Assembly (NCBI GenBank): GCA_027061855.1
Contig: JAMOVT010000008.1
Span: 1 to 64,000 of the forward strand
Length of the DNA stretch: 64,000 bases
Source: Flavobacteriales bacterium
GTDB lineage: Bacteria > Bacteroidota > Bacteroidia > Flavobacteriales > Flavobacteriaceae
Reading direction: 5' to 3'
Made by a program: the position numbers and the translations under genes. Under the pieces are notes generated by a model that was given only the letters and a program-made list of their open reading frames with translations, did no database searches and had not been told where the DNA came from. This document shows positions 1 through 64,000 of this stretch, piece after piece. The first letter of the stretch is position 1. Every line of letters begins with the position of its first letter.

Positions 1-79
1 CTACTGCTCTATCCCGCGATATATTCTTTATTATTTCAATTTCTTTTCAATTTCTGGTCCTGCGTCCGCCTTAGGCGGA

Positions 80-117
80 TATGAGCCCGACGAGCTACCT
101 ACTGCTCTATCCCGCGA
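80..117 (-). pseudogene. tRNA(fMet)-like 5' half, third copy
   Basis: Identical to the copy at 178-215. A fourth copy begins at 1-19 on the minus strand (CGCGGGATAGAGCAGTAG) and is cut by the window edge. Confidence 0.65.
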
Positions 118-177
118 TATATTCTTTATTATTTCAATTTCTTTTCAATTTCTGGTCCTGCGTCCGCCTTAGGCGGA

Positions 178-215
178 TATGAGCCCGACGAGCTACCTAC
201 TGCTCTATCCCGCGA
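178..215 (-). pseudogene. tRNA(fMet)-like 5' half, second copy
   Basis: Same segment as at 277-314 but with the D-loop/stem reading GGTAGCTC, which is closer to initiator tRNA. It is followed, in the minus direction, by the palindrome at 163-177 and by cgcaggaccag, which recalls a T-arm strand joined directly to an ACCA-like end. Confidence 0.65.
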
Positions 216-276
216 TATATTCTTTTATTATTTCAATTTCTTTTCAATTTCTGGTCCTGCGTCCGCCTTAGGCGGA

Positions 277-314
277 TATGAGCCCGACGAGCAACCTACT
301 GCTCTATCCCGCGA
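277..314 (-). pseudogene. tRNA(fMet)-like 5' half, promoter-proximal copy
   Basis: Read on the minus strand this begins with acceptor-like CGCGGGA, continues with a D-arm-like GAGC-AGTAGGTT-GCTC, and reaches an anticodon-stem-like TCGGG followed by loop CTCATAT containing CAT. That is the order and nearly the sequence of a bacterial initiator tRNA 5' half as I remember it. The expected CCCGA anticodon 3' strand, T-arm and 3' acceptor strand are missing and a GC-rich palindrome follows instead, so it cannot fold as a normal tRNA. This copy has GGTTGCTC where the other copies have GGTAGCTC. Confidence 0.7.
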
Positions 315-325
315 TGTTTGTGGTG

Positions 326-357
326 CAAATATACAACATTTTTAATAGCTTTGTCAA
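326..357 (-). promoter_or_regulatory. Strong Bacteroidota-type promoter reading into the tRNA-like array
   Basis: On the minus strand TTGACA (352-357) is followed after 18 bases by TATATTTG (326-333), which fits the Bacteroidota consensus TTG-N~19-TAnnTTTG. The first tRNA-like segment begins about 11 bases further on, so transcription should start almost exactly at its 5' end. It points away from the AsmA gene, so it can only serve the array or something beyond the left edge. Confidence 0.75.
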
Positions 358-394
358 GTTTTTATTTAATTTTTTATATTTATCAATTAAATTA

Positions 395-3202
395 TTAATT
401 ATCAGTATTCTTAGCTTTTAATAAAAGTTCGTTTGATTTATTTTGGGCGTTTTCTACCAGCATTTTAGCCTTTTGATCTGCTTCTTTTTCGATTTGTATA
501 GCTTTTTGATCAGCTTGTTCTATTAATTTTTTTGCAGCTTTCTGAGCTAATAATTTTTGGAATGAATTATCACCAGCTTTTTTAATCAGTTCATCTGCTT
601 GAATTTTTGCTTCTTTTCTGATTTTATCTGCCAAGGCTTTAGCTTCCGATTTGATTTTATCTGCTTGAACCTGCGCTTCCGCTACTAATTTTTCTCCTTG
701 TTTTTGTGCTTCGATTAAAGCTTTTTCTTTGGTGTCATCAATCACTTCATTTACTTTGTCAGTTATTAAATCTGTTACGACCTCAGTGGTGCTTTTTCCT
801 TCATAACCGGCAAAGACGGGTTTTACTTGAGGATGATTATAATCTCCTGTTATACGGAATTTCATTTTAATAACTTCCGGCAATATTCCTTGGTCCAATC
901 CATATTTTGATAAATTGCCGATGAGATTTTCCATAATTTTATTGGCATTTTTTCCTAATTTTTGTTTAGGAATATCCATTTCCATTAAGAAGTCTATTTT
1001 TCTTTCCAAGCTTACTTTTCCTTGAAATTTTGACTTCATTCCATTCATTTTAAAATCAAAAGGCTTGATTTGCAGATTTCCGTCTTCGATGACAAAATGT
1101 GCTTTTACTTTATCCACTTTGGGCTTTTTTAATTCATCAAGCTTCAAAAGATCTGCAATTTTTGTCAATACTTCTATTCCGGCAATATGTATGTTATCTG
1201 TTTCTAATAGTCCATTCAAATCGAGCGTGCTGAAAATAGGATTCATCTGGTTATCCAAATTCATTTTCATTTCAAGTAAGGAAAACAATTCTCCTTGTAT
1301 CTTTTGCAAGGCCGGGGCATAATAATTAAATGTACTGAGGCTGGAGGCGGTTTCCGGGATGGATACTTTATTCATTTCCATCTTTAAGCTTGAAACCGGT
1401 TCTTCTCCGGATGTGTCATAGGTACCGTTGAGGCTCATTTCGCCCCCGAAAGCTTTGGATAAAATAGTATTCAATATTGCCTTTTCATCCTTAACAATTA
1501 TATCACCCTTTACATTATTCAGCGTTAAATCTTTATATAATACTTTATTTGCCTGTCCTATGAAATGTACATCAATATTTTTGGGTATTTTAATTACACC
1601 CAAGCTATCAGATGCTTCTTGGGAGGACTCGGTATCCGTCATGAATTCATTCAAATCGAGAAATTGAGACAATAAAGTAAAATCGGCTTTTAAGGATTTG
1701 TCTTTTTTTAGGGCATAAGCCAAATAATTTTCTAATTTTCCTTTTATTTGGAGGTCGCTTTTTCCTATTTGTGATTGAAAATCAGTCACATCCAAATAAG
1801 CCGGTGTTACTTTCATATCGGCTTTTGGAATCTGTACTAAATAGGGGAGGGAGTCTGTTTTCATCTTCATATTTTTAAGATGAAATTCGCCGGAAGCTTT
1901 CATCTTTTCATATTGTTCTTTTTCTATCGAAGACATTCTTGCCAATAATTTAAAATCCGCATCGAGTATTCCTTTCATTTCTTGAATTCCGGATTTTTTG
2001 AGTTTTAATGCTTTTTGAACTTTATCAAAATCAATTTTTCCTTTAAAATTTGTATTTATCAAAGGGTCTGTCATTGGATTATTTACTTTCAAATATCCAT
2101 TTACAGGATTATCAGCAACAGAAAAACGCATTTGAGGAATTTCAATCACGGTTAGGTCCAAATCAGAACCACCGGGAAAATCCACAAGGGTTTTCATTTG
2201 TATATTATTTATGCTTTCCGGTACATCAGGATATTTTATTTGTCCGTTTTTAATAGAAAAATCAACACCATAAGCGGGATAATTTTTTTCATTGTAAATT
2301 CCTTTTACATAGCCTTTTAAAGAAGCTTCTCCTTTTGTTTGTATTTCCGGTAAATCCGGCATATAGGCAGGTGGAATCAAAGAAAGGAATTTTTTCAAAT
2401 TATTTTCTTCGGATTGGTAGTTTATATCCATTTTGATATCATCGCCTTGTAAATCAAAATACATATTGGAAATCAAGCCCAAATCATTAAATCTTGCTTT
2501 TATATCTTTCATTGTGTAGGTGCTGAAATCGTTAGTAATCAAAATATTACCGGATATGTCGGTTTTTACTTTGTTTAGATAATGAATATTATCAAATATT
2601 ACATCCAGACTTTGAACGGTAGCTTCGGTTGAATAGAGATATTGATTTTCTTTAAAATCTCCTTTCCCCGTTTGATTCAGGTTTTCTATATTCATTTTTA
2701 ATCCGAGGGAGCGGTCATCATAGGTGAGGTCAAGATCTTGTGTGGTCAATTGTTGGATTTTTAAATCAAAAGATCGATCCGTAGTACTTTCCTCACTATC
2801 GGGAGTTTCTTTCATTATATTATAATTGGCTGTTCCATCTTCTAACACAAGAATATGAAAGGCGGGATTTTTCAATCCGATTTTTTTGATTTCCAAATTT
2901 TCATCGGTAAACAATTTTTTAAAATCCAGACTCATCGTAAATTCGGGAATATTTGCCAATTGAATACTGTCAAAAGGTGAAAGACCGTCTACTGTAATCC
3001 CTTCTATACTGACGTGAAGATTAGGGAAATCCTTGAATAAGGATAAATCCACCTCTTTATAATCGACTTTTGCATTGACTTTTTTATTAATTTCCGCTTT
3101 CACATATCTATTAATTTTGTCTTTGTAAATGTATGGAAATGCGATAATTCCAATTAATAGCAAAAGGAAAATTCCGATAATTATACCCAGTATTTTTTTC
3201 AT
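395..3202 (-). CDS. AsmA-like inner-membrane-anchored protein with long coiled tail
   Basis: A 935-residue protein of the AsmA family, which in other bacteria influences outer-membrane assembly or lipid traffic; the exact role in Bacteroidota is unknown. One N-terminal membrane segment (residues ~4-26) is followed by a very long beta-rich periplasmic part. From residue ~811 to the end the sequence turns into alternating Lys/Glu/Ala/Gln heptad-like stretches (AEAQVQADKIKSEAKALADK and similar), predicting a long helix or coiled coil. The start is the ATG at 3202, with a -7 like TAACTTTG upstream at 3229-3236. It stands alone: divergent from the act operon and followed by the repeat array. Confidence 0.85.
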   Translation of the reverse strand: MKKILGIIIGIFLLLLIGIIAFPYIYKDKINRYVKAEINKKVNAKVDYKEVDLSLFKDFPNLHVSIEGITVDGLSPFDSIQLANIPEFTMSLDFKKLFTDENLEIKKIGLKNPAFHILVLEDGTANYNIMKETPDSEESTTDRSFDLKIQQLTTQDLDLTYDDRSLGLKMNIENLNQTGKGDFKENQYLYSTEATVQSLDVIFDNIHYLNKVKTDISGNILITNDFSTYTMKDIKARFNDLGLISNMYFDLQGDDIKMDINYQSEENNLKKFLSLIPPAYMPDLPEIQTKGEASLKGYVKGIYNEKNYPAYGVDFSIKNGQIKYPDVPESINNIQMKTLVDFPGGSDLDLTVIEIPQMRFSVADNPVNGYLKVNNPMTDPLINTNFKGKIDFDKVQKALKLKKSGIQEMKGILDADFKLLARMSSIEKEQYEKMKASGEFHLKNMKMKTDSLPYLVQIPKADMKVTPAYLDVTDFQSQIGKSDLQIKGKLENYLAYALKKDKSLKADFTLLSQFLDLNEFMTDTESSQEASDSLGVIKIPKNIDVHFIGQANKVLYKDLTLNNVKGDIIVKDEKAILNTILSKAFGGEMSLNGTYDTSGEEPVSSLKMEMNKVSIPETASSLSTFNYYAPALQKIQGELFSLLEMKMNLDNQMNPIFSTLDLNGLLETDNIHIAGIEVLTKIADLLKLDELKKPKVDKVKAHFVIEDGNLQIKPFDFKMNGMKSKFQGKVSLERKIDFLMEMDIPKQKLGKNANKIMENLIGNLSKYGLDQGILPEVIKMKFRITGDYNHPQVKPVFAGYEGKSTTEVVTDLITDKVNEVIDDTKEKALIEAQKQGEKLVAEAQVQADKIKSEAKALADKIRKEAKIQADELIKKAGDNSFQKLLAQKAAKKLIEQADQKAIQIEKEADQKAKMLVENAQNKSNELLLKAKNTDN

Positions 3203-3228
3203 AAGTCAAATAAAGTTTCTGTTTTATA

Positions 3229-3236
3229 CAAAGTTA
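3229..3236 (-). promoter_or_regulatory. -7 element for the AsmA-like gene
   Basis: TAACTTTG on the minus strand matches TAnnTTTG and lies 27 bases before the start codon. No clear -33 TTG is visible. Confidence 0.4.
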
Positions 3237-3358
3237 ACAAAATCGGTATTAAAAATCTATTTTTAAAAGGAAATGTTTTAGTAAATATAAGAGAAAATTG
3301 TATCTTTTATCACTTAGAAAAACGACCAGGAGGCTTTGTCTGCTTGTGCACTATCCGT

Positions 3359-3379
3359 TATTTAGAATGATTCTAAATA
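3359..3379. promoter_or_regulatory. 21-bp palindrome resembling a Fur-family operator
   Basis: A perfect inverted repeat with 10-base arms and one central base; its core is TTTAGAATGATTCTAAA. The arrangement (AT-rich arms around a single centre) is like operators of Fur/PerR-type regulators. It ends 11 bases before the -33 element of the act promoter (3391). The window itself encodes a Fur-family protein at 49496-49948. Which regulator binds is inference. Confidence 0.6.
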
Positions 3380-3390
3380 TCCCCTAACTA

Positions 3391-3420
3391 TTGATAAAAG
3401 TCATTTTTTGCCTATATTTG
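3391..3420 (+). promoter_or_regulatory. act operon promoter
   Basis: TTG at 3391-3393, 19 bases, then TATATTTG at 3413-3420: an almost ideal Bacteroidota promoter. It lies 77 bases upstream of the actA start codon, leaving an AT-rich leader of about 70 bases. Confidence 0.7.
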
Positions 3421-3496
3421 ACGAGCCAAAAAAATGTTAAAATTAAAATAATTTATACATTATAATATATTAATAAACTTAACTAAAAATAAACAT

Positions 3497-4495
3497 ATGA
3501 AAAAAAGTAAGATGTTTTTGGATGTTAGTCGGTTGAAGCATGCCGGTTTGATTTTATTGCTCTTTGTCGGCTTTTCATTTTCTGGAAATGCGATGGGGAG
3601 TAATTCTTTTTTAAGCGGACATACTTTAACGGTTTTTGCACAAGCAGGTCAAACGGGTGCAAAAGCGACTACAAAAAAAGCGGTAAAGAAGGAAGAGGCA
3701 AATGTTACGGCGGAATCTCGTCCTTATGACAAAATTGACCCTCAATTCAAAGGAATTGGCCCCGGAAACAACCGTATGAAATTCATTCTTTCGGTTGTGG
3801 TTTTATTATTGGCTTTCGGAGGAATGATTAAAGGAAAAGGAGCGGTCAAAAAAGTGTCGGGTATTGTCGCTTTGTTAGCTTTGGGAATGATTGGAAAAAT
3901 AACATATGTGGAGGCACGTGCATTGGGACGTCAACAAGGTTATGCTCCCGTGCAACCTATTTGGTTTTCACATAAAGTGCATGTGACTCAAAATAAAATC
4001 GATTGTGAATATTGTCATGTAGATGCGCGTACAAGCCGTCATGCGGGTGTGCCGAGTTTAAATGTATGTATGAACTGTCACAGTCAAGTAAAAGAAGGAA
4101 GTGTTTCCGGCAAGAAGGAGATTGCCAAAATATATGAGCACCTAGGTTTGGATCCTAATACTTTGGCAAAAGTAAAACCCGGGAAACCCGTTGAATGGGT
4201 TAAAGTGCATAACTTACCTGACCATGTATATTTCAATCATGCTCAACATGTGCAAGCAGGTAAGGTAGAATGTCAAGAATGTCATGGTCCAGTAGAAAAA
4301 ATGAACCGTGTTGTGGAATTCAAAGAGTTAGCTATGGGTGATTTCTGTTTGGATTGCCACAGAAAAAGAGGAATTGATACTTCAAACCCTTATTATAAGC
4401 ACTACAACTTCAAAAAATTAATGGAAGAAGAAGGAGTGGATAAAATAACCGTGGATAAAATAGGAGGAGCCGATTGTTCTTCTTGTCATTATTAA
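3497..4495 (+). CDS. actA: Alternative complex III subunit A, pentaheme cytochrome c
   Basis: Electron-carrying subunit of alternative complex III, a menaquinol oxidase that passes electrons to cytochrome c or directly to a terminal oxidase. Five CxxCH heme sites are visible: CEYCH (~170), CMNCH (~191), CQECH (~259), CLDCH (~284) and CSSCH at the extreme C terminus (~327). The N terminus has a hydrophobic segment (~15-32) and there are further ones at ~95-110 and ~121-133, so the heme part is membrane-anchored on the periplasmic side. It is the first gene of actABCDEF, with its own promoter and Fur-like site upstream. Confidence 0.93.
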   Translation: MKKSKMFLDVSRLKHAGLILLLFVGFSFSGNAMGSNSFLSGHTLTVFAQAGQTGAKATTKKAVKKEEANVTAESRPYDKIDPQFKGIGPGNNRMKFILSVVVLLLAFGGMIKGKGAVKKVSGIVALLALGMIGKITYVEARALGRQQGYAPVQPIWFSHKVHVTQNKIDCEYCHVDARTSRHAGVPSLNVCMNCHSQVKEGSVSGKKEIAKIYEHLGLDPNTLAKVKPGKPVEWVKVHNLPDHVYFNHAQHVQAGKVECQECHGPVEKMNRVVEFKELAMGDFCLDCHRKRGIDTSNPYYKHYNFKKLMEEEGVDKITVDKIGGADCSSCHY

Positions 4496-4522
4496 TAGTT
4501 TAAATTGAAAAAATATTTACAG

Positions 4523-7500
4523 ATGAAAAAATATTGGAGAAGTTTAGAAGAATTGGAAGCTATCAAGAAAGAGGGTGCATTGGAGCCCAGCATTGAGTTT
4601 CCTACCGACGGACTTTCGGAAGACGAAATAAAAAACAAATATGTTTCAAACCGTAGAGACTTTTTAAAATTATTAGGTTTCTCTACTGCTTATGCAGTGG
4701 CAGCTACCAGTTGTCAACAACCCGTTAGAAAAGTAATTCCCTATTTGCAAAGACCCGAAGAAGTTATTCCGGGAGTAGCAAATCATTATGCTTCTACTCT
4801 TTTTACTCCGGATGATTATGCTTCGGTAGTGGTAAAAGTAAGAGACGGAAGACCCATTAAAATTGAAGGAAATAAACTTTCAAAAATTACACAGGGAGGA
4901 ACAAATGCCCGTATGCAAGCGGCTGTTTTGGATCTTTATGATACTGCGAGATTACAACATCCACTTAAAGGCGGAAAGAAAACCACTTGGGAGGATGCAG
5001 ATAAAGAAATCACTGCCAAATTGGAAAAAATCGCAGGTGCGGGTCAAAAAATTATAATTTTGGCCAGTACGGTGATAAGCCCTTCAACCAAACAACTTTT
5101 TGAAGATTTCAAAGCCAAATATCCTACGGCTGAAGTAGTTTATTTGGATCCGGTTTCCTATTCGGCTATTATCGATGCGCATGAAGGAAGCTTTGGAAAA
5201 GCAGCCATTCCTTCCTATCATTTTGATAAAGCAAAAGTAATTGCCGGATTTAATGCCGATTTCTTGGGCACTTGGTTGTCACCCGTACAATTTGCTGCCG
5301 ATTATGCAAAAACACGTGATTTGACCAATGGCAAAAAAGAAATGTCTCGCCATTATCAATATGATACATTGATGACATTAACTGCCAGTAATGCAGATTA
5401 TCGTACCATCATCAAACCGGCACAAGAGAAAAAATTACTTATCAAACTTTATAATGAACTCGCCAAAGCCACAGGCAATGCCTCTTTAAAAGCCTTGGCA
5501 TGTGATATAGATATCGATAATTTAGTCAAAGACTTATTAGAGAATAAAGGACAATCCTTGGTTGTATCGGGCACCAATGATAAATCCATTCAGCTATTGG
5601 CTGCCGGCATTAATAATATGTTGGGTAACTACGGAAACACCTTGGATATTCAAAAAGAAACTTTACTCAAACAAGGTAGAGATGCACAAATCAAGCAAGC
5701 TTTTGATGATATGAAATCTGGTAAAGCTGCTGCTGCCATCTTTTATCATACAAATCCGGTTTATACTTGTCCCAATGGAGAAGATAAGGCGAAATTGATT
5801 GAAGGCTTAAAACTTTCTGTTTCTATTTCGGACAAAGAAGATGAAACAGCCAAACATACTCAGTATGTATTGCCGGATAATAATTTCCTTGAATCATGGG
5901 GAGATGCAGAACCTATTAAAGGAAGTTTTAGTTTGGCTCAACCTACCATTAATAAATTATGGGATACACGTCAAGCACAAGAAGGATTTATGAAATGGGC
6001 TGGAATACAAGGAACCTATTATGATTATTTGAAAAAATATTGGGAAGATAACATTTTACCCAAACCCGAAATTGAGAATGAAAACGAAGAAGAAGTAGCA
6101 CAAGAAATCAAAGACTTTGCAAGTGGTTGGATAAAAGCTCTTCAAGATGGAGTTTATGAAGTGGAAGTAACGGGAGATGCTCCTGTTTTCAATGCAGAAT
6201 ACATTACTGCCAATGAAGATAAAATTACTGCTTTCCAAAAACCCGAAGGTTTGCGTTTGAGTCTTTATGAATCTGTTCAACTCGGTTCCGGTCTCAATGC
6301 AAACAACCCTTGGTTACAAGAAATGCCAGATCCTATATCCAAAGTAACTTGGGATAATTATGTGGCTATTTCTCCAAAATTGGCCGAAGAAAAAGGTTTA
6401 AAAACAGAAGATGTAGTAAAAGTTAAATCCGGTAAAATAGAGGTGGAACTTCCTGTTCTCGTTCAACCGGGACAAGAAAAAAATACTGTAGCCATTGCTT
6501 TGGGATACGGACGTACAGCTGCCGGACCTATTGCAGATGAGACAGGTGGAGCCAATGCTGCCGTTTTCATTCAACACAAAGACGGATACAGACAATATAG
6601 CGATATTCCCGTGGAAATAAATGCTACCGGAAAAACCTATGAATTGGCTCAAACCCAAACCCATGATGTAATGGAAGGACGCGGGTCTATCATTGCCCGT
6701 GAAACTACCTTGAAAGAATGGCAAAAAAATCCGCATGCAGGAAATGAGGCACATGTTTTCTTTAAAGAGAAATTAGAACATGTTAATCTTTATAAAAAAG
6801 GATATAATGAAGACGATTATATTGGACATCACTGGGGATTAGCAATTGATTATAACAAATGTACCGGATGTAGTGCTTGTATTATAGCTTGTCAAGTGGA
6901 GAATAATATTGCTATTGTAGGAAAAGAGCAAGTACGCAAGCGTAGAAATATGCACTGGTTGAGAATCGACAGGTATTATTCAACAACAGAAGATAAATTA
7001 TATGCTCCGGTTGAAGAAAATCCCGAAGTATTTTATCAACCTGTGATGTGTCAGCACTGTGACAATGCTCCTTGTGAGAATGTTTGTCCGGTTGCGGCTA
7101 CTCCTCATACCGACGAAGGATTAAACAGTATGGCCTATAACCGTTGTATCGGAACCCGTTATTGTATGGCCAACTGTCCTTATAAAGTAAGAAGATTTAA
7201 CTGGTTTAACTTTGTAGAAGGAGGTGATTACAATTATCTTTTCAATGACGAAGTAAAACGTATGGTATTGAACCCTGATGTAGTTGTAAGACAAAGAGGG
7301 GTAGTAGAAAAATGTACTATGTGTGTGCAACGAATTCAAGAAGGAAAACTCAAAGCCAAAAATGAAGGAAGAGAATTACGTGACGGCGAAATTCAAGTGG
7401 CTTGTGAGCAAGCTTGTCCTTCAAATGCCATTGTGTTCGGTGACACGAATATGGAAGGTGCCAGAATTGTTCAATTATTCAAAGATGAACGTTCATACGG

Positions 7501-7588
7501 ATTATTGGAAGAATTAAAAACATTGCCCAGTGTAGTGTATATGACCAAAGTGCGTAATAAAGAAGAAGCACATCAAACTGAAGCTTAA
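4523..7588 (+). CDS. actB: Alternative complex III subunit B, molybdopterin-family/Fe-S fusion
   Basis: Large peripheral subunit of alternative complex III, 1021 residues from the ATG at 4523; a TTG six codons upstream is possible but less likely. A twin-arginine motif (NRRDFLKLLGF, ~43-53) followed by a Cys near residue 64 indicates Tat export. The first ~700 residues resemble molybdopterin oxidoreductases; in characterised ACIII complexes this domain carries no molybdenum. The C-terminal part holds ferredoxin-type cysteine clusters: CTGCSACIIACQ (~780), CQHCDNAPCENVCP (~843), CIGTRYCMANCP and the CTMC...CEQACP pair. It lies 27 bases after actA. Confidence 0.93.
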   Translation: MKKYWRSLEELEAIKKEGALEPSIEFPTDGLSEDEIKNKYVSNRRDFLKLLGFSTAYAVAATSCQQPVRKVIPYLQRPEEVIPGVANHYASTLFTPDDYASVVVKVRDGRPIKIEGNKLSKITQGGTNARMQAAVLDLYDTARLQHPLKGGKKTTWEDADKEITAKLEKIAGAGQKIIILASTVISPSTKQLFEDFKAKYPTAEVVYLDPVSYSAIIDAHEGSFGKAAIPSYHFDKAKVIAGFNADFLGTWLSPVQFAADYAKTRDLTNGKKEMSRHYQYDTLMTLTASNADYRTIIKPAQEKKLLIKLYNELAKATGNASLKALACDIDIDNLVKDLLENKGQSLVVSGTNDKSIQLLAAGINNMLGNYGNTLDIQKETLLKQGRDAQIKQAFDDMKSGKAAAAIFYHTNPVYTCPNGEDKAKLIEGLKLSVSISDKEDETAKHTQYVLPDNNFLESWGDAEPIKGSFSLAQPTINKLWDTRQAQEGFMKWAGIQGTYYDYLKKYWEDNILPKPEIENENEEEVAQEIKDFASGWIKALQDGVYEVEVTGDAPVFNAEYITANEDKITAFQKPEGLRLSLYESVQLGSGLNANNPWLQEMPDPISKVTWDNYVAISPKLAEEKGLKTEDVVKVKSGKIEVELPVLVQPGQEKNTVAIALGYGRTAAGPIADETGGANAAVFIQHKDGYRQYSDIPVEINATGKTYELAQTQTHDVMEGRGSIIARETTLKEWQKNPHAGNEAHVFFKEKLEHVNLYKKGYNEDDYIGHHWGLAIDYNKCTGCSACIIACQVENNIAIVGKEQVRKRRNMHWLRIDRYYSTTEDKLYAPVEENPEVFYQPVMCQHCDNAPCENVCPVAATPHTDEGLNSMAYNRCIGTRYCMANCPYKVRRFNWFNFVEGGDYNYLFNDEVKRMVLNPDVVVRQRGVVEKCTMCVQRIQEGKLKAKNEGRELRDGEIQVACEQACPSNAIVFGDTNMEGARIVQLFKDERSYGLLEELKTLPSVVYMTKVRNKEEAHQTEA

Positions 7589-7613
7589 CCAAATTTTTTA
7601 AAATCATTCAATT

Positions 7614-9020
7614 ATGTATAAAAAAGAAGTCAGAGGTGAATTAATATTAGGCAATAAAACCTACGGGGATATTACCGCCGATATATTAAGGTCACAAGAA
7701 GAAAAAGCCCCTTTATGGTGGTGGATTGCTTTTGGAATCTCCTTTATTTTGATGGCTATCGGATTGGGATATTATGTTCCGCTAACCATTGCCAAAGGAA
7801 TCGGGATGTGGGGAAATAATAACCAAGTCGTATGGGGCTGGGCCATCATCAACTTTGTTTGGTGGATTGGTATCGGTCATGCAGGAACGGCTTTTTCCAT
7901 TTTCTTATTGGTATTTCGTCAAAAATGGCGTACTTCAATTAACCGTGCAGCTGAAGCGATGACGGTTTTTGCGGTATTGGCTGCCGGATTATTTCCCGGA
8001 ATTCATGTAGGTCGTGCTTGGGATGAGTTCTTTATCTTCCCTTACGGGCCGAACTCTCGTGGATTATGGGTGAATTTTAATTCGCCATTACTCTGGGATG
8101 TTTTTGCCATTTTGACTTACTTAACCACTTCGGCCATTTTTTGGTATATCGGTATGTTGCCTGATTTTGCTACGGTTAGTGAGCGTTCTCAAGGTTTAAA
8201 GAAAAAAATATTCCGTGCATTAAGTTTGGGATGGTTAGGAAAAATGTCCTCTTGGAGAAAGTTTGAAGATACCTTGGTTATACTTGGCGGATTGGCAATG
8301 CCTTTGGTAATTGCAGTACACTCCATCGTATCTACCGACTTTGCCGCAGGTGTACTACCGGGTTGGCACGAAACGATTTTCCCTCCTTTCTTTGTGGTAG
8401 GGGCGATTTTTTCCGGTTTCAGTATGGTTGTTACCTTGATGGTAGTAATTCGCTTGATGTTTAAATTGGAAGACTATGTTACCGACGATCACTTTGATGC
8501 GATTGCACGTATCATTACTTTTGTGAGTTTGATTATGGGTTCGGCTTACTTAATAGAACTTTTTGTTGCATGGTATTCAGGAAACGTATTTGAAAATTAT
8601 GTGTTTAATGAAAATTATTTAAAAGGACATTATGCAGCCCCTTATTGGTGGATGATTATATTTAATGCTTTTTTACCTCAATTATTCTGGTTTAAGAAAG
8701 TGCGAAGAACCCTTTGGATGATTTTTGTCATTACCATTTTTGTAAATATTGGTATGTGGTTGGAACGTTATAATATTGTCGTACCTCCAATGGCAGAAGA
8801 CTTTTTGCCTGCAGGATGGTTTAAATATTCTCCTACCATTGTAGATAAATGGATTTATTTGGGAACGATCGGATTATTTTTGGTAGGTGTATTGTTATTC
8901 ATCAGATTTATTCCGATGATGGCCATGAACGAATTAAAACAACAAGCAAAACGTCAAACCGACTTGAAACCCACAGCCGGTGAATATATTGCATTTAAAA
9001 AACTATTGGAAGATGAATAA
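7614..9020 (+). CDS. actC: Alternative complex III subunit C, NrfD-like quinol-site membrane protein
   Basis: A 468-residue NrfD/PsrC-family integral membrane protein with about ten hydrophobic segments, expected to hold the menaquinol site next to the ActB iron-sulfur clusters. Trp-rich stretches at the N terminus (PLWWWIAFGISF) and histidines within the helices (GIGHAG, HVGRAWDEF, AVHSIVSTDFA) are typical of ActC. It is separated from actB by 25 bases, and its last codons overlap the actD start by 8 bases, suggesting translational coupling. Confidence 0.92.
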   Translation: MYKKEVRGELILGNKTYGDITADILRSQEEKAPLWWWIAFGISFILMAIGLGYYVPLTIAKGIGMWGNNNQVVWGWAIINFVWWIGIGHAGTAFSIFLLVFRQKWRTSINRAAEAMTVFAVLAAGLFPGIHVGRAWDEFFIFPYGPNSRGLWVNFNSPLLWDVFAILTYLTTSAIFWYIGMLPDFATVSERSQGLKKKIFRALSLGWLGKMSSWRKFEDTLVILGGLAMPLVIAVHSIVSTDFAAGVLPGWHETIFPPFFVVGAIFSGFSMVVTLMVVIRLMFKLEDYVTDDHFDAIARIITFVSLIMGSAYLIELFVAWYSGNVFENYVFNENYLKGHYAAPYWWMIIFNAFLPQLFWFKKVRRTLWMIFVITIFVNIGMWLERYNIVVPPMAEDFLPAGWFKYSPTIVDKWIYLGTIGLFLVGVLLFIRFIPMMAMNELKQQAKRQTDLKPTAGEYIAFKKLLEDE

Positions 9021-9516
9021 ATTAATAGCAGTTTACAGCGACGATAATAAATTACTGGAAGCAGCCGATAAATTAATAGAGGTCAATGCACCGGTAGAAG
9101 AAGTAATCACTCCTTTTGTGATTGAAGAGCTCTTACATAAGTTCCATGTAAAATCAAATATCCCTTTTCTAGGTTTTGTATATGGAACCATAGGCCTAAT
9201 AAGTGTATTTGCAGCTTTGTATTATACGTTTGTAATCGATTATCCTTTAAATATCGGAGGAAAACCTAATTTGAGTTTGACTTTTCCCGTTTTATTATTT
9301 ATTGGAACGGTTTTGATTACCGTATTAAGTACCGTAGCTACCTTTTTCTATCAAGACCGCTTATCTCCATTTAAAGAACCCGAATTTTATTATCCCGGTA
9401 TTTATGATGATAAAATGGTGGTTTTGGTGGATGAAACCAAAATGGATAATGATTTAAAAGAAAAAGTAATCGGAATATTTAAAGAGACCGGAGCTGAAAA
9501 AATTGAAGAGGTCTAA
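9013..9516 (+). CDS. actD: Alternative complex III subunit D (DUF3341)
   Basis: A 167-residue DUF3341 protein: a soluble N-terminal part (residues 1-~50), two membrane helices (~55-75 and ~95-118), then a soluble C-terminal segment. In ACIII structures this subunit buttresses ActC and carries no cofactor, consistent with the absence of heme or Fe-S motifs here. I take the ATG at 9013 as start: it overlaps the end of actC, and the protein then begins MNKLIAVYSDDNKLLEAADK, the usual ActD opening. Confidence 0.88.
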   Translation: MNKLIAVYSDDNKLLEAADKLIEVNAPVEEVITPFVIEELLHKFHVKSNIPFLGFVYGTIGLISVFAALYYTFVIDYPLNIGGKPNLSLTFPVLLFIGTVLITVLSTVATFFYQDRLSPFKEPEFYYPGIYDDKMVVLVDETKMDNDLKEKVIGIFKETGAEKIEEV

Positions 9517-9535
9517 TCAACAAAATAACTTAAAT

Positions 9536-10108
9536 ATGAAAAAAATTATATTAATACTTATAGGAGCCGCTTTTTTTAGTTCATGTAATCATGAACAGGA
9601 AAAGACCTATTGGGATTATATGGGAGATTTTGATATGTACTATTCAAAAGCTTATGAATCCTATAGTCCGAATAAATATTTGAAAGACGGTAGTACTTTA
9701 CAATTACCCGTTCAAGGAACCGTGCCAAGAGAATTTATCCCTTATCCTTTTAAAGATAAATTCAAAGACAAAACTTTGGCAGGAAAATTATTGAAGAATC
9801 CTTTTCAACCCACAAAAGAAAATTTGTTGAGAGGAAAAGAGAAATATGATATCTATTGTGCGGTATGTCACGGAACTACCGGTCAAGGTGACGGACCGAT
9901 TGCTACTTTGGAAAAAAACGGAAAGAAACTTTATCCGGTTCCTCCGGCCAATCTTAAGGCTGGTTATATCCAAGCCAAACCCGATGGTGAAATTTTTCAT
10001 GTTATCACTATGGGGTCGGCTGTAATGGGAGCGCATGGTTCTCAAATCAAGTCGGATGACAGATGGAAAATTGTTCTTTATATTAAGAACGGTTTAAAAG
10101 TAAACTAA
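9536..10108 (+). CDS. actE: Alternative complex III subunit E, monoheme cytochrome c lipoprotein
   Basis: A 190-residue lipoprotein: MKKIILILIGAAFFSSCNHE gives a signal peptide with lipobox Cys at about residue 17. One heme site, CAVCH, in the middle, followed by GTTGQGDGP, typical of class I cytochrome c domains, and a Met (ITMGSAVMGAHG) as probable sixth ligand. It is the monoheme partner of pentaheme ActA. I chose the ATG at 9536, because starting upstream would put charged residues in front of the signal peptide. Confidence 0.9.
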   Translation: MKKIILILIGAAFFSSCNHEQEKTYWDYMGDFDMYYSKAYESYSPNKYLKDGSTLQLPVQGTVPREFIPYPFKDKFKDKTLAGKLLKNPFQPTKENLLRGKEKYDIYCAVCHGTTGQGDGPIATLEKNGKKLYPVPPANLKAGYIQAKPDGEIFHVITMGSAVMGAHGSQIKSDDRWKIVLYIKNGLKVN

Positions 10109-10126
10109 TTTAATAAAATTACGACA

Positions 10127-11350
10127 ATGAAAAAAAGATTTGTATTTCCAAAAAAATTAATGATCCTCAGCGCCGTTTTAATCATAATCGGTTTGGTTTC
10201 AGGAGCTATGGCTTTTGCCAACGATACCGGAAGAGCGTGGACAAATATATTATTCAGTAACTACCTATTCGTACTATTGGCTTTAGGAGCTGCCTTTTGG
10301 TTGAGCCTTCAATATATAGCCGAAGCAGGTTGGTCTGCCGCCTTCAAAAGAGTACCCGAAATGATGTCTTGTTATTTGGGACCTGCATTTATAGCTATGC
10401 TTGCCTTGGTATTTTTCGGAATTAAATATGTTTACCCATGGGCTGCACCAGAAAGACATATTGAAGATTTTAATAAATATGAAGAATATAAGCATTTGTT
10501 GGAATGGAAAGAACCCTATTTAAATACTTTATTCTTCTCTACACGTACTATTATTTATTTTATCGTATGGATAGTTACTACCGGCATTTTACGTTATCTT
10601 TCCAAAAAAGAAGATGAGGATAAAAAAGGCGCTTTAAAGTGGTTTAATAAAAGTCGTTTCTTCTCGAAAGTTTATATTTTTGCATTGGCTGGAACCCTTA
10701 TTTTTGCTGCTTTTGATTATTTAATGTCTATCGAACCTTTTTGGTATAGTACCTTATTTAGTGTAAAAGAACTTATTTCAGGATTCTTTCATGCTTCTGC
10801 TTTAATTGTGATTTTTATATATTTCCTTCATAAAGCAGGCTATTATCCCTTTATGAATGAATCCCATTGGCATGATTTTTCAAAATATCTTTTTATGGGT
10901 TCTATTCTTTTTGCTTATGCATGGTATTTTCAATATATGTTGATTTGGTATGGAAATATTCCCGAAGAAGCAGAATACTATTATTTAAGAAGATTTCATT
11001 TTTCTGAACCTTTATTTGTATTGAATATTGTTATCAATTTCTTTATTCCGTTTTTGATATTACTTCCGAATAAATTAGCCAAAAATCCCAAGGTATTGGT
11101 AAGTGTTGCCTTTTTGATTTTGGCCGGATACGTATTGGATGTTTATTTATCTGTTTTCCCTCCGTTGGTACATACTTTCAAAGGAGTTGAGCATACACAT
11201 CCTGTTTTTGGCATCTATGAAATCGGAATGTTCCTCGGATTTTTAGGCTTATTCCTTTTTGTAGTATTAAGAATGCTTTCAAAAAGAGATATACTTCCCA
11301 AAAATCATCCTTATTTGGAAGAAAGTGTGATGCATCACAACGTGCATTAA
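10127..11350 (+). CDS. actF: Alternative complex III subunit F, membrane protein
   Basis: A 407-residue membrane protein with about ten hydrophobic segments, the second large membrane subunit of alternative complex III (distantly NrfD-like). No cofactor-binding cysteines. It is the last gene of the operon: a terminator follows 21 bases after the stop. In many Bacteroidota the cytochrome oxidase subunits follow directly; here they do not. Confidence 0.9.
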   Translation: MKKRFVFPKKLMILSAVLIIIGLVSGAMAFANDTGRAWTNILFSNYLFVLLALGAAFWLSLQYIAEAGWSAAFKRVPEMMSCYLGPAFIAMLALVFFGIKYVYPWAAPERHIEDFNKYEEYKHLLEWKEPYLNTLFFSTRTIIYFIVWIVTTGILRYLSKKEDEDKKGALKWFNKSRFFSKVYIFALAGTLIFAAFDYLMSIEPFWYSTLFSVKELISGFFHASALIVIFIYFLHKAGYYPFMNESHWHDFSKYLFMGSILFAYAWYFQYMLIWYGNIPEEAEYYYLRRFHFSEPLFVLNIVINFFIPFLILLPNKLAKNPKVLVSVAFLILAGYVLDVYLSVFPPLVHTFKGVEHTHPVFGIYEIGMFLGFLGLFLFVVLRMLSKRDILPKNHPYLEESVMHHNVH

Positions 11351-11371
11351 TACAATAAATATAAAATGAAG

Positions 11372-11399
11372 AAAAGCCTGTTTTTAGCAGGCTTTTTTT
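11372..11399 (+). terminator. Rho-independent terminator of the act operon
   Basis: Stem aaaagcctg / caggctttt with a 7-base loop and a run of Ts (ttttttta). It ends the act operon cleanly. Confidence 0.9.
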
Positions 11400-11441
11400 A
11401 TACTCTATAATTTTATGGTACAATTTTAGTTATATATATTG

Positions 11442-11449
11442 TATCTTTG
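11442..11449 (+). promoter_or_regulatory. -7 element for the SPOR gene
   Basis: TATCTTTG ends 10 bases before the ATG at 11460, so the transcript would be nearly leaderless. The -33 region is not clear. Confidence 0.5.
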
Positions 11450-11459
11450 CTTTTAAACA

Positions 11460-11849
11460 ATGAACGGAATGAACAGATTATTTTTGACTCTCATTATTTT
11501 TACTTTTTTTTCCATTACTGCAATAGCCCAAACAGATCCTTCCAAACGTTTTGTGGTTACCCATCAAGTGGATCAGTTACTGAATGAAAGAGGGCTTTGT
11601 AAGAATACAAAAAAGACAAAAAAATATTATCATATTCAACTCTATAACGGACAAAATTTAAAACGTGCTAAAGCTGTAAAAAAAGATTTTCAACAGAAAT
11701 TCCAATCGGTTCCCGTACTTATAGAATGGGAAAGTCCGGAGTTTAAAGTTTGGGTAGGAATTTATGAAAATAAATTATCCGCCGATCAAGCTTTGGTGAA
11801 AATACGTCAAGAATACCCCAATGCTTTTATAGTTAATCCAAAGAAATAA
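11460..11849 (+). CDS. Secreted SPOR-domain protein
   Basis: A 129-residue exported protein: signal peptide ending around SITAIAQ (~residue 24), then a single SPOR-like domain (YYHIQLYNGQNLKRAKAVKK ... VWVGIYENKLSADQALVKIR). SPOR domains bind denuded glycan strands of septal peptidoglycan, so a role at division or in wall remodelling is likely. It stands alone with its own promoter and ends 5 bases before the convergent rodA gene, which is also a wall gene. An in-frame ATG three codons downstream (11469) is an alternative start. Confidence 0.8.
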   Translation: MNGMNRLFLTLIIFTFFSITAIAQTDPSKRFVVTHQVDQLLNERGLCKNTKKTKKYYHIQLYNGQNLKRAKAVKKDFQQKFQSVPVLIEWESPEFKVWVGIYENKLSADQALVKIRQEYPNAFIVNPKK

Positions 11850-11854
11850 TTTTT

Positions 11855-13120
11855 TTACCAAGTTTCTTTTCTGTGAGCATCCAGTTTGAGAAAGATAAAC
11901 AACATTAATGTAAAAGCCCATAAGGAGGAACCTCCATAACTGATAAAAGGTAATGGGATTCCAATAGTAGGAAACAATCCTAAAACCATCAATAAATTCA
12001 GGGTGAAATGAATCAAAATTATACTGATTACTCCATAGCCTACAACCCGGGCAAATTTATCTTTTTGTCTTTCTGCGAGATAAAGTAAACGAATCAATAG
12101 CATAACAAAAAGTATCACTACGGTTATACTGCCCAGAAAGCCCCATCTTTCTCCAATTACCGTAAAAATCCAATCGGTAGGTTGTGCCGGAATATAATAA
12201 CCTTTTGTTTGTGTACTCATATCCAAACCTTTGCCGGTAAATCCTCCCGAGCCGATAGCAATTAGTCCTTGTTTTAAATTATAGCCTGTTCCTCGATCGT
12301 CTTTTTTCTTCCCGAGTACAATTTCTATTCGATTTTTTTGATGAGGTTTTAAAACATGGTGAAACACAATATCAGTTAGAAAAATCATTCCGGAAAATAA
12401 CAGTAAAAGCAGGAATGATTTAACGAAAATTTTCTTTTTAAAAATAAAATAGGAAGATATATTTATCAAAAAATATATACCTATAAGTATAACAATCATA
12501 ATCTCTTTCCCCCAATAGATAGTAAGGATAAATAATAGAGCTAGTGTAAAGAGTAATAGAAAGTATTTAAGGTCCACACCTTCTCTGTATAAAACAAGAA
12601 ACAGAGCCAGAAATACAATGGCTGAACCTAAATCCGGTTGAAGCAATATCAAAATGACGGGAGCCATAATCAGTAAGCTAGCTTTAAGGAAGTCTCTTAT
12701 ATTTGTAATATCGAAATCAATATCAGTGACTAACTTTGCCAACCCTAGCACGGCCGCCATTTTCATAAACTCTGCAGGCTGCAAACCAAAACTTCCAAAA
12801 CGAAACCACGAACGGTTTCCATTGATTTTTGCTCCGAAAATCAATACTAATACCAGACTAAATAAAACGATAAGATAAATAAGAGAAGCATAGTTTTTAA
12901 AATTACGAACGGGAATAAAACCTATAAGGGCAATCAAAAACAAACTGAAAATGGCCCAGATTATTTGCTTGAAATAAAAGTTGTTATATACAACCTCTTT
13001 CAGGTTGGTATACTCTGTCGAATAAATACTTGTAACACCAATACTAATCAGTATCAAAAATAGAATTATACTGACCCAATCATAATCAAAAATACTTACT
13101 CTTCTATTGCTGTGGATCAT
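11855..13120 (-). CDS. rodA: Rod-shape SEDS glycosyltransferase RodA
   Basis: Polymerises lipid II glycan for side-wall growth as partner of PBP2. 421 residues, about ten membrane helices, with SEDS-family stretches: QPDLGSAIVFLALF, GSGGFTGKGLDMSTQTKGYYIPAQPTDWIF and PFISYGGSSLWAF. It is slightly longer than many RodA proteins because of a helix-rich insertion around residues 205-250. Its start overlaps the end of mrdA by 17 bases; it is last in mreBCD-mrdA-rodA. Confidence 0.92.
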   Translation of the reverse strand: MIHSNRRVSIFDYDWVSIILFLILISIGVTSIYSTEYTNLKEVVYNNFYFKQIIWAIFSLFLIALIGFIPVRNFKNYASLIYLIVLFSLVLVLIFGAKINGNRSWFRFGSFGLQPAEFMKMAAVLGLAKLVTDIDFDITNIRDFLKASLLIMAPVILILLQPDLGSAIVFLALFLVLYREGVDLKYFLLLFTLALLFILTIYWGKEIMIVILIGIYFLINISSYFIFKKKIFVKSFLLLLLFSGMIFLTDIVFHHVLKPHQKNRIEIVLGKKKDDRGTGYNLKQGLIAIGSGGFTGKGLDMSTQTKGYYIPAQPTDWIFTVIGERWGFLGSITVVILFVMLLIRLLYLAERQKDKFARVVGYGVISIILIHFTLNLLMVLGLFPTIGIPLPFISYGGSSLWAFTLMLFIFLKLDAHRKETW

Positions 13121-14969
13121 TGTATTTCATTTTATAAATATCTTCCAGACTAATATTTCGAATATTATTCCATAAATCCGTACGAGTTATTTTTCCACGT
13201 AAATATTTTTCAATCATTAAAGTAGCAATGGGAGCGGCAATGGTAGCTCCATAACCTCCGTTTTCAATGAAAACAGCTATAGCTATTTTCGGGTTTTCTT
13301 TAGGGCCGAAGGCTACAAAAATCGAATGGTCGGGAAGACTGATAATTTTACCCTCTACACGTATTTTATTTTCACTTGTACCTGTTTTTCCGCATAGCTC
13401 AATATCTTTTAATCGGCTGTAACGTGCAGTTCCCCGTTTATATACGTTTGCCATATTATTTATTACCGGATCAAAATATATAGAATCGATACTGGTATGT
13501 CTCCGTGTTTTCAGTCTTTTTTCAATAGGATATTTTCCATGGTCAATTTCTTTTATAATATGAGGAGTGAAATAACTTCCTTTATTGGCAATTATGTTCA
13601 TTACATTAGCCAGTTGAATAGGGGTTGTAGATACTTCTCCTTGCCCGATTCCGTTTGATAAAGTAAATGTACTATACCATTTATTTTTTCCGTAATAACG
13701 GTCATAAAATTTACTGTCGGGAATAAATCCTTTCGAACCCACAGGTAAATCAGTATTAAGATAGCTACCAAGTCCGAAGCTTTTTACATGTTTTGACCAA
13801 TGGTCCAAACCTTCTGCTGCCGAGGAATATTTTTCAATAATCTTAATATATGATTTTGAAAAAAATGTATTGCAAGAATTGGTAATAGCCCAAGGCAAAT
13901 GAACTTTTCTGCCATTGGCACCACAGTGACAAAACATATGCGCTTTTTTACCATAATAAAAGCCGTGATTACAAACATAGGAAGTCTGCGGAGTAATCAC
14001 TCCTTCTTGCATTCCGACCAATGCATTGATCAGTTTAAAAGGGGATCCCGGAGGATAAGCTCCTTGTAATCCTCTATCGAGCAAAGGATTATTCACTTTG
14101 TCTCGAAACAGCCGGTTAAAGTTTTTGGAACTATTTCGCCCGCTTAAATATTCCGGAGGGTAGGTTGGTGCTGTAATCAAAGCAAGTATTTCTCCTGTTT
14201 GGGGCTCCAAGGCGACAATGGCGCCTCTTTTTCCGCTCATCAAGCTGTCTCCGAATACTTGTAAAGCAATATCGATACTAATTTTTAAGTCTTTTCCTGC
14301 TTCGGGAGCAACATCCATTTTTCCGGATTTATAGCTTTCTATTTTACGGTTAAATTTATCCGTTAAAAAATATCTGATTCCTTTCTTTCCCCGTAATTGA
14401 AATTCATAAGATTTCTCTACACCGGCTTTCCCGATTAAATCCCCAGGAATATAAAAACTGTCTTTTTTTAGCTCTTTCATATTTACCTCACGTATAAACC
14501 CCAATACATTGGCAGCAGATTTGGTATGATATTTACGAATAGCTCTTTTTTGAATGAAAAAACCGGGAAATTCATTGATTTTTTCTGCAAATAAGGCTAT
14601 TTCATCCTTATATAAGCGAGGCACAATCAAGGAGGCTTTATTCCATGAATACTTTTTTGCTTTTGATAGATTGGTTTTAAGGTCTTCTAATGTGATTCCC
14701 GTATATTTTATAAATTGTGCCGTATCAAAACTTTTTATTTGATTGGGCACTCCCATGATATCGTAAACTTGTAAATTACTGACCAATAATTTACCGTTTC
14801 GATCATAAATATATCCTCTTTCCGGAATAATGTATTCTTTTTTTATCGCATTTTTATAGGAAAGTTTTTTGTATTCATTATCGATTATTTGAATATAAAA
14901 CAAACGTATCCCGATAATCATACCTATCAGAATTATAAAAAAACCTATAACAAAAGATTTTTGTTTCAT
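13104..14969 (-). CDS. mrdA: Penicillin-binding protein 2 (transpeptidase of the elongasome)
   Basis: A 621-residue class B PBP. N-terminal membrane anchor (~8-27), dimerisation/pedestal domain (~40-200), then a transpeptidase domain with the three motifs: SxxK as SPFK (~310), SxN as SCN (~363) and KTG in ELCGKTGTSE (~527). It cross-links side-wall peptidoglycan together with RodA. It overlaps mreD by 4 bases, so the whole cluster is likely translated as one message. Confidence 0.93.
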   Translation of the reverse strand: MKQKSFVIGFFIILIGMIIGIRLFYIQIIDNEYKKLSYKNAIKKEYIIPERGYIYDRNGKLLVSNLQVYDIMGVPNQIKSFDTAQFIKYTGITLEDLKTNLSKAKKYSWNKASLIVPRLYKDEIALFAEKINEFPGFFIQKRAIRKYHTKSAANVLGFIREVNMKELKKDSFYIPGDLIGKAGVEKSYEFQLRGKKGIRYFLTDKFNRKIESYKSGKMDVAPEAGKDLKISIDIALQVFGDSLMSGKRGAIVALEPQTGEILALITAPTYPPEYLSGRNSSKNFNRLFRDKVNNPLLDRGLQGAYPPGSPFKLINALVGMQEGVITPQTSYVCNHGFYYGKKAHMFCHCGANGRKVHLPWAITNSCNTFFSKSYIKIIEKYSSAAEGLDHWSKHVKSFGLGSYLNTDLPVGSKGFIPDSKFYDRYYGKNKWYSTFTLSNGIGQGEVSTTPIQLANVMNIIANKGSYFTPHIIKEIDHGKYPIEKRLKTRRHTSIDSIYFDPVINNMANVYKRGTARYSRLKDIELCGKTGTSENKIRVEGKIISLPDHSIFVAFGPKENPKIAIAVFIENGGYGATIAAPIATLMIEKYLRGKITRTDLWNNIRNISLEDIYKMKYNDPQQ

Positions 14970-15472
14970 CCGTTGATTTTATTAATGAATAAATAATCAA
15001 TAAAGATAATAATTATAAGGCTTAATAATGTATTTATTATAAACAAAGGTACTTTATAGAAGACATAGGAAAAGCTGAAAGATTCCAATAAATTCAAGAA
15101 AAGAATAGTAAAGAAAATAGCCAATCCATAATAAATAATTTTGTTATTAAAGGAAAACAATAACGGATTAATTTGTTCTTCATTCCTTCTATTTTGATGT
15201 AAAAAAGGAATTGTAAACAAACGCCGTATATAGATAATAAATACAGTAACAGCTGCGAAGATTCCTCCGGTATGCAAAAATATGTCTAGAAAAATTCCTG
15301 TTATAAATGCCAGTATCAATTGTAAATTATTTTGAGAAAAAGAGAGAATCAAAAAAGGATAAATATATATGATAGGGACAAATCTTCCGTATAGTTTCAG
15401 GTGATTATACCAGAGAAGTTGGATAAACACAAGAAGAAAAAGCAGCAGAAAGAACCGGAAATTAATTTTCAT
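14966..15472 (-). CDS. mreD: Rod shape-determining protein MreD
   Basis: A small (168-residue) protein with five or six hydrophobic segments, poorly conserved in sequence but placed between mreC and mrdA as MreD always is. It links the cytoplasmic MreB filament with periplasmic MreC. It overlaps mreC by 11 bases and mrdA by 4. The call rests on position and topology. Confidence 0.85.
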   Translation of the reverse strand: MKINFRFFLLLFLLVFIQLLWYNHLKLYGRFVPIIYIYPFLILSFSQNNLQLILAFITGIFLDIFLHTGGIFAAVTVFIIYIRRLFTIPFLHQNRRNEEQINPLLFSFNNKIIYYGLAIFFTILFLNLLESFSFSYVFYKVPLFIINTLLSLIIIIFIDYLFINKING

Positions 15473-16271
15473 TGATAGAATCTTTTAATTGTAAATATTC
15501 TTTTTGATATTTATTATTAAGTATATATGCGATGTTTAAATCTGTTAAATCTTCAACTGGTCTTATTTTTAAAGAGTAGTTTTTACTTCCTTTTAATTTT
15601 TTTATATCCGTAATAATTCCTATGGGAATTCCTTTTGGGAAAATATTTGAGTTTCCACTGGTTACCAATGTATCACTAATATTAATCTTTGCATCTAGTG
15701 GGATGTCTTCAACAGTTAAAATCTTCGGGCTACGCCCTTCCCATTTCAAAAAGCCGAAATGATTGGAATTTTTTGGTTTTACACTGATAGAGGTTTTATT
15801 ATTCAAAATAGATAAAACGGCCGCATAATGAGGTGATACTTTCACAACGGTTCCAATGATCCCTTTTGTACCTGTAATTCCCATTCCCGGTTGAATACTG
15901 TCTTTACTACCTTTATTTATAATGATATGATTATTGGAAAATTGAAATTGGTTGGTAATGATTACGGCAGGTATGACAGAAAAATTTTTCCATGTAAGAA
16001 AATCTATACTGTCGTTTATTTTATTTATTTTTTTATTTTTTATCCGGCTGTTTTCTTCCTGTAACTTCCGGTTTACCTGATTTAATTCAAAATAACGCGT
16101 GATATTATGAACTCGATTATTATAGCGCCCGGAAACTTCGGTGACAAAATGGTTATGCTTATAATTCAGATATAAATTACTTCTAAGTATTAATGTAAAA
16201 GCAAAGAATTCTAGAAAAAGAAAAAGCAAAAGACTTTTTCTTTCCATCATGAATTTCAATAATCGAGTCAT
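15462..16271 (-). CDS. mreC: Rod shape-determining protein MreC
   Basis: A 269-residue bitopic protein: one N-terminal membrane helix (~12-32), a coiled-coil segment (~55-85), then the MreC beta-barrel core (IINKGSKDSIQPGMGITG ... GIIGTVVKVSPHYAAVLSIL). It organises PBP2/RodA on the periplasmic side. It follows mreB with a 23-base gap. Confidence 0.9.
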   Translation of the reverse strand: MTRLLKFMMERKSLLLFLFLEFFAFTLILRSNLYLNYKHNHFVTEVSGRYNNRVHNITRYFELNQVNRKLQEENSRIKNKKINKINDSIDFLTWKNFSVIPAVIITNQFQFSNNHIIINKGSKDSIQPGMGITGTKGIIGTVVKVSPHYAAVLSILNNKTSISVKPKNSNHFGFLKWEGRSPKILTVEDIPLDAKINISDTLVTSGNSNIFPKGIPIGIITDIKKLKGSKNYSLKIRPVEDLTDLNIAYILNNKYQKEYLQLKDSINEN

Positions 16272-16294
16272 CCGGAAATCATATTAGTAATGGC

Positions 16295-17323
16295 TTATTT
16301 TATAAGAACCGATTTATATTTATCGAAATTTTTCAAGACAATTCCCGTTCCTCTTACTACGGCTCGTAAGGGATCTTCTGAAATATATACCGGCAATCCC
16401 GTTTTTTGAGAGATACGTTTATCAAAGCCTCTCAATAGAGAACCTCCTCCTGCAAGATAAATTCCCGAATTATAAATGTCTGCTGATAATTCGGGCGGTG
16501 TTTTGGCCAGAGTTTCCATTATTGCATCTTCAACGCGTAAAAGTGATTTATCAAGCGCTTTGGCCACTTCTTTATATGAGACAATGATCTGCTTGGGTTT
16601 GCCTGTTAACAAATCTCGTCCTTGTACAGCAATATCTTCCGGGGGATTCTCCAATTCATCAATCGCTGATCCTACTTCAATTTTGATTTTCTCAGCCGTT
16701 CTTTCACCTACATGCAAATTGTGTTGTGTACGCATATAGTAAATAATATCGCTGGTAAAGACATCCCCGGCAATTTTAACCGATTTTTCCACGGTTATAC
16801 CTCCAATGGAAATAACGGCAATCTCTGTGGTTCCTCCTCCAATATCAATAATCATATTTCCTTTGGGTTTGGTAATATCTACACCCAGACCAATGGCCGC
16901 AGCCATAGGCTCATGAATAAGATATACTTCCGTGGCATTTACTTTTTCTGCGGAATCACGTACCGCTCTTTTTTCTACTTCCGTAATCCCCGAAGGAATA
17001 CAAATTATCATTTTTAATTTTGGAGGAATCCATTTCTTTTTGATAGCAGGGATTTGACGGATAAATTCCATAATCATTTTTTCCGAAGCTTCAAAATCGG
17101 CAATAACTCCATCCTTTAAAGGACGGATGATTTTAATATTTTCATGTGTCTTTCCTTGCATTAAAGAAGCTTCTTTCCCCACAGCTATTAGTTCCCCGTT
17201 CAATATATTTTTTGCTACAATTGAAGGACTGTCCACAACGACTTTATCACGGTGGATAATTAATGTATTGGCGGTTCCTAAATCGATGGCTATTTCTTCA
17301 GTATAGAAGTTAAAAAATCCCAT
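16295..17323 (-). CDS. mreB: Actin-like cell-shape protein MreB
   Basis: A 342-residue actin homologue that forms membrane-bound filaments directing side-wall synthesis. Nucleotide-binding motifs are intact: phosphate-1 DLGTANTLI (residues ~9-17), phosphate-2 IDIGGGTTEIAVIS (~158-171) and the adenosine motif AGGGSLLRG (~290). First gene of the shape operon, with a -7 box at 17372-17379. Confidence 0.96.
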   Translation of the reverse strand: MGFFNFYTEEIAIDLGTANTLIIHRDKVVVDSPSIVAKNILNGELIAVGKEASLMQGKTHENIKIIRPLKDGVIADFEASEKMIMEFIRQIPAIKKKWIPPKLKMIICIPSGITEVEKRAVRDSAEKVNATEVYLIHEPMAAAIGLGVDITKPKGNMIIDIGGGTTEIAVISIGGITVEKSVKIAGDVFTSDIIYYMRTQHNLHVGERTAEKIKIEVGSAIDELENPPEDIAVQGRDLLTGKPKQIIVSYKEVAKALDKSLLRVEDAIMETLAKTPPELSADIYNSGIYLAGGGSLLRGFDKRISQKTGLPVYISEDPLRAVVRGTGIVLKNFDKYKSVLIK

Positions 17324-17371
17324 TTTGTTTCCTGTTTATATTTATCTATCTCCCTGTTTTTATTGAATTTA

Positions 17372-17379
17372 CAAAGTTA
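17372..17379 (-). promoter_or_regulatory. -7 element for the mreB operon
   Basis: TAACTTTG on the minus strand (TAnnTTTG), about 49 bases before the mreB start codon, in the 161-base divergent gap shared with the permease gene. Confidence 0.45.
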
Positions 17380-17484
17380 TAAATTTTTAAAGTTATATGT
17401 GTAATATTTTCCGGTTTTTTTCGTCTATCTTGCATAGTGTGTTTTCAACGAAAATAGCTTTAACGAATTAGCCTATAAAAAAGT

Positions 17485-18741
17485 ATGAAAAAGAAAATTT
17501 TTTTAATTATAGAAAGTTTTAAATTTGCTTTCAACTCATTAAAAACCAATCTGTTAAGAACATCATTGTCTTTGCTGGGAGTAACTATCGGTATTTTTTC
17601 CATTGTAGCCATTTATACGGCTATCGATACCCTTAATGACAAGATCATGGATTCGATGAGTAAATTCGGACAAAATACCCTGTATATTACTAAGTTTAGC
17701 TTTGGTAACCAATCCAATGTTCCTCGTTGGAAAAGAAGGAATTATCCGTTTCCCACGATGGATGAATATAAATATCTGAAAAAAACTTTGCCCAAAGATG
17801 AATACAAAGCCATTACTTTTAGGATTTTTATGCCGTCGGCCAATGTAAAAGTATTGGGAAAAGAAGCCTTGAGCTCGGTAGAAGTAATTGCTGAGGGTTC
17901 TGATTTTCCTAAAATAGAACATTTGGATTTTGAAAAAGGACGATTTTTCAATAAATACGAAGACGAGAATGCATCACCGGTAGCCATTATCGGAGCGAAT
18001 ATTAAAGAAGCTTTATTCGAGAACGAAGATCCCATAGGAAAAACCATTCGTATTTACGGGAAAAAGGTAAAAGTAATCGGGAGTTTAAAAAAAGAAGGAA
18101 GCGGAGTAGGCCCTACCAATGATAACCGGATTATCATTCCTTCAAGTTTTGCGCGAACTCTTGTAAATCCCGATCGTGTTTTTACAGCTATTATTGTGGC
18201 TCCCAAAGCAAATGCAGATATGCAAAAACTCACCGATGATATAGCTGTGCGCATGCGGAATTACAGAAAATTAAAACCGGCAGAAGAAAACAACTTTTTT
18301 ATCAATAATATCAACACCTTTCGAGATCAAATCGAGCAAATGACAAAAATGCTAAAAATGGGAGGGAGCCTTTTGGCTTTATTTTCTTTGCTGATAGGTG
18401 CATTTGGGATTGCCAATATAATGTTTGTCTCGGTTAAGGAAAGAACCAATCAAATCGGGATTCAAAAAGCTTTGGGCTCCAATAATTTTTTCATTCTTTC
18501 GCAATTTTTATTCGAATCCGTTTTACTCTCATTGGTTGGAGGTGCTTTCGGAATACTTTTGGTTTGGATCGGTACGTATCTGGTCAATACTTTTTCAAAT
18601 GACTTTGATATAAGCATCAGTCTTCAAAATATTTTACTCGGCTTGTTCATTTCTTCTATTATCGGTTTGATTGCGGGAATAATGCCTGCATGGAAAGCCG
18701 CACGTTTGAATCCGGTAGAAGCCATTAGAACCGGCATGTAA
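17485..18741 (+). CDS. MacB/FtsX-type ABC transporter permease
   Basis: A 418-residue permease of the MacB/LolC type: N-terminal helix (~22-45), a large periplasmic MacB-PCD-like domain (~50-280), then three C-terminal helices of the FtsX domain (~285-410) ending in GIMPAWKAARLNPVEAIRTGM, the usual family tail. Such permeases export lipoproteins, peptides or drugs, or act as mechanotransmitters. No ATPase gene is adjacent, so its partner must be encoded elsewhere and its substrate cannot be stated. It converges on the next gene with a 5-base gap. Confidence 0.85.
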   Translation: MKKKIFLIIESFKFAFNSLKTNLLRTSLSLLGVTIGIFSIVAIYTAIDTLNDKIMDSMSKFGQNTLYITKFSFGNQSNVPRWKRRNYPFPTMDEYKYLKKTLPKDEYKAITFRIFMPSANVKVLGKEALSSVEVIAEGSDFPKIEHLDFEKGRFFNKYEDENASPVAIIGANIKEALFENEDPIGKTIRIYGKKVKVIGSLKKEGSGVGPTNDNRIIIPSSFARTLVNPDRVFTAIIVAPKANADMQKLTDDIAVRMRNYRKLKPAEENNFFINNINTFRDQIEQMTKMLKMGGSLLALFSLLIGAFGIANIMFVSVKERTNQIGIQKALGSNNFFILSQFLFESVLLSLVGGAFGILLVWIGTYLVNTFSNDFDISISLQNILLGLFISSIIGLIAGIMPAWKAARLNPVEAIRTGM

Positions 18742-18746
18742 CAGCC

Positions 18747-20114
18747 TTATAAAACTGTCACCTTACGAAGTGTTTTTCCACTACCTAATAAATAAGAAAT
18801 ATTATCAAAGCCTTTATTTTGTAAAAAGGAAATAACTAAACTTGCCAAAGCGCCTTTTTCACAGATTACAATATATTCCTTGTTTTTTTCAGGTAAAAAT
18901 CTTTCCGAGAGAATGGAAGAGGCCGGTTGATGGATGTAGGCAAGAGGATATTTTCCTTCTTCTTTATTTTGTCTAACATCCAGAAGAATAGTTTTTTCTT
19001 TTTTAAAGTTCAGTTTAGGTAATTCGGAAGGAAGGTAAGTAGTCGTTTGTTGTATTTCCATTCCGTGATAAAGCATACCTTCCATTCCGTTTTCAGCATA
19101 ATAAACCGGTTGATCAATACCAATTTTTCGTAAGGAAACTACAGCTTTTTCAATGTCTTCTTCGGAGGAATGTACCAATAATATTTCCTTTTCTTGCGGG
19201 ATAATCCATCCGGCATAGTTGGCAAATGCCAGACAGTTGATATCGATACTAATCGATCCGGGAAGATGGTATTGATTCCATTGATTAAAATTCCGTATGT
19301 CAATTAATGTATAGTTGCCTGTTGACATTTTTTTTGCAAACTCTTCAGTAGGAATGGCTTTTGCGTCGGGTATGTTTTCCAAAAGAGCAGGCCCTTTAAG
19401 GTTCTTTCCTGCACAGTATTTAAAATGTTCGGGAACAGGTAAATCATCCGCAAGAATTTCCTGTATAAAGGCCTCTTTTTTTGTATGCTGTAAGCGGGGA
19501 TTGAATAGTTTCTCATATCCTATGGTGGTGGCTCTTTTCTCAGACAAACTCTTCCCGCATAAGGATCCCGAAGCATGTGCAGGATATACTTCTACAAAAT
19601 CATCGAGTTTTAGTAGTTTGTCAAACAAAGAATCATATAATTTTCCGGCTAATTCTACTTTTTGTTCGGGAAATAAGTCCGGTCTTCCGGCATCTCCCAC
19701 AAACAAAGTGTCACCGGTAAAGACTGCTACGGGTTTGTTTCCTCTGGAAAAATCGGTTACTAAAAACGAATTACAAAAGGGAGTATGTCCGGGCGTGTCA
19801 AGTACTTGAATTTTTATATGATCCAGATTCAATTCGTCTCCTTCTTCTACCGCATGAAAACCGGTTTGATAGGGTGCCTTTTTATGTGCATATACCGGTG
19901 CTTTATATTTCTCTTGCATTTCGCGATGTCCACTGATAAAATCGGCGTGAGGGTGGGTAAGGAGGATTCCTTTCAGAGGCAAATCCCTCTTTTTTATTTC
20001 TTCCTCGTAAACTGAAATATCACGTTGAGGATCGATGGCAAATATTCCGCTTTTACCAATCAATAAATAGGAAATATGAGCAATATCATCGGAAAAAAAG
20101 GCTTTTATAAGCAT
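18747..20114 (-). CDS. Metallo-beta-lactamase/rhodanese protein, persulfide dioxygenase-like
   Basis: A 455-residue protein from the ATG at 20114 (MLIKAFFSDDIAHISYLLIG). The N-terminal domain has the metal motif THPHADFISGH (~51), then DTPGHTPFCNSF and FTGDTLFVGDAGRPDLF, as in ETHE1-like persulfide dioxygenases and their rhodanese fusions, which oxidise glutathione or protein persulfide to sulfite. Two rhodanese-like domains follow. The first (~270-345) has no Cys where the active-site loop should be (LLVHSSEED); the second (~365-455) has CEKGAL, close to the CxxGxR loop. Hydrolase activity on another thioester is the alternative. An ATG 12 codons upstream is less plausible. Confidence 0.82.
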   Translation of the reverse strand: MLIKAFFSDDIAHISYLLIGKSGIFAIDPQRDISVYEEEIKKRDLPLKGILLTHPHADFISGHREMQEKYKAPVYAHKKAPYQTGFHAVEEGDELNLDHIKIQVLDTPGHTPFCNSFLVTDFSRGNKPVAVFTGDTLFVGDAGRPDLFPEQKVELAGKLYDSLFDKLLKLDDFVEVYPAHASGSLCGKSLSEKRATTIGYEKLFNPRLQHTKKEAFIQEILADDLPVPEHFKYCAGKNLKGPALLENIPDAKAIPTEEFAKKMSTGNYTLIDIRNFNQWNQYHLPGSISIDINCLAFANYAGWIIPQEKEILLVHSSEEDIEKAVVSLRKIGIDQPVYYAENGMEGMLYHGMEIQQTTTYLPSELPKLNFKKEKTILLDVRQNKEEGKYPLAYIHQPASSILSERFLPEKNKEYIVICEKGALASLVISFLQNKGFDNISYLLGSGKTLRKVTVL

Positions 20115-20142
20115 AAATAAATTTTTTGCTAAAATAATATTT

Positions 20143-20171
20143 TTTGTCATCTCCGAAGAATTGTATCTTTG
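20143..20171 (+). promoter_or_regulatory. Promoter of the tsaE-ald run
   Basis: TTTG at 20143-20146, then 17 bases, then TATCTTTG at 20164-20171. It precedes tsaE by 46 bases. Confidence 0.6.
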
Positions 20172-20216
20172 TTTTATTGAAAAAGAAAGAACTGATTAAA
20201 TATCTATCTTCATATA

Positions 20217-20630
20217 ATGAAAAAAGAAATAGAATATTCATTAAAAGAAATGCCGGGTATCATTCCGGAAATTTTTGCGCAACTGGATAAAAAAATTATT
20301 TTATTTGAAGGAGATATGGGAAGTGGTAAAACCACTTTGATAAAAGAAATGGCTCATTTTCTAAAAACGGAAGACGAACCGGCTTCACCTACTTTTTCGA
20401 TTGTAAATGAATATAAAATTCCGCAGGGGAAGATTTATCATTTTGATTTATACCGGCTTGAAGATGAAACAGAAGCTCTGGATTTCGGAATTGAGGAATA
20501 TTTTAGTGACCCGAATGCGTGGATTTTTATCGAATGGCCGCAAATTATCTCTGATTTCATTCCGCAAAATTCACAAAAAATCCGTATTATTGTTAAAAAT
20601 TCAGACACCCGGCGGATTGAAATCGAATAA
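20217..20630 (+). CDS. tsaE: tRNA t6A-modification ATPase TsaE
   Basis: ATPase needed with TsaB and TsaD for threonylcarbamoyladenosine at position 37 of ANN-decoding tRNAs. 137 residues, with Walker A GDMGSGKTTLIKEM (~32-45), SPTFSIVNEY (~61-70) and FIEWPQII (~103-110), all standard TsaE motifs. It is followed after 3 bases by ald, an arrangement common in Bacteroidota. Confidence 0.93.
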   Translation: MKKEIEYSLKEMPGIIPEIFAQLDKKIILFEGDMGSGKTTLIKEMAHFLKTEDEPASPTFSIVNEYKIPQGKIYHFDLYRLEDETEALDFGIEEYFSDPNAWIFIEWPQIISDFIPQNSQKIRIIVKNSDTRRIEIE

Positions 20631-20633
20631 ATT

Positions 20634-21824
20634 ATGTTACGACCTTTTTCCAAAGATATTTTATTACCCCAAGAAGAGCGTTTAGCCATTCAGTTCAGAA
20701 AAAGCGAATTGCGTATCGGCATACCAAAGGAAAGGCGTTTACAGGAAAAACGAATTTGTTTGACTCCCGATGCGGTGGGAACATTAGTGGCTCACGGGCA
20801 TAAAATAGTAATTGAAAGCGGAGCAGGTGAGGGAGCTAATTTTACGGATCACGATTATTCGGAAGTAGGAGCAATCATTACTTACAGTCCCGAAGAAGTA
20901 TACAAAAGTAATATTATTCTGAAAGTTGAACCCGTAGATAAAGAAGAAGTAGGTTTATTGGAACCGGAATCAATTGTTTTTTCGGCTTTGCAAATGAAGA
21001 CCTTCAAAAAAGAGGTTTTGAAAGAGCTGATGAATAAAAAAATTACGGGAATTGCATGGGAATTTCTTAAAGACGAACAGGGAAAAACTCCCATTGTCCG
21101 ATCCCAGAGTGAAATTGCTGGAACTGCCTCCATTCTTATTGCTTCCGAATTGCTCACTAAATCTTTGATAGGTAAAAATTTATTATTGGGAAATATCAGT
21201 GGGGTACCTCCTGCTCAAATTGTTGTAATCGGTGCCGGGACTGTGGGTGAATATGCCGTACGTACGGCTTTGGGTTTGGGTGCTGCCGTCAAGGTTTTTG
21301 ATAATTCTGTTTCCCGTTTGAGACGTTTAAAATCCATAGTAGAAGGAAATGTGTATACTTCTACCATCCAACCGGGAATTATATTGGATGCACTGGAACG
21401 TGCCGATGTGGTGATAGGTGCTTTAAAAGGAGATATAAGGACGCCTGTTATCATTACCGAGCCGATGATTACACGGATGCAAAACGGATCGGTTTTGATT
21501 GATGTCAGTATAGATAGGGGAGGAATAAGTGAAACTTCGGAAGTGACTTCTCATGATAATCCGGTTGTATTAAAACACGGTGTGGTACATTATGGAGTGC
21601 CAAATATTCCGGCGCGTTATGCCCGTACAGCCAGCTATTCATTAAGTAATATTTTTCTTCCTTATTTGTTGAAAATAGGAGAAAAAGGAGGAATAGATGA
21701 TGCCGCTTTTGTAGACAAAGGATTGCGTCAAGGAATTTATGTGTACAAAGGAATTTTGACCAATAAAACGGTAGCCGATTGGTTTGATTTGGGTTATAAG
21801 GATATAAACTTGTTTTTTATTTAA
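20634..21824 (+). CDS. ald: Alanine dehydrogenase
   Basis: Interconverts L-alanine and pyruvate with NAD and ammonia. 396 residues; substrate-side motif GIPKERRLQEKRICLTPDAV near the N terminus (~29), Rossmann glycine loop VIGAGTVGEYAVRTALGLGA (~200-219), and HYGVPNIPARYARTAS typical of Ald (~318). The N terminus is about 25 residues longer than classical Ald, as in other Bacteroidota members. Likely co-transcribed with tsaE; the next gene starts 2 bases after its stop. Confidence 0.92.
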   Translation: MLRPFSKDILLPQEERLAIQFRKSELRIGIPKERRLQEKRICLTPDAVGTLVAHGHKIVIESGAGEGANFTDHDYSEVGAIITYSPEEVYKSNIILKVEPVDKEEVGLLEPESIVFSALQMKTFKKEVLKELMNKKITGIAWEFLKDEQGKTPIVRSQSEIAGTASILIASELLTKSLIGKNLLLGNISGVPPAQIVVIGAGTVGEYAVRTALGLGAAVKVFDNSVSRLRRLKSIVEGNVYTSTIQPGIILDALERADVVIGALKGDIRTPVIITEPMITRMQNGSVLIDVSIDRGGISETSEVTSHDNPVVLKHGVVHYGVPNIPARYARTASYSLSNIFLPYLLKIGEKGGIDDAAFVDKGLRQGIYVYKGILTNKTVADWFDLGYKDINLFFI

Positions 21825-21826
21825 AA

Positions 21827-22789
21827 ATGAGGGAAGTTGTTTTCATCAATAAAAATAAAAATAAATGGCAATCCTATGAGGAGATTTTAAGTGGAAACAC
21901 ACCCATTGATTCTTCCGGCTTAACAAAAATATATCTTGACCTTACAGATGATCTGGCCTATGCCAATACTTATTATCCCGACAGTCAAACTACGCAATAT
22001 TTACATCAATTGGCAGGACAGGCACATCGCAAAATTTATACTACAAAAAAGGAAAGTCTTAAATCGATTCTCCATTTTTATAAATATTCCTTCCCTTTGC
22101 TATTTTACAAGTACCGTAAATTCTTATGGATAAGTATGGCTGTATTTTTATTATTTGCAGCTATCGGTGCTTTCTCGGCAGCCCATGACGGCAATTTTGT
22201 GCGTTTAATTTTAGGGGATGAATATGTGGATATGACGATGAATAATATCGACAAAGGTGATCCTATGGCAGTTTATAAACAAAAGGGTGCTTTCAATATG
22301 TTTATGGGAATAACCATTAATAATATTAAAGTGGCTTTGATGACCTTTGTTTATGGATTACTCTTTGGACTTGGCACTTTGTATTATATGATGTACAATG
22401 CAATTATGCTGGGTTCGTTTCAATATTTTTTTTACGATAAAAATGTTTTTTGGGAATCTGTCAGGACAATATGGATACACGGCACAATAGAAATATTTGT
22501 AATTATTGTGGCGGGTGCAGCAGGCTTGGTATTGGCTTCCGGTATATTAATGCCGGGATCTTATACGCGAAAAGAAGCTTTTGTTCTTAAAGCCCGAGAC
22601 GGATTAAAAATTGTATTAAGTACGCTTCCCTTTTTTGTCATTGCGGGATTTTTGGAAGGTTTTGTTACGCGGCATACCGAAATGCCTGATTGGCTCTCTA
22701 TAAGTATTATATTTATTTCTTTATTAATACTCATTTATTATTACTTTTTATTACCTGTAAAACTCTATCAAAAAAACAAACTCTTATGA
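21827..22789 (+). CDS. SpoIIM-family membrane protein
   Basis: A 320-residue membrane protein of the SpoIIM (DUF95) family. The first ~95 residues are soluble; then about five or six helices, with the family stretch NNIKVALMTFVYGLLFGLGT. In Bacteroidota this family sits with RDD, DUF4129, MoxR and DUF58 genes rather than with sporulation genes; the function is unknown. Its stop codon overlaps the next start (ATGA). No sporulation genes are present. Confidence 0.8.
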   Translation: MREVVFINKNKNKWQSYEEILSGNTPIDSSGLTKIYLDLTDDLAYANTYYPDSQTTQYLHQLAGQAHRKIYTTKKESLKSILHFYKYSFPLLFYKYRKFLWISMAVFLLFAAIGAFSAAHDGNFVRLILGDEYVDMTMNNIDKGDPMAVYKQKGAFNMFMGITINNIKVALMTFVYGLLFGLGTLYYMMYNAIMLGSFQYFFYDKNVFWESVRTIWIHGTIEIFVIIVAGAAGLVLASGILMPGSYTRKEAFVLKARDGLKIVLSTLPFFVIAGFLEGFVTRHTEMPDWLSISIIFISLLILIYYYFLLPVKLYQKNKLL

Positions 22790-23649
22790 ACAACACACTT
22801 CATCAATTTAAAAAAATCCGAACAATCAGTGAAGTTCTCGAAGACGGCTTTTCTTTTTTGCAAAAGCATTACCGCAAAATGCTAAAAATTATTTGGGAAT
22901 CAAACAAATACTATCTTTTACTGTTTTTTATATTGAATATTATCTTTTATTATAAATATTCGATGATGATTAATGAACTCTTATTGAATGATAAAATAAA
23001 CAATTTTGGTGTTGCTACTATTTTTGGATTATTGATTAGCTTATATTCTATATTTCTTACCGCCCGTATTTATTCAGCGGCCTATGGCTATCTTAAAAGT
23101 TATATTAAAAATAACGGTGAAATTAAGGAAGAGGAAATTTATAATTTTATTAATTCCAAATGGCTCGGATATATATTATTAAGTTTTTTATCTGTAATCA
23201 TCCTTTTTCTAGGCTTCCTTTTTTTCATTATTCCCGGAATTTATCTTCTGGTTCCTATTGTACTTTCTTTTACGGTATATTTTATGGAAGGGAAGGGGAT
23301 TACTGAGGCTATTAGTAAAGCTTTTTCTTATATTAAAGGAAAATGGTGGTATTCTTTTGCCATTATTATGTTGACATATATAATTATAATCATTCTAAAT
23401 TCTTTGGTTTCTTTTCCGGCTACGCTTTATGCATTGATAAAAATAATGGGGACGGTGAAAACAGAAGGTGAAAATATAAGTCAAGCTACGGGAGATCCTG
23501 TTTTAGCTTTTCTTAATGTCATAACCATTATTGCCAAGCTTTTCATCAGTGTGATTCAAGTGCCTGTAATGGTTTTCTTATATTTCTCATTAAAAGAATA
23601 TCAAACTGCCGAAGGAGCCTTGGAAAAAATCAACCAAATCGGAAGTTGA
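22786..23649 (+). CDS. Multi-helix membrane protein, unknown function
   Basis: A 287-residue integral membrane protein with about six hydrophobic segments, including FFIIPGIYLLVPIVLSFTVY, which recalls the glycerophosphodiester phosphodiesterase membrane-domain/DUF975-like fold. The start is the ATG at 22786, overlapping the stop of the SpoIIM gene by 4 bases. It takes the position often held by an RDD-family gene in this cluster. I cannot name a function. Confidence 0.7.
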   Translation: MNNTLHQFKKIRTISEVLEDGFSFLQKHYRKMLKIIWESNKYYLLLFFILNIIFYYKYSMMINELLLNDKINNFGVATIFGLLISLYSIFLTARIYSAAYGYLKSYIKNNGEIKEEEIYNFINSKWLGYILLSFLSVIILFLGFLFFIIPGIYLLVPIVLSFTVYFMEGKGITEAISKAFSYIKGKWWYSFAIIMLTYIIIIILNSLVSFPATLYALIKIMGTVKTEGENISQATGDPVLAFLNVITIIAKLFISVIQVPVMVFLYFSLKEYQTAEGALEKINQIGS

Positions 23650-23655
23650 TTCAAA

Positions 23656-24405
23656 ATGAAAAAATATTTTGTATATATTCTTTTTTTTAGTCTGCTTTTT
23701 CCAAGCACTTTTTTATTTTCACAAGTAAATGATTCTACCGCGGGTGATAAAACCATTGTGATTTCTCCCGGGGAAATTGAAACCTATAAGAAAGATCCCG
23801 CTTTTGATTATTCCTTAAAGCCCAAAGAACCTACTTGGTGGGAAAAAATAGTGATGAAAGTAGAAAGGTTTTTTTATAAAATTTTATTTAAACTGCTAAA
23901 ATTTATTTTTGGCGGGGAAAAAGCAAAATATATCCTGGTTCGTTTTATTAAAATTTTGCCTTATCTGAGTATTGCTTTTTTCTTGTATTTTATTTTTAGA
24001 TACCTCTTGGGTGTGGATTTGATGAGGTGGAGAGGTAAAAAGGAATACAGAATCCCGCAAGTATATGCTACCGAAGAAGAAAGAATCATCAAAGAAGAAG
24101 ACCTTGATACACTCATAAAAGAAGCTATTCAAAATGAAGATTATCGGTTGGCCATACGTTACTATTATCTTTCTTTATTGAAAAATCTATCAAAAAAAGG
24201 TTTGATTGAATGGAAACCAGAAAAAACCAATCATCAATACATAAAAGAATTATCCGAGATAGATTTTCGAGAACTGTTTGGAAAACTTACATGGCTTTAT
24301 GATTATGTATGGTATGGAAAATATATGCCGGATAAAGACGACTTTGAACAAATGAAAAGGGAATATTCAAAGTTCAATGAAATGATTCGTGCAAATTCAA
24401 ATTAA
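23656..24405 (+). CDS. DUF4129-type membrane protein
   Basis: A 249-residue protein with a signal peptide (MKKYFVYILFFSLLFPSTFL), a periplasmic stretch, one membrane helix (~96-115) and a cytoplasmic C-terminal domain (IQNEDYRLAIRYYYLSLLKN ... WKPEKTNHQYIKEL ... LTWLYDYVWYGK) typical of DUF4129. In other genomes this is followed by DUF4350, moxR and DUF58 genes; here an unrelated ATPase follows. Confidence 0.78.
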   Translation: MKKYFVYILFFSLLFPSTFLFSQVNDSTAGDKTIVISPGEIETYKKDPAFDYSLKPKEPTWWEKIVMKVERFFYKILFKLLKFIFGGEKAKYILVRFIKILPYLSIAFFLYFIFRYLLGVDLMRWRGKKEYRIPQVYATEEERIIKEEDLDTLIKEAIQNEDYRLAIRYYYLSLLKNLSKKGLIEWKPEKTNHQYIKELSEIDFRELFGKLTWLYDYVWYGKYMPDKDDFEQMKREYSKFNEMIRANSN

Positions 24406-24451
24406 AAGTTTAAATTTGTTTGCTTAAAAATAAATTTTTAAAGCAAGTATT

Positions 24452-25006
24452 TTGAAACCGAGAAAGATTGTCATTACCGGAGGGCCCAGTACGGGAAAAT
24501 CAACTGTAATCAAAGAATTACAAGATCGAAAATATCATTGTTTTGATGAAGTTTCCCGTGATATCATAAAAAAAGCAAAACAAGAAGGAATTGACCAATT
24601 ATTTTTGGAAGACCCTCTATTATTTAGTCGTTTATTACTTGAAGGTAGAAAAAAACATTATTATGAAGCAGAGAAAATAGATGCTCCTTTTGTTTTTTTT
24701 GATCGGGGAATTCCCGATGTCAATGCCTATCTTAAATTTGTGAAACAAGAAATTCCGGACGAATTTGAAAAGGTCACTCGTGAACATCCCTATGATAAAC
24801 TTGTTTTTATTATGCCCCCCTGGCAAGAGATTTTTACCGGAGATGAGGAACGTTATGAAGATTTTAATCAGGCACAACTCATTCATAATAAATTGGTAAA
24901 TTACTACAAAGAATTAGACTATTATTTGGTTTTTGTGCCTTTTGGTCCGGTAGAAAAACGAGTGGACTTTATTTTGAAAAGCATAAAAAAATATAATAAG
25001 AAATAG
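24452..25006 (+). CDS. AAA_28/NadR-like P-loop ATPase, unknown substrate
   Basis: A 184-residue single-domain ATPase with Walker A GGPSTGKSTVI (~9-19) and a FFDRGIPD segment (~83-90), as in AAA_28 proteins related to NadR kinase domains. Nothing identifies the substrate; a nucleotide or nicotinamide-riboside kinase role is possible but unproven. No in-frame ATG precedes the P-loop; the start is TTG at 24452, since a stop lies in frame at 24431. It ends 1 base before recQ. Confidence 0.75.
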   Translation: MKPRKIVITGGPSTGKSTVIKELQDRKYHCFDEVSRDIIKKAKQEGIDQLFLEDPLLFSRLLLEGRKKHYYEAEKIDAPFVFFDRGIPDVNAYLKFVKQEIPDEFEKVTREHPYDKLVFIMPPWQEIFTGDEERYEDFNQAQLIHNKLVNYYKELDYYLVFVPFGPVEKRVDFILKSIKKYNKK

Positions 25007-25007
25007 G

Positions 25008-26891
25008 TTGACAATTCATGAAATTTTAAAATTTTACTGGGGGTTTGACTCCTTTCGTCCCTTGCAACAAGAAATAATTGAGGCAAGTGTGCGAGGAAAA
25101 GATGTAATCGGTGTTTTACCTACGGGGAGCGGTAAATCTATTATCTATCAAGTAGCGGGACTTAAACGTGAAGGTTTAACTTTGGTAATATCTCCATTGA
25201 TTGCCTTGATTGAAGATCAGGTAAAAAAATTACAATTCTTAGGCATAAAATCCATTGCTCTCACAGGAAATATTCCTCCCCATGAGCTTACCAGACTTTT
25301 GGATAATGCTTTTTATGGAAATACCAAATTCCTTTTTTTATCACCGGAACGTCTTCAAAACCTCTATTTGCAAAGAAGACTGGCCCAGGCAAAAATCGGA
25401 CTGATTGCAGTAGATGAAGCACATTGTATCTCCGAATGGGGACATGATTTTCGTCCTTCTTATTTGAAAATTTCCGTCTTGCGAGAGATTCACCCCGAAA
25501 CGCCTATCATCGCTTTAACGGCAACGGCAAAAAGAGCAGTAATTAACGATATTGTTATGCAATTGAGATTGAAAAATCCATTGATATTTAAACAATCCGT
25601 AAAAAGAGAAAACCTTGCCTTTAAGGTTTTTGAAACCGAAAATAAATTGGGAAGTTTGTTGCAAAAAATTTCACCGGATGAATCGGCTATTGTATATGTC
25701 AGAACGCGTAAGCGTACTTACCAATTGGCCGAGATCCTTATCCAAAACGGTTTAAAAGCCGGCTTTTTTCACGGGGGAATGAGTTTTGAAGACAAGCAAA
25801 AAAGTATGGAAAAATGGCTTTCGGGAAAAATAAATATAATGGTTTCTACTAATGCCTTTGGAATGGGTATTGATAAACCGGATGTGCGAAAAGTATTTCA
25901 TATGGACTTGCCCGGCTCTTTGGAAAACTATCTACAAGAAGCCGGAAGAGCAGGACGTGACGGAAAATATGCCGAGGCTATTTTATTTTATACCCGTTCC
26001 GATATAGATTTTTACAAAAATGTATTTATAAAAAAACTACCGGGAATTCAAGAAGTTATCTATGTTTATAAAAGTCTTTATAATCACTTTTATATAGCCG
26101 AAGGTGAAGGCGATGGTAATGAATTTGCTTTTGATTACAAAGCTTTTTGCCAGCGTTTTCAGCTCCCGTTACTTTCTACCTTGGATGTGATTAAAATTTT
26201 GGAGAGCGAAGAAATCATTAGTTTGAAAAACACAAAAAATTTTTTCTCCTCGATCAAAGTTCTTGCTTCTCCCGCAAGCATACGCGAATATATTTTTCAT
26301 AAAAGAAAATATTCCGCATTGCTGGATTTGCTTATCCGTAAATACAGTGATATCTTTCATCAATTCCAAAAAATACATTTAGGCTTTTTCAAAGAAAGTT
26401 TACAAATTTCGACAGATGAATTACATACCCAATTGGTTTATTTGGATAGTTTAGCTTTGATTGAATATAAACCCGGAGGAGGGGACTTTAGTCTCGTTTT
26501 TCATTTGCCCAAAGATGAATTCCTGCTAAAAAGAAAAACAAAAAATTTTCAAAAACGCATTGAAATTAAAAAGCAGCAATTGCAAAACCTTCTTCAATAT
26601 GTTCTCAACAATCAGGAATGCCGTGTGCAACAATTAGTGCGTTATTTTGAGGAAGCGGATTCTGAAAAATGTGGGATTTGTGATGTTTGCGAAAGGGAAG
26701 AGCATAAATATACACCGGAAGAAACCGCTTTGAAAATTATGGAACTTTTGGAAACGAAAGCCATGTCCGAAGATGAATTAAGGCAAGTTTTTCATAGGGA
26801 TATTACTCCGGTTTTGCGTTTTCTTTTTGACCGGAAAAAGATTAACTTTGATTTTGATACCGGAAAATATAAATTAGCTCAAAATGGATAA
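25008..26891 (+). CDS. recQ: ATP-dependent DNA helicase RecQ
   Basis: A 3'-to-5' helicase for recombination and fork repair. 627 residues: Walker A GVLPTGSGKSIIYQ (~34-47), DEAH box VDEAHCISEWGHDFR (~131-145), motif VI QEAGRAGRDG (~306-315), and RecQ zinc cysteines at the C-terminal side (CGICDVC, ~556, with an upstream Cys in NNQECRVQQL). No obvious HRDC domain. The start is TTG at 25008 (L-T-I-H-E-I-L-K-F-Y-W-G), which matches the usual RecQ N terminus; no ATG is available. The next gene overlaps its stop. Confidence 0.92.
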   Translation: MTIHEILKFYWGFDSFRPLQQEIIEASVRGKDVIGVLPTGSGKSIIYQVAGLKREGLTLVISPLIALIEDQVKKLQFLGIKSIALTGNIPPHELTRLLDNAFYGNTKFLFLSPERLQNLYLQRRLAQAKIGLIAVDEAHCISEWGHDFRPSYLKISVLREIHPETPIIALTATAKRAVINDIVMQLRLKNPLIFKQSVKRENLAFKVFETENKLGSLLQKISPDESAIVYVRTRKRTYQLAEILIQNGLKAGFFHGGMSFEDKQKSMEKWLSGKINIMVSTNAFGMGIDKPDVRKVFHMDLPGSLENYLQEAGRAGRDGKYAEAILFYTRSDIDFYKNVFIKKLPGIQEVIYVYKSLYNHFYIAEGEGDGNEFAFDYKAFCQRFQLPLLSTLDVIKILESEEIISLKNTKNFFSSIKVLASPASIREYIFHKRKYSALLDLLIRKYSDIFHQFQKIHLGFFKESLQISTDELHTQLVYLDSLALIEYKPGGGDFSLVFHLPKDEFLLKRKTKNFQKRIEIKKQQLQNLLQYVLNNQECRVQQLVRYFEEADSEKCGICDVCEREEHKYTPEETALKIMELLETKAMSEDELRQVFHRDITPVLRFLFDRKKINFDFDTGKYKLAQNG

Positions 26892-27630
26892 AAAGGCAAT
26901 AGAAAAAGCAGTAGAAAAAATTAAAAAATCTTCACATCTAACCGCTTTTACCGGAGCGGGAATCTCAGCGGAAAGTAATATCCCTACTTTTAGAGGAAAA
27001 GGAGGAATCTGGGACAAATACGATCCCATTATTTTGGATATTGATTATTTCAAACAAAATCCCGAAAAAGCTTGGCCTCACATTAAAGATATGTTTTATA
27101 ATGTAATTGACAAAGCCCGGCCTAATCCGGCCCATTATGTTCTGGCCGATTGGGAAAAAGAAGGTCTGCTTAAAGCAATCATTACTCAAAATATCGATAA
27201 TCTGCATCAGAAAGCAGGAAACAAGAATGTGATTGAATTTCATGGGAATACACGTGATTTGGTTTGTATGGATTGCGGAAGAATCACTCCTGTTCAACAG
27301 GCCGACATGAGTAAAAATCCGGTGATTTGTCCTCATTGCGGAGGTTTGTTAAAACCCGATTTTGTTTTTTTTGGAGAACCTATTCCTGAAAAGGCAATGA
27401 AGGAATCTATTTTTCACACTCAAAATGCAGATGTGTATTTGGTAATCGGAACAACAGGAATTATTATGCCTGCATCCATACTTCCATATCAAGCAAAACA
27501 AAACGGAGCCACCATTATTGAGATTAATGTGACCCCGAGTGAATATACGAGCAAATTAACGGATATTTTCTTGCAAGGTAAAGCTTCGGAAGTATTGAGT
27601 GAGCTAAACCGGCAACTTTTAAGAAATTAA
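26884..27630 (+). CDS. cobB: NAD-dependent protein deacetylase (sirtuin)
   Basis: A 248-residue Sir2 protein that removes acyl groups from lysines using NAD. Motifs: GAGISAESNIPTFRGKGGIW (~24-43), QNIDNLHQKAG (~102-112) with catalytic His in EFHGN (~120), and a zinc site CMDC...CPHC. The position where CobB/SIRT5-type desuccinylases carry Tyr-x-x-Arg reads YNVI here, so plain deacetylation is more likely. It overlaps recQ by 8 bases and interlocks with the convergent TonB receptor gene at a shared TTAA. Confidence 0.88.
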   Translation: MDKKAIEKAVEKIKKSSHLTAFTGAGISAESNIPTFRGKGGIWDKYDPIILDIDYFKQNPEKAWPHIKDMFYNVIDKARPNPAHYVLADWEKEGLLKAIITQNIDNLHQKAGNKNVIEFHGNTRDLVCMDCGRITPVQQADMSKNPVICPHCGGLLKPDFVFFGEPIPEKAMKESIFHTQNADVYLVIGTTGIIMPASILPYQAKQNGATIIEINVTPSEYTSKLTDIFLQGKASEVLSELNRQLLRN

Positions 27631-29687
27631 AAACCTATTGTCCATCCTATTGTCATAAATCTTCCCAAAGAAATCTGATCGTTACTGACTTGATATGTTT
27701 TATTTAACAGGTTTTGAATGCCCATTTCCAAGGCTCCGAAAGCTTGTGTGTGATAAACCATTTTGAAATCGATAAGCTGTTGTTCGGGAATGATTTGTTT
27801 GTTTAAATCATCCCGGTATTGTTTACTTTTATAAGTATAAAAAGTCGAGGCTTGCCATCTTTTCCATTGTGTTTTCCATATAAAAGTGAAAATATGACTG
27901 GGAACATAGGATAAATATTTATTTTTTAATTCCGGATTATTTTCAAAGGATAAAATTTTAGAATCCGTATAGCTATAAGCAAAATCCAATTGATTGTTTT
28001 TGTTTATATGCCAATTGCTTTCCCATTCAAAGCCTTTGATTTCCACTTCGGTTATATTTTGTTTCTTAAAAATATTTTTTCTTCCGCCGAAAAGAGTTTC
28101 CCCCGTAAAAACATAGTACATAAAATCTTTTCCGAAGCTATAATAGATTGCCAAGCGATGAGATAAGTGTAACAGATTAAAACGGCTTCCCGCTTCATAG
28201 TTCCATACTTTTTCGGGTTTTAATTCGGGATTAGCCAATTTATAACCGATATTTATAAATCCGGTTCGGGTGAGATCATCCAATGAAGGAGTACGAAAAG
28301 CATTCGAAAGACTTACATACAAATTATTTTGATTATTGAAATTGTATTGCGCGGCGACGCTATAAGTTATACCTTCCCACTTTTTTTCAGAAAGCTTTCC
28401 GGTATCATCCAACATAAAAGAAGTGTTACGAGTAGGGTTTTCAATCTCAAACAATCCATTATGAAAAAAACTGTAATGATAACTCAGACCGGTTAAAATA
28501 TTCCATTTTTCTTGCTTCCAGATATCTTGAAAATAGAGGCTTAAATTGTCTTGTTTACCTTTATTGATTACGCGATCAGTCGCTGTTTGATATATATCTG
28601 CGGCATCTACTTCTCCCATGCGAATATTGGTTCCGGCATTAAATATATGAGAACCATAGGGTATTTGTAAATTAAGAATTCCTCCATAATCGATTCTGTC
28701 GGATGTGACATTAATTAGACTGTAATTATCTCGTTTTAATTTTTCAATATCTTTTAAATAAGTTTCCTTTTGGTAAAACGGATGTAATTCAAGCAGGATT
28801 CCGCTTAAACTTTTAAAAAAATCGGCTTTTATAAAATGGGTATCATGATCGGCGGTTTGTCCTTCTGGTAAGTAAATTTTTCGCCCTTGTCCGTTATGGT
28901 CATCAAAATATTGATATGAAATTACAAAGTTGTTTCTTTTATTTTTGAAATATCCTGTTTTCAACCCAATGGATTGCTGACGGGTAAAGACTGCAATATC
29001 TGTTGAATCTCTTAATTTTTCCGGAACGGTTATATATCCGTCGCTTTTTAGATATTTACCTGAAATTTGATAAAAATAATCAGGATTAAATTTTAATTTT
29101 TGACCTCCTGTAACCGTAGTCCCAAAAGTATTATACGTACCATAAAAAGCCTTTGCCTCGCCACTGAAATTTTCATCCTCAGGATTTTTTGTTATAAGGT
29201 TGATCACTCCTCCCATTGCATTGCTTCCATAGAGCAAAGAGCCGGGCCCTTTTATAATTTCTATATGGTCGATTTCCAAAGAGTTAATTCTATTCCAATT
29301 TACCGTTCCTCCGTCGGTTTTATTTATAGGAATACCGTCAATTAATATTAATTGCCTGGCGGGTTCCGAACTGACAATCCCACGAATGCCTACCACCGAT
29401 TTTCCAAAAATCCCAAAAGGCCTTTGAACATTAAGACCGGAAACATATTGCAGAGTTTCATCAATATTTAAAGCGGGCGAAAAGCTAATGTCCTTTGCAT
29501 TTATATACCCGGTAGAAACAGGTAAGGCATTGCGGTTTATTTCTTTTTTTGTAACGCTGACTATTACTTGAGGCAATGAATCTTTTTCTTGGAGAGAATA
29601 GGATTTATTTTGGGCTATTCCTTGTAAATTTGTCAAAAGAAAGATAAAAGCAAGGAGGCGGGGGATTATTGTTCTTAAAGTATTCAT
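27627..29687 (-). CDS. TonB-dependent outer-membrane receptor
   Basis: A 686-residue receptor importing an iron complex, cobalamin or another large nutrient; the ligand cannot be read from sequence. Signal peptide (MNTLRTIIPRLLAFIFLLTN), TonB-box-like PQVIVSVTKKE, plug domain (~50-160) with IDGIPIN and IEIIKGPGSLLYGSNAMGGVINLIT, then the 22-strand barrel. No SusD partner is adjacent. I chose the ATG at 29687; an ATG three codons upstream is possible. No cobalamin riboswitch was recognised upstream. Confidence 0.88.
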   Translation of the reverse strand: MNTLRTIIPRLLAFIFLLTNLQGIAQNKSYSLQEKDSLPQVIVSVTKKEINRNALPVSTGYINAKDISFSPALNIDETLQYVSGLNVQRPFGIFGKSVVGIRGIVSSEPARQLILIDGIPINKTDGGTVNWNRINSLEIDHIEIIKGPGSLLYGSNAMGGVINLITKNPEDENFSGEAKAFYGTYNTFGTTVTGGQKLKFNPDYFYQISGKYLKSDGYITVPEKLRDSTDIAVFTRQQSIGLKTGYFKNKRNNFVISYQYFDDHNGQGRKIYLPEGQTADHDTHFIKADFFKSLSGILLELHPFYQKETYLKDIEKLKRDNYSLINVTSDRIDYGGILNLQIPYGSHIFNAGTNIRMGEVDAADIYQTATDRVINKGKQDNLSLYFQDIWKQEKWNILTGLSYHYSFFHNGLFEIENPTRNTSFMLDDTGKLSEKKWEGITYSVAAQYNFNNQNNLYVSLSNAFRTPSLDDLTRTGFINIGYKLANPELKPEKVWNYEAGSRFNLLHLSHRLAIYYSFGKDFMYYVFTGETLFGGRKNIFKKQNITEVEIKGFEWESNWHINKNNQLDFAYSYTDSKILSFENNPELKNKYLSYVPSHIFTFIWKTQWKRWQASTFYTYKSKQYRDDLNKQIIPEQQLIDFKMVYHTQAFGALEMGIQNLLNKTYQVSNDQISLGRFMTIGWTIGF

Positions 29688-29997
29688 GTGTATCATTTTT
29701 GTTGGTTGTTTTCTTTTTAAGGAAAGCCAGGCCAAAAATCATACACATTTCCTTCGGAAAAAAGAGATATATTTCTCCCATATTCCGTAGTAAATCATTT
29801 TTGTCCTCCTTTCCAATTCGGATATTCCAAGGAATATCGTCGGGTGGCATAAAAGTTTCCCTTTATACCAATCGGCCAAATAATCATATTCAAAAAATCG
29901 AACGTAGATACAATGGCTCGGAGTTTTAATACCACAAAAATAGGGGAGTGAGTTGATAAAAAGAAGATTTTTATCAGTTTTGATTGCATTAAAAATA
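29688..29997. other. Non-coding stretch upstream of the TonB receptor
   Basis: About 310 bases with no convincing gene. It holds the palindrome at 29821-29838 and, on the minus strand, AAAGGAGGA a few bases before an ATG that opens only a 19-codon reading frame (MIYYGIWEKYISFFRRKCV). Longer overlapping minus-strand frames here have no signal peptide, family features or Bacteroidota promoter, and I do not call them. Confidence 0.5.
29821..29838. promoter_or_regulatory. 18-bp palindrome upstream of the TonB receptor
   Basis: gatattccaaggaatatc: two perfect 8-base arms around two central bases, 134 bases before the receptor start. It may be an operator; the regulator is unknown and it does not match the palindrome at 3359-3379. 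Confidence 0.45.
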
Positions 29998-30027
29998 AAA
30001 AACACCTTGATTTTTCAAGGTGTTTTT
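29998..30027 (-). terminator. Terminator downstream of menB
   Basis: Stem aacacctt / aaggtgtt extended by A/T pairs, followed on the minus strand by a T-rich tail. It lies 24 bases past the menB stop codon. Confidence 0.8.
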
Positions 30028-30050
30028 AAAATAGTTTGTAACTCAATGGA

Positions 30051-30869
30051 TTAGGGAAATTTTGGAAATTGTTTAAAATTGGGTTTTCTTTTTTCCAGAA
30101 AAGCATTTTTTCCTTCTTGTGCCTCTTCCATTAAATAGAACATTAAAGTGGCATCTCCTGCAAATTCCATAAGGCCACGTTGTCCGTCTAGCTCGGCATT
30201 CATAGCACGTTTGATCATACGGATGGCCATCGGGCTTTTCTCTTGGATTTTTTGGGCCCATTCCACAGTTGTGTCTTCTAATTGTTCCAAAGGGACTACT
30301 TTGTTTACCATTCCCATTCTCTCTGCTTCTTCGGCGGTATATTGGTCACACAAAAACCATATTTCCCTGGCCTTTTTTTGTCCTACATGACGGGCTAAAT
30401 AGGAGGAACCGAAGCCACCGTCAAAACTTCCTACTTTTGGGCCGGTTTGTCCGAAACGTGCATTTTCGGAAGCAATGGTCAAGTCACATACCACATGTAA
30501 AACATGACCGCCTCCAATAGCATATCCGTTGACCATAGCTATAACCGGTTTGGGGAGTTCACGAATTCTTTTATGTACATCCAAAACATTCAATCTGGGG
30601 ACTCCGTCACTACCGATATAGCCTCCTTTTCCTTTTACATTTTGATCTCCTCCGGAGCAGAAAGCTTTATCACCGGCACCGGTTAAAATGACCACATCGA
30701 TTTCGGGATCTTCCCGGCAAATCTCCAATGCATCCAATATTTCTTGGTTGGTTTCAGGGCGAAAGGCATTATATACATGCGGCCGGTTGATGGTTATTTT
30801 TGCTATTCCTTTATAAAAATCAAAAAGAATATCTTCATATTCTTTAATGGTTTTCCAGTCTCTTTTCAT
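30051..30869 (-). CDS. menB: 1,4-dihydroxy-2-naphthoyl-CoA synthase
   Basis: Closes the naphthoquinone ring in menaquinone synthesis (o-succinylbenzoyl-CoA to DHNA-CoA). 272 residues of the crotonase fold: oxyanion-hole stretch [12 protein letters not shown] (~68-79), [20 protein letters not shown] (~115-134) and the MenB-specific [20 protein letters not shown] (~140-159). Other men genes are not adjacent, though menC is also in this window at 61418. It is transcribed divergently from the SQR-like gene. Confidence 0.94.
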
Positions 30870-30953
30870 AGATTAAATTTTAAAATGTAAAAATACAAAA
30901 ATCTTTGTATCGTATAATTTTTTTCCTGAAGTAATTTTTGTTTCATAAAAATA

Positions 30954-30965
30954 TGATTTTAATCA
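30954..30965. promoter_or_regulatory. CRP/FNR-like half-site pair upstream of the SQR-like gene
   Basis: TGAT-TTTA-ATCA, inside the larger palindrome atgattttaatcat. The spacing TGAT-N4-ATCA is that of CRP/FNR-family sites. It ends 9 bases before the -7 element, taking the place of a normal -33 box. Confidence 0.4.
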
Positions 30966-30974
30966 TTTTTTAAT

Positions 30975-30982
30975 TATATTTG
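30975..30982 (+). promoter_or_regulatory. -7 element for the SQR-like gene
   Basis: TATATTTG, 30 bases before the start codon. No TTG stands at the -33 position; the dyad at 30954-30965 lies there instead, which suggests activator dependence. Confidence 0.55.
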
Positions 30983-31012
30983 TTGCATATTAACTAAAAA
31001 CAACAATAAACT

Positions 31013-32479
31013 ATGGCAAGAATTGTAGTTCTGGGTTCAGGAATAGCCGGGCATACTTCTGCGGCATACCTGAGAAAATGGCTCAATAAATCACATGAAG
31101 TGGTTGTGGTCTCACCCAATGAATATTATCAATTCGTTCCTTCAAACATTTGGGTTGGAGTAGGACGAATGAAGCCTGAACAAATCAGGTTTAAACTGGA
31201 ACCGAAATATAAAAAATGGGGAATTGATTTCCGGCGTGCCAAAGCCACTTCCATTCATCCGGAAGGTGGAGACGGGCATGAGAAGCCTTTTATTCAGATT
31301 GAATATGTAGGACAAGGAAAAGAAGGTCAAACCGAAAGTATTGAGTATGATTACCTAGTTAATGCTACCGGTCCTGCTTTACGATTTGACAAAACGGAAG
31401 GTCTGGGTCCTGACAACGGAACAACGGTTTCGGTTTGTAATTTTAACCATGCTGCACATGCCTGGGAAGAATTACAAAAGGTAATCAAAAAAATGGAGCA
31501 GGGGGAGAACCAAAAAATAGTTATCGGTATCGGTCATCCGGGAGCTACCTGTCAAGGAGCTGCTTTTGAATATATTTTAAATGTATATCATGAAATCGAT
31601 AGAAGAGGTTTAACCGACAGAGCTGAAATAACTTTTCTTACCAACGAATATGAAGTAGGGGATTTTGCAATGGGTGGAGCTTATATCAAATATGGCGGCT
31701 ATATTACACCTACCAAAATTTTTACCGAATCGTTTTTAGCCGAAAGAGAGATTCGTTGGGTAAAAAGAGCAGGAGTACATAAAGTAGATAAGGAAAAAAT
31801 TTATTATGAAACCTTAGATGGGAAATACCATGAAATGGAATATGATTTCTCCATGTTGATTCCGGCCTTCTCGGGTCCGGGTTTAAAAGCTTTTGATAAA
31901 AACGGAGAGGATATTACCTCCAAATTATTTAAACCCAACGGTTTTATGGTAGTAGATGCCGATTATACTCCGAAACCTTATGAAGAATGGAAAGCCAGTG
32001 ATTGGCCGGAAGTTGTTCAGAATCCGGATTATAAAAATATTTTTGCCCCCGGAATTGCCTTTGCTCCCCCTCATACAATCTCTAAGCCTTTTACTTCCCC
32101 AAATGGAACTAAAATTGTTCCTGCACCCCCTCGAACCGGAATGCCCTCGGGAGTTATGGGAAAAATTGTTGCTCAAAACATCAGAGATGTTATCAAAGGA
32201 AAAGCTACTTTGGATACATTAAAACATAAAGCTTCTATGGCTAAAATGGGAGCCGCATGTATTGTTTCTGCCGGATATGGTATGACAAACGGTATGGCTG
32301 CGACAATGACCGTATTCCCGATTGTGCAAAACTGGGAAAAATACCCTGAGTTTGGACGTTCTTTGACATTTACAATCGGAGAACCCGGTTTAGCCGGACA
32401 TTGGCTCAAATGGTTTATGCATTATATGTTCTTGCATAAAGCCAAAGGATATCCTTTCTGGTGGTTATTACCTGAATAG
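31013..32479 (+). CDS. Sulfide:quinone oxidoreductase-like FAD flavoprotein
   Basis: A 488-residue FAD-dependent oxidoreductase of the SQR/NDH-2 superfamily: dinucleotide-binding GSGIAGHTSAAYLRK (~8-22), NATGPALRFD (~117-126), and a hydrophobic, Trp-rich C terminus (GHWLKWFMHYMFLHKAKGYP) fitting a monotopic membrane anchor. Only three Cys lie at C142, C180 (HPGATCQGA) and C416 (GAACIVSAGYG), which suits an SQR sulfur site. SQR moves electrons from sulfide to the quinone pool and leaves sulfane sulfur. A quinone-reducing role is likely; sulfide as donor is inference. Confidence 0.72.
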   Translation: MARIVVLGSGIAGHTSAAYLRKWLNKSHEVVVVSPNEYYQFVPSNIWVGVGRMKPEQIRFKLEPKYKKWGIDFRRAKATSIHPEGGDGHEKPFIQIEYVGQGKEGQTESIEYDYLVNATGPALRFDKTEGLGPDNGTTVSVCNFNHAAHAWEELQKVIKKMEQGENQKIVIGIGHPGATCQGAAFEYILNVYHEIDRRGLTDRAEITFLTNEYEVGDFAMGGAYIKYGGYITPTKIFTESFLAEREIRWVKRAGVHKVDKEKIYYETLDGKYHEMEYDFSMLIPAFSGPGLKAFDKNGEDITSKLFKPNGFMVVDADYTPKPYEEWKASDWPEVVQNPDYKNIFAPGIAFAPPHTISKPFTSPNGTKIVPAPPRTGMPSGVMGKIVAQNIRDVIKGKATLDTLKHKASMAKMGAACIVSAGYGMTNGMAATMTVFPIVQNWEKYPEFGRSLTFTIGEPGLAGHWLKWFMHYMFLHKAKGYPFWWLLPE

Positions 32480-32516
32480 ACAATCAATTAATTTTAACTT
32501 ATAAAAATATTTAATT

Positions 32517-32690
32517 ATGGGACATAAATCACATTTAACTAGAATTACAAGAGGATATACGGAGTTTTCGTATGCTCCTATCCCTACAAAATTTACTAAA
32601 TTTATGCGTAAATGTATCATCTATCAAGCATGGAGATGGATTGTATTAAATATAAAGATATTGAGAATTGTGGCTTTTGGTCACTCCTAA
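32517..32690 (+). CDS. 57-residue basic protein downstream of the SQR-like gene
   Basis: Begins MGHKSHLTRITRGYTEFSYA and ends ILRIVAFGHS. ATG at 32517, TAA at 32688-32690. It starts 37 bases after the SQR-like stop and ends 25 bases before a strong terminator, so the two genes form a closed two-gene unit. The protein is basic and aromatic-rich, with one Cys (~33) and a moderately hydrophobic C-terminal third (WIVLNIKILRIVAF), which could lie on the membrane. I do not recognise a family. Placement between gene and terminator and the absence of frame damage argue that it is real. Confidence 0.65.
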   Translation: MGHKSHLTRITRGYTEFSYAPIPTKFTKFMRKCIIYQAWRWIVLNIKILRIVAFGHS

Positions 32691-32715
32691 TCTCAGTATT
32701 TTATATCCTTATTAC

Positions 32716-32743
32716 AAAGCCGCAATCAATTTGCGGCTTTTTG
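32716..32743 (+). terminator. Terminator of the SQR-like two-gene unit
   Basis: Stem aaagccgcaa / ttgcggcttt with a 5-base loop and a T-run. It may also act in the reverse direction for rsmD, whose stop lies at 32755. Confidence 0.92.
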
Positions 32744-32754
32744 GTTAGGTAAAT

Positions 32755-33303
32755 TTATTGTCGTTTTTCCGGGCTAAACAGGCTGAATTTGCTCAAGCCG
32801 TATTTACGTGATTCCAAAAAGTAAGGATGATCATCAAATTGGTAACGGTCGATATGTTCCAAAATGAACAAACCGTCCTTTTTAAGTAAATTTCTTTCAA
32901 AAGCCGTATCCACCATTTTTTTTAGCTGTTCGGGATCAAAGTCATAAGGAGGATCTGCAAAAATGATGTCATAAGTATCGGTGGTTTTTTCCAGAAATTT
33001 TTGTGCATCATATTTAATTACTTTGATGGGAAAATCAAATTCATTGCTGATTTTTTTTACAAATTTGGTGACGGGAAAATAAGCATCTACGGCTTGTATG
33101 TCTTTACTTCCCCGTGAAGCAAATTCGTATGCAATTCCTCCACTTCCCGTAAATAAATCCAGTATTTTTAAATCGGGTAGATAATATCTGTTTTGAAGGA
33201 TATTAAACAAAGCTTCTTTGGCCTTATCCGTTGTCGGACGAATAGGTAAATTTTTTGGGGCAGTGATTCTTCTTCCCTTATATTTTCCCGAAATAATGCG
33301 CAT
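32755..33303 (-). CDS. rsmD: 16S rRNA (guanine-966 N2) methyltransferase RsmD
   Basis: 182 residues from the ATG at 33303 (MRIISGKYKGRRI, the standard RsmD opening). SAM-binding region ILDLFTGSGGIAYEFASRG, catalytic DPPY in IIFADPPYDFD (~117). Methylates 16S rRNA during 30S assembly. It follows the DUF3822 gene by 2 bases, an arrangement usual in Bacteroidota. Confidence 0.93.
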   Translation of the reverse strand: MRIISGKYKGRRITAPKNLPIRPTTDKAKEALFNILQNRYYLPDLKILDLFTGSGGIAYEFASRGSKDIQAVDAYFPVTKFVKKISNEFDFPIKVIKYDAQKFLEKTTDTYDIIFADPPYDFDPEQLKKMVDTAFERNLLKKDGLFILEHIDRYQFDDHPYFLESRKYGLSKFSLFSPEKRQ

Positions 33304-33305
33304 AA

Positions 33306-34088
33306 TTACAGTATAAAATTGTTGTTTTTTCCCGGATTTGAAGGAGGTAAAATGGTCCATTGAGGAACAAAATCGGTCAAATCTTTGTAAACCGGAAAGT
33401 TTTTATTTACTCCTGCAAGATGAAAATCAATTTCTTTTTCGTCTAATTTCAGAGATTCCAATACAAAGAAAAAGAAATAAAGAAAATCATCGGTTGTCTC
33501 GTATTCAAAGGTGTTAAAAAACAAGACTTCTTCATTTTTATATATCAACAATTGAAAATCTTTTTGAAACACATTCAAATAGAGATCATACAGAGGCAAG
33601 GTTTCTTTTGTGCTTCTTAAACGGTTGATTTTTTCAATGAAAACAGTGGCTGAATGATAATACTCTACCGAAGGATTATAATTTAAAAAGAAATTGTTGA
33701 TATTGACAAAAGGCAAATAAACATTGGCGGTATTAATTTCTCTGATTATATCATAGGAGGCTTTGTCATTTTCAAGCAAACTGATATTATATTTCAAATA
33801 TTCTTCGGGAATGGAATCATCGAAGTATTCCAAAGGGACCAATGTGTTTAAATTGTTATGATGAATGATTTTTGTTTTGGCAAATTGATGTTTCAGAACC
33901 GGTCTTTCTTTTACGATTTGTCCCAGCTTGCGGCTTAATTGTACAGGATGTGTTTTGTCAAACAGATATTCAAAAAACTTGCTTTCTCCGTTTTCGGGAT
34001 TTTTAAGCATAAAAGAAAGTCCATACAGGCAAACCTGTATGGACAATTCTCTTATATCTGTTTTTGAATTATTTTTGTTGTTGTTCAT
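33306..34088 (-). CDS. DUF3822 family protein
   Basis: 260 residues from the ATG at 34088 (MNNNKNNSKTDIRELSIQVC); frames extending further upstream would overlap the previous gene. No signal peptide or membrane helix. DUF3822 is a Bacteroidota family of unknown function that regularly precedes rsmD; the fold is thought to be actin/hexokinase-like but I see no decisive motif. It overlaps the preceding gene by 20 bases and abuts rsmD, so co-expression is likely. Confidence 0.8.
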   Translation of the reverse strand: MNNNKNNSKTDIRELSIQVCLYGLSFMLKNPENGESKFFEYLFDKTHPVQLSRKLGQIVKERPVLKHQFAKTKIIHHNNLNTLVPLEYFDDSIPEEYLKYNISLLENDKASYDIIREINTANVYLPFVNINNFFLNYNPSVEYYHSATVFIEKINRLRSTKETLPLYDLYLNVFQKDFQLLIYKNEEVLFFNTFEYETTDDFLYFFFFVLESLKLDEKEIDFHLAGVNKNFPVYKDLTDFVPQWTILPPSNPGKNNNFIL

Positions 34089-34818
34089 TGATATCATACA
34101 ATTTGGGCCAGTTACCGGAATCGTTGATTTCATCAATGGAACCCACTTGAATATAAGGCCCGTTAATTTCCTTGGTACTCTTGATGTTTTTTTCTTGTAC
34201 AACCAAATCCGGATTTTGGTCATATAATACTTCCGCTTTGTCTACACGTGCCATAAACACGGGGATTTTTACTTTGTTTTTGGTAATATATCCTTTTTTC
34301 AATTCAAATTTTACTTGATGTTCTCTTCCGGGAATGGGAACCCACATCATTTCCTTGTATCTATCTGAGTTTTTGAATAAAGAATCTTTGATGGAAGCAA
34401 ATCCAAGAGTATCGATTAATACGGTATCTTTTTCTTTTTCAATGCCATAGGCTTTATCAAAATATTTATAACTGGAATCTCTTTGTTGTGTAATGATAAA
34501 TTGAGCGGTATCTATAAATTTTACAAGACTGTCAAAATTATCACTGTAATCTCCGGTTACTTCTCTATGGGCCAATTCGGCTTTACGGATATCTTTTAAT
34601 CGATCTACTACTTTTTGGTATCTTTTTACTTTGATTTTGTTGAACTTCACAGGTTCGTAAATCGAATTATAAATATTGTAGCTGAAATAAACTGCTAAAG
34701 CCAATAATATTAAGTTAATAACGGGTTTTAATTTCAAAGGAACATATTTTACAAGAATATATGCCAATATAAATCCGAGTATAAATAAGCCGATAATGTA
34801 GAGTATGATTGTAACCAT
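34069..34818 (-). CDS. Membrane-anchored protein of unknown function
   Basis: 249 residues: two N-terminal hydrophobic segments (~3-23 and ~33-48), then a soluble domain with a helical, charged beginning (KRYQKVVDRLKDIRKAELAH) and the stretch VPIPGREHQVKFELKKGYIT. I recognise it as a conserved type in Bacteroidota but cannot name a function. First in a run with DUF3822 and rsmD, preceded by TATATTTG at 34844-34851. Confidence 0.7.
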   Translation of the reverse strand: MVTIILYIIGLFILGFILAYILVKYVPLKLKPVINLILLALAVYFSYNIYNSIYEPVKFNKIKVKRYQKVVDRLKDIRKAELAHREVTGDYSDNFDSLVKFIDTAQFIITQQRDSSYKYFDKAYGIEKEKDTVLIDTLGFASIKDSLFKNSDRYKEMMWVPIPGREHQVKFELKKGYITKNKVKIPVFMARVDKAEVLYDQNPDLVVQEKNIKSTKEINGPYIQVGSIDEINDSGNWPKLYDINEQQQK

Positions 34819-34843
34819 TGTAATTTTTTTTAGTTATACCTTG

Positions 34844-34851
34844 CAAATATA
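34844..34851 (-). promoter_or_regulatory. -7 element for the membrane protein-DUF3822-rsmD run
   Basis: TATATTTG on the minus strand, 25 bases before the start codon at 34818. Confidence 0.55.
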
Positions 34852-34919
34852 CATATTTTTTTTTCCTATAAAAATTCGTTCGGTGTTTTTTGTCTGTTTT
34901 TCATTTTTCAGTCTTCCTC

Positions 34920-36182
34920 TCAGATTTTTATTGTGATCAACTCGTCCCATCGGGTTGTATAGCGTCTCGAGCGGTGTTCTTGTTTCAACCTCCATGCCCG
35001 GGATTGTCCTTGTGCACCTATTTTTAGAATCTCTTTTCCCGTCGCTGTATTTATTTTGTCCATTATTTTCATAATCTGCCGGTGTTTGTGATATTCTCCC
35101 GCCTCAAAAAGACTTAATTGACGGTTTTCCTCGGGAACGATGCCACTGAGTATTACTCCCGCTTTTTTATATCCCAAGCCTTCTTTGTAAATGATTTTCA
35201 AGGCTTCCTTGGCTTTTTTGATCAGTAGGATGCTGCTGCTTGTGGGAGGATCAATTTGCAGGGTAAAACTCTTGGCATAATAAGGTTTTTTGGTGTCAAA
35301 GCGATTGGTCTTTAAGAAGACGGTCAGCAAATTGGCTACGGCTTTTTCTTCTCTTAATTTACGTGCCGATTTGGCCGCAAAATCGGCAATGGCTTCTTCG
35401 ATATAAATTAAATCGGATGTGTTTTTTGAAAAAGTACGTGCCGTACGGATAGCTTTCTTCGGCGGAGGTACAAGTTCCACCGGAATGCAGGAGGTACCCA
35501 ATAATTCTTCTTTTGTGCGCAAACCGTTTACCGACATGTTTTTTCGGATAAAAGCATCCGGAAGGCGGGTGAAATCCCAGGCTGTTTTGACCCCGTGTTC
35601 TTGTAAAAAGGAGGCATAGCGTCTGCCGATTCCCCAAACCTCCTCGATAGGAGTGAGTTTCAGGGCCAATTGGATTTTCTCCGGAGTATCGATCAAGGCT
35701 ACACCTACCTGGGGCATTTTCTTTTTGGCAATCCGGTTGGCGATTTTGGCCAGGGTTTTGGTAGGACCGAAACCCACACTTACCGGAATTCCGATGTATT
35801 TTCGCACGCGTTTTTTCAGCTCAATGCCCAATTGTTTGAAATCGGTGTTTTGAAATCCCGCAAAATCCAGAAAGGCTTCATCAATCGAATAGATTTCCAC
35901 TTGCGGAGTAAATCCGGAAAAGATTTGCATCATGCGTTGGGACATATCTCCGTAAAGGGCAAAATTGGAAGAAAAGGCATGGACTTCTCCGTTTTCTATT
36001 TGTTTTTTTATTTGGAATGCGGGAATTCCCATTTTGATTCCCATGGCTTTGGCTTCATTGGAGCGGGCAATGATAATCCCGTCGTTATTGGATAGCACAA
36101 CAACCGGTTTTCCGTTTAAAGCCGGATTGAAAACACGCTCACAAGAGGCATAAAAATTATTTCCATCTACCAAGGCATACAT
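34920..36182 (-). CDS. umuC: Y-family DNA polymerase, UmuC type
   Basis: Translesion polymerase subunit of SOS mutagenesis. 420 residues from the ATG at 36182 (MYALVDGNNFYASCERVFNP). Catalytic acidic residues are intact: D6 in LVDGNNFYASCE and the YSIDEAFLDF pair (~99-108). The GFGPTKTLAKIANRIAKK segment and the C-terminal UmuC-specific domain are present. No umuD lies next to it. It starts 1 base past the stop of the secreted NTR-like gene, so it may be translated from that message; no LexA-type dyad was recognised. Confidence 0.92.
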   Translation of the reverse strand: MYALVDGNNFYASCERVFNPALNGKPVVVLSNNDGIIIARSNEAKAMGIKMGIPAFQIKKQIENGEVHAFSSNFALYGDMSQRMMQIFSGFTPQVEIYSIDEAFLDFAGFQNTDFKQLGIELKKRVRKYIGIPVSVGFGPTKTLAKIANRIAKKKMPQVGVALIDTPEKIQLALKLTPIEEVWGIGRRYASFLQEHGVKTAWDFTRLPDAFIRKNMSVNGLRTKEELLGTSCIPVELVPPPKKAIRTARTFSKNTSDLIYIEEAIADFAAKSARKLREEKAVANLLTVFLKTNRFDTKKPYYAKSFTLQIDPPTSSSILLIKKAKEALKIIYKEGLGYKKAGVILSGIVPEENRQLSLFEAGEYHKHRQIMKIMDKINTATGKEILKIGAQGQSRAWRLKQEHRSRRYTTRWDELITIKI

Positions 36183-36183
36183 G

Positions 36184-36885
36184 CTATTTTTCTTTTTTTT
36201 CGAGTTGTTCAAGAAGTTTTTTCTTTCTTCTCTTGTTTATATCCCTCTTGCTCCAAGAGACAAGTATGATATCATAACCGGTTTTTGCTTTTTCGGTTTC
36301 ATTGAGCAAAACCGGTTGTACCACCACATTTTTTTTAAAAAAGTTATCCCGGAACCATTCTCCTTTGGGGATGATATGCAGGTTTAGGGTAAAAGCTACT
36401 GATTTTCCGCTGAAATCATAGCCGATTTGTGGAAATTGGGAGTTGAGATAAGCACTTTCTGCCGAAGAAAGCCGGGGGTTATTATTTTTAAAAATACTCG
36501 AAAAAGCGGGGGAGAAGAAGAGGTCGAGTTTGGCTTCCAAGGCTTTGTTTTTCTCTGCAAGTCTATTCATCCGGCAACGCGAAGTACGCCCGTTTTTTGC
36601 AAAAACAATATAGGCTTTTCCTATATAAAATAGCATTCCGCAGTCGCCTCCTCCCAATCCGGTTTGAATTTCAAGGGTATCTACGGCTTGCCCTTTCCAT
36701 GTTTTCCTTACGGCAAAACGATAAATCATTTTAAAGTTTTCCTGTCTTTTTTCTATGGGGATGCCTTTAAAAATCAAATCGGCGTCCTCTATTTCTTCCT
36801 GCAAGTCGGGAGGTACACATTGGCAGGCTTGCGTTTGATTATAAAGTCCTGCGAACAATAGTAAGCTGAGAAAGAAACGGAACAT
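36184..36885 (-). CDS. Secreted NTR/TIMP-like domain protein
   Basis: 233 residues. The signal peptide ends at ...NQTQA, placing CQC right at the mature N terminus, as in TIMP/netrin-module proteins where the first cysteines form disulfides. VRKTWKG, QTGLGGGDCGMLFYIGKAYI and TSRCRMN follow the bacterial NTR-like pattern. After residue ~115 the sequence is unrelated to that module and ends in a Lys/Arg-rich tail. Role unknown. It directly precedes umuC, an unexpected neighbour. Confidence 0.7.
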   Translation of the reverse strand: MFRFFLSLLLFAGLYNQTQACQCVPPDLQEEIEDADLIFKGIPIEKRQENFKMIYRFAVRKTWKGQAVDTLEIQTGLGGGDCGMLFYIGKAYIVFAKNGRTSRCRMNRLAEKNKALEAKLDLFFSPAFSSIFKNNNPRLSSAESAYLNSQFPQIGYDFSGKSVAFTLNLHIIPKGEWFRDNFFKKNVVVQPVLLNETEKAKTGYDIILVSWSKRDINKRRKKKLLEQLEKKEK

Positions 36886-36908
36886 AAAAAAGGGAGTTTT
36901 TATAAGCC

Positions 36909-36916
36909 CAAAGTTA
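36909..36916 (-). promoter_or_regulatory. -7 element for the NTR-like gene and umuC
   Basis: TAACTTTG on the minus strand, 23 bases before the start codon at 36885. Confidence 0.45.
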
Positions 36917-36994
36917 GAAAAATTTTTGAGTAAAAGTGCTCATCGCTTTTAAATCCTCTTTTTCCGGAAACTTTTTTTCTCACCTGTTTTATCT

Positions 36995-37002
36995 TATCTT
37001 TG
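36995..37002 (+). promoter_or_regulatory. -7 element for engB
   Basis: TATCTTTG, 15 bases before the ATG at 37018; the start lies so close that the leader must be very short. This also argues against a TTG start at 37000, which would overlap the promoter. Confidence 0.55.
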
Positions 37003-37017
37003 TATCAAAATATTTTC

Positions 37018-37671
37018 ATGAAAATCAACAAGGCCGAATTTGTAATCAGTAACACCGATATTTCCAAAGCACCCCAAGAGCCCTTACCCGAATATGCTTT
37101 TATCGGGCGCTCGAATGTAGGAAAATCTTCATTGATTAATATGCTGACCAATCATAAAAAATTGGCCAAAACTTCGGGAACTCCGGGGAAAACACAGTTG
37201 ATCAATCATTTTAAAATCAATGACGATTGGTTTTTGGTCGATTTGCCCGGTTACGGTTACGCAAAGACTTCCAAGACTTCCCGCCGGAAATTTCAAAAAC
37301 TTATCACCGATTATTTTAAAAAACGCAGAAACCTGGTCAATGCTTTTGTGTTGATAGACTCACGTCACCCTCCTCAAAAAGTAGATATGGAATTTATGCG
37401 TTGGTTGGGAGAAAACCGCATTCCTTTTTCGATTGTATTTACAAAAGCCGATAAATTAAGCAGCAATGAGCTAGGGAAAAATTTACGGAAATACAAAATG
37501 AAATTTTTACAGGAATGGCAGAGTCTTCCGCAAATATTTGTCACTTCGGCGAGTTCCAAATTGGGAAGAGATGAAATTTTGAATTATATTGAACGTTTAA
37601 ATGAAAGTTTGAGGGATGAAATTCCGAAAATAATGAAGGAAAATCCATCCGAAAATAAACACGACGATTAA
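37018..37671 (+). CDS. engB: Ribosome-assembly GTPase EngB (YsxC/YihA)
   Basis: Essential GTPase for late 50S assembly. 217 residues: G1 GRSNVGKSS (~30-38), G3 [12 protein letters not shown]4 TKADKLS, G5-like TSASSKLG. The ATG at 37018 gives [20 protein letters not shown], the normal N terminus. Confidence 0.94.
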
Positions 37672-37681
37672 TCTCTTCTAT

Positions 37682-38620
37682 ATGCAGACAAAAATTCTTT
37701 TTTTTAGCGGACTATTCTTGGCCTTTCTCTTTTCTTCCCGGGCCCAATATTTCAAAAGCCAACCGGGTTATGATATTTTTTCCAATTACAGCCGTTTAGG
37801 GTTTCAAGTAGACGGTCTTGTTTTTAGCGCTGCCGAAACAGGAAATCCTCCGGAGGGAACAGATTTCAAAAGTCAATCGGCATTGGGTTATAAAGCGGGA
37901 GTGGTTTATAATTTTTCTTTAGTACCCAACTTTGGTTTGCGGATTGGTGCTTTGATAGGGAAAAATCCCGCCGCTAATACTTATTTTCAATTGGATGCTT
38001 CCCGAACAGGGGAACCGCAAGACTATACTCATACGCGTGGTGCTTTGTACAGTAATTTGAGTTTTGCCTTTCCTTTATTGGCCGAATACCGCAATTTCTC
38101 GTTTGATCCTTTTGTAACTTCTTTAGCCGCCGGTATCCAAGTACAGCGCACAGGAGCACAAACTTTTACGGAGTCGTATGGAAATTACTATCAATTGCAG
38201 GTTTCGAATCCGGGATCCTGGGATTTTGATTTTATTATAAAAGCGGGTGTTTATTTCCAATTTTCACGTTTTATGATGCAACCGAATATTGTCTATAAAT
38301 ATCGTTTGCAAGACCAATACACAGGGACATATACTTTTTCTAACTTGCAAAATCCGGCTTTAAATAACGAAACACAAGTATTCGCTCAAAAAGGAAATTA
38401 TATAGGTTTAAGTCTGGATTTTTATATCTTTACACCTCATCGACAAATTTCTGCGGGCTGTGCCGGAAGTGTACATAGTAAAGAAGTAATGAAACGCAAA
38501 AGAGCACAGGAAAAGGAGAGAATGAAATTGGAAAAAAAGAAAAGGAAAGCCTTTAAAAAACGACGGAAAAAAGCTGAAAAGGGAAGAAGGAAAAGTTTTT
38601 TGAAAAGAATTTTTGGATAA
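37682..38620 (+). CDS. Outer-membrane beta-barrel-like protein with a basic tail
   Basis: 312 residues. Signal peptide MQTKILFFSGLFLAFLFSSR, then alternating aromatic/polar strands typical of the Bacteroidota porin-family (OmpA-like) beta-barrel, up to about residue 260. The last ~45 residues (from SKEVMKRKRAQEKERMKLEK onward) are nearly all Lys, Arg and Glu, followed by SFLKRIFG. Such a tail is odd on an outer-membrane barrel. The gene lies between engB and udk and may be co-transcribed with them. Function unknown. Confidence 0.75.
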   Translation: MQTKILFFSGLFLAFLFSSRAQYFKSQPGYDIFSNYSRLGFQVDGLVFSAAETGNPPEGTDFKSQSALGYKAGVVYNFSLVPNFGLRIGALIGKNPAANTYFQLDASRTGEPQDYTHTRGALYSNLSFAFPLLAEYRNFSFDPFVTSLAAGIQVQRTGAQTFTESYGNYYQLQVSNPGSWDFDFIIKAGVYFQFSRFMMQPNIVYKYRLQDQYTGTYTFSNLQNPALNNETQVFAQKGNYIGLSLDFYIFTPHRQISAGCAGSVHSKEVMKRKRAQEKERMKLEKKKRKAFKKRRKKAEKGRRKSFLKRIFG

Positions 38621-38647
38621 AAAAAAATACAATTTAAAAATATAGAT

Positions 38648-39253
38648 ATGCTTATTATAGGAATTGCAGGTGGAACCGGAAGTGGAAAAACCACCGTAGT
38701 AAATCAGATAGTAAAAGAATTTGACAATGAAGATGTGGGAATCATATCACAGGATTCTTACTATAAGGATAATGCTCATTTATCATTGGAAGAAAGAGCA
38801 AAAATAAATTTCGATCACCCTCGTGCCATAGATTTTGATTTGCTCTATCAACATTTGACCGATTTAAAGGAAGGCAAAACCGTAGAACAACCGGTTTATT
38901 CTTTTGTGCAGCATACCCGCACCGGAGATACGATTCTTACACACCCCAGAAAAGTGATGATTGTCGAAGGCATTTTGATCTTTAACGATAAACGTCTCCG
39001 GGATTTATTTGATGTGAAAATTTATGTACATGCCGATTCCGATGAGCGTCTAATACGCCGGGTTCGTAGAGATATAAATGAACGCGGACGAACCGTAGAT
39101 GAAGTGTTGAGCAGATATCAAAATACGTTGAAACCTATGCACGAACAATTTATCGAGCCTACTAAAGCCTATGCCGATTTGATTATCCCGAATGATCGCA
39201 GAAATAAAGTGGCGATTGATGTAATTATCAGCTTGATCAAAAATAATGTGTAA
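38648..39253 (+). CDS. udk: Uridine kinase
   Basis: Phosphorylates uridine and cytidine in pyrimidine salvage. 201 residues with P-loop GGTGSGKTT (8-16), SQDSYYKDN (~36), FDHPRAIDFDLL (~56) and RLIRRVRRDINERGR (~131-145), all standard. It is followed by divIC after 2 bases. Confidence 0.94.
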   Translation: MLIIGIAGGTGSGKTTVVNQIVKEFDNEDVGIISQDSYYKDNAHLSLEERAKINFDHPRAIDFDLLYQHLTDLKEGKTVEQPVYSFVQHTRTGDTILTHPRKVMIVEGILIFNDKRLRDLFDVKIYVHADSDERLIRRVRRDINERGRTVDEVLSRYQNTLKPMHEQFIEPTKAYADLIIPNDRRNKVAIDVIISLIKNNV

Positions 39254-39255
39254 GA

Positions 39256-39555
39256 ATGAATTTCAAAGAATTGTTGTCTTTAAAATATGTAAATAAATTT
39301 ACCATAGCCCTTTTTATATTTGTGCTTTGGGTGTTGTTTATTGACAATAATTCGTGGTTGTTTCAAAAAAAATTAAATAAGGAAATAAAAAAATACGAAG
39401 AGCGAAAAGCTTTCTATCAAGACGAAATCAAGAAACAAAAACAAGAACTCAAAGATTTGCAAGATGAGAAAAAACTCGAAAAGTATGCTCGTGAAAAACT
39501 CTTGATGAAAAAGAAAGGGGAAGATCTTTATATAATTGAAAAAAAGGCGGACTAA
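39256..39555 (+). CDS. FtsB/DivIC-type septum formation initiator
   Basis: A 99-residue bitopic protein: short cytoplasmic N terminus, one helix (~17-36), a coiled coil rich in Lys/Glu (~45-80) and the family end YAREKLLMKKKGEDLYIIE. Part of the FtsQLB-like division subcomplex. Its stop codon overlaps the mutA start (TAATG). The order udk-divIC-mutA is common in Flavobacteria. Confidence 0.88.
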   Translation: MNFKELLSLKYVNKFTIALFIFVLWVLFIDNNSWLFQKKLNKEIKKYEERKAFYQDEIKKQKQELKDLQDEKKLEKYAREKLLMKKKGEDLYIIEKKAD

Positions 39556-40898
39556 TGGTAGATTTTAATGAATTTAACAAAGTTTCCACAGCCGAATGGA
39601 AGTTGAAAATCCAAGCCGATCTCAAAGGCAAAGACTATGAGAGCTTGATTACCTTTACCCCCGAAGGAATAGCTATTAAACCTTTTTATCATTTTGATGA
39701 TTACAAGAAATTTAAACTGCTTTCCGGTCAGCCTTTTCAAATTCAACAGGAGCTTTATCTGGCCAATGAAAAAATAGGAAATAAAATCATTTCCAAAGCT
39801 TTGCATAAAGGGGCGGATAAAATGATTATCAATGCCCATAAAAATTTTGATATTGATACATTGACAGATAAATTGGACTTTTCCCGTCTCATTTTTCGTT
39901 TGGATTTTTTGGATGCCGGATTTTTTATAAAGCTGTATCATAAAACCAAAGGAAAGTCGGCTATTTTATTAAATCCGGTCGGTCATTTAATCCGTACAGG
40001 AAATTGGTACTTCAACAGCAAAAAAGACTTTGATATTTTGCGTGAAATCAGGATGGAAACAGCTTCCGGATTTCCCATGATTGAGGTCGATAGCGCTCAT
40101 TTTCATAATGCGGGAGCCAATATTGTACAGCAAATAGCCTATTCATTATCTCTGGGTGTGGAATATGTAGAGAGATTGGGAGAATCTGTTGCTTCCCAAA
40201 TGGTATTTCATACGGCAACCGGCAGCCAATATTTTTTTGAAATCAACAAATTAAATGTACTTCGTTATTTATGGAATTTGGTATTAAATAAATATCAGAT
40301 AGAAGCTCCTACCTATATTCGCGCTACGCCAGGATTGAGAAATAAAAGTCTATTGAGTCCGTATGTCAATATGCTACGAACTACAATGGAAAGTATGAGT
40401 GCGATATTGGGAGGTGCCGATGCATTGGTAAATATGCCTTATGATAAAATTTTCAAAAAAACCAATTCTTTTAGTGAACGTATCGCCCGGAATCAATTGA
40501 TTATTCTCAATGAAGAAGCAGGCTTTCAAAAGGCTAAAATGGCAGCTCAAGGAAGTTATTTTTTGGAACACACGGCAGCAGAAATGGCCGAAAAATCATT
40601 GGAGCTTTTTAAAAATATAGAAAAGGCGGGAGGAATCATCGAGCAGTTGATGAAAGGGAAGATTCAAGAAAAAACCGCAGAATCGGCTGCCAAAGAACAA
40701 GAAAAATTCGACAGAGGGGAAAGAGTATTGGTGGGAGTAAACAAATATATCAATGAAAAAGAAGAAATAGAAATGCCGGAAGTATACCCATTTATGAAAA
40801 AACGCAAAGGCAAAACTCTTATTCCCCCTGTAATAGCGCGAAGGTTGGCCGAAGAAATGGAAAGAAAAATTTTACAAGAAAAAGGAATCGATTTATAA
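39555..40898 (+). CDS. mutA: Methylmalonyl-CoA mutase small (beta) subunit
   Basis: 447 residues of the mutase TIM-barrel family without the C-terminal B12-binding domain, as in the short Bacteroidota form; the classical small subunit is about 620-640 residues. Recognisable stretches: EFNKVSTAEWKLKIQADLKG at the N terminus, TASGFPMIEVDSAHFHNAGA and RIARNQLIILNEEAGF. Non-catalytic partner of MutB in (R)-methylmalonyl-CoA/succinyl-CoA interconversion. mutB is not next to it but about 22 kb away on the other strand. The next start overlaps its stop. Confidence 0.9.
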   Translation: MVDFNEFNKVSTAEWKLKIQADLKGKDYESLITFTPEGIAIKPFYHFDDYKKFKLLSGQPFQIQQELYLANEKIGNKIISKALHKGADKMIINAHKNFDIDTLTDKLDFSRLIFRLDFLDAGFFIKLYHKTKGKSAILLNPVGHLIRTGNWYFNSKKDFDILREIRMETASGFPMIEVDSAHFHNAGANIVQQIAYSLSLGVEYVERLGESVASQMVFHTATGSQYFFEINKLNVLRYLWNLVLNKYQIEAPTYIRATPGLRNKSLLSPYVNMLRTTMESMSAILGGADALVNMPYDKIFKKTNSFSERIARNQLIILNEEAGFQKAKMAAQGSYFLEHTAAEMAEKSLELFKNIEKAGGIIEQLMKGKIQEKTAESAAKEQEKFDRGERVLVGVNKYINEKEEIEMPEVYPFMKKRKGKTLIPPVIARRLAEEMERKILQEKGIDL

Positions 40899-41989
40899 TG
40901 TATGTAATCATAGACTTGGAGACTACCGGAGGGAAACCTCATGAAGAAGCGATTACCGAAATAGCCATTTACAAATATGACGGTAATGAGCTGGTAGACC
41001 AATTTATCAGCATGGTTAATCCAGAGCGACCTATTCAGCCTTTTGTGCAGCGACTTACCGGCATTAACAATAAAATGCTGCGCAATGCTCCCAAATTCTA
41101 TGAAATTGCCAAAAGAGTAGTGGAAATTACAGATGGATGTACCCTTGTTGCCCATAATGCATCCTTTGATTATCGGGTATTAAAAAAAGAATTTGACCGT
41201 TTGGGATACGATTATTCGCGTCCCCGTTTATGTACCGTTAAACTCAGTAAAGAATTGATTCCCGGTTTGCAATCATATAGCCTTGGTAAGTTATGTAAAT
41301 CTTTACATATTCCTATGTCCGACAGGCATAGAGCTTCGGGAGATGCCTTGGCAACCTTAGAACTTTTTAAGTTGATTCTCAATAAAAAAAGGGATTTATC
41401 GGACCGGTTGGAACATGATCATCCTCCGGCAAAGAGAACAAAATTATCTGATGACTTGATCCAAATGATCGACGAGTTACCGCCAAAAAAAGGCATTTTG
41501 TATCTGTATGATGAGAAAGATAAATTGATTTCCGTCGAAAATACCAGAAATATCAAGAAAAAAATCAATTCGATTTTTTTAAAAAATAACCCCAAGTCCC
41601 TTGATTTACAAAAACAATTGAAAAAAATCGATTATGAATTACTCTCGGGAAGTTTGATTAATAAGATCATCACTTGGCATTACCGGCATAAATACAATCC
41701 GCGATTTTCCGTTTGTACCCGAAGGAAATATAGTTTTGACAAGAATTTTGAGCCTGCTTCTTTTCTTCTGATAGATCATGGACATCATCCGGGCGAAAAA
41801 GCGGTCATATTTGTGGAAAACCATAAGGTACAAGGCTATGGGTTTTTTAAATTGAATTGGGAACAGGAAAGCATAGACTTGATAAAAAAACGACTGACAC
41901 CGGTAGAAAATCATCCCTTTTTACGCAAAATGATTCAAGAGCATATCGAGAAGAAAAAATATGTTGATTTAGTGGAATTAGATGAATGA
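40898..41989 (+). CDS. DnaQ-like 3'-5' exonuclease with GIY-YIG-like domain
   Basis: 363 residues. The N-terminal DEDDh exonuclease is complete: ExoI IDLETTGG (D6, E8), ExoII LVAHNASFDYRVL (~84-96), ExoIII HRASGDALATL (~145-155, H and D). After a linker, LPPKKGILYLYDEKDKLISV (~193-212) and NTRNIKKKINSIF resemble the GIY-YIG start of UvrC (LPxxPGVY...G), but the second glycine-Lys motif is altered, so nuclease activity of that part is doubtful. Similar fusions are known among bacterial epsilon-like proteins. It overlaps mutA by 1 base and miaA by 4. Confidence 0.85.
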   Translation: MYVIIDLETTGGKPHEEAITEIAIYKYDGNELVDQFISMVNPERPIQPFVQRLTGINNKMLRNAPKFYEIAKRVVEITDGCTLVAHNASFDYRVLKKEFDRLGYDYSRPRLCTVKLSKELIPGLQSYSLGKLCKSLHIPMSDRHRASGDALATLELFKLILNKKRDLSDRLEHDHPPAKRTKLSDDLIQMIDELPPKKGILYLYDEKDKLISVENTRNIKKKINSIFLKNNPKSLDLQKQLKKIDYELLSGSLINKIITWHYRHKYNPRFSVCTRRKYSFDKNFEPASFLLIDHGHHPGEKAVIFVENHKVQGYGFFKLNWEQESIDLIKKRLTPVENHPFLRKMIQEHIEKKKYVDLVELDE

Positions 41990-42894
41990 AAAAAAAACTG
42001 ATTTGTATAACAGGACCCACCGCTTCCGGAAAAACAGCTCTTTCAATCGAATTGGCCAAATATTTTCATACGGAAATTATCTCGGCAGACTCACGTCAGT
42101 TTTATAAAGAAATGTCCATTGGTACCGCCGTACCTTCTCCGGAAGAATTATCTGCCGCACCTCATCATTTTATTCAACATAAAAGTATTTTTGACGAATA
42201 TACAGTCGGGGATTTTGAAACCGATTTTATTTCACTATCGGAAATTCTTTTTCAAAAGCTTGATACGATTATTTTAGTAGGTGGTTCCGGGCTATATATT
42301 GATGCAGCAATCAAGGGTTTAGATAATTTACCCGGGAAAAATCATGAGATTCGTGCCGAATTGGAACAACTTATAAACGAGAAAGGACTTATTGCTTTAC
42401 AGGATGAAGTGCGAAAATTAGATCCGGAATTTTATAAACGGATGGATATCCAAAATCCTCACCGCTTGATTCGTGCCATTGAAATTCTGCGTCAATCTCC
42501 CGGAAAAACGATGGATGAATTAAGAAACAAACGGCAAAAACGCAGTTTTGATACGGTTTTAATTGCATTGGATTGGGAACGGCAAAAATTATATGACCGC
42601 ATCAATAAACGTGTGGACATAATGATGAAACAAGGATTGGAAGAAGAAGCTCGTAAATTGTATCCTCATAAACATTTGAATGCTTTAAATACAGTGGGGT
42701 ATAAGGAATTATTTGGCTATTTTGAAAACGCATACTCCAAGGAATTTGCTGTTTCCGAAATCAAAAAAAATACCCGTCGTTTTGCCAAAAGACAATTGAC
42801 CTGGTTTCGTAAAAACAAGGACATCCGCTGGTTTGATCCTGAAATGAATTTTTCCCATATAATTAAATATGTGGAGAAAGAAATAGAAAAATAA
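41986..42894 (+). CDS. miaA: tRNA dimethylallyltransferase
   Basis: Adds an isopentenyl group to A37 of tRNAs reading UNN codons. 302 residues: P-loop GPTASGKT (10-17), ISADSRQFYKEMSIGTAVPS (~34-53), LVGGSGLYIDA (~97-107) and VGYKELFGYF (~232-241). Last gene of the udk-miaA run. It ends 1 base before the convergent lnt gene with no terminator between. Confidence 0.94.
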   Translation: MKKKLICITGPTASGKTALSIELAKYFHTEIISADSRQFYKEMSIGTAVPSPEELSAAPHHFIQHKSIFDEYTVGDFETDFISLSEILFQKLDTIILVGGSGLYIDAAIKGLDNLPGKNHEIRAELEQLINEKGLIALQDEVRKLDPEFYKRMDIQNPHRLIRAIEILRQSPGKTMDELRNKRQKRSFDTVLIALDWERQKLYDRINKRVDIMMKQGLEEEARKLYPHKHLNALNTVGYKELFGYFENAYSKEFAVSEIKKNTRRFAKRQLTWFRKNKDIRWFDPEMNFSHIIKYVEKEIEK

Positions 42895-42895
42895 A

Positions 42896-44479
42896 TTATA
42901 ATCTTACTTTTTTCTTGGAAAAGGAATACAAAAACAGAAGACCGGCCATAAAAATAGCTACGCGTGCAATATAATCACCATGGCGGGTATAAAAAGTTTT
43001 TTCCTCATTAAGGCGTACTTTGGCAAGGAGAGCTCCTCTTTTTTCATATCCCAGAGATTGCACAATTTCTCCTTTTTGATTGATATGAGCAGAAATACCC
43101 GTATTGGCAGACCGTACTACATCTCTGCGGTTTTCTATGGCTCGCAATTGAGACATAATAAGATGTTGCCGGTGTCCTTCGGTATTTTTCCACCAGCCGT
43201 CATTGGTGATTACCGCAAGCAGATTGGCTCCTTTTTTTACATATTCGGCCACATATTCACCGTAAATCGATTCATAACAAATAATGGGTGCGACTTTAAT
43301 TTTTCCGTTTTTTATTATAAATACGGTGGGTTCTTTTTGAGTGACATTGCTGCCCATAGAAGTCCCCAAATTTATCATAAAATCCCCGATAAGAGGTTTT
43401 AAATATTTTGCATAGGGAGTAAACTCCGCACCTACTACTAATTTTGATTTATGATAGACTTTAAATCCGGCTTGGTCATCTATTAAAACAGCCGAGTTGT
43501 ACATATCATACCAATGTCCTCCGGGAGTACGATTTGCCGTTTCGGGTATAGAATCTTTGGGTTGGTACCAATGTATAAAATCGACTCCGGTAAGAATACT
43601 TGTGGTGGGATGTTTTTCGATAAAATTCTTTAAGGCCGCATAGGCTTTGGTATAGTGAAAGTTATTGATTTCGGTATATTGAGATATAGCTGTTTCGGGA
43701 GCAATAATTAAATCGGCAGAGTCTTTGGCCAGTTGTAGTAAATCCAAAGCCAGTTCCTCATTGGTATATTTAAATTTTTCTTTCCAAGGATCGAGGTTGG
43801 GTTGTATAATTAATACTTTGGCACGGGCTCCTTTTTCGGTATAATGACGATAAAGATAAAAAGAAAAGAGTAGAGGAATAATAAACCAAAGGAAAAGGCG
43901 GAAACTTCTTATGCCCAAAAGAAATTTGTTCCGGTCAAGAAGATATTTGCGTAATGTAGTAAACAAAATAACATTTATTACGAGAATCCAGAAACTTCCT
44001 CCGAAAGTTCCCGTAAATTCATACCATTGAATCCATTTCGGATGATTAGCAAGCCCATTTCCCAAATTCAGCCATGGCCATGAGAAATCCCAATTGAGAT
44101 GAAATTTTTCAAAAGCAATCCAAATGGAAACAAAAAAAGCCAAAGCAATGGAAAGAGGTGTTCTTTTCCGCACAAAATAGTAAAGAAAGAAGGTCAGGCT
44201 CATCAAAAGAGAATTTACTATTACAGCAAAAGTTCCACCGAATGGAGTGGCATTCCATACCCACCAGGTTTTAAGTAAGTTCCATATAAAAAAAGCCAAA
44301 TAAATTTTTAAAAACAGATATTTCTTCTCCGGCTTTTTGATTTTATTTTCAATAATAAATAATAAGGGAACAAAAGCCATAAACAAAAAAAGTGGAAATC
44401 CGTAGGTAGGCCAGCCTATACTGAATAGCAAGCCCGATAGTAGAGCTAAATTCCAATCATTATTTAATTTTTTAAGCAT
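42896..44479 (-). CDS. lnt: Apolipoprotein N-acyltransferase
   Basis: Adds the third acyl chain to lipoproteins in the inner membrane. 527 residues: six to eight N-terminal helices, then a nitrilase-like domain with the catalytic triad in IIAPETAISQ (Glu, ~259), YHKSKLVVGAEFTPY (Lys, ~349) and APIICYESIYGEY (Cys, ~402), plus a final helix. It follows the amino-acid permease gene by 7 bases. Confidence 0.92.
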   Translation of the reverse strand: MLKKLNNDWNLALLSGLLFSIGWPTYGFPLFLFMAFVPLLFIIENKIKKPEKKYLFLKIYLAFFIWNLLKTWWVWNATPFGGTFAVIVNSLLMSLTFFLYYFVRKRTPLSIALAFFVSIWIAFEKFHLNWDFSWPWLNLGNGLANHPKWIQWYEFTGTFGGSFWILVINVILFTTLRKYLLDRNKFLLGIRSFRLFLWFIIPLLFSFYLYRHYTEKGARAKVLIIQPNLDPWKEKFKYTNEELALDLLQLAKDSADLIIAPETAISQYTEINNFHYTKAYAALKNFIEKHPTTSILTGVDFIHWYQPKDSIPETANRTPGGHWYDMYNSAVLIDDQAGFKVYHKSKLVVGAEFTPYAKYLKPLIGDFMINLGTSMGSNVTQKEPTVFIIKNGKIKVAPIICYESIYGEYVAEYVKKGANLLAVITNDGWWKNTEGHRQHLIMSQLRAIENRRDVVRSANTGISAHINQKGEIVQSLGYEKRGALLAKVRLNEEKTFYTRHGDYIARVAIFMAGLLFLYSFSKKKVRL

Positions 44480-44486
44480 CTATCAA

Positions 44487-45821
44487 TTAGGATTTATGGG
44501 AGAGTTTTTCCATTCTGTCTTTTCTTTTTCCATAAAGATAAGAACCCGCAGCCAAGAGAATATACATAAACAAAATTAACAACATTTGCTCGGGTTTGGT
44601 TTTTGCTTCATAATACAAAATAAGAATGGTTCCTGTACCCAAACCGATAATTGACAAAAGGGTTAACCAGGTAGAACTATGTGTTTTATCGCGTATTACA
44701 TAATTGGCATAAGCTATCAAAAGAGAAACCAATAAAAAGGTAATACTACCAAATTCAAGTATTAATCGCAACCCTCCAATAATGATAAGAAAAGAAGCAA
44801 AGGCTGCCATTGTGAGAATGGCATTTACAGGAATCCCCCTGCGTCTTTTGGTGAGAAAAGAAGGGAAGTATCCGTCTTCGGCAATAGCGGCCATTTGACG
44901 GGAAGAGCCGAATATAGTTCCGCTAATGGCACTGCTGGTGGCAAGTAAAGCGGAAAAAATCACCAACCATTCTCCGAATTTACCCAAAATCTCCCTTGCT
45001 CCTGCCGCAAGAGCATATTCCTTGTTTCTTATCAATTCTTCCTTGGGAATGGCAAAAAGAGCTCCTAAGGCAATAATAACATATAATAAAATTACCGATA
45101 TAATCGCCGTATAAATGGCGCGGGGAATCATTTTATCCGGATTTTCCATTTCGTTCACCGCATTGATTACCAATTGAAATCCTTCATATGCCACAAAGGT
45201 TATGGAAGAAACAATGAGAATATGAAGCAGGTGGGAATGACGAGCATCAATCAGCATTTGATCTAAAAAATCGGCAAAACTCATTTTTCCGTGTTGTAAT
45301 AATAAAATTGAGATAATGGCTAAAATAATGAGTTTTAAATATACCATGACATCTTCTATTTTTCCCATTCCTTTCACACTCCACAGATTAATTATGGCAA
45401 ACACAGCTATAATCAACAGAGCTACTATTTTCCGTACCCATAAATTTTGTGCCCATTCGGTTCCGCTGATTGCGTAAGAAGCAAAAGTATAAGAATAAAG
45501 AGCCAATGTGCTTATATAACCGAATATGGTAATCCAACCAATCGCCGAAGCCATTAAATGAGAATTAGTAAACGTGCGTTTGATAAAAGCGTATGTAGCA
45601 CCGGGATCTTTATAATAAACGCCAAGCTTGACATAAGAATAGGCGGCAAGAGCAGCTACCATTCCACCGATGGCAATAGCAATGGGAGTAAGCATACCCA
45701 CCATTTTTACGGAAATTCCCAAAATACTGAAAATTCCTCCGCCAACCATTCCGCCAATAGCAATGGCTACCAATTCGATTAATCCCAAACTTTTTCCACG
45801 TGATCTTACATATTGGCTCAT
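44487..45821 (-). CDS. APC-superfamily amino-acid permease
   Basis: 444 residues with about 12 membrane helices; the N-terminal GGMVGGGIFSILGI is the helix-1 unwound substrate motif of APC transporters. It exchanges or imports amino acids or polyamines; the substrate cannot be told. It shares an operon with lnt. TATATTTG at 45844-45851 is the probable -7 element. Confidence 0.85.
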   Translation of the reverse strand: MSQYVRSRGKSLGLIELVAIAIGGMVGGGIFSILGISVKMVGMLTPIAIAIGGMVAALAAYSYVKLGVYYKDPGATYAFIKRTFTNSHLMASAIGWITIFGYISTLALYSYTFASYAISGTEWAQNLWVRKIVALLIIAVFAIINLWSVKGMGKIEDVMVYLKLIILAIISILLLQHGKMSFADFLDQMLIDARHSHLLHILIVSSITFVAYEGFQLVINAVNEMENPDKMIPRAIYTAIISVILLYVIIALGALFAIPKEELIRNKEYALAAGAREILGKFGEWLVIFSALLATSSAISGTIFGSSRQMAAIAEDGYFPSFLTKRRRGIPVNAILTMAAFASFLIIIGGLRLILEFGSITFLLVSLLIAYANYVIRDKTHSSTWLTLLSIIGLGTGTILILYYEAKTKPEQMLLILFMYILLAAGSYLYGKRKDRMEKLSHKS

Positions 45822-45843
45822 GATTATGAAATTTTTGAACTAA

Positions 45844-45851
45844 CAAATATA
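45844..45851 (-). promoter_or_regulatory. -7 element for the permease-lnt operon
   Basis: TATATTTG on the minus strand, 22 bases before the start codon at 45821. Confidence 0.5.
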
Positions 45852-45940
45852 AGAAGAAGAAATTAATTTTTTAAGAGTAATTTACCATTTCAAAAAGTTT
45901 AAAAATTTGTATATTGTGAAGCCTTAAAATTAAACTACAA

Positions 45941-48900
45941 ATGATTAAAAACCATCAAATATACACTCCCGAAAATAAAATTCGTATTGTTACAGCCGCT
46001 TCCCTTTTTGACGGCCATGATGCGGCAATAAATATTATGCGCAGAATTATCCAACGTACAGGTGCCGAGGTAATTCATTTGGGGCATAACCGCAGTGTAG
46101 ATGAAATTGTAAATACTGCCATTCAAGAAGATGCCAATGCGATCGCCATTACATCTTATCAAGGCGGCCATACCGAATTTTTAAAATATATGTATGATTT
46201 GCTTCAAGAGCGCGGGGCGGGACATATCAAAATATTTGCCGGTGGAGGCGGAACCATTTTACCCGAAGAAATCAAAGAACTCGAAGATTACGGAATTACA
46301 AAAATATATTCTCCCGATGACGGCCGGGAAATGGGACTGCAAGGAATGATTAATCATTTGGTAGAAAATTCAGATTTTCCCACAGGAAAAAATATTTCCG
46401 TACAAAAAACTTCCGACTTGAAGCCAAAAGATGATAAATTATTGGCAGAAACCATCTCTGCTGCCGAGAATTATCCGGAGTTACATAAAGAACTTTTGGA
46501 AGAACTAAGAAAAACGGCACAGAACAAAAAAATTCCTATCTTAGGTGTAACAGGCACCGGTGGTGCCGGTAAATCTTCACTGGTAGATGAATTGGTGAGA
46601 AGATTTCTAAATGAATTCCCCGATAAAAAATTAGCCATCATCTCGGTAGATCCTACCAAGAAAAAAACGGGAGGAGCACTTTTGGGAGACCGTATCCGTA
46701 TGAATGCCATTAATAATCCCAGGGTATATATGCGGTCTATGGCCACTCGTGCAAGCAATGTCTCTCTATCGCCCTCGGTTCAAGATGCATTGAATATTGT
46801 GAAAAATTCCGATTTTGATTTGATTATACTCGAAACCTCGGGAATCGGGCAGTCGGATACCCAAATTGTAGATTTCTCGGATGTTAATCTTTATGTAATG
46901 ACTCCTGAATATGGGGCAGCCACCCAATTGGAAAAAATCGATATGCTCGATTATGCCGATTTAATTGCCTTGAATAAATTTGACAAAAGAGGGGCTCTGG
47001 ATGCTTTGCGGGATGTAAAAAAACAATACCAACGAAATCATAACTTATGGGATCTGAAAACCGAAGAAATGCCTGTATACGGCACCATTGCTTCTCAATT
47101 TAATGATCCCGGAGTAAATAAACTTTATAAAGCCATTATAGAAAAACTAAACACAAATACCGAGGCAAATTTTGATTCGACTTTTGTAGCCAAAGATGAA
47201 AATGCAGACAAACAATTCATCATACCTCCTCAACGGGTACGTTATTTATCGGAAATTACCGAAACCAACCGGAAATATCACGAATGGGCATCCAATCAAA
47301 GTGAAATAGCTCAACAATTATATAGCTTATATAAAACCATTGAAACTTTGGCCTATGCTCCCGAGCTTACCAAATACGGTCTGGATGATAAAGTATTGTC
47401 CGAATGTAAAAATGAAGAAAAAAAACAAAGCCTCCAATTATTATTTAAAGAATTTGACCGTATCAAAATGAATTTGCACCCTGAAAATTGGTTGAAAATT
47501 CTGGAATGGCCCGAAAAAATGAAAAAATATCAAGAACCGGTATATTCTTATAAAGTTCGTAACAAAGAAATTAAAATCGATACCCATACCAAAACCTTGT
47601 CGGGTTTGATGCTTCCTAAAATTTCATTGCCCAAATACAAGGCTTGGGGTGATTTATTGCTCTGGCAACTCAAAGAAAATGTTCCCGGCGAATATCCTTA
47701 TGCCGCAGGCTTATATCCGTTTAAAAGAACAGGGGAAGATCCTACGCGTATGTTTGCCGGTGAAGGAACACCCGAACGAACCAATCGACGTTTTCATTAT
47801 GTGAGTTTAGGAATGCCTGCCAAGCGTTTATCCACCGCTTTTGACAGTGTAACTCTTTATGGAAATGATCCTGATGAACGTCCGGATATTTATGGAAAAA
47901 TAGGAAATTCCGGAGTGTCTATTTGTTGTTTGGATGATGCCAAAAAATTATATTCCGGATTTGATTTAACAGACCCCAAAACTTCGGTATCTATGACTAT
48001 AAACGGACCGGCACCTATGATGTTGGCCTTTTTTATGAACACAGCAATTGATCAGAATGTAGAAAAATACCTAAAAGAAAATAATCTTACGCATTTGGTA
48101 GAAGAAAAACTCAAAGAAAAGTTTGATGATAAAGGACTTCCCCGTCCTCAATATCACGGAGAACTGCCCGAAGGAAATGACGGATTGGGATTGATGATGC
48201 TTGGAATTACGGGAGATGAAATTTTGGAACCCGGAATATATGAAGAAATAAAAAAGAAAACCATTTCCCAAGTGAGAGGTACCATTCAAGCCGATATTCT
48301 GAAAGAAGATCAGGCACAAAATACTTGTATTTTTTCTACGGAATTTTCTTTGCGTTTAATGGGTGATATTCAGGAATATTTCATAGAAAACAATGTCCGG
48401 AATTTCTATTCGGTTTCCATTTCGGGATATCATATTGCCGAAGCCGGCGCCAACCCCATTACCCAATTGGCTTTTACGCTGGCAAACGGATTTACCTATG
48501 TGGAATATTACCTGGCAAGAGGAATGGATATCAATAAATTTGCACCCAATCTTTCCTTTTTCTTTTCGAACGGGATGGATGCGGAATACTCTGTGATAGG
48601 TCGTGTGGCAAGACGAATTTGGGCCAAAGCGATGAAAGAAAAGTATGGAGCGGATAAGCGGTCGCAAATGCTCAAATATCACATACAAACCAGTGGTAGA
48701 TCTTTGCATGCACAGGAAATCGATTTTAATGATATTCGCACCACCCTTCAAGCCTTATATGCGATATATGATAATACCAACTCGCTGCATACCAATGCCT
48801 ACGACGAAGCAATTACTACCCCCACCGAAGAAAGTGTACGCAGGGCAATGGCTATTCAGTTGATAATCAATAAAGAATTGGGATTGGCAAAAAATGAAAA

Positions 48901-49375
48901 CCCCATTCAAGGAGCCTTTATTATTGAAGAACTTACCGACCTCGTGGAAGAAGCCGTTTATGCCGAATTTGATCGGCTGACTGAGCGTGGAGGAGTATTG
49001 GGAGCAATGGAAACCATGTATCAACGTAGTAAAATCCAAGAGGAAAGCTTGTATTATGAAACTTTGAAACATACCGGCGAATTGCCTATTATCGGTGTCA
49101 ATACTTTTTTAGGGAAAGACGGCAGTAAAACCCAATTGCCGGGTGAGGTAATTCGAGCAACGGAAGAAGAGAAAAAACAGCAAATAGAAACCGTTAGAAA
49201 TTTACATAAAGCCTATAAAAATATTACTCCGGCCAAGTTGAGAAAAGTGCAAGAAGCAGCCATAAACAATAAAAATATTTTTGAAGCTCTCATGGAAGCG
49301 GCCAAATATGCTTCATTGGGACAGTTGACCGGCGCTCTGTTTGAAGTAGGCGGCCAATATAGAAGGAATATGTAA
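45941..49375 (+). CDS. icmF: Fused isobutyryl-CoA mutase with G-protein chaperone (IcmF)
   Basis: 1144 residues in three parts: B12-binding domain with lower-ligand motif DGHDAA (D24-H26) at the N terminus; a MeaB-type GTPase with Walker [10 protein letters not shown] (~209-217) that loads and protects the cofactor; and the mutase barrel (~560-1144). It interconverts isobutyryl-CoA and butyryl-CoA, and in some members isovaleryl/pivalyl-CoA. The Gln in QAQNTCIF stands where methylmalonyl-CoA mutase has Arg, supporting a monocarboxyl substrate. The other specificity position appears as Tyr (GLYPFKR), where I remember Phe in characterised IcmF. Monocistronic. Confidence 0.93.
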
Positions 49376-49495
49376 TTTTTTTTGAAAGAAAGTATCTTAT
49401 TAACAATAGGAATTAGCTTTTGATATTTTTATTAACAAGTTCGTTTTTTTGGAATTAATTTTATACTTTTATTTTTCTTAATAAAAGAAAAGGAA

Positions 49496-49948
49496 ATGAG
49501 TGTTCAAAAAGAATATGAAACGGTTAAGGAGTTGCTAACCAATTATTTAGAAGAAAGAAAATTCAGAAAAACACCTGAGCGTTATGCAATCTTAGAAGAA
49601 ATTTATAAGATTGATGAACACTTTGACATCGACTATTTATATAATCTTTTTAAGAAAAAACATTTCTCGGTAAGTAAGGCAACCATATATAATACATTGG
49701 AATTACTAATGGAAGCCGGTTTGGTGCGAAAACACCAGTTTGGTAAAGTACAAGCCTTTTATGAAAAGAGTTATTTTAATAAAAACCATGACCATATCAT
49801 TATGTTGGATGACTTTGAAATTATAGAGTTTTGTGATCCGAGAATAGACGAAATAAAAAATGATTTTGAAGAAGCCATGGATATAGAAATAGAAAGTCAC
49901 AGTTTGTATTTTTATGCCCGAAAAAAGAAAGTTGATAATAAAAAATAA
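49496..49948 (+). CDS. fur: Fur-family transcriptional regulator
   Basis: 150 residues: winged helix with KTPERYAILEEIYKIDEHFD and SKATIYNTLELLMEAGLV, then the metal region NKNHDHIIMLDDFEIIEFCD. The CxxC structural-zinc pair of E. coli Fur is absent, as in the common Bacteroidota type. Likely represses iron uptake when Fe(II) is bound; PerR-like sensing cannot be excluded. Candidate targets in the window: the dyad at 3359-3379. It precedes dnaB by 18 bases. Confidence 0.88.
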   Translation: MSVQKEYETVKELLTNYLEERKFRKTPERYAILEEIYKIDEHFDIDYLYNLFKKKHFSVSKATIYNTLELLMEAGLVRKHQFGKVQAFYEKSYFNKNHDHIIMLDDFEIIEFCDPRIDEIKNDFEEAMDIEIESHSLYFYARKKKVDNKK

Positions 49949-49966
49949 TTTACCGCAAGGAACAAA

Positions 49967-51496
49967 ATGGAAGAAAGAAAGGTACAAAGCAATCTAAAAA
50001 CGTTTAAAAAAGCGGGAAGTATAGAAATTCCTACGGCCAAGGTGCCCCCACAATCCATCGAATTGGAAAAAAGTGTATTGGGAGCCATGCTCATCGACAA
50101 AAGAGGAGTCGATGAAGTAATTGATATCTTGGAACCCATGCATTTTTATTTGCCCGAACATCAGGAGATATATTCGGTAATCATTGAGCTCTTTCAGGCC
50201 GGAGATCCTATTGATATATTAACGGTTTCGGATAAATTACGGGCCAATGGAACCCTCAAACAAGTAGGAGGGGAGTATTATTTGGTCACTTTGTCCAATA
50301 TAGTCGCAACTGCTGCACATGTCGAGTATCATGCACGTATTATTTTGCAAATGTATGTACGGCGCAGGCTGATTGAAATTTCAGGTGAAATCTCCGAAAA
50401 GGCCTATGATGACGAGACCGATGTATTGCATTTGCTCGATGAAGCCGAGAAAAAGATTTTTGAAGTATCGCAAGGAAGTTTAAAAAAAGGAACCGTAGGC
50501 ATCAGCTCAGTCGTTTCCGATGTAAAAAAACAATTGGAGCAACTTGCCAAACAAGAAGGATTAAGTGGGATACCTACAGGTTTTCCTACCTTGGATGAAT
50601 ATACTTCGGGTTGGCAAAGCGGGGATTTGATTATTATCGCTGCACGTCCCGCAATGGGAAAAACGGCTTTTGTATTGACTATGGCCAGAAATATTGCCGT
50701 GGATCATAAAAAACCGGTGGCTATTTTTAACTTGGAAATGACTTCAGGGCAATTAATTAAACGGCTTTTTTCTATTGAAACTAAAATTCCGGCAGAAAAA
50801 TTCCGGAGCGGTAAACTTACCGATACCGAATGGACTCTCCTCAATCACCAAATGCATAAAATCAGTGAGGCGCCGATTTATATCAACGATTCCAGTATGT
50901 TATCGATTTTTGATATACGTGCCCAGGCCCGTAGAATGAAATCACAATATGATATTCAATTATTAATTATCGATTACTTACAGTTGGTACATGCACAAAC
51001 AGGAGGAAAGCAGAATTTTAACCGTGAACAGGAAATTTCCACCATTTCGCGGAATTTAAAATCCCTTGCCAAGGAGTTGGATATTCCGGTAATCGCGCTC
51101 TCACAGTTATCACGTAAAGTAGAGGAACGCTCAGACAAAACCGGACATAAACGTCCTCAACTCTCGGATTTGCGTGAATCGGGAGCCATTGAACAAGATG
51201 CAGATATCGTGAGTTTTATTTACCGTCCTCAATATTACAAAATTGAACTCTGGGAAGACGATACGCCGACAGATAATCAAGCGGAATTTATAATTGCCAA
51301 GCACAGAAACGGTAAAACGGGAAATATCCGTTTGAATTTTGAAGACAGTTTCGGACGCTTTGTCGATGCAGCTTCCACTCCCGACGAGCTCAATATTGAA
51401 TCGGGTTTGAACAGTGATATTTCTGCGGATACTTTTTTACCGCCCGAAAGAGATGATTTTAATTCAACCTCAGGAAATGAAGATTTACCCTTCTAA
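49967..51496 (+). CDS. dnaB: Replicative DNA helicase
   Basis: 509 residues: N-terminal DnaB domain (~25-130), linker, RecA-like motor with Walker A RPAMGKTAF (~226), FNLEMTSGQLIKRL, Walker B LLIIDYLQLV and the arginine-finger segment near the C terminus. The hexameric fork helicase. It overlaps the next gene by 20 bases. Confidence 0.95.
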   Translation: MEERKVQSNLKTFKKAGSIEIPTAKVPPQSIELEKSVLGAMLIDKRGVDEVIDILEPMHFYLPEHQEIYSVIIELFQAGDPIDILTVSDKLRANGTLKQVGGEYYLVTLSNIVATAAHVEYHARIILQMYVRRRLIEISGEISEKAYDDETDVLHLLDEAEKKIFEVSQGSLKKGTVGISSVVSDVKKQLEQLAKQEGLSGIPTGFPTLDEYTSGWQSGDLIIIAARPAMGKTAFVLTMARNIAVDHKKPVAIFNLEMTSGQLIKRLFSIETKIPAEKFRSGKLTDTEWTLLNHQMHKISEAPIYINDSSMLSIFDIRAQARRMKSQYDIQLLIIDYLQLVHAQTGGKQNFNREQEISTISRNLKSLAKELDIPVIALSQLSRKVEERSDKTGHKRPQLSDLRESGAIEQDADIVSFIYRPQYYKIELWEDDTPTDNQAEFIIAKHRNGKTGNIRLNFEDSFGRFVDAASTPDELNIESGLNSDISADTFLPPERDDFNSTSGNEDLPF

Positions 51497-52745
51497 ACAT
51501 ATCGTCTTTTTATTATTCTTTTTGCTCATCCATCCGGTATGGGCAAAATTTATTTTGATTCCGATGGATGAAAATCAAACCAATCATCTCAAAGCTTATG
51601 GAATTGTTTACAAAGCCTTGGAAGACGGAGTCAAAGTAAAATGGTTACTCAATTATCGCGGAGGTTCCTTTTTGTTGCCTTTTGATGAAAAATACAAAGA
51701 AGAATGCCAAATAAGAGGAGTAAGTTTTGAAATCATATCCGAAGACGAAGCCGTGCAAATTCTCAAACAAATTGCTTCTCCTTCTCAAAATATGGATGCA
51801 GTAGTCTTGGAAAAAGCTCCCAAAATCGCCGTTTATTCGCCAAAAGACAAAATGCCTTGGGATGATGCTGTGACCATGGTGTTGACTTATGCAGAAATTC
51901 CTTATGATGTGATTTATGATGAAGAGGTCCTAAATGACAAATTATTGGAATATGACTGGTTGCATCTGCATCATGAAGATTTTACCGGACAATACGGAAA
52001 ATTTTATGCCGCCTATCGCGCTGCTCCATGGTATATAGAGCGTAAACAAAATTTAGAAAAATTGGCTCAAAAGTTGGGATACAAAAAAGTATCCGAGTTG
52101 AAAAGAGATGTAGCAAAAAAAATAAGTGATTATGTAACCGGAGGTGGATTTATGTTTGCCATGTGTTCGGCAACAGACAGTTTTGATATTGCTTTGGCTG
52201 CCGATGGAGTGGATATCTGTGAACCGATGTTTGACGGTGATCCTTCCGAAGCGGGTTACCAAAATAAATTGAATTATTCAAAAACATTTGCCTTTATGGA
52301 TTTTACTTTGGAACCGAATCCGATGATCTATGAATTTTCGGATATCGACATGACGCGAAAAAGACATATTCCCAAAGAAAGCGATTATTTTGAATTGCGA
52401 AATTTCTCGGCAAAATGGGATCCTGTTCCTACCATGTTGACCCAGAACCATACCATATTAATCAAAGGATTTATGGGACAAACCACGGCTTTTGACAGTA
52501 AATTGATAAAGCCGAATATAATCATCATGGCCGAAAACAAACTCAATGGCGAAGCCAGATATATTCATGGAATTAAAGGAAAAGGAATGTTTACTTTTTA
52601 CGGTGGACATGACCCCGAAGATTACAGTCATCGAATCGGAGATCCAAAAACCGAATTGGAATTACATCCCAACTCGCCGGGATATCGTTTGATACTAAAT
52701 AATGTTTTGTTTCCCGCTGCTAAGAAAAAGAAAAAGAAAACCTGA
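51477..52745 (+). CDS. Exported protein of the family labelled asparagine synthetase B in Bacteroidota
   Basis: 422 residues from the ATG at 51477, which gives a clear signal peptide (MKIYPSKHIVFLLFFLLIHP). No AsnB motifs: no N-terminal Cys of an Ntn glutaminase and no SGGxDS PP-loop. Instead there are features of a class I glutamine amidotransferase-like fold: APKIAVYSPKDKMPWDDAVT, YDWLHLHHEDFTGQYGKF and GGGFMFAMCSATDSFDIALA with a Cys in nucleophile-elbow position. A periplasmic hydrolase or binding protein is more credible than asparagine synthesis. C terminus Lys-rich. It overlaps dnaB by 20 bases and recN by 1. Confidence 0.7.
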   Translation: MKIYPSKHIVFLLFFLLIHPVWAKFILIPMDENQTNHLKAYGIVYKALEDGVKVKWLLNYRGGSFLLPFDEKYKEECQIRGVSFEIISEDEAVQILKQIASPSQNMDAVVLEKAPKIAVYSPKDKMPWDDAVTMVLTYAEIPYDVIYDEEVLNDKLLEYDWLHLHHEDFTGQYGKFYAAYRAAPWYIERKQNLEKLAQKLGYKKVSELKRDVAKKISDYVTGGGFMFAMCSATDSFDIALAADGVDICEPMFDGDPSEAGYQNKLNYSKTFAFMDFTLEPNPMIYEFSDIDMTRKRHIPKESDYFELRNFSAKWDPVPTMLTQNHTILIKGFMGQTTAFDSKLIKPNIIIMAENKLNGEARYIHGIKGKGMFTFYGGHDPEDYSHRIGDPKTELELHPNSPGYRLILNNVLFPAAKKKKKKT

Positions 52746-54397
52746 TGTTAAGACATTTAGAAATAAAAAATTACGCATTAATCGACCATGTCGATTTGAA
52801 TTTTGATAAAGGGCTAACCATTATCACCGGAGAAACAGGTGCCGGTAAATCTATCTTATTGGGTGGAATGGAACTTATTCTGGGAAAAAGAGCCCGGCAG
52901 GGATTGTTGAAAAATCCGGAGAAAAAAAGTATAGTAGAAGCCGATTTTGCTATTGAAGCCTATGCGCTTAACAAATATTTTGATGAGAATGAAATGGATT
53001 ATGAAGATGAAACCATTATACGGAGGGAATTGCTTCCCGGTGGCAAATCCCGTGCTTTTGTCAATGATTCACCCGTGCGATTGGAAAATTTAACAGGTTT
53101 AACCGAAAAATTAATAGATATTCATTCTCAGCATCAAACATTGGAACTCAATAAAAAAGATTTTCAATTTGATTTAATTGATGCGGTAGCGGAGAATGAG
53201 GAATGGATAGAGAAATATCAAGTTGAACTTAATAAATATAAAAAGCTATCCAAGGAATTGGAAAGTTTAAAACAAAAATTGGAAACGGCACAAGACGAGT
53301 TGGAATACAAATCTTTTCAATTATCGGAATTAAAGGAATTGAACTTGGATGAAATCCAACCCGAAGAAATGGAAAACCGCTTGAAAAGGCTTGAAAATGC
53401 AGAGGAAATAGGAATGGTTTTGCAGGAAGCGGTAAATCAAATAGACGATGAAGAACTGGGAATCCATAACCGGTTGATTGAATTAAAAAACAACTTTCGG
53501 AGAATTTCTGCTTACGGAAGTCAGTTTGAAGAAATAAGTCAACGTTTGGAGAGTTTGCAAATCGAATTGGCGGATTTATCAATGGAAATGGCAAAAATGC
53601 TCGAAGAAAATGAGTTTGAACCTTTTGAAAAAGAAAATTTGCAACAAATAGTGGATGAATATAACCGTTTGTTGTTAAAGCATAAAGCTTTGGATATTAC
53701 GGAGTTGATTGAACTTAGAAACCGCTTGGAAAATGAAGTTTCCGATCTTTCAGGTTTGGAAAACGCCATTGAAAAGCAAAAAAAGGAAGTGGAGAAGTCC
53801 AAAGAAAAATTATTGAATTCAGCCCGAAAAATTCATTCAAAACGAAAAAAAGCTATCCCTTTGTTGATCAACCAGATTGAAGAAGTTTTATCGCAATTAT
53901 CAATGGGTGATACGCGGTTAAAGATTGAGATTAAGCCGGTGGACGAATTCAAACCCAACGGTATGGATGAATTGGAATTTTTGATTTCCTCAAACAAAGG
54001 CAAGAGTTATGGGGAAATAAAACAAATTGCTTCGGGAGGGGAATTATCGCGTATTATGCTGGCGGTAAAAACCGTTTTATCGAGATATAAAAATTTACCT
54101 ACCATTATATTTGATGAAATCGATACGGGAATATCCGGAGAAGTGGCACAAAATATGGCCAAAGTTCTGCAAAATATGAGCCGGAATATGCAGGTTATTG
54201 TCATTACACATTTGCCGCAAATAGCTGCTGCCGGAAACAAACATTATAAGGTTTACAAAGAAAGCGAGGCCGAAGTTACCACTCATGTAAAAGAATTGAA
54301 AAAGGATGAACGCATCCGAGAGATTGCCGAAATGATTGAAGGAAAAAATCCTTCGGATTCCGCCTTACAACATGCAAAACATTTATTGGATTTTTAA
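52745..54397 (+). CDS. recN: DNA repair protein RecN
   Basis: SMC-like ATPase in double-strand-break repair. 550 residues: Walker A GETGAGKS (29-36), long coiled coil (~150-370), signature IASGGELSRIMLA (~427-439) and Walker B TIIFDEIDTGISG (~455-467). Its start overlaps the previous stop (ATG at 52745). It ends just before the AT-rich islet. Confidence 0.94.
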   Translation: MLRHLEIKNYALIDHVDLNFDKGLTIITGETGAGKSILLGGMELILGKRARQGLLKNPEKKSIVEADFAIEAYALNKYFDENEMDYEDETIIRRELLPGGKSRAFVNDSPVRLENLTGLTEKLIDIHSQHQTLELNKKDFQFDLIDAVAENEEWIEKYQVELNKYKKLSKELESLKQKLETAQDELEYKSFQLSELKELNLDEIQPEEMENRLKRLENAEEIGMVLQEAVNQIDDEELGIHNRLIELKNNFRRISAYGSQFEEISQRLESLQIELADLSMEMAKMLEENEFEPFEKENLQQIVDEYNRLLLKHKALDITELIELRNRLENEVSDLSGLENAIEKQKKEVEKSKEKLLNSARKIHSKRKKAIPLLINQIEEVLSQLSMGDTRLKIEIKPVDEFKPNGMDELEFLISSNKGKSYGEIKQIASGGELSRIMLAVKTVLSRYKNLPTIIFDEIDTGISGEVAQNMAKVLQNMSRNMQVIVITHLPQIAAAGNKHYKVYKESEAEVTTHVKELKKDERIREIAEMIEGKNPSDSALQHAKHLLDF

Positions 54398-54646
54398 GAG
54401 TAGTCGAATTTTTTATTTGTAAATTATTATAAATTTTATCTGATAACGTTTATATAAAATTATAATTATTCAATTTTTAAGGTAAAAAAATGCATTTCAG
54501 TTAATTGTGATTTTTGTTGCATTTCTCTTCTCCCTATATATTTATTGATTTTATGTTTTTTTTGCCTCAATGTAATTTTTTTTGATTTTGTTAAAATATT
54601 GATGATTAAATAAATCGCAATTAATGATGCTTATTGTTGTATATAA
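54398..54646. other. AT-rich gap after recN
   Basis: About 250 bases, extremely AT-rich, with T-runs but no gene, tRNA or clear hairpin terminator that I can support. Confidence 0.6.
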
Positions 54647-54678
54647 TTTGCAAGACTTATTTTTTTTTTGTATATTTG
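54647..54678 (+). promoter_or_regulatory. Promoter of the lipoprotein locus
   Basis: TTTG at 54647-54650, 20 bases, then TATATTTG at 54671-54678. The coding start is at 54924, so the leader is about 240 bases, unusually long for this genome. Confidence 0.65.
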
Positions 54679-54715
54679 CTAAGAATTAATTTTAAAAATT
54701 TATAAAGTATGTAAA

Positions 54716-54833
54716 GAGGGAAAAATTTTTTTAAAAAGGAAGGCTATCGCTGTCGAGAAACTTTGAATAGCCCTCCCATATGCTAAACTTTTATTTAGCT
54801 GAACAAAGATAAGTATTTTCAGTTAAATAAAAG
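54716..54833 (+). ncRNA. Structured leader RNA candidate with two hairpins
   Basis: First element: ggctat (54742-54747) pairs with atagcc (54767-54772) around a 19-base loop, and gaggg (54716-54720) could pair with the adjoining ccctccc run. Second element: cttttatttagctgaa (54788-54803) pairs with ttcagttaaataaaag (54818-54833) over 16 positions with a single G-U, loop 14 bases. No T-run follows, so it is not a simple terminator. It matches no riboswitch I recognise. Confidence 0.45.
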
Positions 54834-54923
54834 ATGAAAATGTAACTTCTATAAAAGAAGAAGAATGACCTTTGCAAGTGGGTATAACTTGTAATTAAAT
54901 TTATTTAACCAAAAATTACAATC

Positions 54924-56294
54924 ATGAAAAAAATTCTATTTTTAACCTTAATTTTAACATTAGTAATATGGACGTCTTGTAAAAAAGATGATGTTTCATT
55001 GCAACAATCAAATGTTGAACAAAATAATGATCCATATGAAATCAGTGGAGTTTTGGAAAATTCTTCGAGAGAAAGAATGAGAAATGCTATTTTGGAACTT
55101 TCAACAATGAAAGAATTGTTTACTGACAAAAAGGTGGTTTCTGAAATTTATTATTTATCTTCAAATAAAGTTTATAAAGATTATTATGTAAGCTTGAAAG
55201 ACCTTTTAGAGCCTGAAAATAGCAAAGTGTATTCGAAATCAAAATTACCTGTTCAATATAAAGGCGCATTCAAAAATAAGTTTAAATCTATTTTGTCTAA
55301 TAAAAGCCAAAATAAATATCCTAATTTAAATTATTTGATTAATAATTTGAATAATAATACTAAACAAAATGAAGAAGATTGGTTTGAGACAGCTGAAATT
55401 GTTTTTTATATCCCTTATTTTAAAGATGAAGATACTAAATCACTGGAAATTGATGCCGATGAATATACTATAGTTCCTGCGGTTATGGAAGCAGATGAAG
55501 CAATAGGTTATAAATATACTACGGGGAATGATAATGTGGAAACAGTAATGACAAATGATGATTATGCACAAGACAATTTAACTATTATAGTACAACCAGA
55601 AAATACGCAAAGTATAATTATGCCACCGGAAGATGGAGGAGGACCTATAGGAAATAATTCTGGTAACTTATATAATGGATTATGTAGTGATTTAGTGGGG
55701 CCTAATCAAAAATATGTACGACAAGTTTTTGTGGGGCACGGAAAATTAATTAAACAATATGATAAATGGGTTTCTTTAACTGGAAATGGTGGCGGTAGTG
55801 AAATTATTATTGCCCGAGTAGGAAGCAGAGAATATTTGGAATATAGAAATGACGGTAAAGATGTGATAATTAATAATTTTAGTGACCAAGTGCAAATAGA
55901 TTTTTCTAGAAAGGATATAAGAAATAAAAAAAAGAAGTGGTTATCTGTTTTATGGGATGCCAATTGGGAATGTTCGGATCCTATTCATGAACAATTATTT
56001 GTTGTCTATGAAGAGGATAAAACAGATCCTATAAATTTTGAATTTTCAGGTATCAAATGGGGAGATAAAACTTATGGAGCAGTTAATTTAAAAACTACAG
56101 TTAGAACCAAAGATGAAATTATTAGAATTTTGAAACGGGATTCCGATGAGTTTTTTGCATCTAATTTACTCGATAATGGATGTGGTACTTGGAGAGGCGA
56201 AAACAGTTTTAGTGATAAATTATGGCCTATATATGATTGTGGAGCCAATTTCTCCTATACCATGCCACATAGATGGATCAAAATAAATAATTAA
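54924..56294 (+). CDS. Large lipoprotein of unknown function
   Basis: 456 residues. Signal peptide with lipobox ending at Cys19 (VIWTSCKKDD), so it is probably anchored in the outer membrane. Asn/Lys/Asp-rich; a low-complexity linker with Pro and Gly (IIMPPEDGGGPIGNNSG) around residue 240 separates an N-terminal helical part from a C-terminal part containing VFVGHGKLIKQYDKWVSL and CGANFSYTMPHRW. No known catalytic motif recognised. More AT-rich than its neighbours. Its 3' end exists a second time as a decayed copy at 57574-57840. Confidence 0.75.
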   Translation: MKKILFLTLILTLVIWTSCKKDDVSLQQSNVEQNNDPYEISGVLENSSRERMRNAILELSTMKELFTDKKVVSEIYYLSSNKVYKDYYVSLKDLLEPENSKVYSKSKLPVQYKGAFKNKFKSILSNKSQNKYPNLNYLINNLNNNTKQNEEDWFETAEIVFYIPYFKDEDTKSLEIDADEYTIVPAVMEADEAIGYKYTTGNDNVETVMTNDDYAQDNLTIIVQPENTQSIIMPPEDGGGPIGNNSGNLYNGLCSDLVGPNQKYVRQVFVGHGKLIKQYDKWVSLTGNGGGSEIIIARVGSREYLEYRNDGKDVIINNFSDQVQIDFSRKDIRNKKKKWLSVLWDANWECSDPIHEQLFVVYEEDKTDPINFEFSGIKWGDKTYGAVNLKTTVRTKDEIIRILKRDSDEFFASNLLDNGCGTWRGENSFSDKLWPIYDCGANFSYTMPHRWIKINN

Positions 56295-56312
56295 TAATTA
56301 AATAATAAAATA

Positions 56313-56339
56313 AAAGGGGATAGATTTCCTATCCCCTTT
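56313..56339 (+). terminator. Hairpin after the lipoprotein gene
   Basis: aaaggggatag / ctatcccctt with a 5-base loop and a short T tract. A related hairpin follows the decayed copy at 57848-57870. Confidence 0.65.
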
Positions 56340-56352
56340 AAAATATAAAAAT

Positions 56353-56880
56353 ATGAAATTTCATTTGTCAATAATAATAATATTGTTTTATTTAGTTGTA
56401 TCAGGACAAGAAACCTTACAATTAAAAAAATTAATCTATATAGGCGGTGGCCATGCATCTTTTGAACGTAGTGTTGTAGGAAAAATTTTAGAATTTGGGT
56501 ATGAATATAAATTTGATACTTCATTTGCTATAAACTTTAATTATATATATGCCGCCGGAGAAGAATCAATAGATCCTAATATTTTTACTTATCAAAACCA
56601 ATTTAATACTAATTTTCTGTATTCTCCATTTGATAATAATAGAAAACTAGATTTTAGGATGGGTATTGGAGGGAGTTTAGCTCACATTAATGATAAATTT
56701 TATGAAGGAAATAATTATAAAAATTTAAAAAAATTTAGATTTGGCTATAATATTCAATTTTCTATACTAACTAAAATATACAAAAATATTAAAATTGGTA
56801 GTAAATTTGAGATACAAAATTATTCTGAAAATTTGGATGTTAACAACACGCTTAGTTTAATTATTGGATATTCTTTATAA
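56353..56880 (+). CDS. Small secreted beta-barrel-like protein
   Basis: 175 residues with signal peptide (MKFHLSIIIILFYLVVSGQE) and alternating hydrophobic/polar strands rich in Tyr, Phe and Asn, ending in LSLIIGYSL, which looks like an outer-membrane barrel C terminus. It begins 13 bases after the lipoprotein hairpin, so partial read-through from that gene is possible. No family recognised. Confidence 0.65.
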   Translation: MKFHLSIIIILFYLVVSGQETLQLKKLIYIGGGHASFERSVVGKILEFGYEYKFDTSFAINFNYIYAAGEESIDPNIFTYQNQFNTNFLYSPFDNNRKLDFRMGIGGSLAHINDKFYEGNNYKNLKKFRFGYNIQFSILTKIYKNIKIGSKFEIQNYSENLDVNNTLSLIIGYSL

Positions 56881-56890
56881 AAAGAAACTT

Positions 56891-57568
56891 ATGAAAATTA
56901 AAAATATAATAATATTTGGTGTATTTATTTTTACCCTAAATTCAATGGCTCAGACTAAAAAATGGAAAGTAAATTTTCATGTAGGACCTCAATACAATTT
57001 TTTTGTAGATTATAACACAACTGTTAAATATAACGATTCTTATATTACCCCAATAGAAACTTATTATGGCTATGATTTATTACAAAAGAAACCTTTTGGT
57101 ACTATTATGGGAATTGAAGTCTCATATATTAATAAAAAAAATCTAATAGGAATTTCTTATCAAAGAAGTGAAAATTACGGTCTTTATAATGGAGAAGTCC
57201 AATTACAAAACACTGTTTTTGAAATAGTTGATTATAAATTACGACATTTAAATAACTATTTTGAATTAAACATAAAACACAATATTCTCAATAAAAATAA
57301 ATTTTATTGGAAAGTTGGGTTATATTTATTAAATCCAAGTCAGGACGAAATTGAAATTGATTTAGCCAGTAATACAATAACTTTATATCGAAGAACTGGT
57401 TTTAATTTTGCCAATCTAAATGAAATTGGAATTTTATTTGGAGGAGACTATATCTTTTATTCAAATAAATACTATGAGCTGGGAATTAATACTACCTATT
57501 ATTTTACTGTTTCTACTTCTTCACCAGAAGCATTTACTATATATCCTTTTATTTGCTTAAAATTTTAA
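56891..57568 (+). CDS. Outer-membrane beta-barrel-like protein, paralogue 1
   Basis: 225 residues from the ATG at 56891 (signal peptide to NSMAQ). Beta-strand pattern with terminal Phe (ICLKF), typical of outer-membrane proteins. It shares the order of features and many residues with the protein at 57886: FFVDYN/FFVNYG, LLQKKPFG/LVQKNRLG, GLYLLNPSQDEIEI/GVYLLDPHQQEILI, RRTGFN/ERTGFN, ANLNE/YNLNE. The two are clearly duplicates. Function unknown. Confidence 0.72.
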   Translation: MKIKNIIIFGVFIFTLNSMAQTKKWKVNFHVGPQYNFFVDYNTTVKYNDSYITPIETYYGYDLLQKKPFGTIMGIEVSYINKKNLIGISYQRSENYGLYNGEVQLQNTVFEIVDYKLRHLNNYFELNIKHNILNKNKFYWKVGLYLLNPSQDEIEIDLASNTITLYRRTGFNFANLNEIGILFGGDYIFYSNKYYELGINTTYYFTVSTSSPEAFTIYPFICLKF

Positions 57569-57573
57569 AAAAA

Positions 57574-57840
57574 CCATAAATTTTGAATTTTCCAGAATCA
57601 AATGGGGAGATTAAACTTATGGCGCAGTTAATTTAAAAACTACAGTCAGTACCAAAGACGAAATTATTAGAATTTTGAAACGGGATTTAGATGAGTTTTT
57701 TTGCGGTAAATTTAATAGATAATGGTTGTGTCAAAAAGGCAGGCGAAAACAGTTTTAGCGATAAATTATGGCCTATATATGATTGCGGTGCCAATTTTTC
57801 TTATACCATGCCCCATAGATGGGTGAAAATTAATAATTAA
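57574..57840 (+). pseudogene. Decayed copy of the lipoprotein gene's 3' end
   Basis: About 267 bases closely match 56028-56294, the last ~88 codons of the lipoprotein gene. The copy has a substitution turning Asp-Lys into Asp-stop (gagattaaactt for gagataaaactt), an extra T in the run after gatgag, and several further changes; the final codons (CGANFSYTMPHRW) are well kept. It has no start. It is followed by a hairpin and a paralogue of the gene at 56891, so it marks the boundary of a tandem duplication. Confidence 0.9.
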
Positions 57841-57847
57841 ACTAATA

Positions 57848-57870
57848 AGGGGGTAGAAATTCTATCCCCT
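57848..57870 (+). terminator. Hairpin after the decayed copy
   Basis: agggggtaga / tctatcccct with a 3-base loop. It corresponds in position and sequence to the hairpin at 56313-56339, so it was duplicated with the gene end. Confidence 0.65.
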
Positions 57871-57885
57871 ATAAAATTAAAATAT

Positions 57886-58578
57886 ATGAATAAAAATTTA
57901 ATATTAGGTTTTTTTATAGGTATTATAAGCTTAAATGTATTTTCACAAGAAAAAACAAGCCGGTGGAGTATTCAAGCGGATTATGGATTGCAATATACTT
58001 TTTTTGTTAATTATGGAGAAAAAATAATTAAAAAAGGAGGATATATTGAACCTATTTATGATATTTTCGGGGCAAATTTGGTTCAGAAAAATCGTTTAGG
58101 AAATTATATGGGATTTGAGGTGAATTTTGCATTGTCACCTAAAAATTTTGTAGGCTTCGGTTTGGCGCAATCCAATAATTATGGCAAATATGATTTATCT
58201 TTCCAATTTCAAGATCATTTTATTTACATTCATGATTTTACTCTTAAACATACAAATTATTTTTATCAATTGTTTTATAAAGGTAAAATCTCGGATAAAA
58301 GTTTGGTTACAGCAGGAGTTTATTTATTGGATCCCCATCAACAGGAAATTTTAATTTATCCTGATGGTTCCATTGAAATCATGGAACGTACGGGATTTAA
58401 TGAATACAATTTAAATGAAGGGGGTTTTTTCCTGGGGTTTGAATATTTCTTTTATAAAAGCGGAAAATTTGAACTTGGAGTGAAAAGCAGACTCTATTAT
58501 ACAGCTTCTCTTGGTCTTTTTGACCTTGACTCTTTTGAAACATTTAGTATTAGTCCCACTTTAAAATATCAATTTTAG
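57886..58578 (+). CDS. Outer-membrane beta-barrel-like protein, paralogue 2
   Basis: 230 residues with signal peptide to NVFSQ and a C-terminal aromatic (SPTLKYQF). Paralogue of the protein at 56891, intact and better in base composition. It ends 2 bases before the next gene. No known function. Confidence 0.74.
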   Translation: MNKNLILGFFIGIISLNVFSQEKTSRWSIQADYGLQYTFFVNYGEKIIKKGGYIEPIYDIFGANLVQKNRLGNYMGFEVNFALSPKNFVGFGLAQSNNYGKYDLSFQFQDHFIYIHDFTLKHTNYFYQLFYKGKISDKSLVTAGVYLLDPHQQEILIYPDGSIEIMERTGFNEYNLNEGGFFLGFEYFFYKSGKFELGVKSRLYYTASLGLFDLDSFETFSISPTLKYQF

Positions 58579-58580
58579 TT

Positions 58581-59081
58581 ATGAAAAACTATCTTAAATT
58601 AATTTATATTATTATTTTCTTTATTTCTTTTAATATTTACTCACAGGAAAAGAAGGTCAATTGGCCTAAGAAAAATTTTGTTTATGCAGAACTTCTGGGA
58701 AATGGAATATTCGGCTCTATCAATTATGAAAGGCAAATTTTATCCAAACCCATGTGGAGTATTCGGGCAGGTGTAGGTTATTACAGTGAGAATACAAAAT
58801 ATGTAACTCTTCCTGTTTCGGTTCAATATACCATGTATTTAAAAAACAGTAATTACCTGGAATTCGGAGCGGGTTATACATGGGCTCACGAGCAAGGAGA
58901 AAATTATTTTAAAAGCGAAGTAAGCAATCCGGATATCATACATAATTATTTTTTAATTGCCGGTTATAAACAAATTTTTGATAATCATTGGGTATTTCGA
59001 GCTACATTCACCCCTTTAATTAAAAATAATTATGATGTGAAATTTCCTTGGTTTGGAGTATCTGTAGGAAAGATGTTTTGA
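58581..59081 (+). CDS. Small outer-membrane beta-barrel-like protein
   Basis: 166 residues: signal peptide (...FNIYSQ), then FVYAELLGNGIFGSINYERQ and MWSIRAGVGYY, a pattern common to small Bacteroidota outer-membrane barrels, and a terminal Phe (VSVGKMF). Likely co-transcribed with paralogue 2. Confidence 0.72.
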   Translation: MKNYLKLIYIIIFFISFNIYSQEKKVNWPKKNFVYAELLGNGIFGSINYERQILSKPMWSIRAGVGYYSENTKYVTLPVSVQYTMYLKNSNYLEFGAGYTWAHEQGENYFKSEVSNPDIIHNYFLIAGYKQIFDNHWVFRATFTPLIKNNYDVKFPWFGVSVGKMF

Positions 59082-59110
59082 TATCCAAAGTTTTTCAATG
59101 AATAAAAGTT

Positions 59111-59140
59111 AAGCCTTATCACAACCGGTAAGGTTTTTTT
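59111..59140 (+). terminator. Terminator closing the islet
   Basis: aagcctta / taaggttt stem (one G-U) with an enclosed 12-base loop and a strong T-run. Confidence 0.8.
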
Positions 59141-59229
59141 TATATATGTGTTTTAGATTCTTTTCCCATTCTTAACACAAAATTTACCATAAAAAAGAAG
59201 AAAAACAGCTTTTAAATTCTATAATAGCG

Positions 59230-59237
59230 TAACTTTG
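59230..59237 (+). promoter_or_regulatory. -7 element for pta
   Basis: TAACTTTG, 35 bases before the pta ATG at 59273; no clear -33 element. Confidence 0.45.
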
Positions 59238-59272
59238 TTCTACTATTTGATAATTACAAAAAAATAAAAAAA

Positions 59273-61414
59273 ATGAACAAAGCGGTTTATATTGCCACAC
59301 TCGAGCCGAACAGCGGTAAGTCTTTGATTAGCATTGGATTGATGAACGAACTCCTGGTGTTGAAAAACAAGGTGGGTTATTTTCGTCCTGTGATTAATGA
59401 TGAAGGGGAATCCAAGGATAACCATATTTTGACCATGATCAAATATTTCAATCTGGATTTAAAATACGAAGATGCCTATGGTTTTAAAAGAAGCGAACTG
59501 GTCGAACTTTTAAACAAGGGCGAAGAAAGCAAAATACTCGACCGGATTATCCGGAAATATAAAAAACTGGAAAAGAAATATGATTTTATTCTTATTGAAG
59601 GAAGTGATTTTTCCGGAGAAGGAACCATGATCGAGTTTGAACTGAACGTGAGATTGGCGGCCAATCTTTCCATTCCCGTGATTTTGGTTTCCAGCGGAGT
59701 ATCAAAATCGCTTGAAGAATATACAAGCAATATCAAATTGGCTTACGAGAGTTTCAAAGAAGAAAAAGTGGAAGTTCCTGCTATTATTGCCAATAAAATC
59801 AAACCCAAAAACCTGAAAACCGTGGTCAAAGCCATAAAAAAAGTGGTGGATAAGGATACTTATGTGGCCGCCATTCCGCGTGACGAAAATCTCTTGAAAC
59901 CCAGTGTGCGAGACATCTTGGATGCTTTTAAAGGAGAAGTTTTAATTGGTGAAAAATATTTGGAAAAACCGGTAAAATATTATGAAGTGGGAGCCATGCA
60001 ATTGCGCCATTATCTTACCCGCTTGCGGGAAAAGACCGTGGTAATCACTCCCGGCGACCGGGCGGATTTAATCCTGGGAGCCATTCAGGCGGATAAGAGT
60101 GATAACTATCCTTCTATCTCGGGTCTGGTATTAACCGGAGGAATCAAACCGGAAAAACCCGTTATGCGATTAATCACCAGTATAAATACTTCTTTGCCCA
60201 TAATTTTGGTGCGCCCTAATACTTATGAAACCACCACAAAAATTGCCGAACTCAAACCTCGCATAAATCCCTATGATGTGCGCAAAATTTTAAGGTCTAT
60301 ACAGTTATTTAAAAAATATGTAGATGTAAAATTCCTATTGAGAAAACTCATCAGTTACGAAATAAATAAAATGACACCCTCCATGTTTCTTTACAATTTG
60401 GAAGAATGGGCTTCACGTGAGAAAAAAACCATTGTTTTACCCGAGGGAACGGATGAACGGATTCTTAAAGCCGCTTGTAAATTGCAAGCTACCGGATTGG
60501 TAGATTTGGTTTTACTGGGCAAAAGAGACCAAATTTGCAATATTGTAAAAAACAAAGGAATCAATCTCGATTGCAATAAAATAAAAATCATAGACCCCGA
60601 TACGGATCCTGTGGCCGAAAAATATGCCGAAAAATTATATGAGTTAAGAAAACATAAGGGAATGACCGAAACCACTGCCAAGGATTTAATCAAAGATGTA
60701 TCGTATTTTGGAACCATGATGGTGCATGAAGGAGATGCCGACGGAATGGTATCGGGAGCAGCGCATACTACTCAACATACTATTCGTCCGGCTTTACAGG
60801 TAATCAAAACAAAACCCGATGCCAAGATTGTTTCTTCCACCTTCTTTATGTGTCTGCCTGATCGTGTTTCCGCCTTTGCCGATTGTGCCATTAATCCTAA
60901 TCCCAATGCCGAGGAATTGGCAGAGATTGCCATACAAACAGCAGATTCCGCTAAGAAATTCGGGATAAAACCCAAGGTGGCTATGTTGTCTTACTCCTCA
61001 GGAAGTTCCGGAAAAGGGGCTGATGTGGAAAAAGTGAAAAAAGCTACGGAAATTGTCAAAGAATTGCGTCCGGATATTTTGGTGGAAGGACCTATTCAAT
61101 ATGATGCAGCCGTAGATCCCGAAGTGGGACAGAAAAAATTGCCCGGATCTCCCGTTGCCGGACAAGCCAGTGTTTTGATCTTCCCCGATTTGAATACCGG
61201 AAACAATACCTATAAAGCGGTGCAAAGAGAAACCGGCGCTTTGGCCATCGGACCGATGTTGCAAGGGTTGAACAAACCTGTAAACGATTTGAGTAGAGGA
61301 TGTACGGTTGATGATGTTTATAATACTATTTTGATTACCGCTATTCAAGCACAAGAAGAAAATAAAAAAGAAAAAAAGGAAGAAGGAAAGAAAACTCAAA
61401 AAGTGAAAGCTTAA
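59273..61414 (+). CDS. pta: Phosphate acetyltransferase, long form
   Basis: Interconverts acetyl-CoA and acetyl phosphate. 713 residues in three parts: a BioD-like P-loop domain (EPNSGKSLISIG, ~11-22), a DRTGG domain (~215-330) and the catalytic PTA domain (~385-700) with VLPEGTDERILKAA, MVSGAAHTTQHTIRPALQVI and GPIQYDAAVDPEVGQKKLPG. The tail is Lys/Glu-rich. ackA is not adjacent; menC follows after 3 bases. Confidence 0.94.
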   Translation: MNKAVYIATLEPNSGKSLISIGLMNELLVLKNKVGYFRPVINDEGESKDNHILTMIKYFNLDLKYEDAYGFKRSELVELLNKGEESKILDRIIRKYKKLEKKYDFILIEGSDFSGEGTMIEFELNVRLAANLSIPVILVSSGVSKSLEEYTSNIKLAYESFKEEKVEVPAIIANKIKPKNLKTVVKAIKKVVDKDTYVAAIPRDENLLKPSVRDILDAFKGEVLIGEKYLEKPVKYYEVGAMQLRHYLTRLREKTVVITPGDRADLILGAIQADKSDNYPSISGLVLTGGIKPEKPVMRLITSINTSLPIILVRPNTYETTTKIAELKPRINPYDVRKILRSIQLFKKYVDVKFLLRKLISYEINKMTPSMFLYNLEEWASREKKTIVLPEGTDERILKAACKLQATGLVDLVLLGKRDQICNIVKNKGINLDCNKIKIIDPDTDPVAEKYAEKLYELRKHKGMTETTAKDLIKDVSYFGTMMVHEGDADGMVSGAAHTTQHTIRPALQVIKTKPDAKIVSSTFFMCLPDRVSAFADCAINPNPNAEELAEIAIQTADSAKKFGIKPKVAMLSYSSGSSGKGADVEKVKKATEIVKELRPDILVEGPIQYDAAVDPEVGQKKLPGSPVAGQASVLIFPDLNTGNNTYKAVQRETGALAIGPMLQGLNKPVNDLSRGCTVDDVYNTILITAIQAQEENKKEKKEEGKKTQKVKA

Positions 61415-61417
61415 ATA

Positions 61418-62461
61418 ATGAAAGGAGAATTCAAAAAATATTCTTTGATTTTTAAACGTCCTGCGGGTACTTCCCGCGGGACGCTTTTGCAAAAAGACAC
61501 TTATTTCATTCGCATTTTTGATGAAAACAAATCCGGCTATGGTGAAGCGGCACTTTTCAAAGGTTTAAGTGCCGAGGATGTGCCCGGTTATGAGGAAAAA
61601 TTGGATTGGGCTTTGGATAATTTGGATTTGCCCCGTGAGGAACTTTTTGAGCAACTAAAAGATTTTTCATCTATTATTTTCGGTTTGGAGCAAGCCTTTC
61701 TTTCTTTTCAAGCGGAGGATACTTTTTTATTGTACCCATCGGAATTCACCGAAGGAAAAAAATCCATTCCCATCAACGGACTGGTTTGGATGGGACCCAA
61801 AGATTTTATGTTTGAGCAAATAAAACAAAAAATTGAGGAAGGCTACGGGGTGATCAAACTCAAAATAGGGGCGATAGATTTTCAAGACGAATTGGATTTG
61901 TTGAAATATATCCGCAGTCAGTTTTCGCCGGGCGAAATAGAAATTCGCGTAGATGCCAACGGAGCTTTTTCTCCGCGGGAAGCATTGGAAAAGCTCAAAC
62001 GCCTTTCGGATTTTCAAATTCATTCCATAGAACAGCCTATTAAAGCGGGTCAATGGGAAGAAATGGTGCGGCTTTGTGAGCAAACTCCTTTGCCTGTTGC
62101 CTTGGATGAAGAATTAATCGGGATTTCATTTGATGCGGACAAAGAAGCGGTTTTGGCACAAATCCGTCCTCAATATATCATTTTGAAGCCTGCTTTGCAC
62201 GGAGGCTTTATAGGCAGTGATTCCTGGATACAAGCCGCAGAAAAACTGGGAATAGGCTGGTGGATTACTTCGGCTTTGGAGAGCAATACCGGTTTGAATG
62301 CCATTGCCCAATATACGGCAAACAAAAAAGTAAAAATCCCCCAAGGATTGGGAACGGGGAGCTTATTTACCAATAATTTTGACAGCCCTTTATATATCAA
62401 CAAAGGCGCTTTGCATTTTAATCCGGTCAAAAAAATGGAATTTTCTTTGTTTAAAGATTAA
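61418..62461 (+). CDS. menC: o-Succinylbenzoate synthase
   Basis: Enolase-superfamily dehydratase of menaquinone synthesis (SHCHC to o-succinylbenzoate). 347 residues: [10 protein letters not shown] at the N terminus, catalytic [11 protein letters not shown] (KxK), metal ligands in [15 protein letters not shown] and ALDEEL, second lysine in ILKPALHGG, and [17 protein letters not shown] plus [17 protein letters not shown], typical of Bacteroidota MenC. Dipeptide epimerase is the alternative in this superfamily. Its stop interlocks with that of mutB. Confidence 0.85.
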
Positions 62462-64000
62462 GCGTGGCCATACATTTTCAAGAGAATTTCGAGCATATCA
62501 ATGGCTGCATCGCTTATTTTGGTTCCCGGGCCATAAATTCCGGCTACTCCTTTCTTGAATAAAAATTCATAATCTTGCTTGGGGATCACACCGCCGGCAA
62601 TCACCAGAATATCTTCTCTCCCCAGTTTTTTTAATTCGTTAATTACTTCGGGAATCAGGGTTTTATGTCCGGCTGCAAGGGAAGAGACTCCCAGGATATG
62701 CACATCGTTTTCTACCGCTTGTTTGGCCACTTCCTGGGGAGTTTGAAAAAGCGGACTGATATCCACGTCAAATCCAATATCCGCGTAGGCGGTGGCTACC
62801 ACTTTGGCTCCGCGGTCGTGTCCGTCTTGTCCCATTTTGGCAATCATAATGCGGGGGCGGCGTCCTTCCAAAGCCGCAAATTGATCAGCTAATTCTCTGG
62901 CTTTTTTAAAGCCGGGATCGTTGTTTATTTCATTTGCATACACTCCTCTGATAGTTTGAATATTTGCTTTATGTCTTCCGTAAACCTTCTCGAGGGCATC
63001 CGAAATTTCTCCCAAGGTAGCTCTTTTTTCGGCCGCTTCCACTGCAAGTTCCAACAAATTTCGTTTTCCGTCTTCGGCTGCTTGGGTCAATTCGTTTATA
63101 ATTTTTTCTACTTCCTGTTGATTTCTACCGGCTTTGATTTCTTTTAATTTTTCTATTTGCGTTTGCCTTACGAGTTCGTTGTCAATATCGAGTATGGGAA
63201 TAGGCGCTTCTTTTTTCAAAGGATATTTATTGACTCCCACAATCGTATCTTGTCCCGAGTCGATCCGGGCTTGTTTTTTTGCAGCAGCTTCTTCGATGCG
63301 CAATTTTGGTATTCCTTTTTCTATGGCTTTGGTCATACCTCCCAAATCTTCCACTTCTTGAATCAGTTCCCAGGCTTTGGCGGCGATTTCTTCTGTCAGT
63401 TTTTCTACATATTCAGAACCGCCCCAAGGATCAACGGTTTTTGTAATTCCGGTTTCCTCTTGTAAAAAAAGTTGGGTATTTCTTGCAATACGTGCAGAGA
63501 AATCCGTAGGCAGGGCAATGGCTTCGTCCAAGGCATTTGTATGAAGAGATTGGGTGCCCCCAAAAGCTGCTGCCGCCGCTTCAATAAGCGTGCGTGCCAC
63601 ATTATTGAAAGGGTCTTGTTCGGTAAGCGACCAGCCGCTGGTTTGCGAATGTGTGCGCAAGGCCATGGATTTGGGTATTTGAGGCAAAAATTGTTTCACA
63701 ATTTTTGCCCAAAGCATTCTCGCCGCCCTCATTTTGGCAATTTCGGTAAAATGATCCATTCCTATTCCCCAGAAAAAAGAAAGTCGAGGAGCAAACCGGT
63801 CGATTTCCATGCTGGCTTTTAATCCGGTTCTGATGTATTCCAGTCCGTCTGCCAAAGTATAAGCCAATTCGATTTCGGGAGTTCCTCCGGCTTCCTGGAT
63901 ATGATAACCCGAGATACTTATCGAGTTGAATTTGGGCATATTCTTGGAAGTATATTCAAAAATATCCGAAATGATTTTCATTGATGGGGCAGGAGGATAA
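62458..64000 (-). CDS. mutB: Methylmalonyl-CoA mutase large (alpha) subunit, 3' part
   Basis: At least 514 residues of the catalytic subunit are visible; the reading frame continues through the right edge ([16 protein letters not shown] in frame), so the start lies beyond it. Barrel part: [20 protein letters not shown] and [20 protein letters not shown]-terminal B12 domain with DxHxxG lower-ligand motif in [12 protein letters not shown] and [12 protein letters not shown]. With MutA it converts (R)-methylmalonyl-CoA and succinyl-CoA. Confidence 0.95.

Follow-up and report, generated by a model that had tools for sequence, protein, structure and literature searches.

A contig-end array of broken initiator tRNA genes, probably left by a homing-like GIY-YIG element of tRNA-Met genes in Bacteroidota

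How does a series of initiator tRNA (fMet) genes, each broken off just behind its anticodon, come to stand under a tRNA promoter in a bacterial chromosome? The question is raised by the first bases of contig C8 in a Flavobacteriales assembly (G000; 2.04 Mb, 117 contigs, 95% complete), of which bases 1-64000, the whole stretch of DNA that was analyzed, are called the window here. On its minus strand, from position 313 down to position 1, lies an array of three complete units of 98-99 bp and a partial fourth (TRF: period 98, 3.2 copies, 99% matches), the units being 98-100% identical to one another; as the window begins at base 1 of the contig, this copy number is a lower bound. Each unit opens with CGCGGGATAGAGCAGTAGGT(T/A)GCTCGTCGGGCTCATA, which corresponds to nucleotides 1-37 of the initiator tRNA and ends on the CAT anticodon and A37. 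A perfect 15-nt hairpin follows, TCCGCCTAAGGCGGA (TCCGCC-TAA-GGCGGA), and behind it the tRNA sequence resumes with CGCAGG, the 5' side of the T stem (nt 48-53); the unit closes with ACC and an AT-rich spacer whose last bases are ATAT. Unit 1 (215-313, 99 bp) carries one A-to-T change, located in its D arm, and a hairpin of the form TCCGCC-TNA-GGCGGA at 262-276, in the place of tRNA nt 38-47. Units 2 (117-214) and 3 (19-116), both 98 bp and identical in make-up, carry nt 1-37 of fMet without change and match the hairpin motif at 163-177 and 65-79, respectively; the motif occurs three times in the 64 kb, every time inside the array. The 18 bases at 1-18 (minus strand) are 18/18 identical to the start of fMet and are cut by the contig end, belonging either to a fourth unit or to the beginning of an intact fMet gene.

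These data bear out the initial annotation in its description of three minus-strand units of about 98 bp that start with a tRNA(fMet) 5' half: over their first 40 nt the units are 95-98% identical to the intact fMet genes of relatives, which units 2 and 3 match exactly as far as the hairpin and unit 1 with one difference. The units had also been read as broken tRNAs, and ARAGORN indeed finds no complete tRNA in the window, so an ordinary tandem fMet array, in which each repeat is a complete tRNA, was rejected. The claim that a palindrome and AT-rich sequence replace the 3' half holds for the hairpin and the spacer, except that six T-stem bases (nt 48-53) remain. A group I or II intron or a known RNA family was likewise rejected, as the insert measures 15 nt and no Rfam family matched at the window start or at other arrays; a weak match at the array (S774) merely ends in the fMet start. 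Elsewhere in the window, at 29790-29935 (minus strand), a Moco (molybdenum/tungsten cofactor) riboswitch exceeds the Rfam gathering score.

The promoter proposed just ahead of the first unit is present at 357-326 on the minus strand and is of the Bacteroidota tRNA type: TTGACA (357-352), an 18-nt spacer and TATATTTG (333-326), followed by the leader CACCACAAACAT. This TTGACA-N18-TATATTTG arrangement ends 12 nt before unit 1, and closely similar promoters precede the intact fMet genes of the congeneric genomes G001 (contig C308) and G002. An intact fMet gene is absent from the G000 assembly, which has two other tRNAs with a CAT anticodon, taken to be the elongator Met tRNA and a lysidine-type Ile tRNA. 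Since contig C8 begins inside the array, the intact fMet most likely lies in an assembly gap, and we predict it beyond the C8 contig end. The missing gene could also be read as a sign that each 5' half is completed in trans by a 3' half encoded elsewhere, but with an intact fMet in congeners and relatives, no separate 3' half found in G000, and a contig ending inside the array at the very point where the intact gene is expected, a split tRNA is hardly credible. The position of the array exactly at a contig start, together with the fact that two further G000 contigs (C72 and C67) also end in such arrays, might point to mis-assembly; on the other hand, single or double units of the same form lie within longer contigs of other, independent genomes (L168, L187, L192, L202), and a contig break within a true tandem repeat is to be expected and leaves only the copy number uncertain. 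We therefore regard an assembly artefact as very improbable.

The window contig carries a nuclease gene no more than it carries an intact fMet; Pfam matches to the GIY-YIG family (PF01541) were obtained in G000 on three other contigs (C67, C78, C72). At the end of C67 (C67:169-560) the hairpin with its tRNA flanks occurs twice, as GGGCTCATA-TCCGCCCGAGGCGGA-CGCAGG, and the two copies flank a small fMet-type GIY-YIG open reading frame (ORF). In the sister species G001, the end of contig C12 bears fMet 3' halves, all with GGGCTCATA-TCCGTCGGTTGACGGA in front of them, and a related GIY-YIG ORF that is 56% identical to the one on C67. Within the genus of the window, fMet is bare in G002, and remnants are found in G001 and G000. 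Near its end, C67 also has a gene (5859-7715) that shares 91% identity with the neighbor of fMet in G001. Joining C8 to C67 by synteny remained unproven, given that asmA, which precedes the window array, is not beside fMet in G002 and that the pnt-like neighbor of the G001 nuclease sits on another contig of G000 (C114). The fMet neighborhoods differ among the three congeners, which suggests, without proving, that the hairpin/tRNA repeats promote rearrangement.

The proximity of broken tRNAs and a small nuclease gene was found far outside this genus. A search of 84,980 species genomes, for which an alignment of the GIY-YIG proteins alone served as query, with neither tRNA nor hairpin in it, returned 80 loci (one of them, L194, on the same contig as the G001 nuclease). 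Although many loci end close to the gene and some tRNAs are perhaps out of view, a tRNA lies within 500 nt in 55 of the 80, against 11.1 expected from random placement inside the same loci, and in 49 it stands directly upstream on the same strand. Nearly all of these are tRNA-Met, both initiator and elongator, and a few loci adjoin Val, Asn or Arg tRNA genes. On the nuclease tree the fMet and elongator Met targets are clustered, with 24 label changes in all compared to 39.7 in shuffles. The rule that all small GIY-YIG genes adjoin tRNAs was rejected: most members of a family sample based on Pfam do not, and the association holds for this clade only. Outside Bacteroidota, related genes were seen beside tRNA-Asn or tRNA-Met in Cloacimonadota (L204, L211, L225), Giovannonibacteria (L230) and Balneolota (L186). 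The ORF of the element is free-standing, encodes about 85 amino acids and belongs to the small type of GIY-YIG nuclease. Its invariant residues (Y7, Y18, G20, R28, H32, E65), together with profile matches in the PDB to UPF0213 proteins and the structure-specific nuclease SLX1, make it likely that the protein cleaves DNA. In phage, plasmid and viral collections no copy was found that would indicate a phage or plasmid vehicle.

The broken copies at the GIY-YIG loci are copies of the host's own tRNA-Met and share the breakpoints of the window units: the hairpin, with the consensus TCCGYY...RRCGGA, follows nt 37 and the tRNA resumes at about nt 48, so that nt 38-47 are lost, while most loci retain an intact tRNA-Met. 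The strict junction TCATATCCG-N(4-14)-CGGAC (TCATA/TCCG..CGGA/C) gives 71 sense-strand matches, distributed over 43 of the 80 loci, and none on the antisense strand or in reversed sequences. With a pattern that prescribes no more than the left side, 76 of 100 matches are followed by CGGAC at a distance of 20 nt or less, where 1.1 would be expected. The hairpins differ by compensatory changes. At the two inner positions left free in the selection of hairpins, pair 5 is Watson-Crick in 49 and pair 6 in 50 of 50 distinct hairpins (C-G and T-A types), against permuted means of 31.1 and 39.4 and with none of 2000 permutations as high, a test that is optimistic owing to relatedness, although pair changes of this kind reappear from one family to another. 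A less strict pattern survey of the whole class gave true hairpins, judged by eye, in about 10 of 119 genomes, mixed with chance matches. In the genome G055 (L114, L115) a dispersed repeat with GGCGGATATGAGCC, the reverse complement of the hairpin junction, lies at about a dozen places with no tRNA.

Compensatory change of this kind could be explained by selection at the RNA level, and with a real tRNA promoter in front and possible pairing, predicted by RNAfold, between the unit and the 3' half of an intact fMet behind it, one may ask whether the transcribed 5' halves affect fMet supply or tRNA processing, be it as decoys for RNase P or modification enzymes or by attenuation through pairing with the downstream tRNA 3' half. 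Covariation also fits a role at the DNA level (cruciform or single-strand), however, the Rfam search gave no family match, and the same hairpin stands in downstream 3'-half units by the nuclease gene, a setting that leaves no function for a 5'-half decoy; a functional RNA is accordingly quite unlikely, and the roles first suggested for the array, as a decoy for RNase P or modifying enzymes or as a source of tRNA-half RNAs, are unsupported.

Two geometries were distinguished among the loci. In the downstream one, an intact tRNA is followed by a terminator, the GIY-YIG ORF, an anticodon-stem strand, the hairpin and a tRNA 3' half. In the genome G118, fMet is trailed by three tandem repeats of about 368 bp consisting of GIY-YIG gene, hairpin and 3' half, and similar units occur at L158, L163 and the Val locus of G000. 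In the upstream geometry, a promoter precedes a tRNA 5' half (well preserved or degraded), the hairpin, a T-stem strand, an AT-rich spacer and the intact tRNA. An upstream unit of broken tRNA-Met and hairpin was present in 10 of 49 loci with an intact tRNA-Met, as a tandem pair at L187 and L202 and with a clean 5' half like that of the window at L168, L192 and L207; the spacer TTTGAAATTGAAATAAGAAATTAAAACTATAT of L202 resembles AGAAATTGAAAAGAAATTGAAATAATAAAGAATATAT of the window. The window array is the upstream form in at least three copies. At L182, about ten tandem tRNA-fMet/GIY-YIG units follow one another with a period of 457 bp, their hairpin lacking the right arm (TCATATCCGCCTGAGATTCGAG).

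The element is present at some fMet genes and absent from orthologous ones. Behind the same upstream gene, which we take for a GTPase gene on the basis of its sequence, fMet is occupied by the element in G118 and is bare, with a terminator and neither nuclease nor hairpin, in G155 and G182; this comparison concerns the relatives of G118, whose empty loci are too diverged downstream for an empty/filled pair at the level of single bases.

It could be argued that the host alone produced the window array, replication slippage having amplified a tandem fMet array of which the extra copies decayed, with the hairpin a common dispersed palindrome and the GIY-YIG gene a hitchhiker near tRNA genes. Intact tandem fMet arrays do exist in relatives (G037, G040, G053, G035, G052), and palindromes of another type are dispersed in G000, some of them away from tRNAs. 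Such decay, though, would yield neither one fixed pair of breakpoints with one covarying hairpin in dozens of lineages nor near-perfect 5' halves that are 98-100% identical to one another, and the adjacency of GIY-YIG genes and tRNAs lies far above expectation, which makes this explanation unlikely. The earlier suggestion of a decaying amplified tRNA locus was correct as to amplification; what did not stand is the idea of isolated decay, the unit being a recurrent module, with fixed breakpoints, of a Bacteroidota-wide tRNA-Met GIY-YIG family.

Several other palindromic repeats were observed along the way. Broken copies of tRNA-Asn, tRNA-Arg(TCT) and tRNA-Val in G000 (C72:1-617, L055; C64:200-440, L056; C78:9975-11190, L111) have a hairpin of a second type, TCCCGA...TCGGGA, in place of the anticodon arm; the broken tRNA-Asn copies form a tandem array of about 110 bp period, and the Val locus has three tandem GIY-YIG copies, two with a stop codon. 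Further dispersed or tandem repeats with the same kind of palindrome, with no tRNA seen nearby, are located at C113:500-950, C70:7811 (GGTGGCTGAGTG-TCCCGAACTCGCTTCGGGA-TGTATCGAAGC) and C47:9745. Further hairpins take the place of the D arm or the T arm as well in several of the broken tRNAs (upstream at L179, L187, L189, L190 and L202; downstream at L179 and L187; and at the G000 Val locus), and it seems that every tRNA arm can be replaced by a strong palindrome.

Taken together, we consider it probable that the window array was left by a homing-like GIY-YIG element that targets initiator and elongator tRNA-Met genes, as a footprint that lacks the nuclease gene and has been amplified in tandem; such remnants would arise by cleavage and recombinational repair. 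The element would consist of the free-standing gene of about 85 codons just downstream of a tRNA gene, with broken tRNA-Met copies on its flanks and the hairpin standing in for roughly nt 38-47, between anticodon and T stem. By analogy with the phage enzyme SegB, the nuclease would cut tRNA-Met close to the anticodon/variable region; with an occupied copy as template, repair would then bring in a segment that has a tRNA half of its own, restoring one complete tRNA and leaving the half it displaces as a remnant marked by the hairpin. As the rebuilt tRNA would stay cuttable, cutting could be repeated, and together with unequal repair this could expand the remnants in tandem, on the downstream side in the form of 3' halves that include the ORF, on the upstream side as 5' halves that lack it. 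The hairpin may render the remnant uncuttable, be a by-product of repair or insulate the transcript, and a single small enzyme with a DNA substrate would be enough to put its role (immunity mark, repair intermediate or RNA insulator) directly to the test. Given the predicted pairing of a unit with the fMet 3' half, remnants could burden the host. Among the points against the homing-like explanation are these: an intact tRNA that can still be cut is unusual for a homing endonuclease, and the 5'-half geometry requires an extra step beyond a simple homing model.

Compared with known systems, the closest likeness may be sought in T-even phages, where SegB, a free-standing GIY-YIG enzyme, cuts tRNA genes and is needed for tandem amplification of the tRNA-segB unit (PMC13096335; for the homing of SegB see PMC2330249, cited in PMC3984707). 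A GIY-YIG gene beside tRNA genes and the tandem amplification of tRNA-containing segments are shared with SegB. The present element differs in being chromosomal, about 85 amino acids long in its product and largely dedicated to tRNA-Met, and its tRNA copies, broken at fixed points with a covarying hairpin, are a feature that the SegB accounts consulted do not report. In cyanobacteria, the anticodon region of tRNA-fMet holds a group I intron with a homing endonuclease (Bonocora and Shub 2001, cited in PMC3984707). Like this intron, the present element would be selfish DNA aimed at the fMet anticodon region; unlike it, a hairpin of about 15 nt here replaces tRNA sequence with no route to splicing, and the intact tRNA is a separate complete copy. 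The endonuclease of the cyanobacterial intron also belongs to a different nuclease family, LAGLIDADG. In REP/RAYT systems, too, short palindromes are propagated in cis together with a dedicated gene for a nuclease-like protein, and non-autonomous arrays occur, but those enzymes are of the HUH/Y1 type and their sites extragenic, whereas the present loci combine a GIY-YIG gene with tRNA gene halves. Integrative elements use tRNA 3' ends as attachment sites and restore an intact copy, and the present element would likewise be inserted into a tRNA gene with an intact copy restored. An element of this kind does not fit our loci, where the breakpoints are internal (nt 37/48) and not at the tRNA 3' end; at 0.1-0.4 kb the present elements also have no room for an integrase gene. 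We class the array with the free-standing GIY-YIG elements of homing type, as derived from an apparently new variant; the array is known from its sequence, and the candidate nuclease lies on other contigs.

More tentatively, and as something we would sooner doubt than assert, these loci may represent an undescribed class of minimal bacterial mobile element, in which a GIY-YIG nuclease of about 85 amino acids and a covarying hairpin use tRNA-Met halves as ends (Val, Asn or Arg tRNA halves in sister clades with the second hairpin type), rebuild the tRNA with each insertion and spawn nuclease-free arrays; no published description of such an element or array was found among open-licence papers. 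If the proposal is true, it would account for the broken tRNA repeats that recur where Bacteroidota contigs end, and it would provide chromosomal counterparts to the tRNA-amplifying nuclease SegB. It would also mean that a selfish nuclease is able to inhabit the essential and nearly invariant initiator tRNA gene without killing its host.
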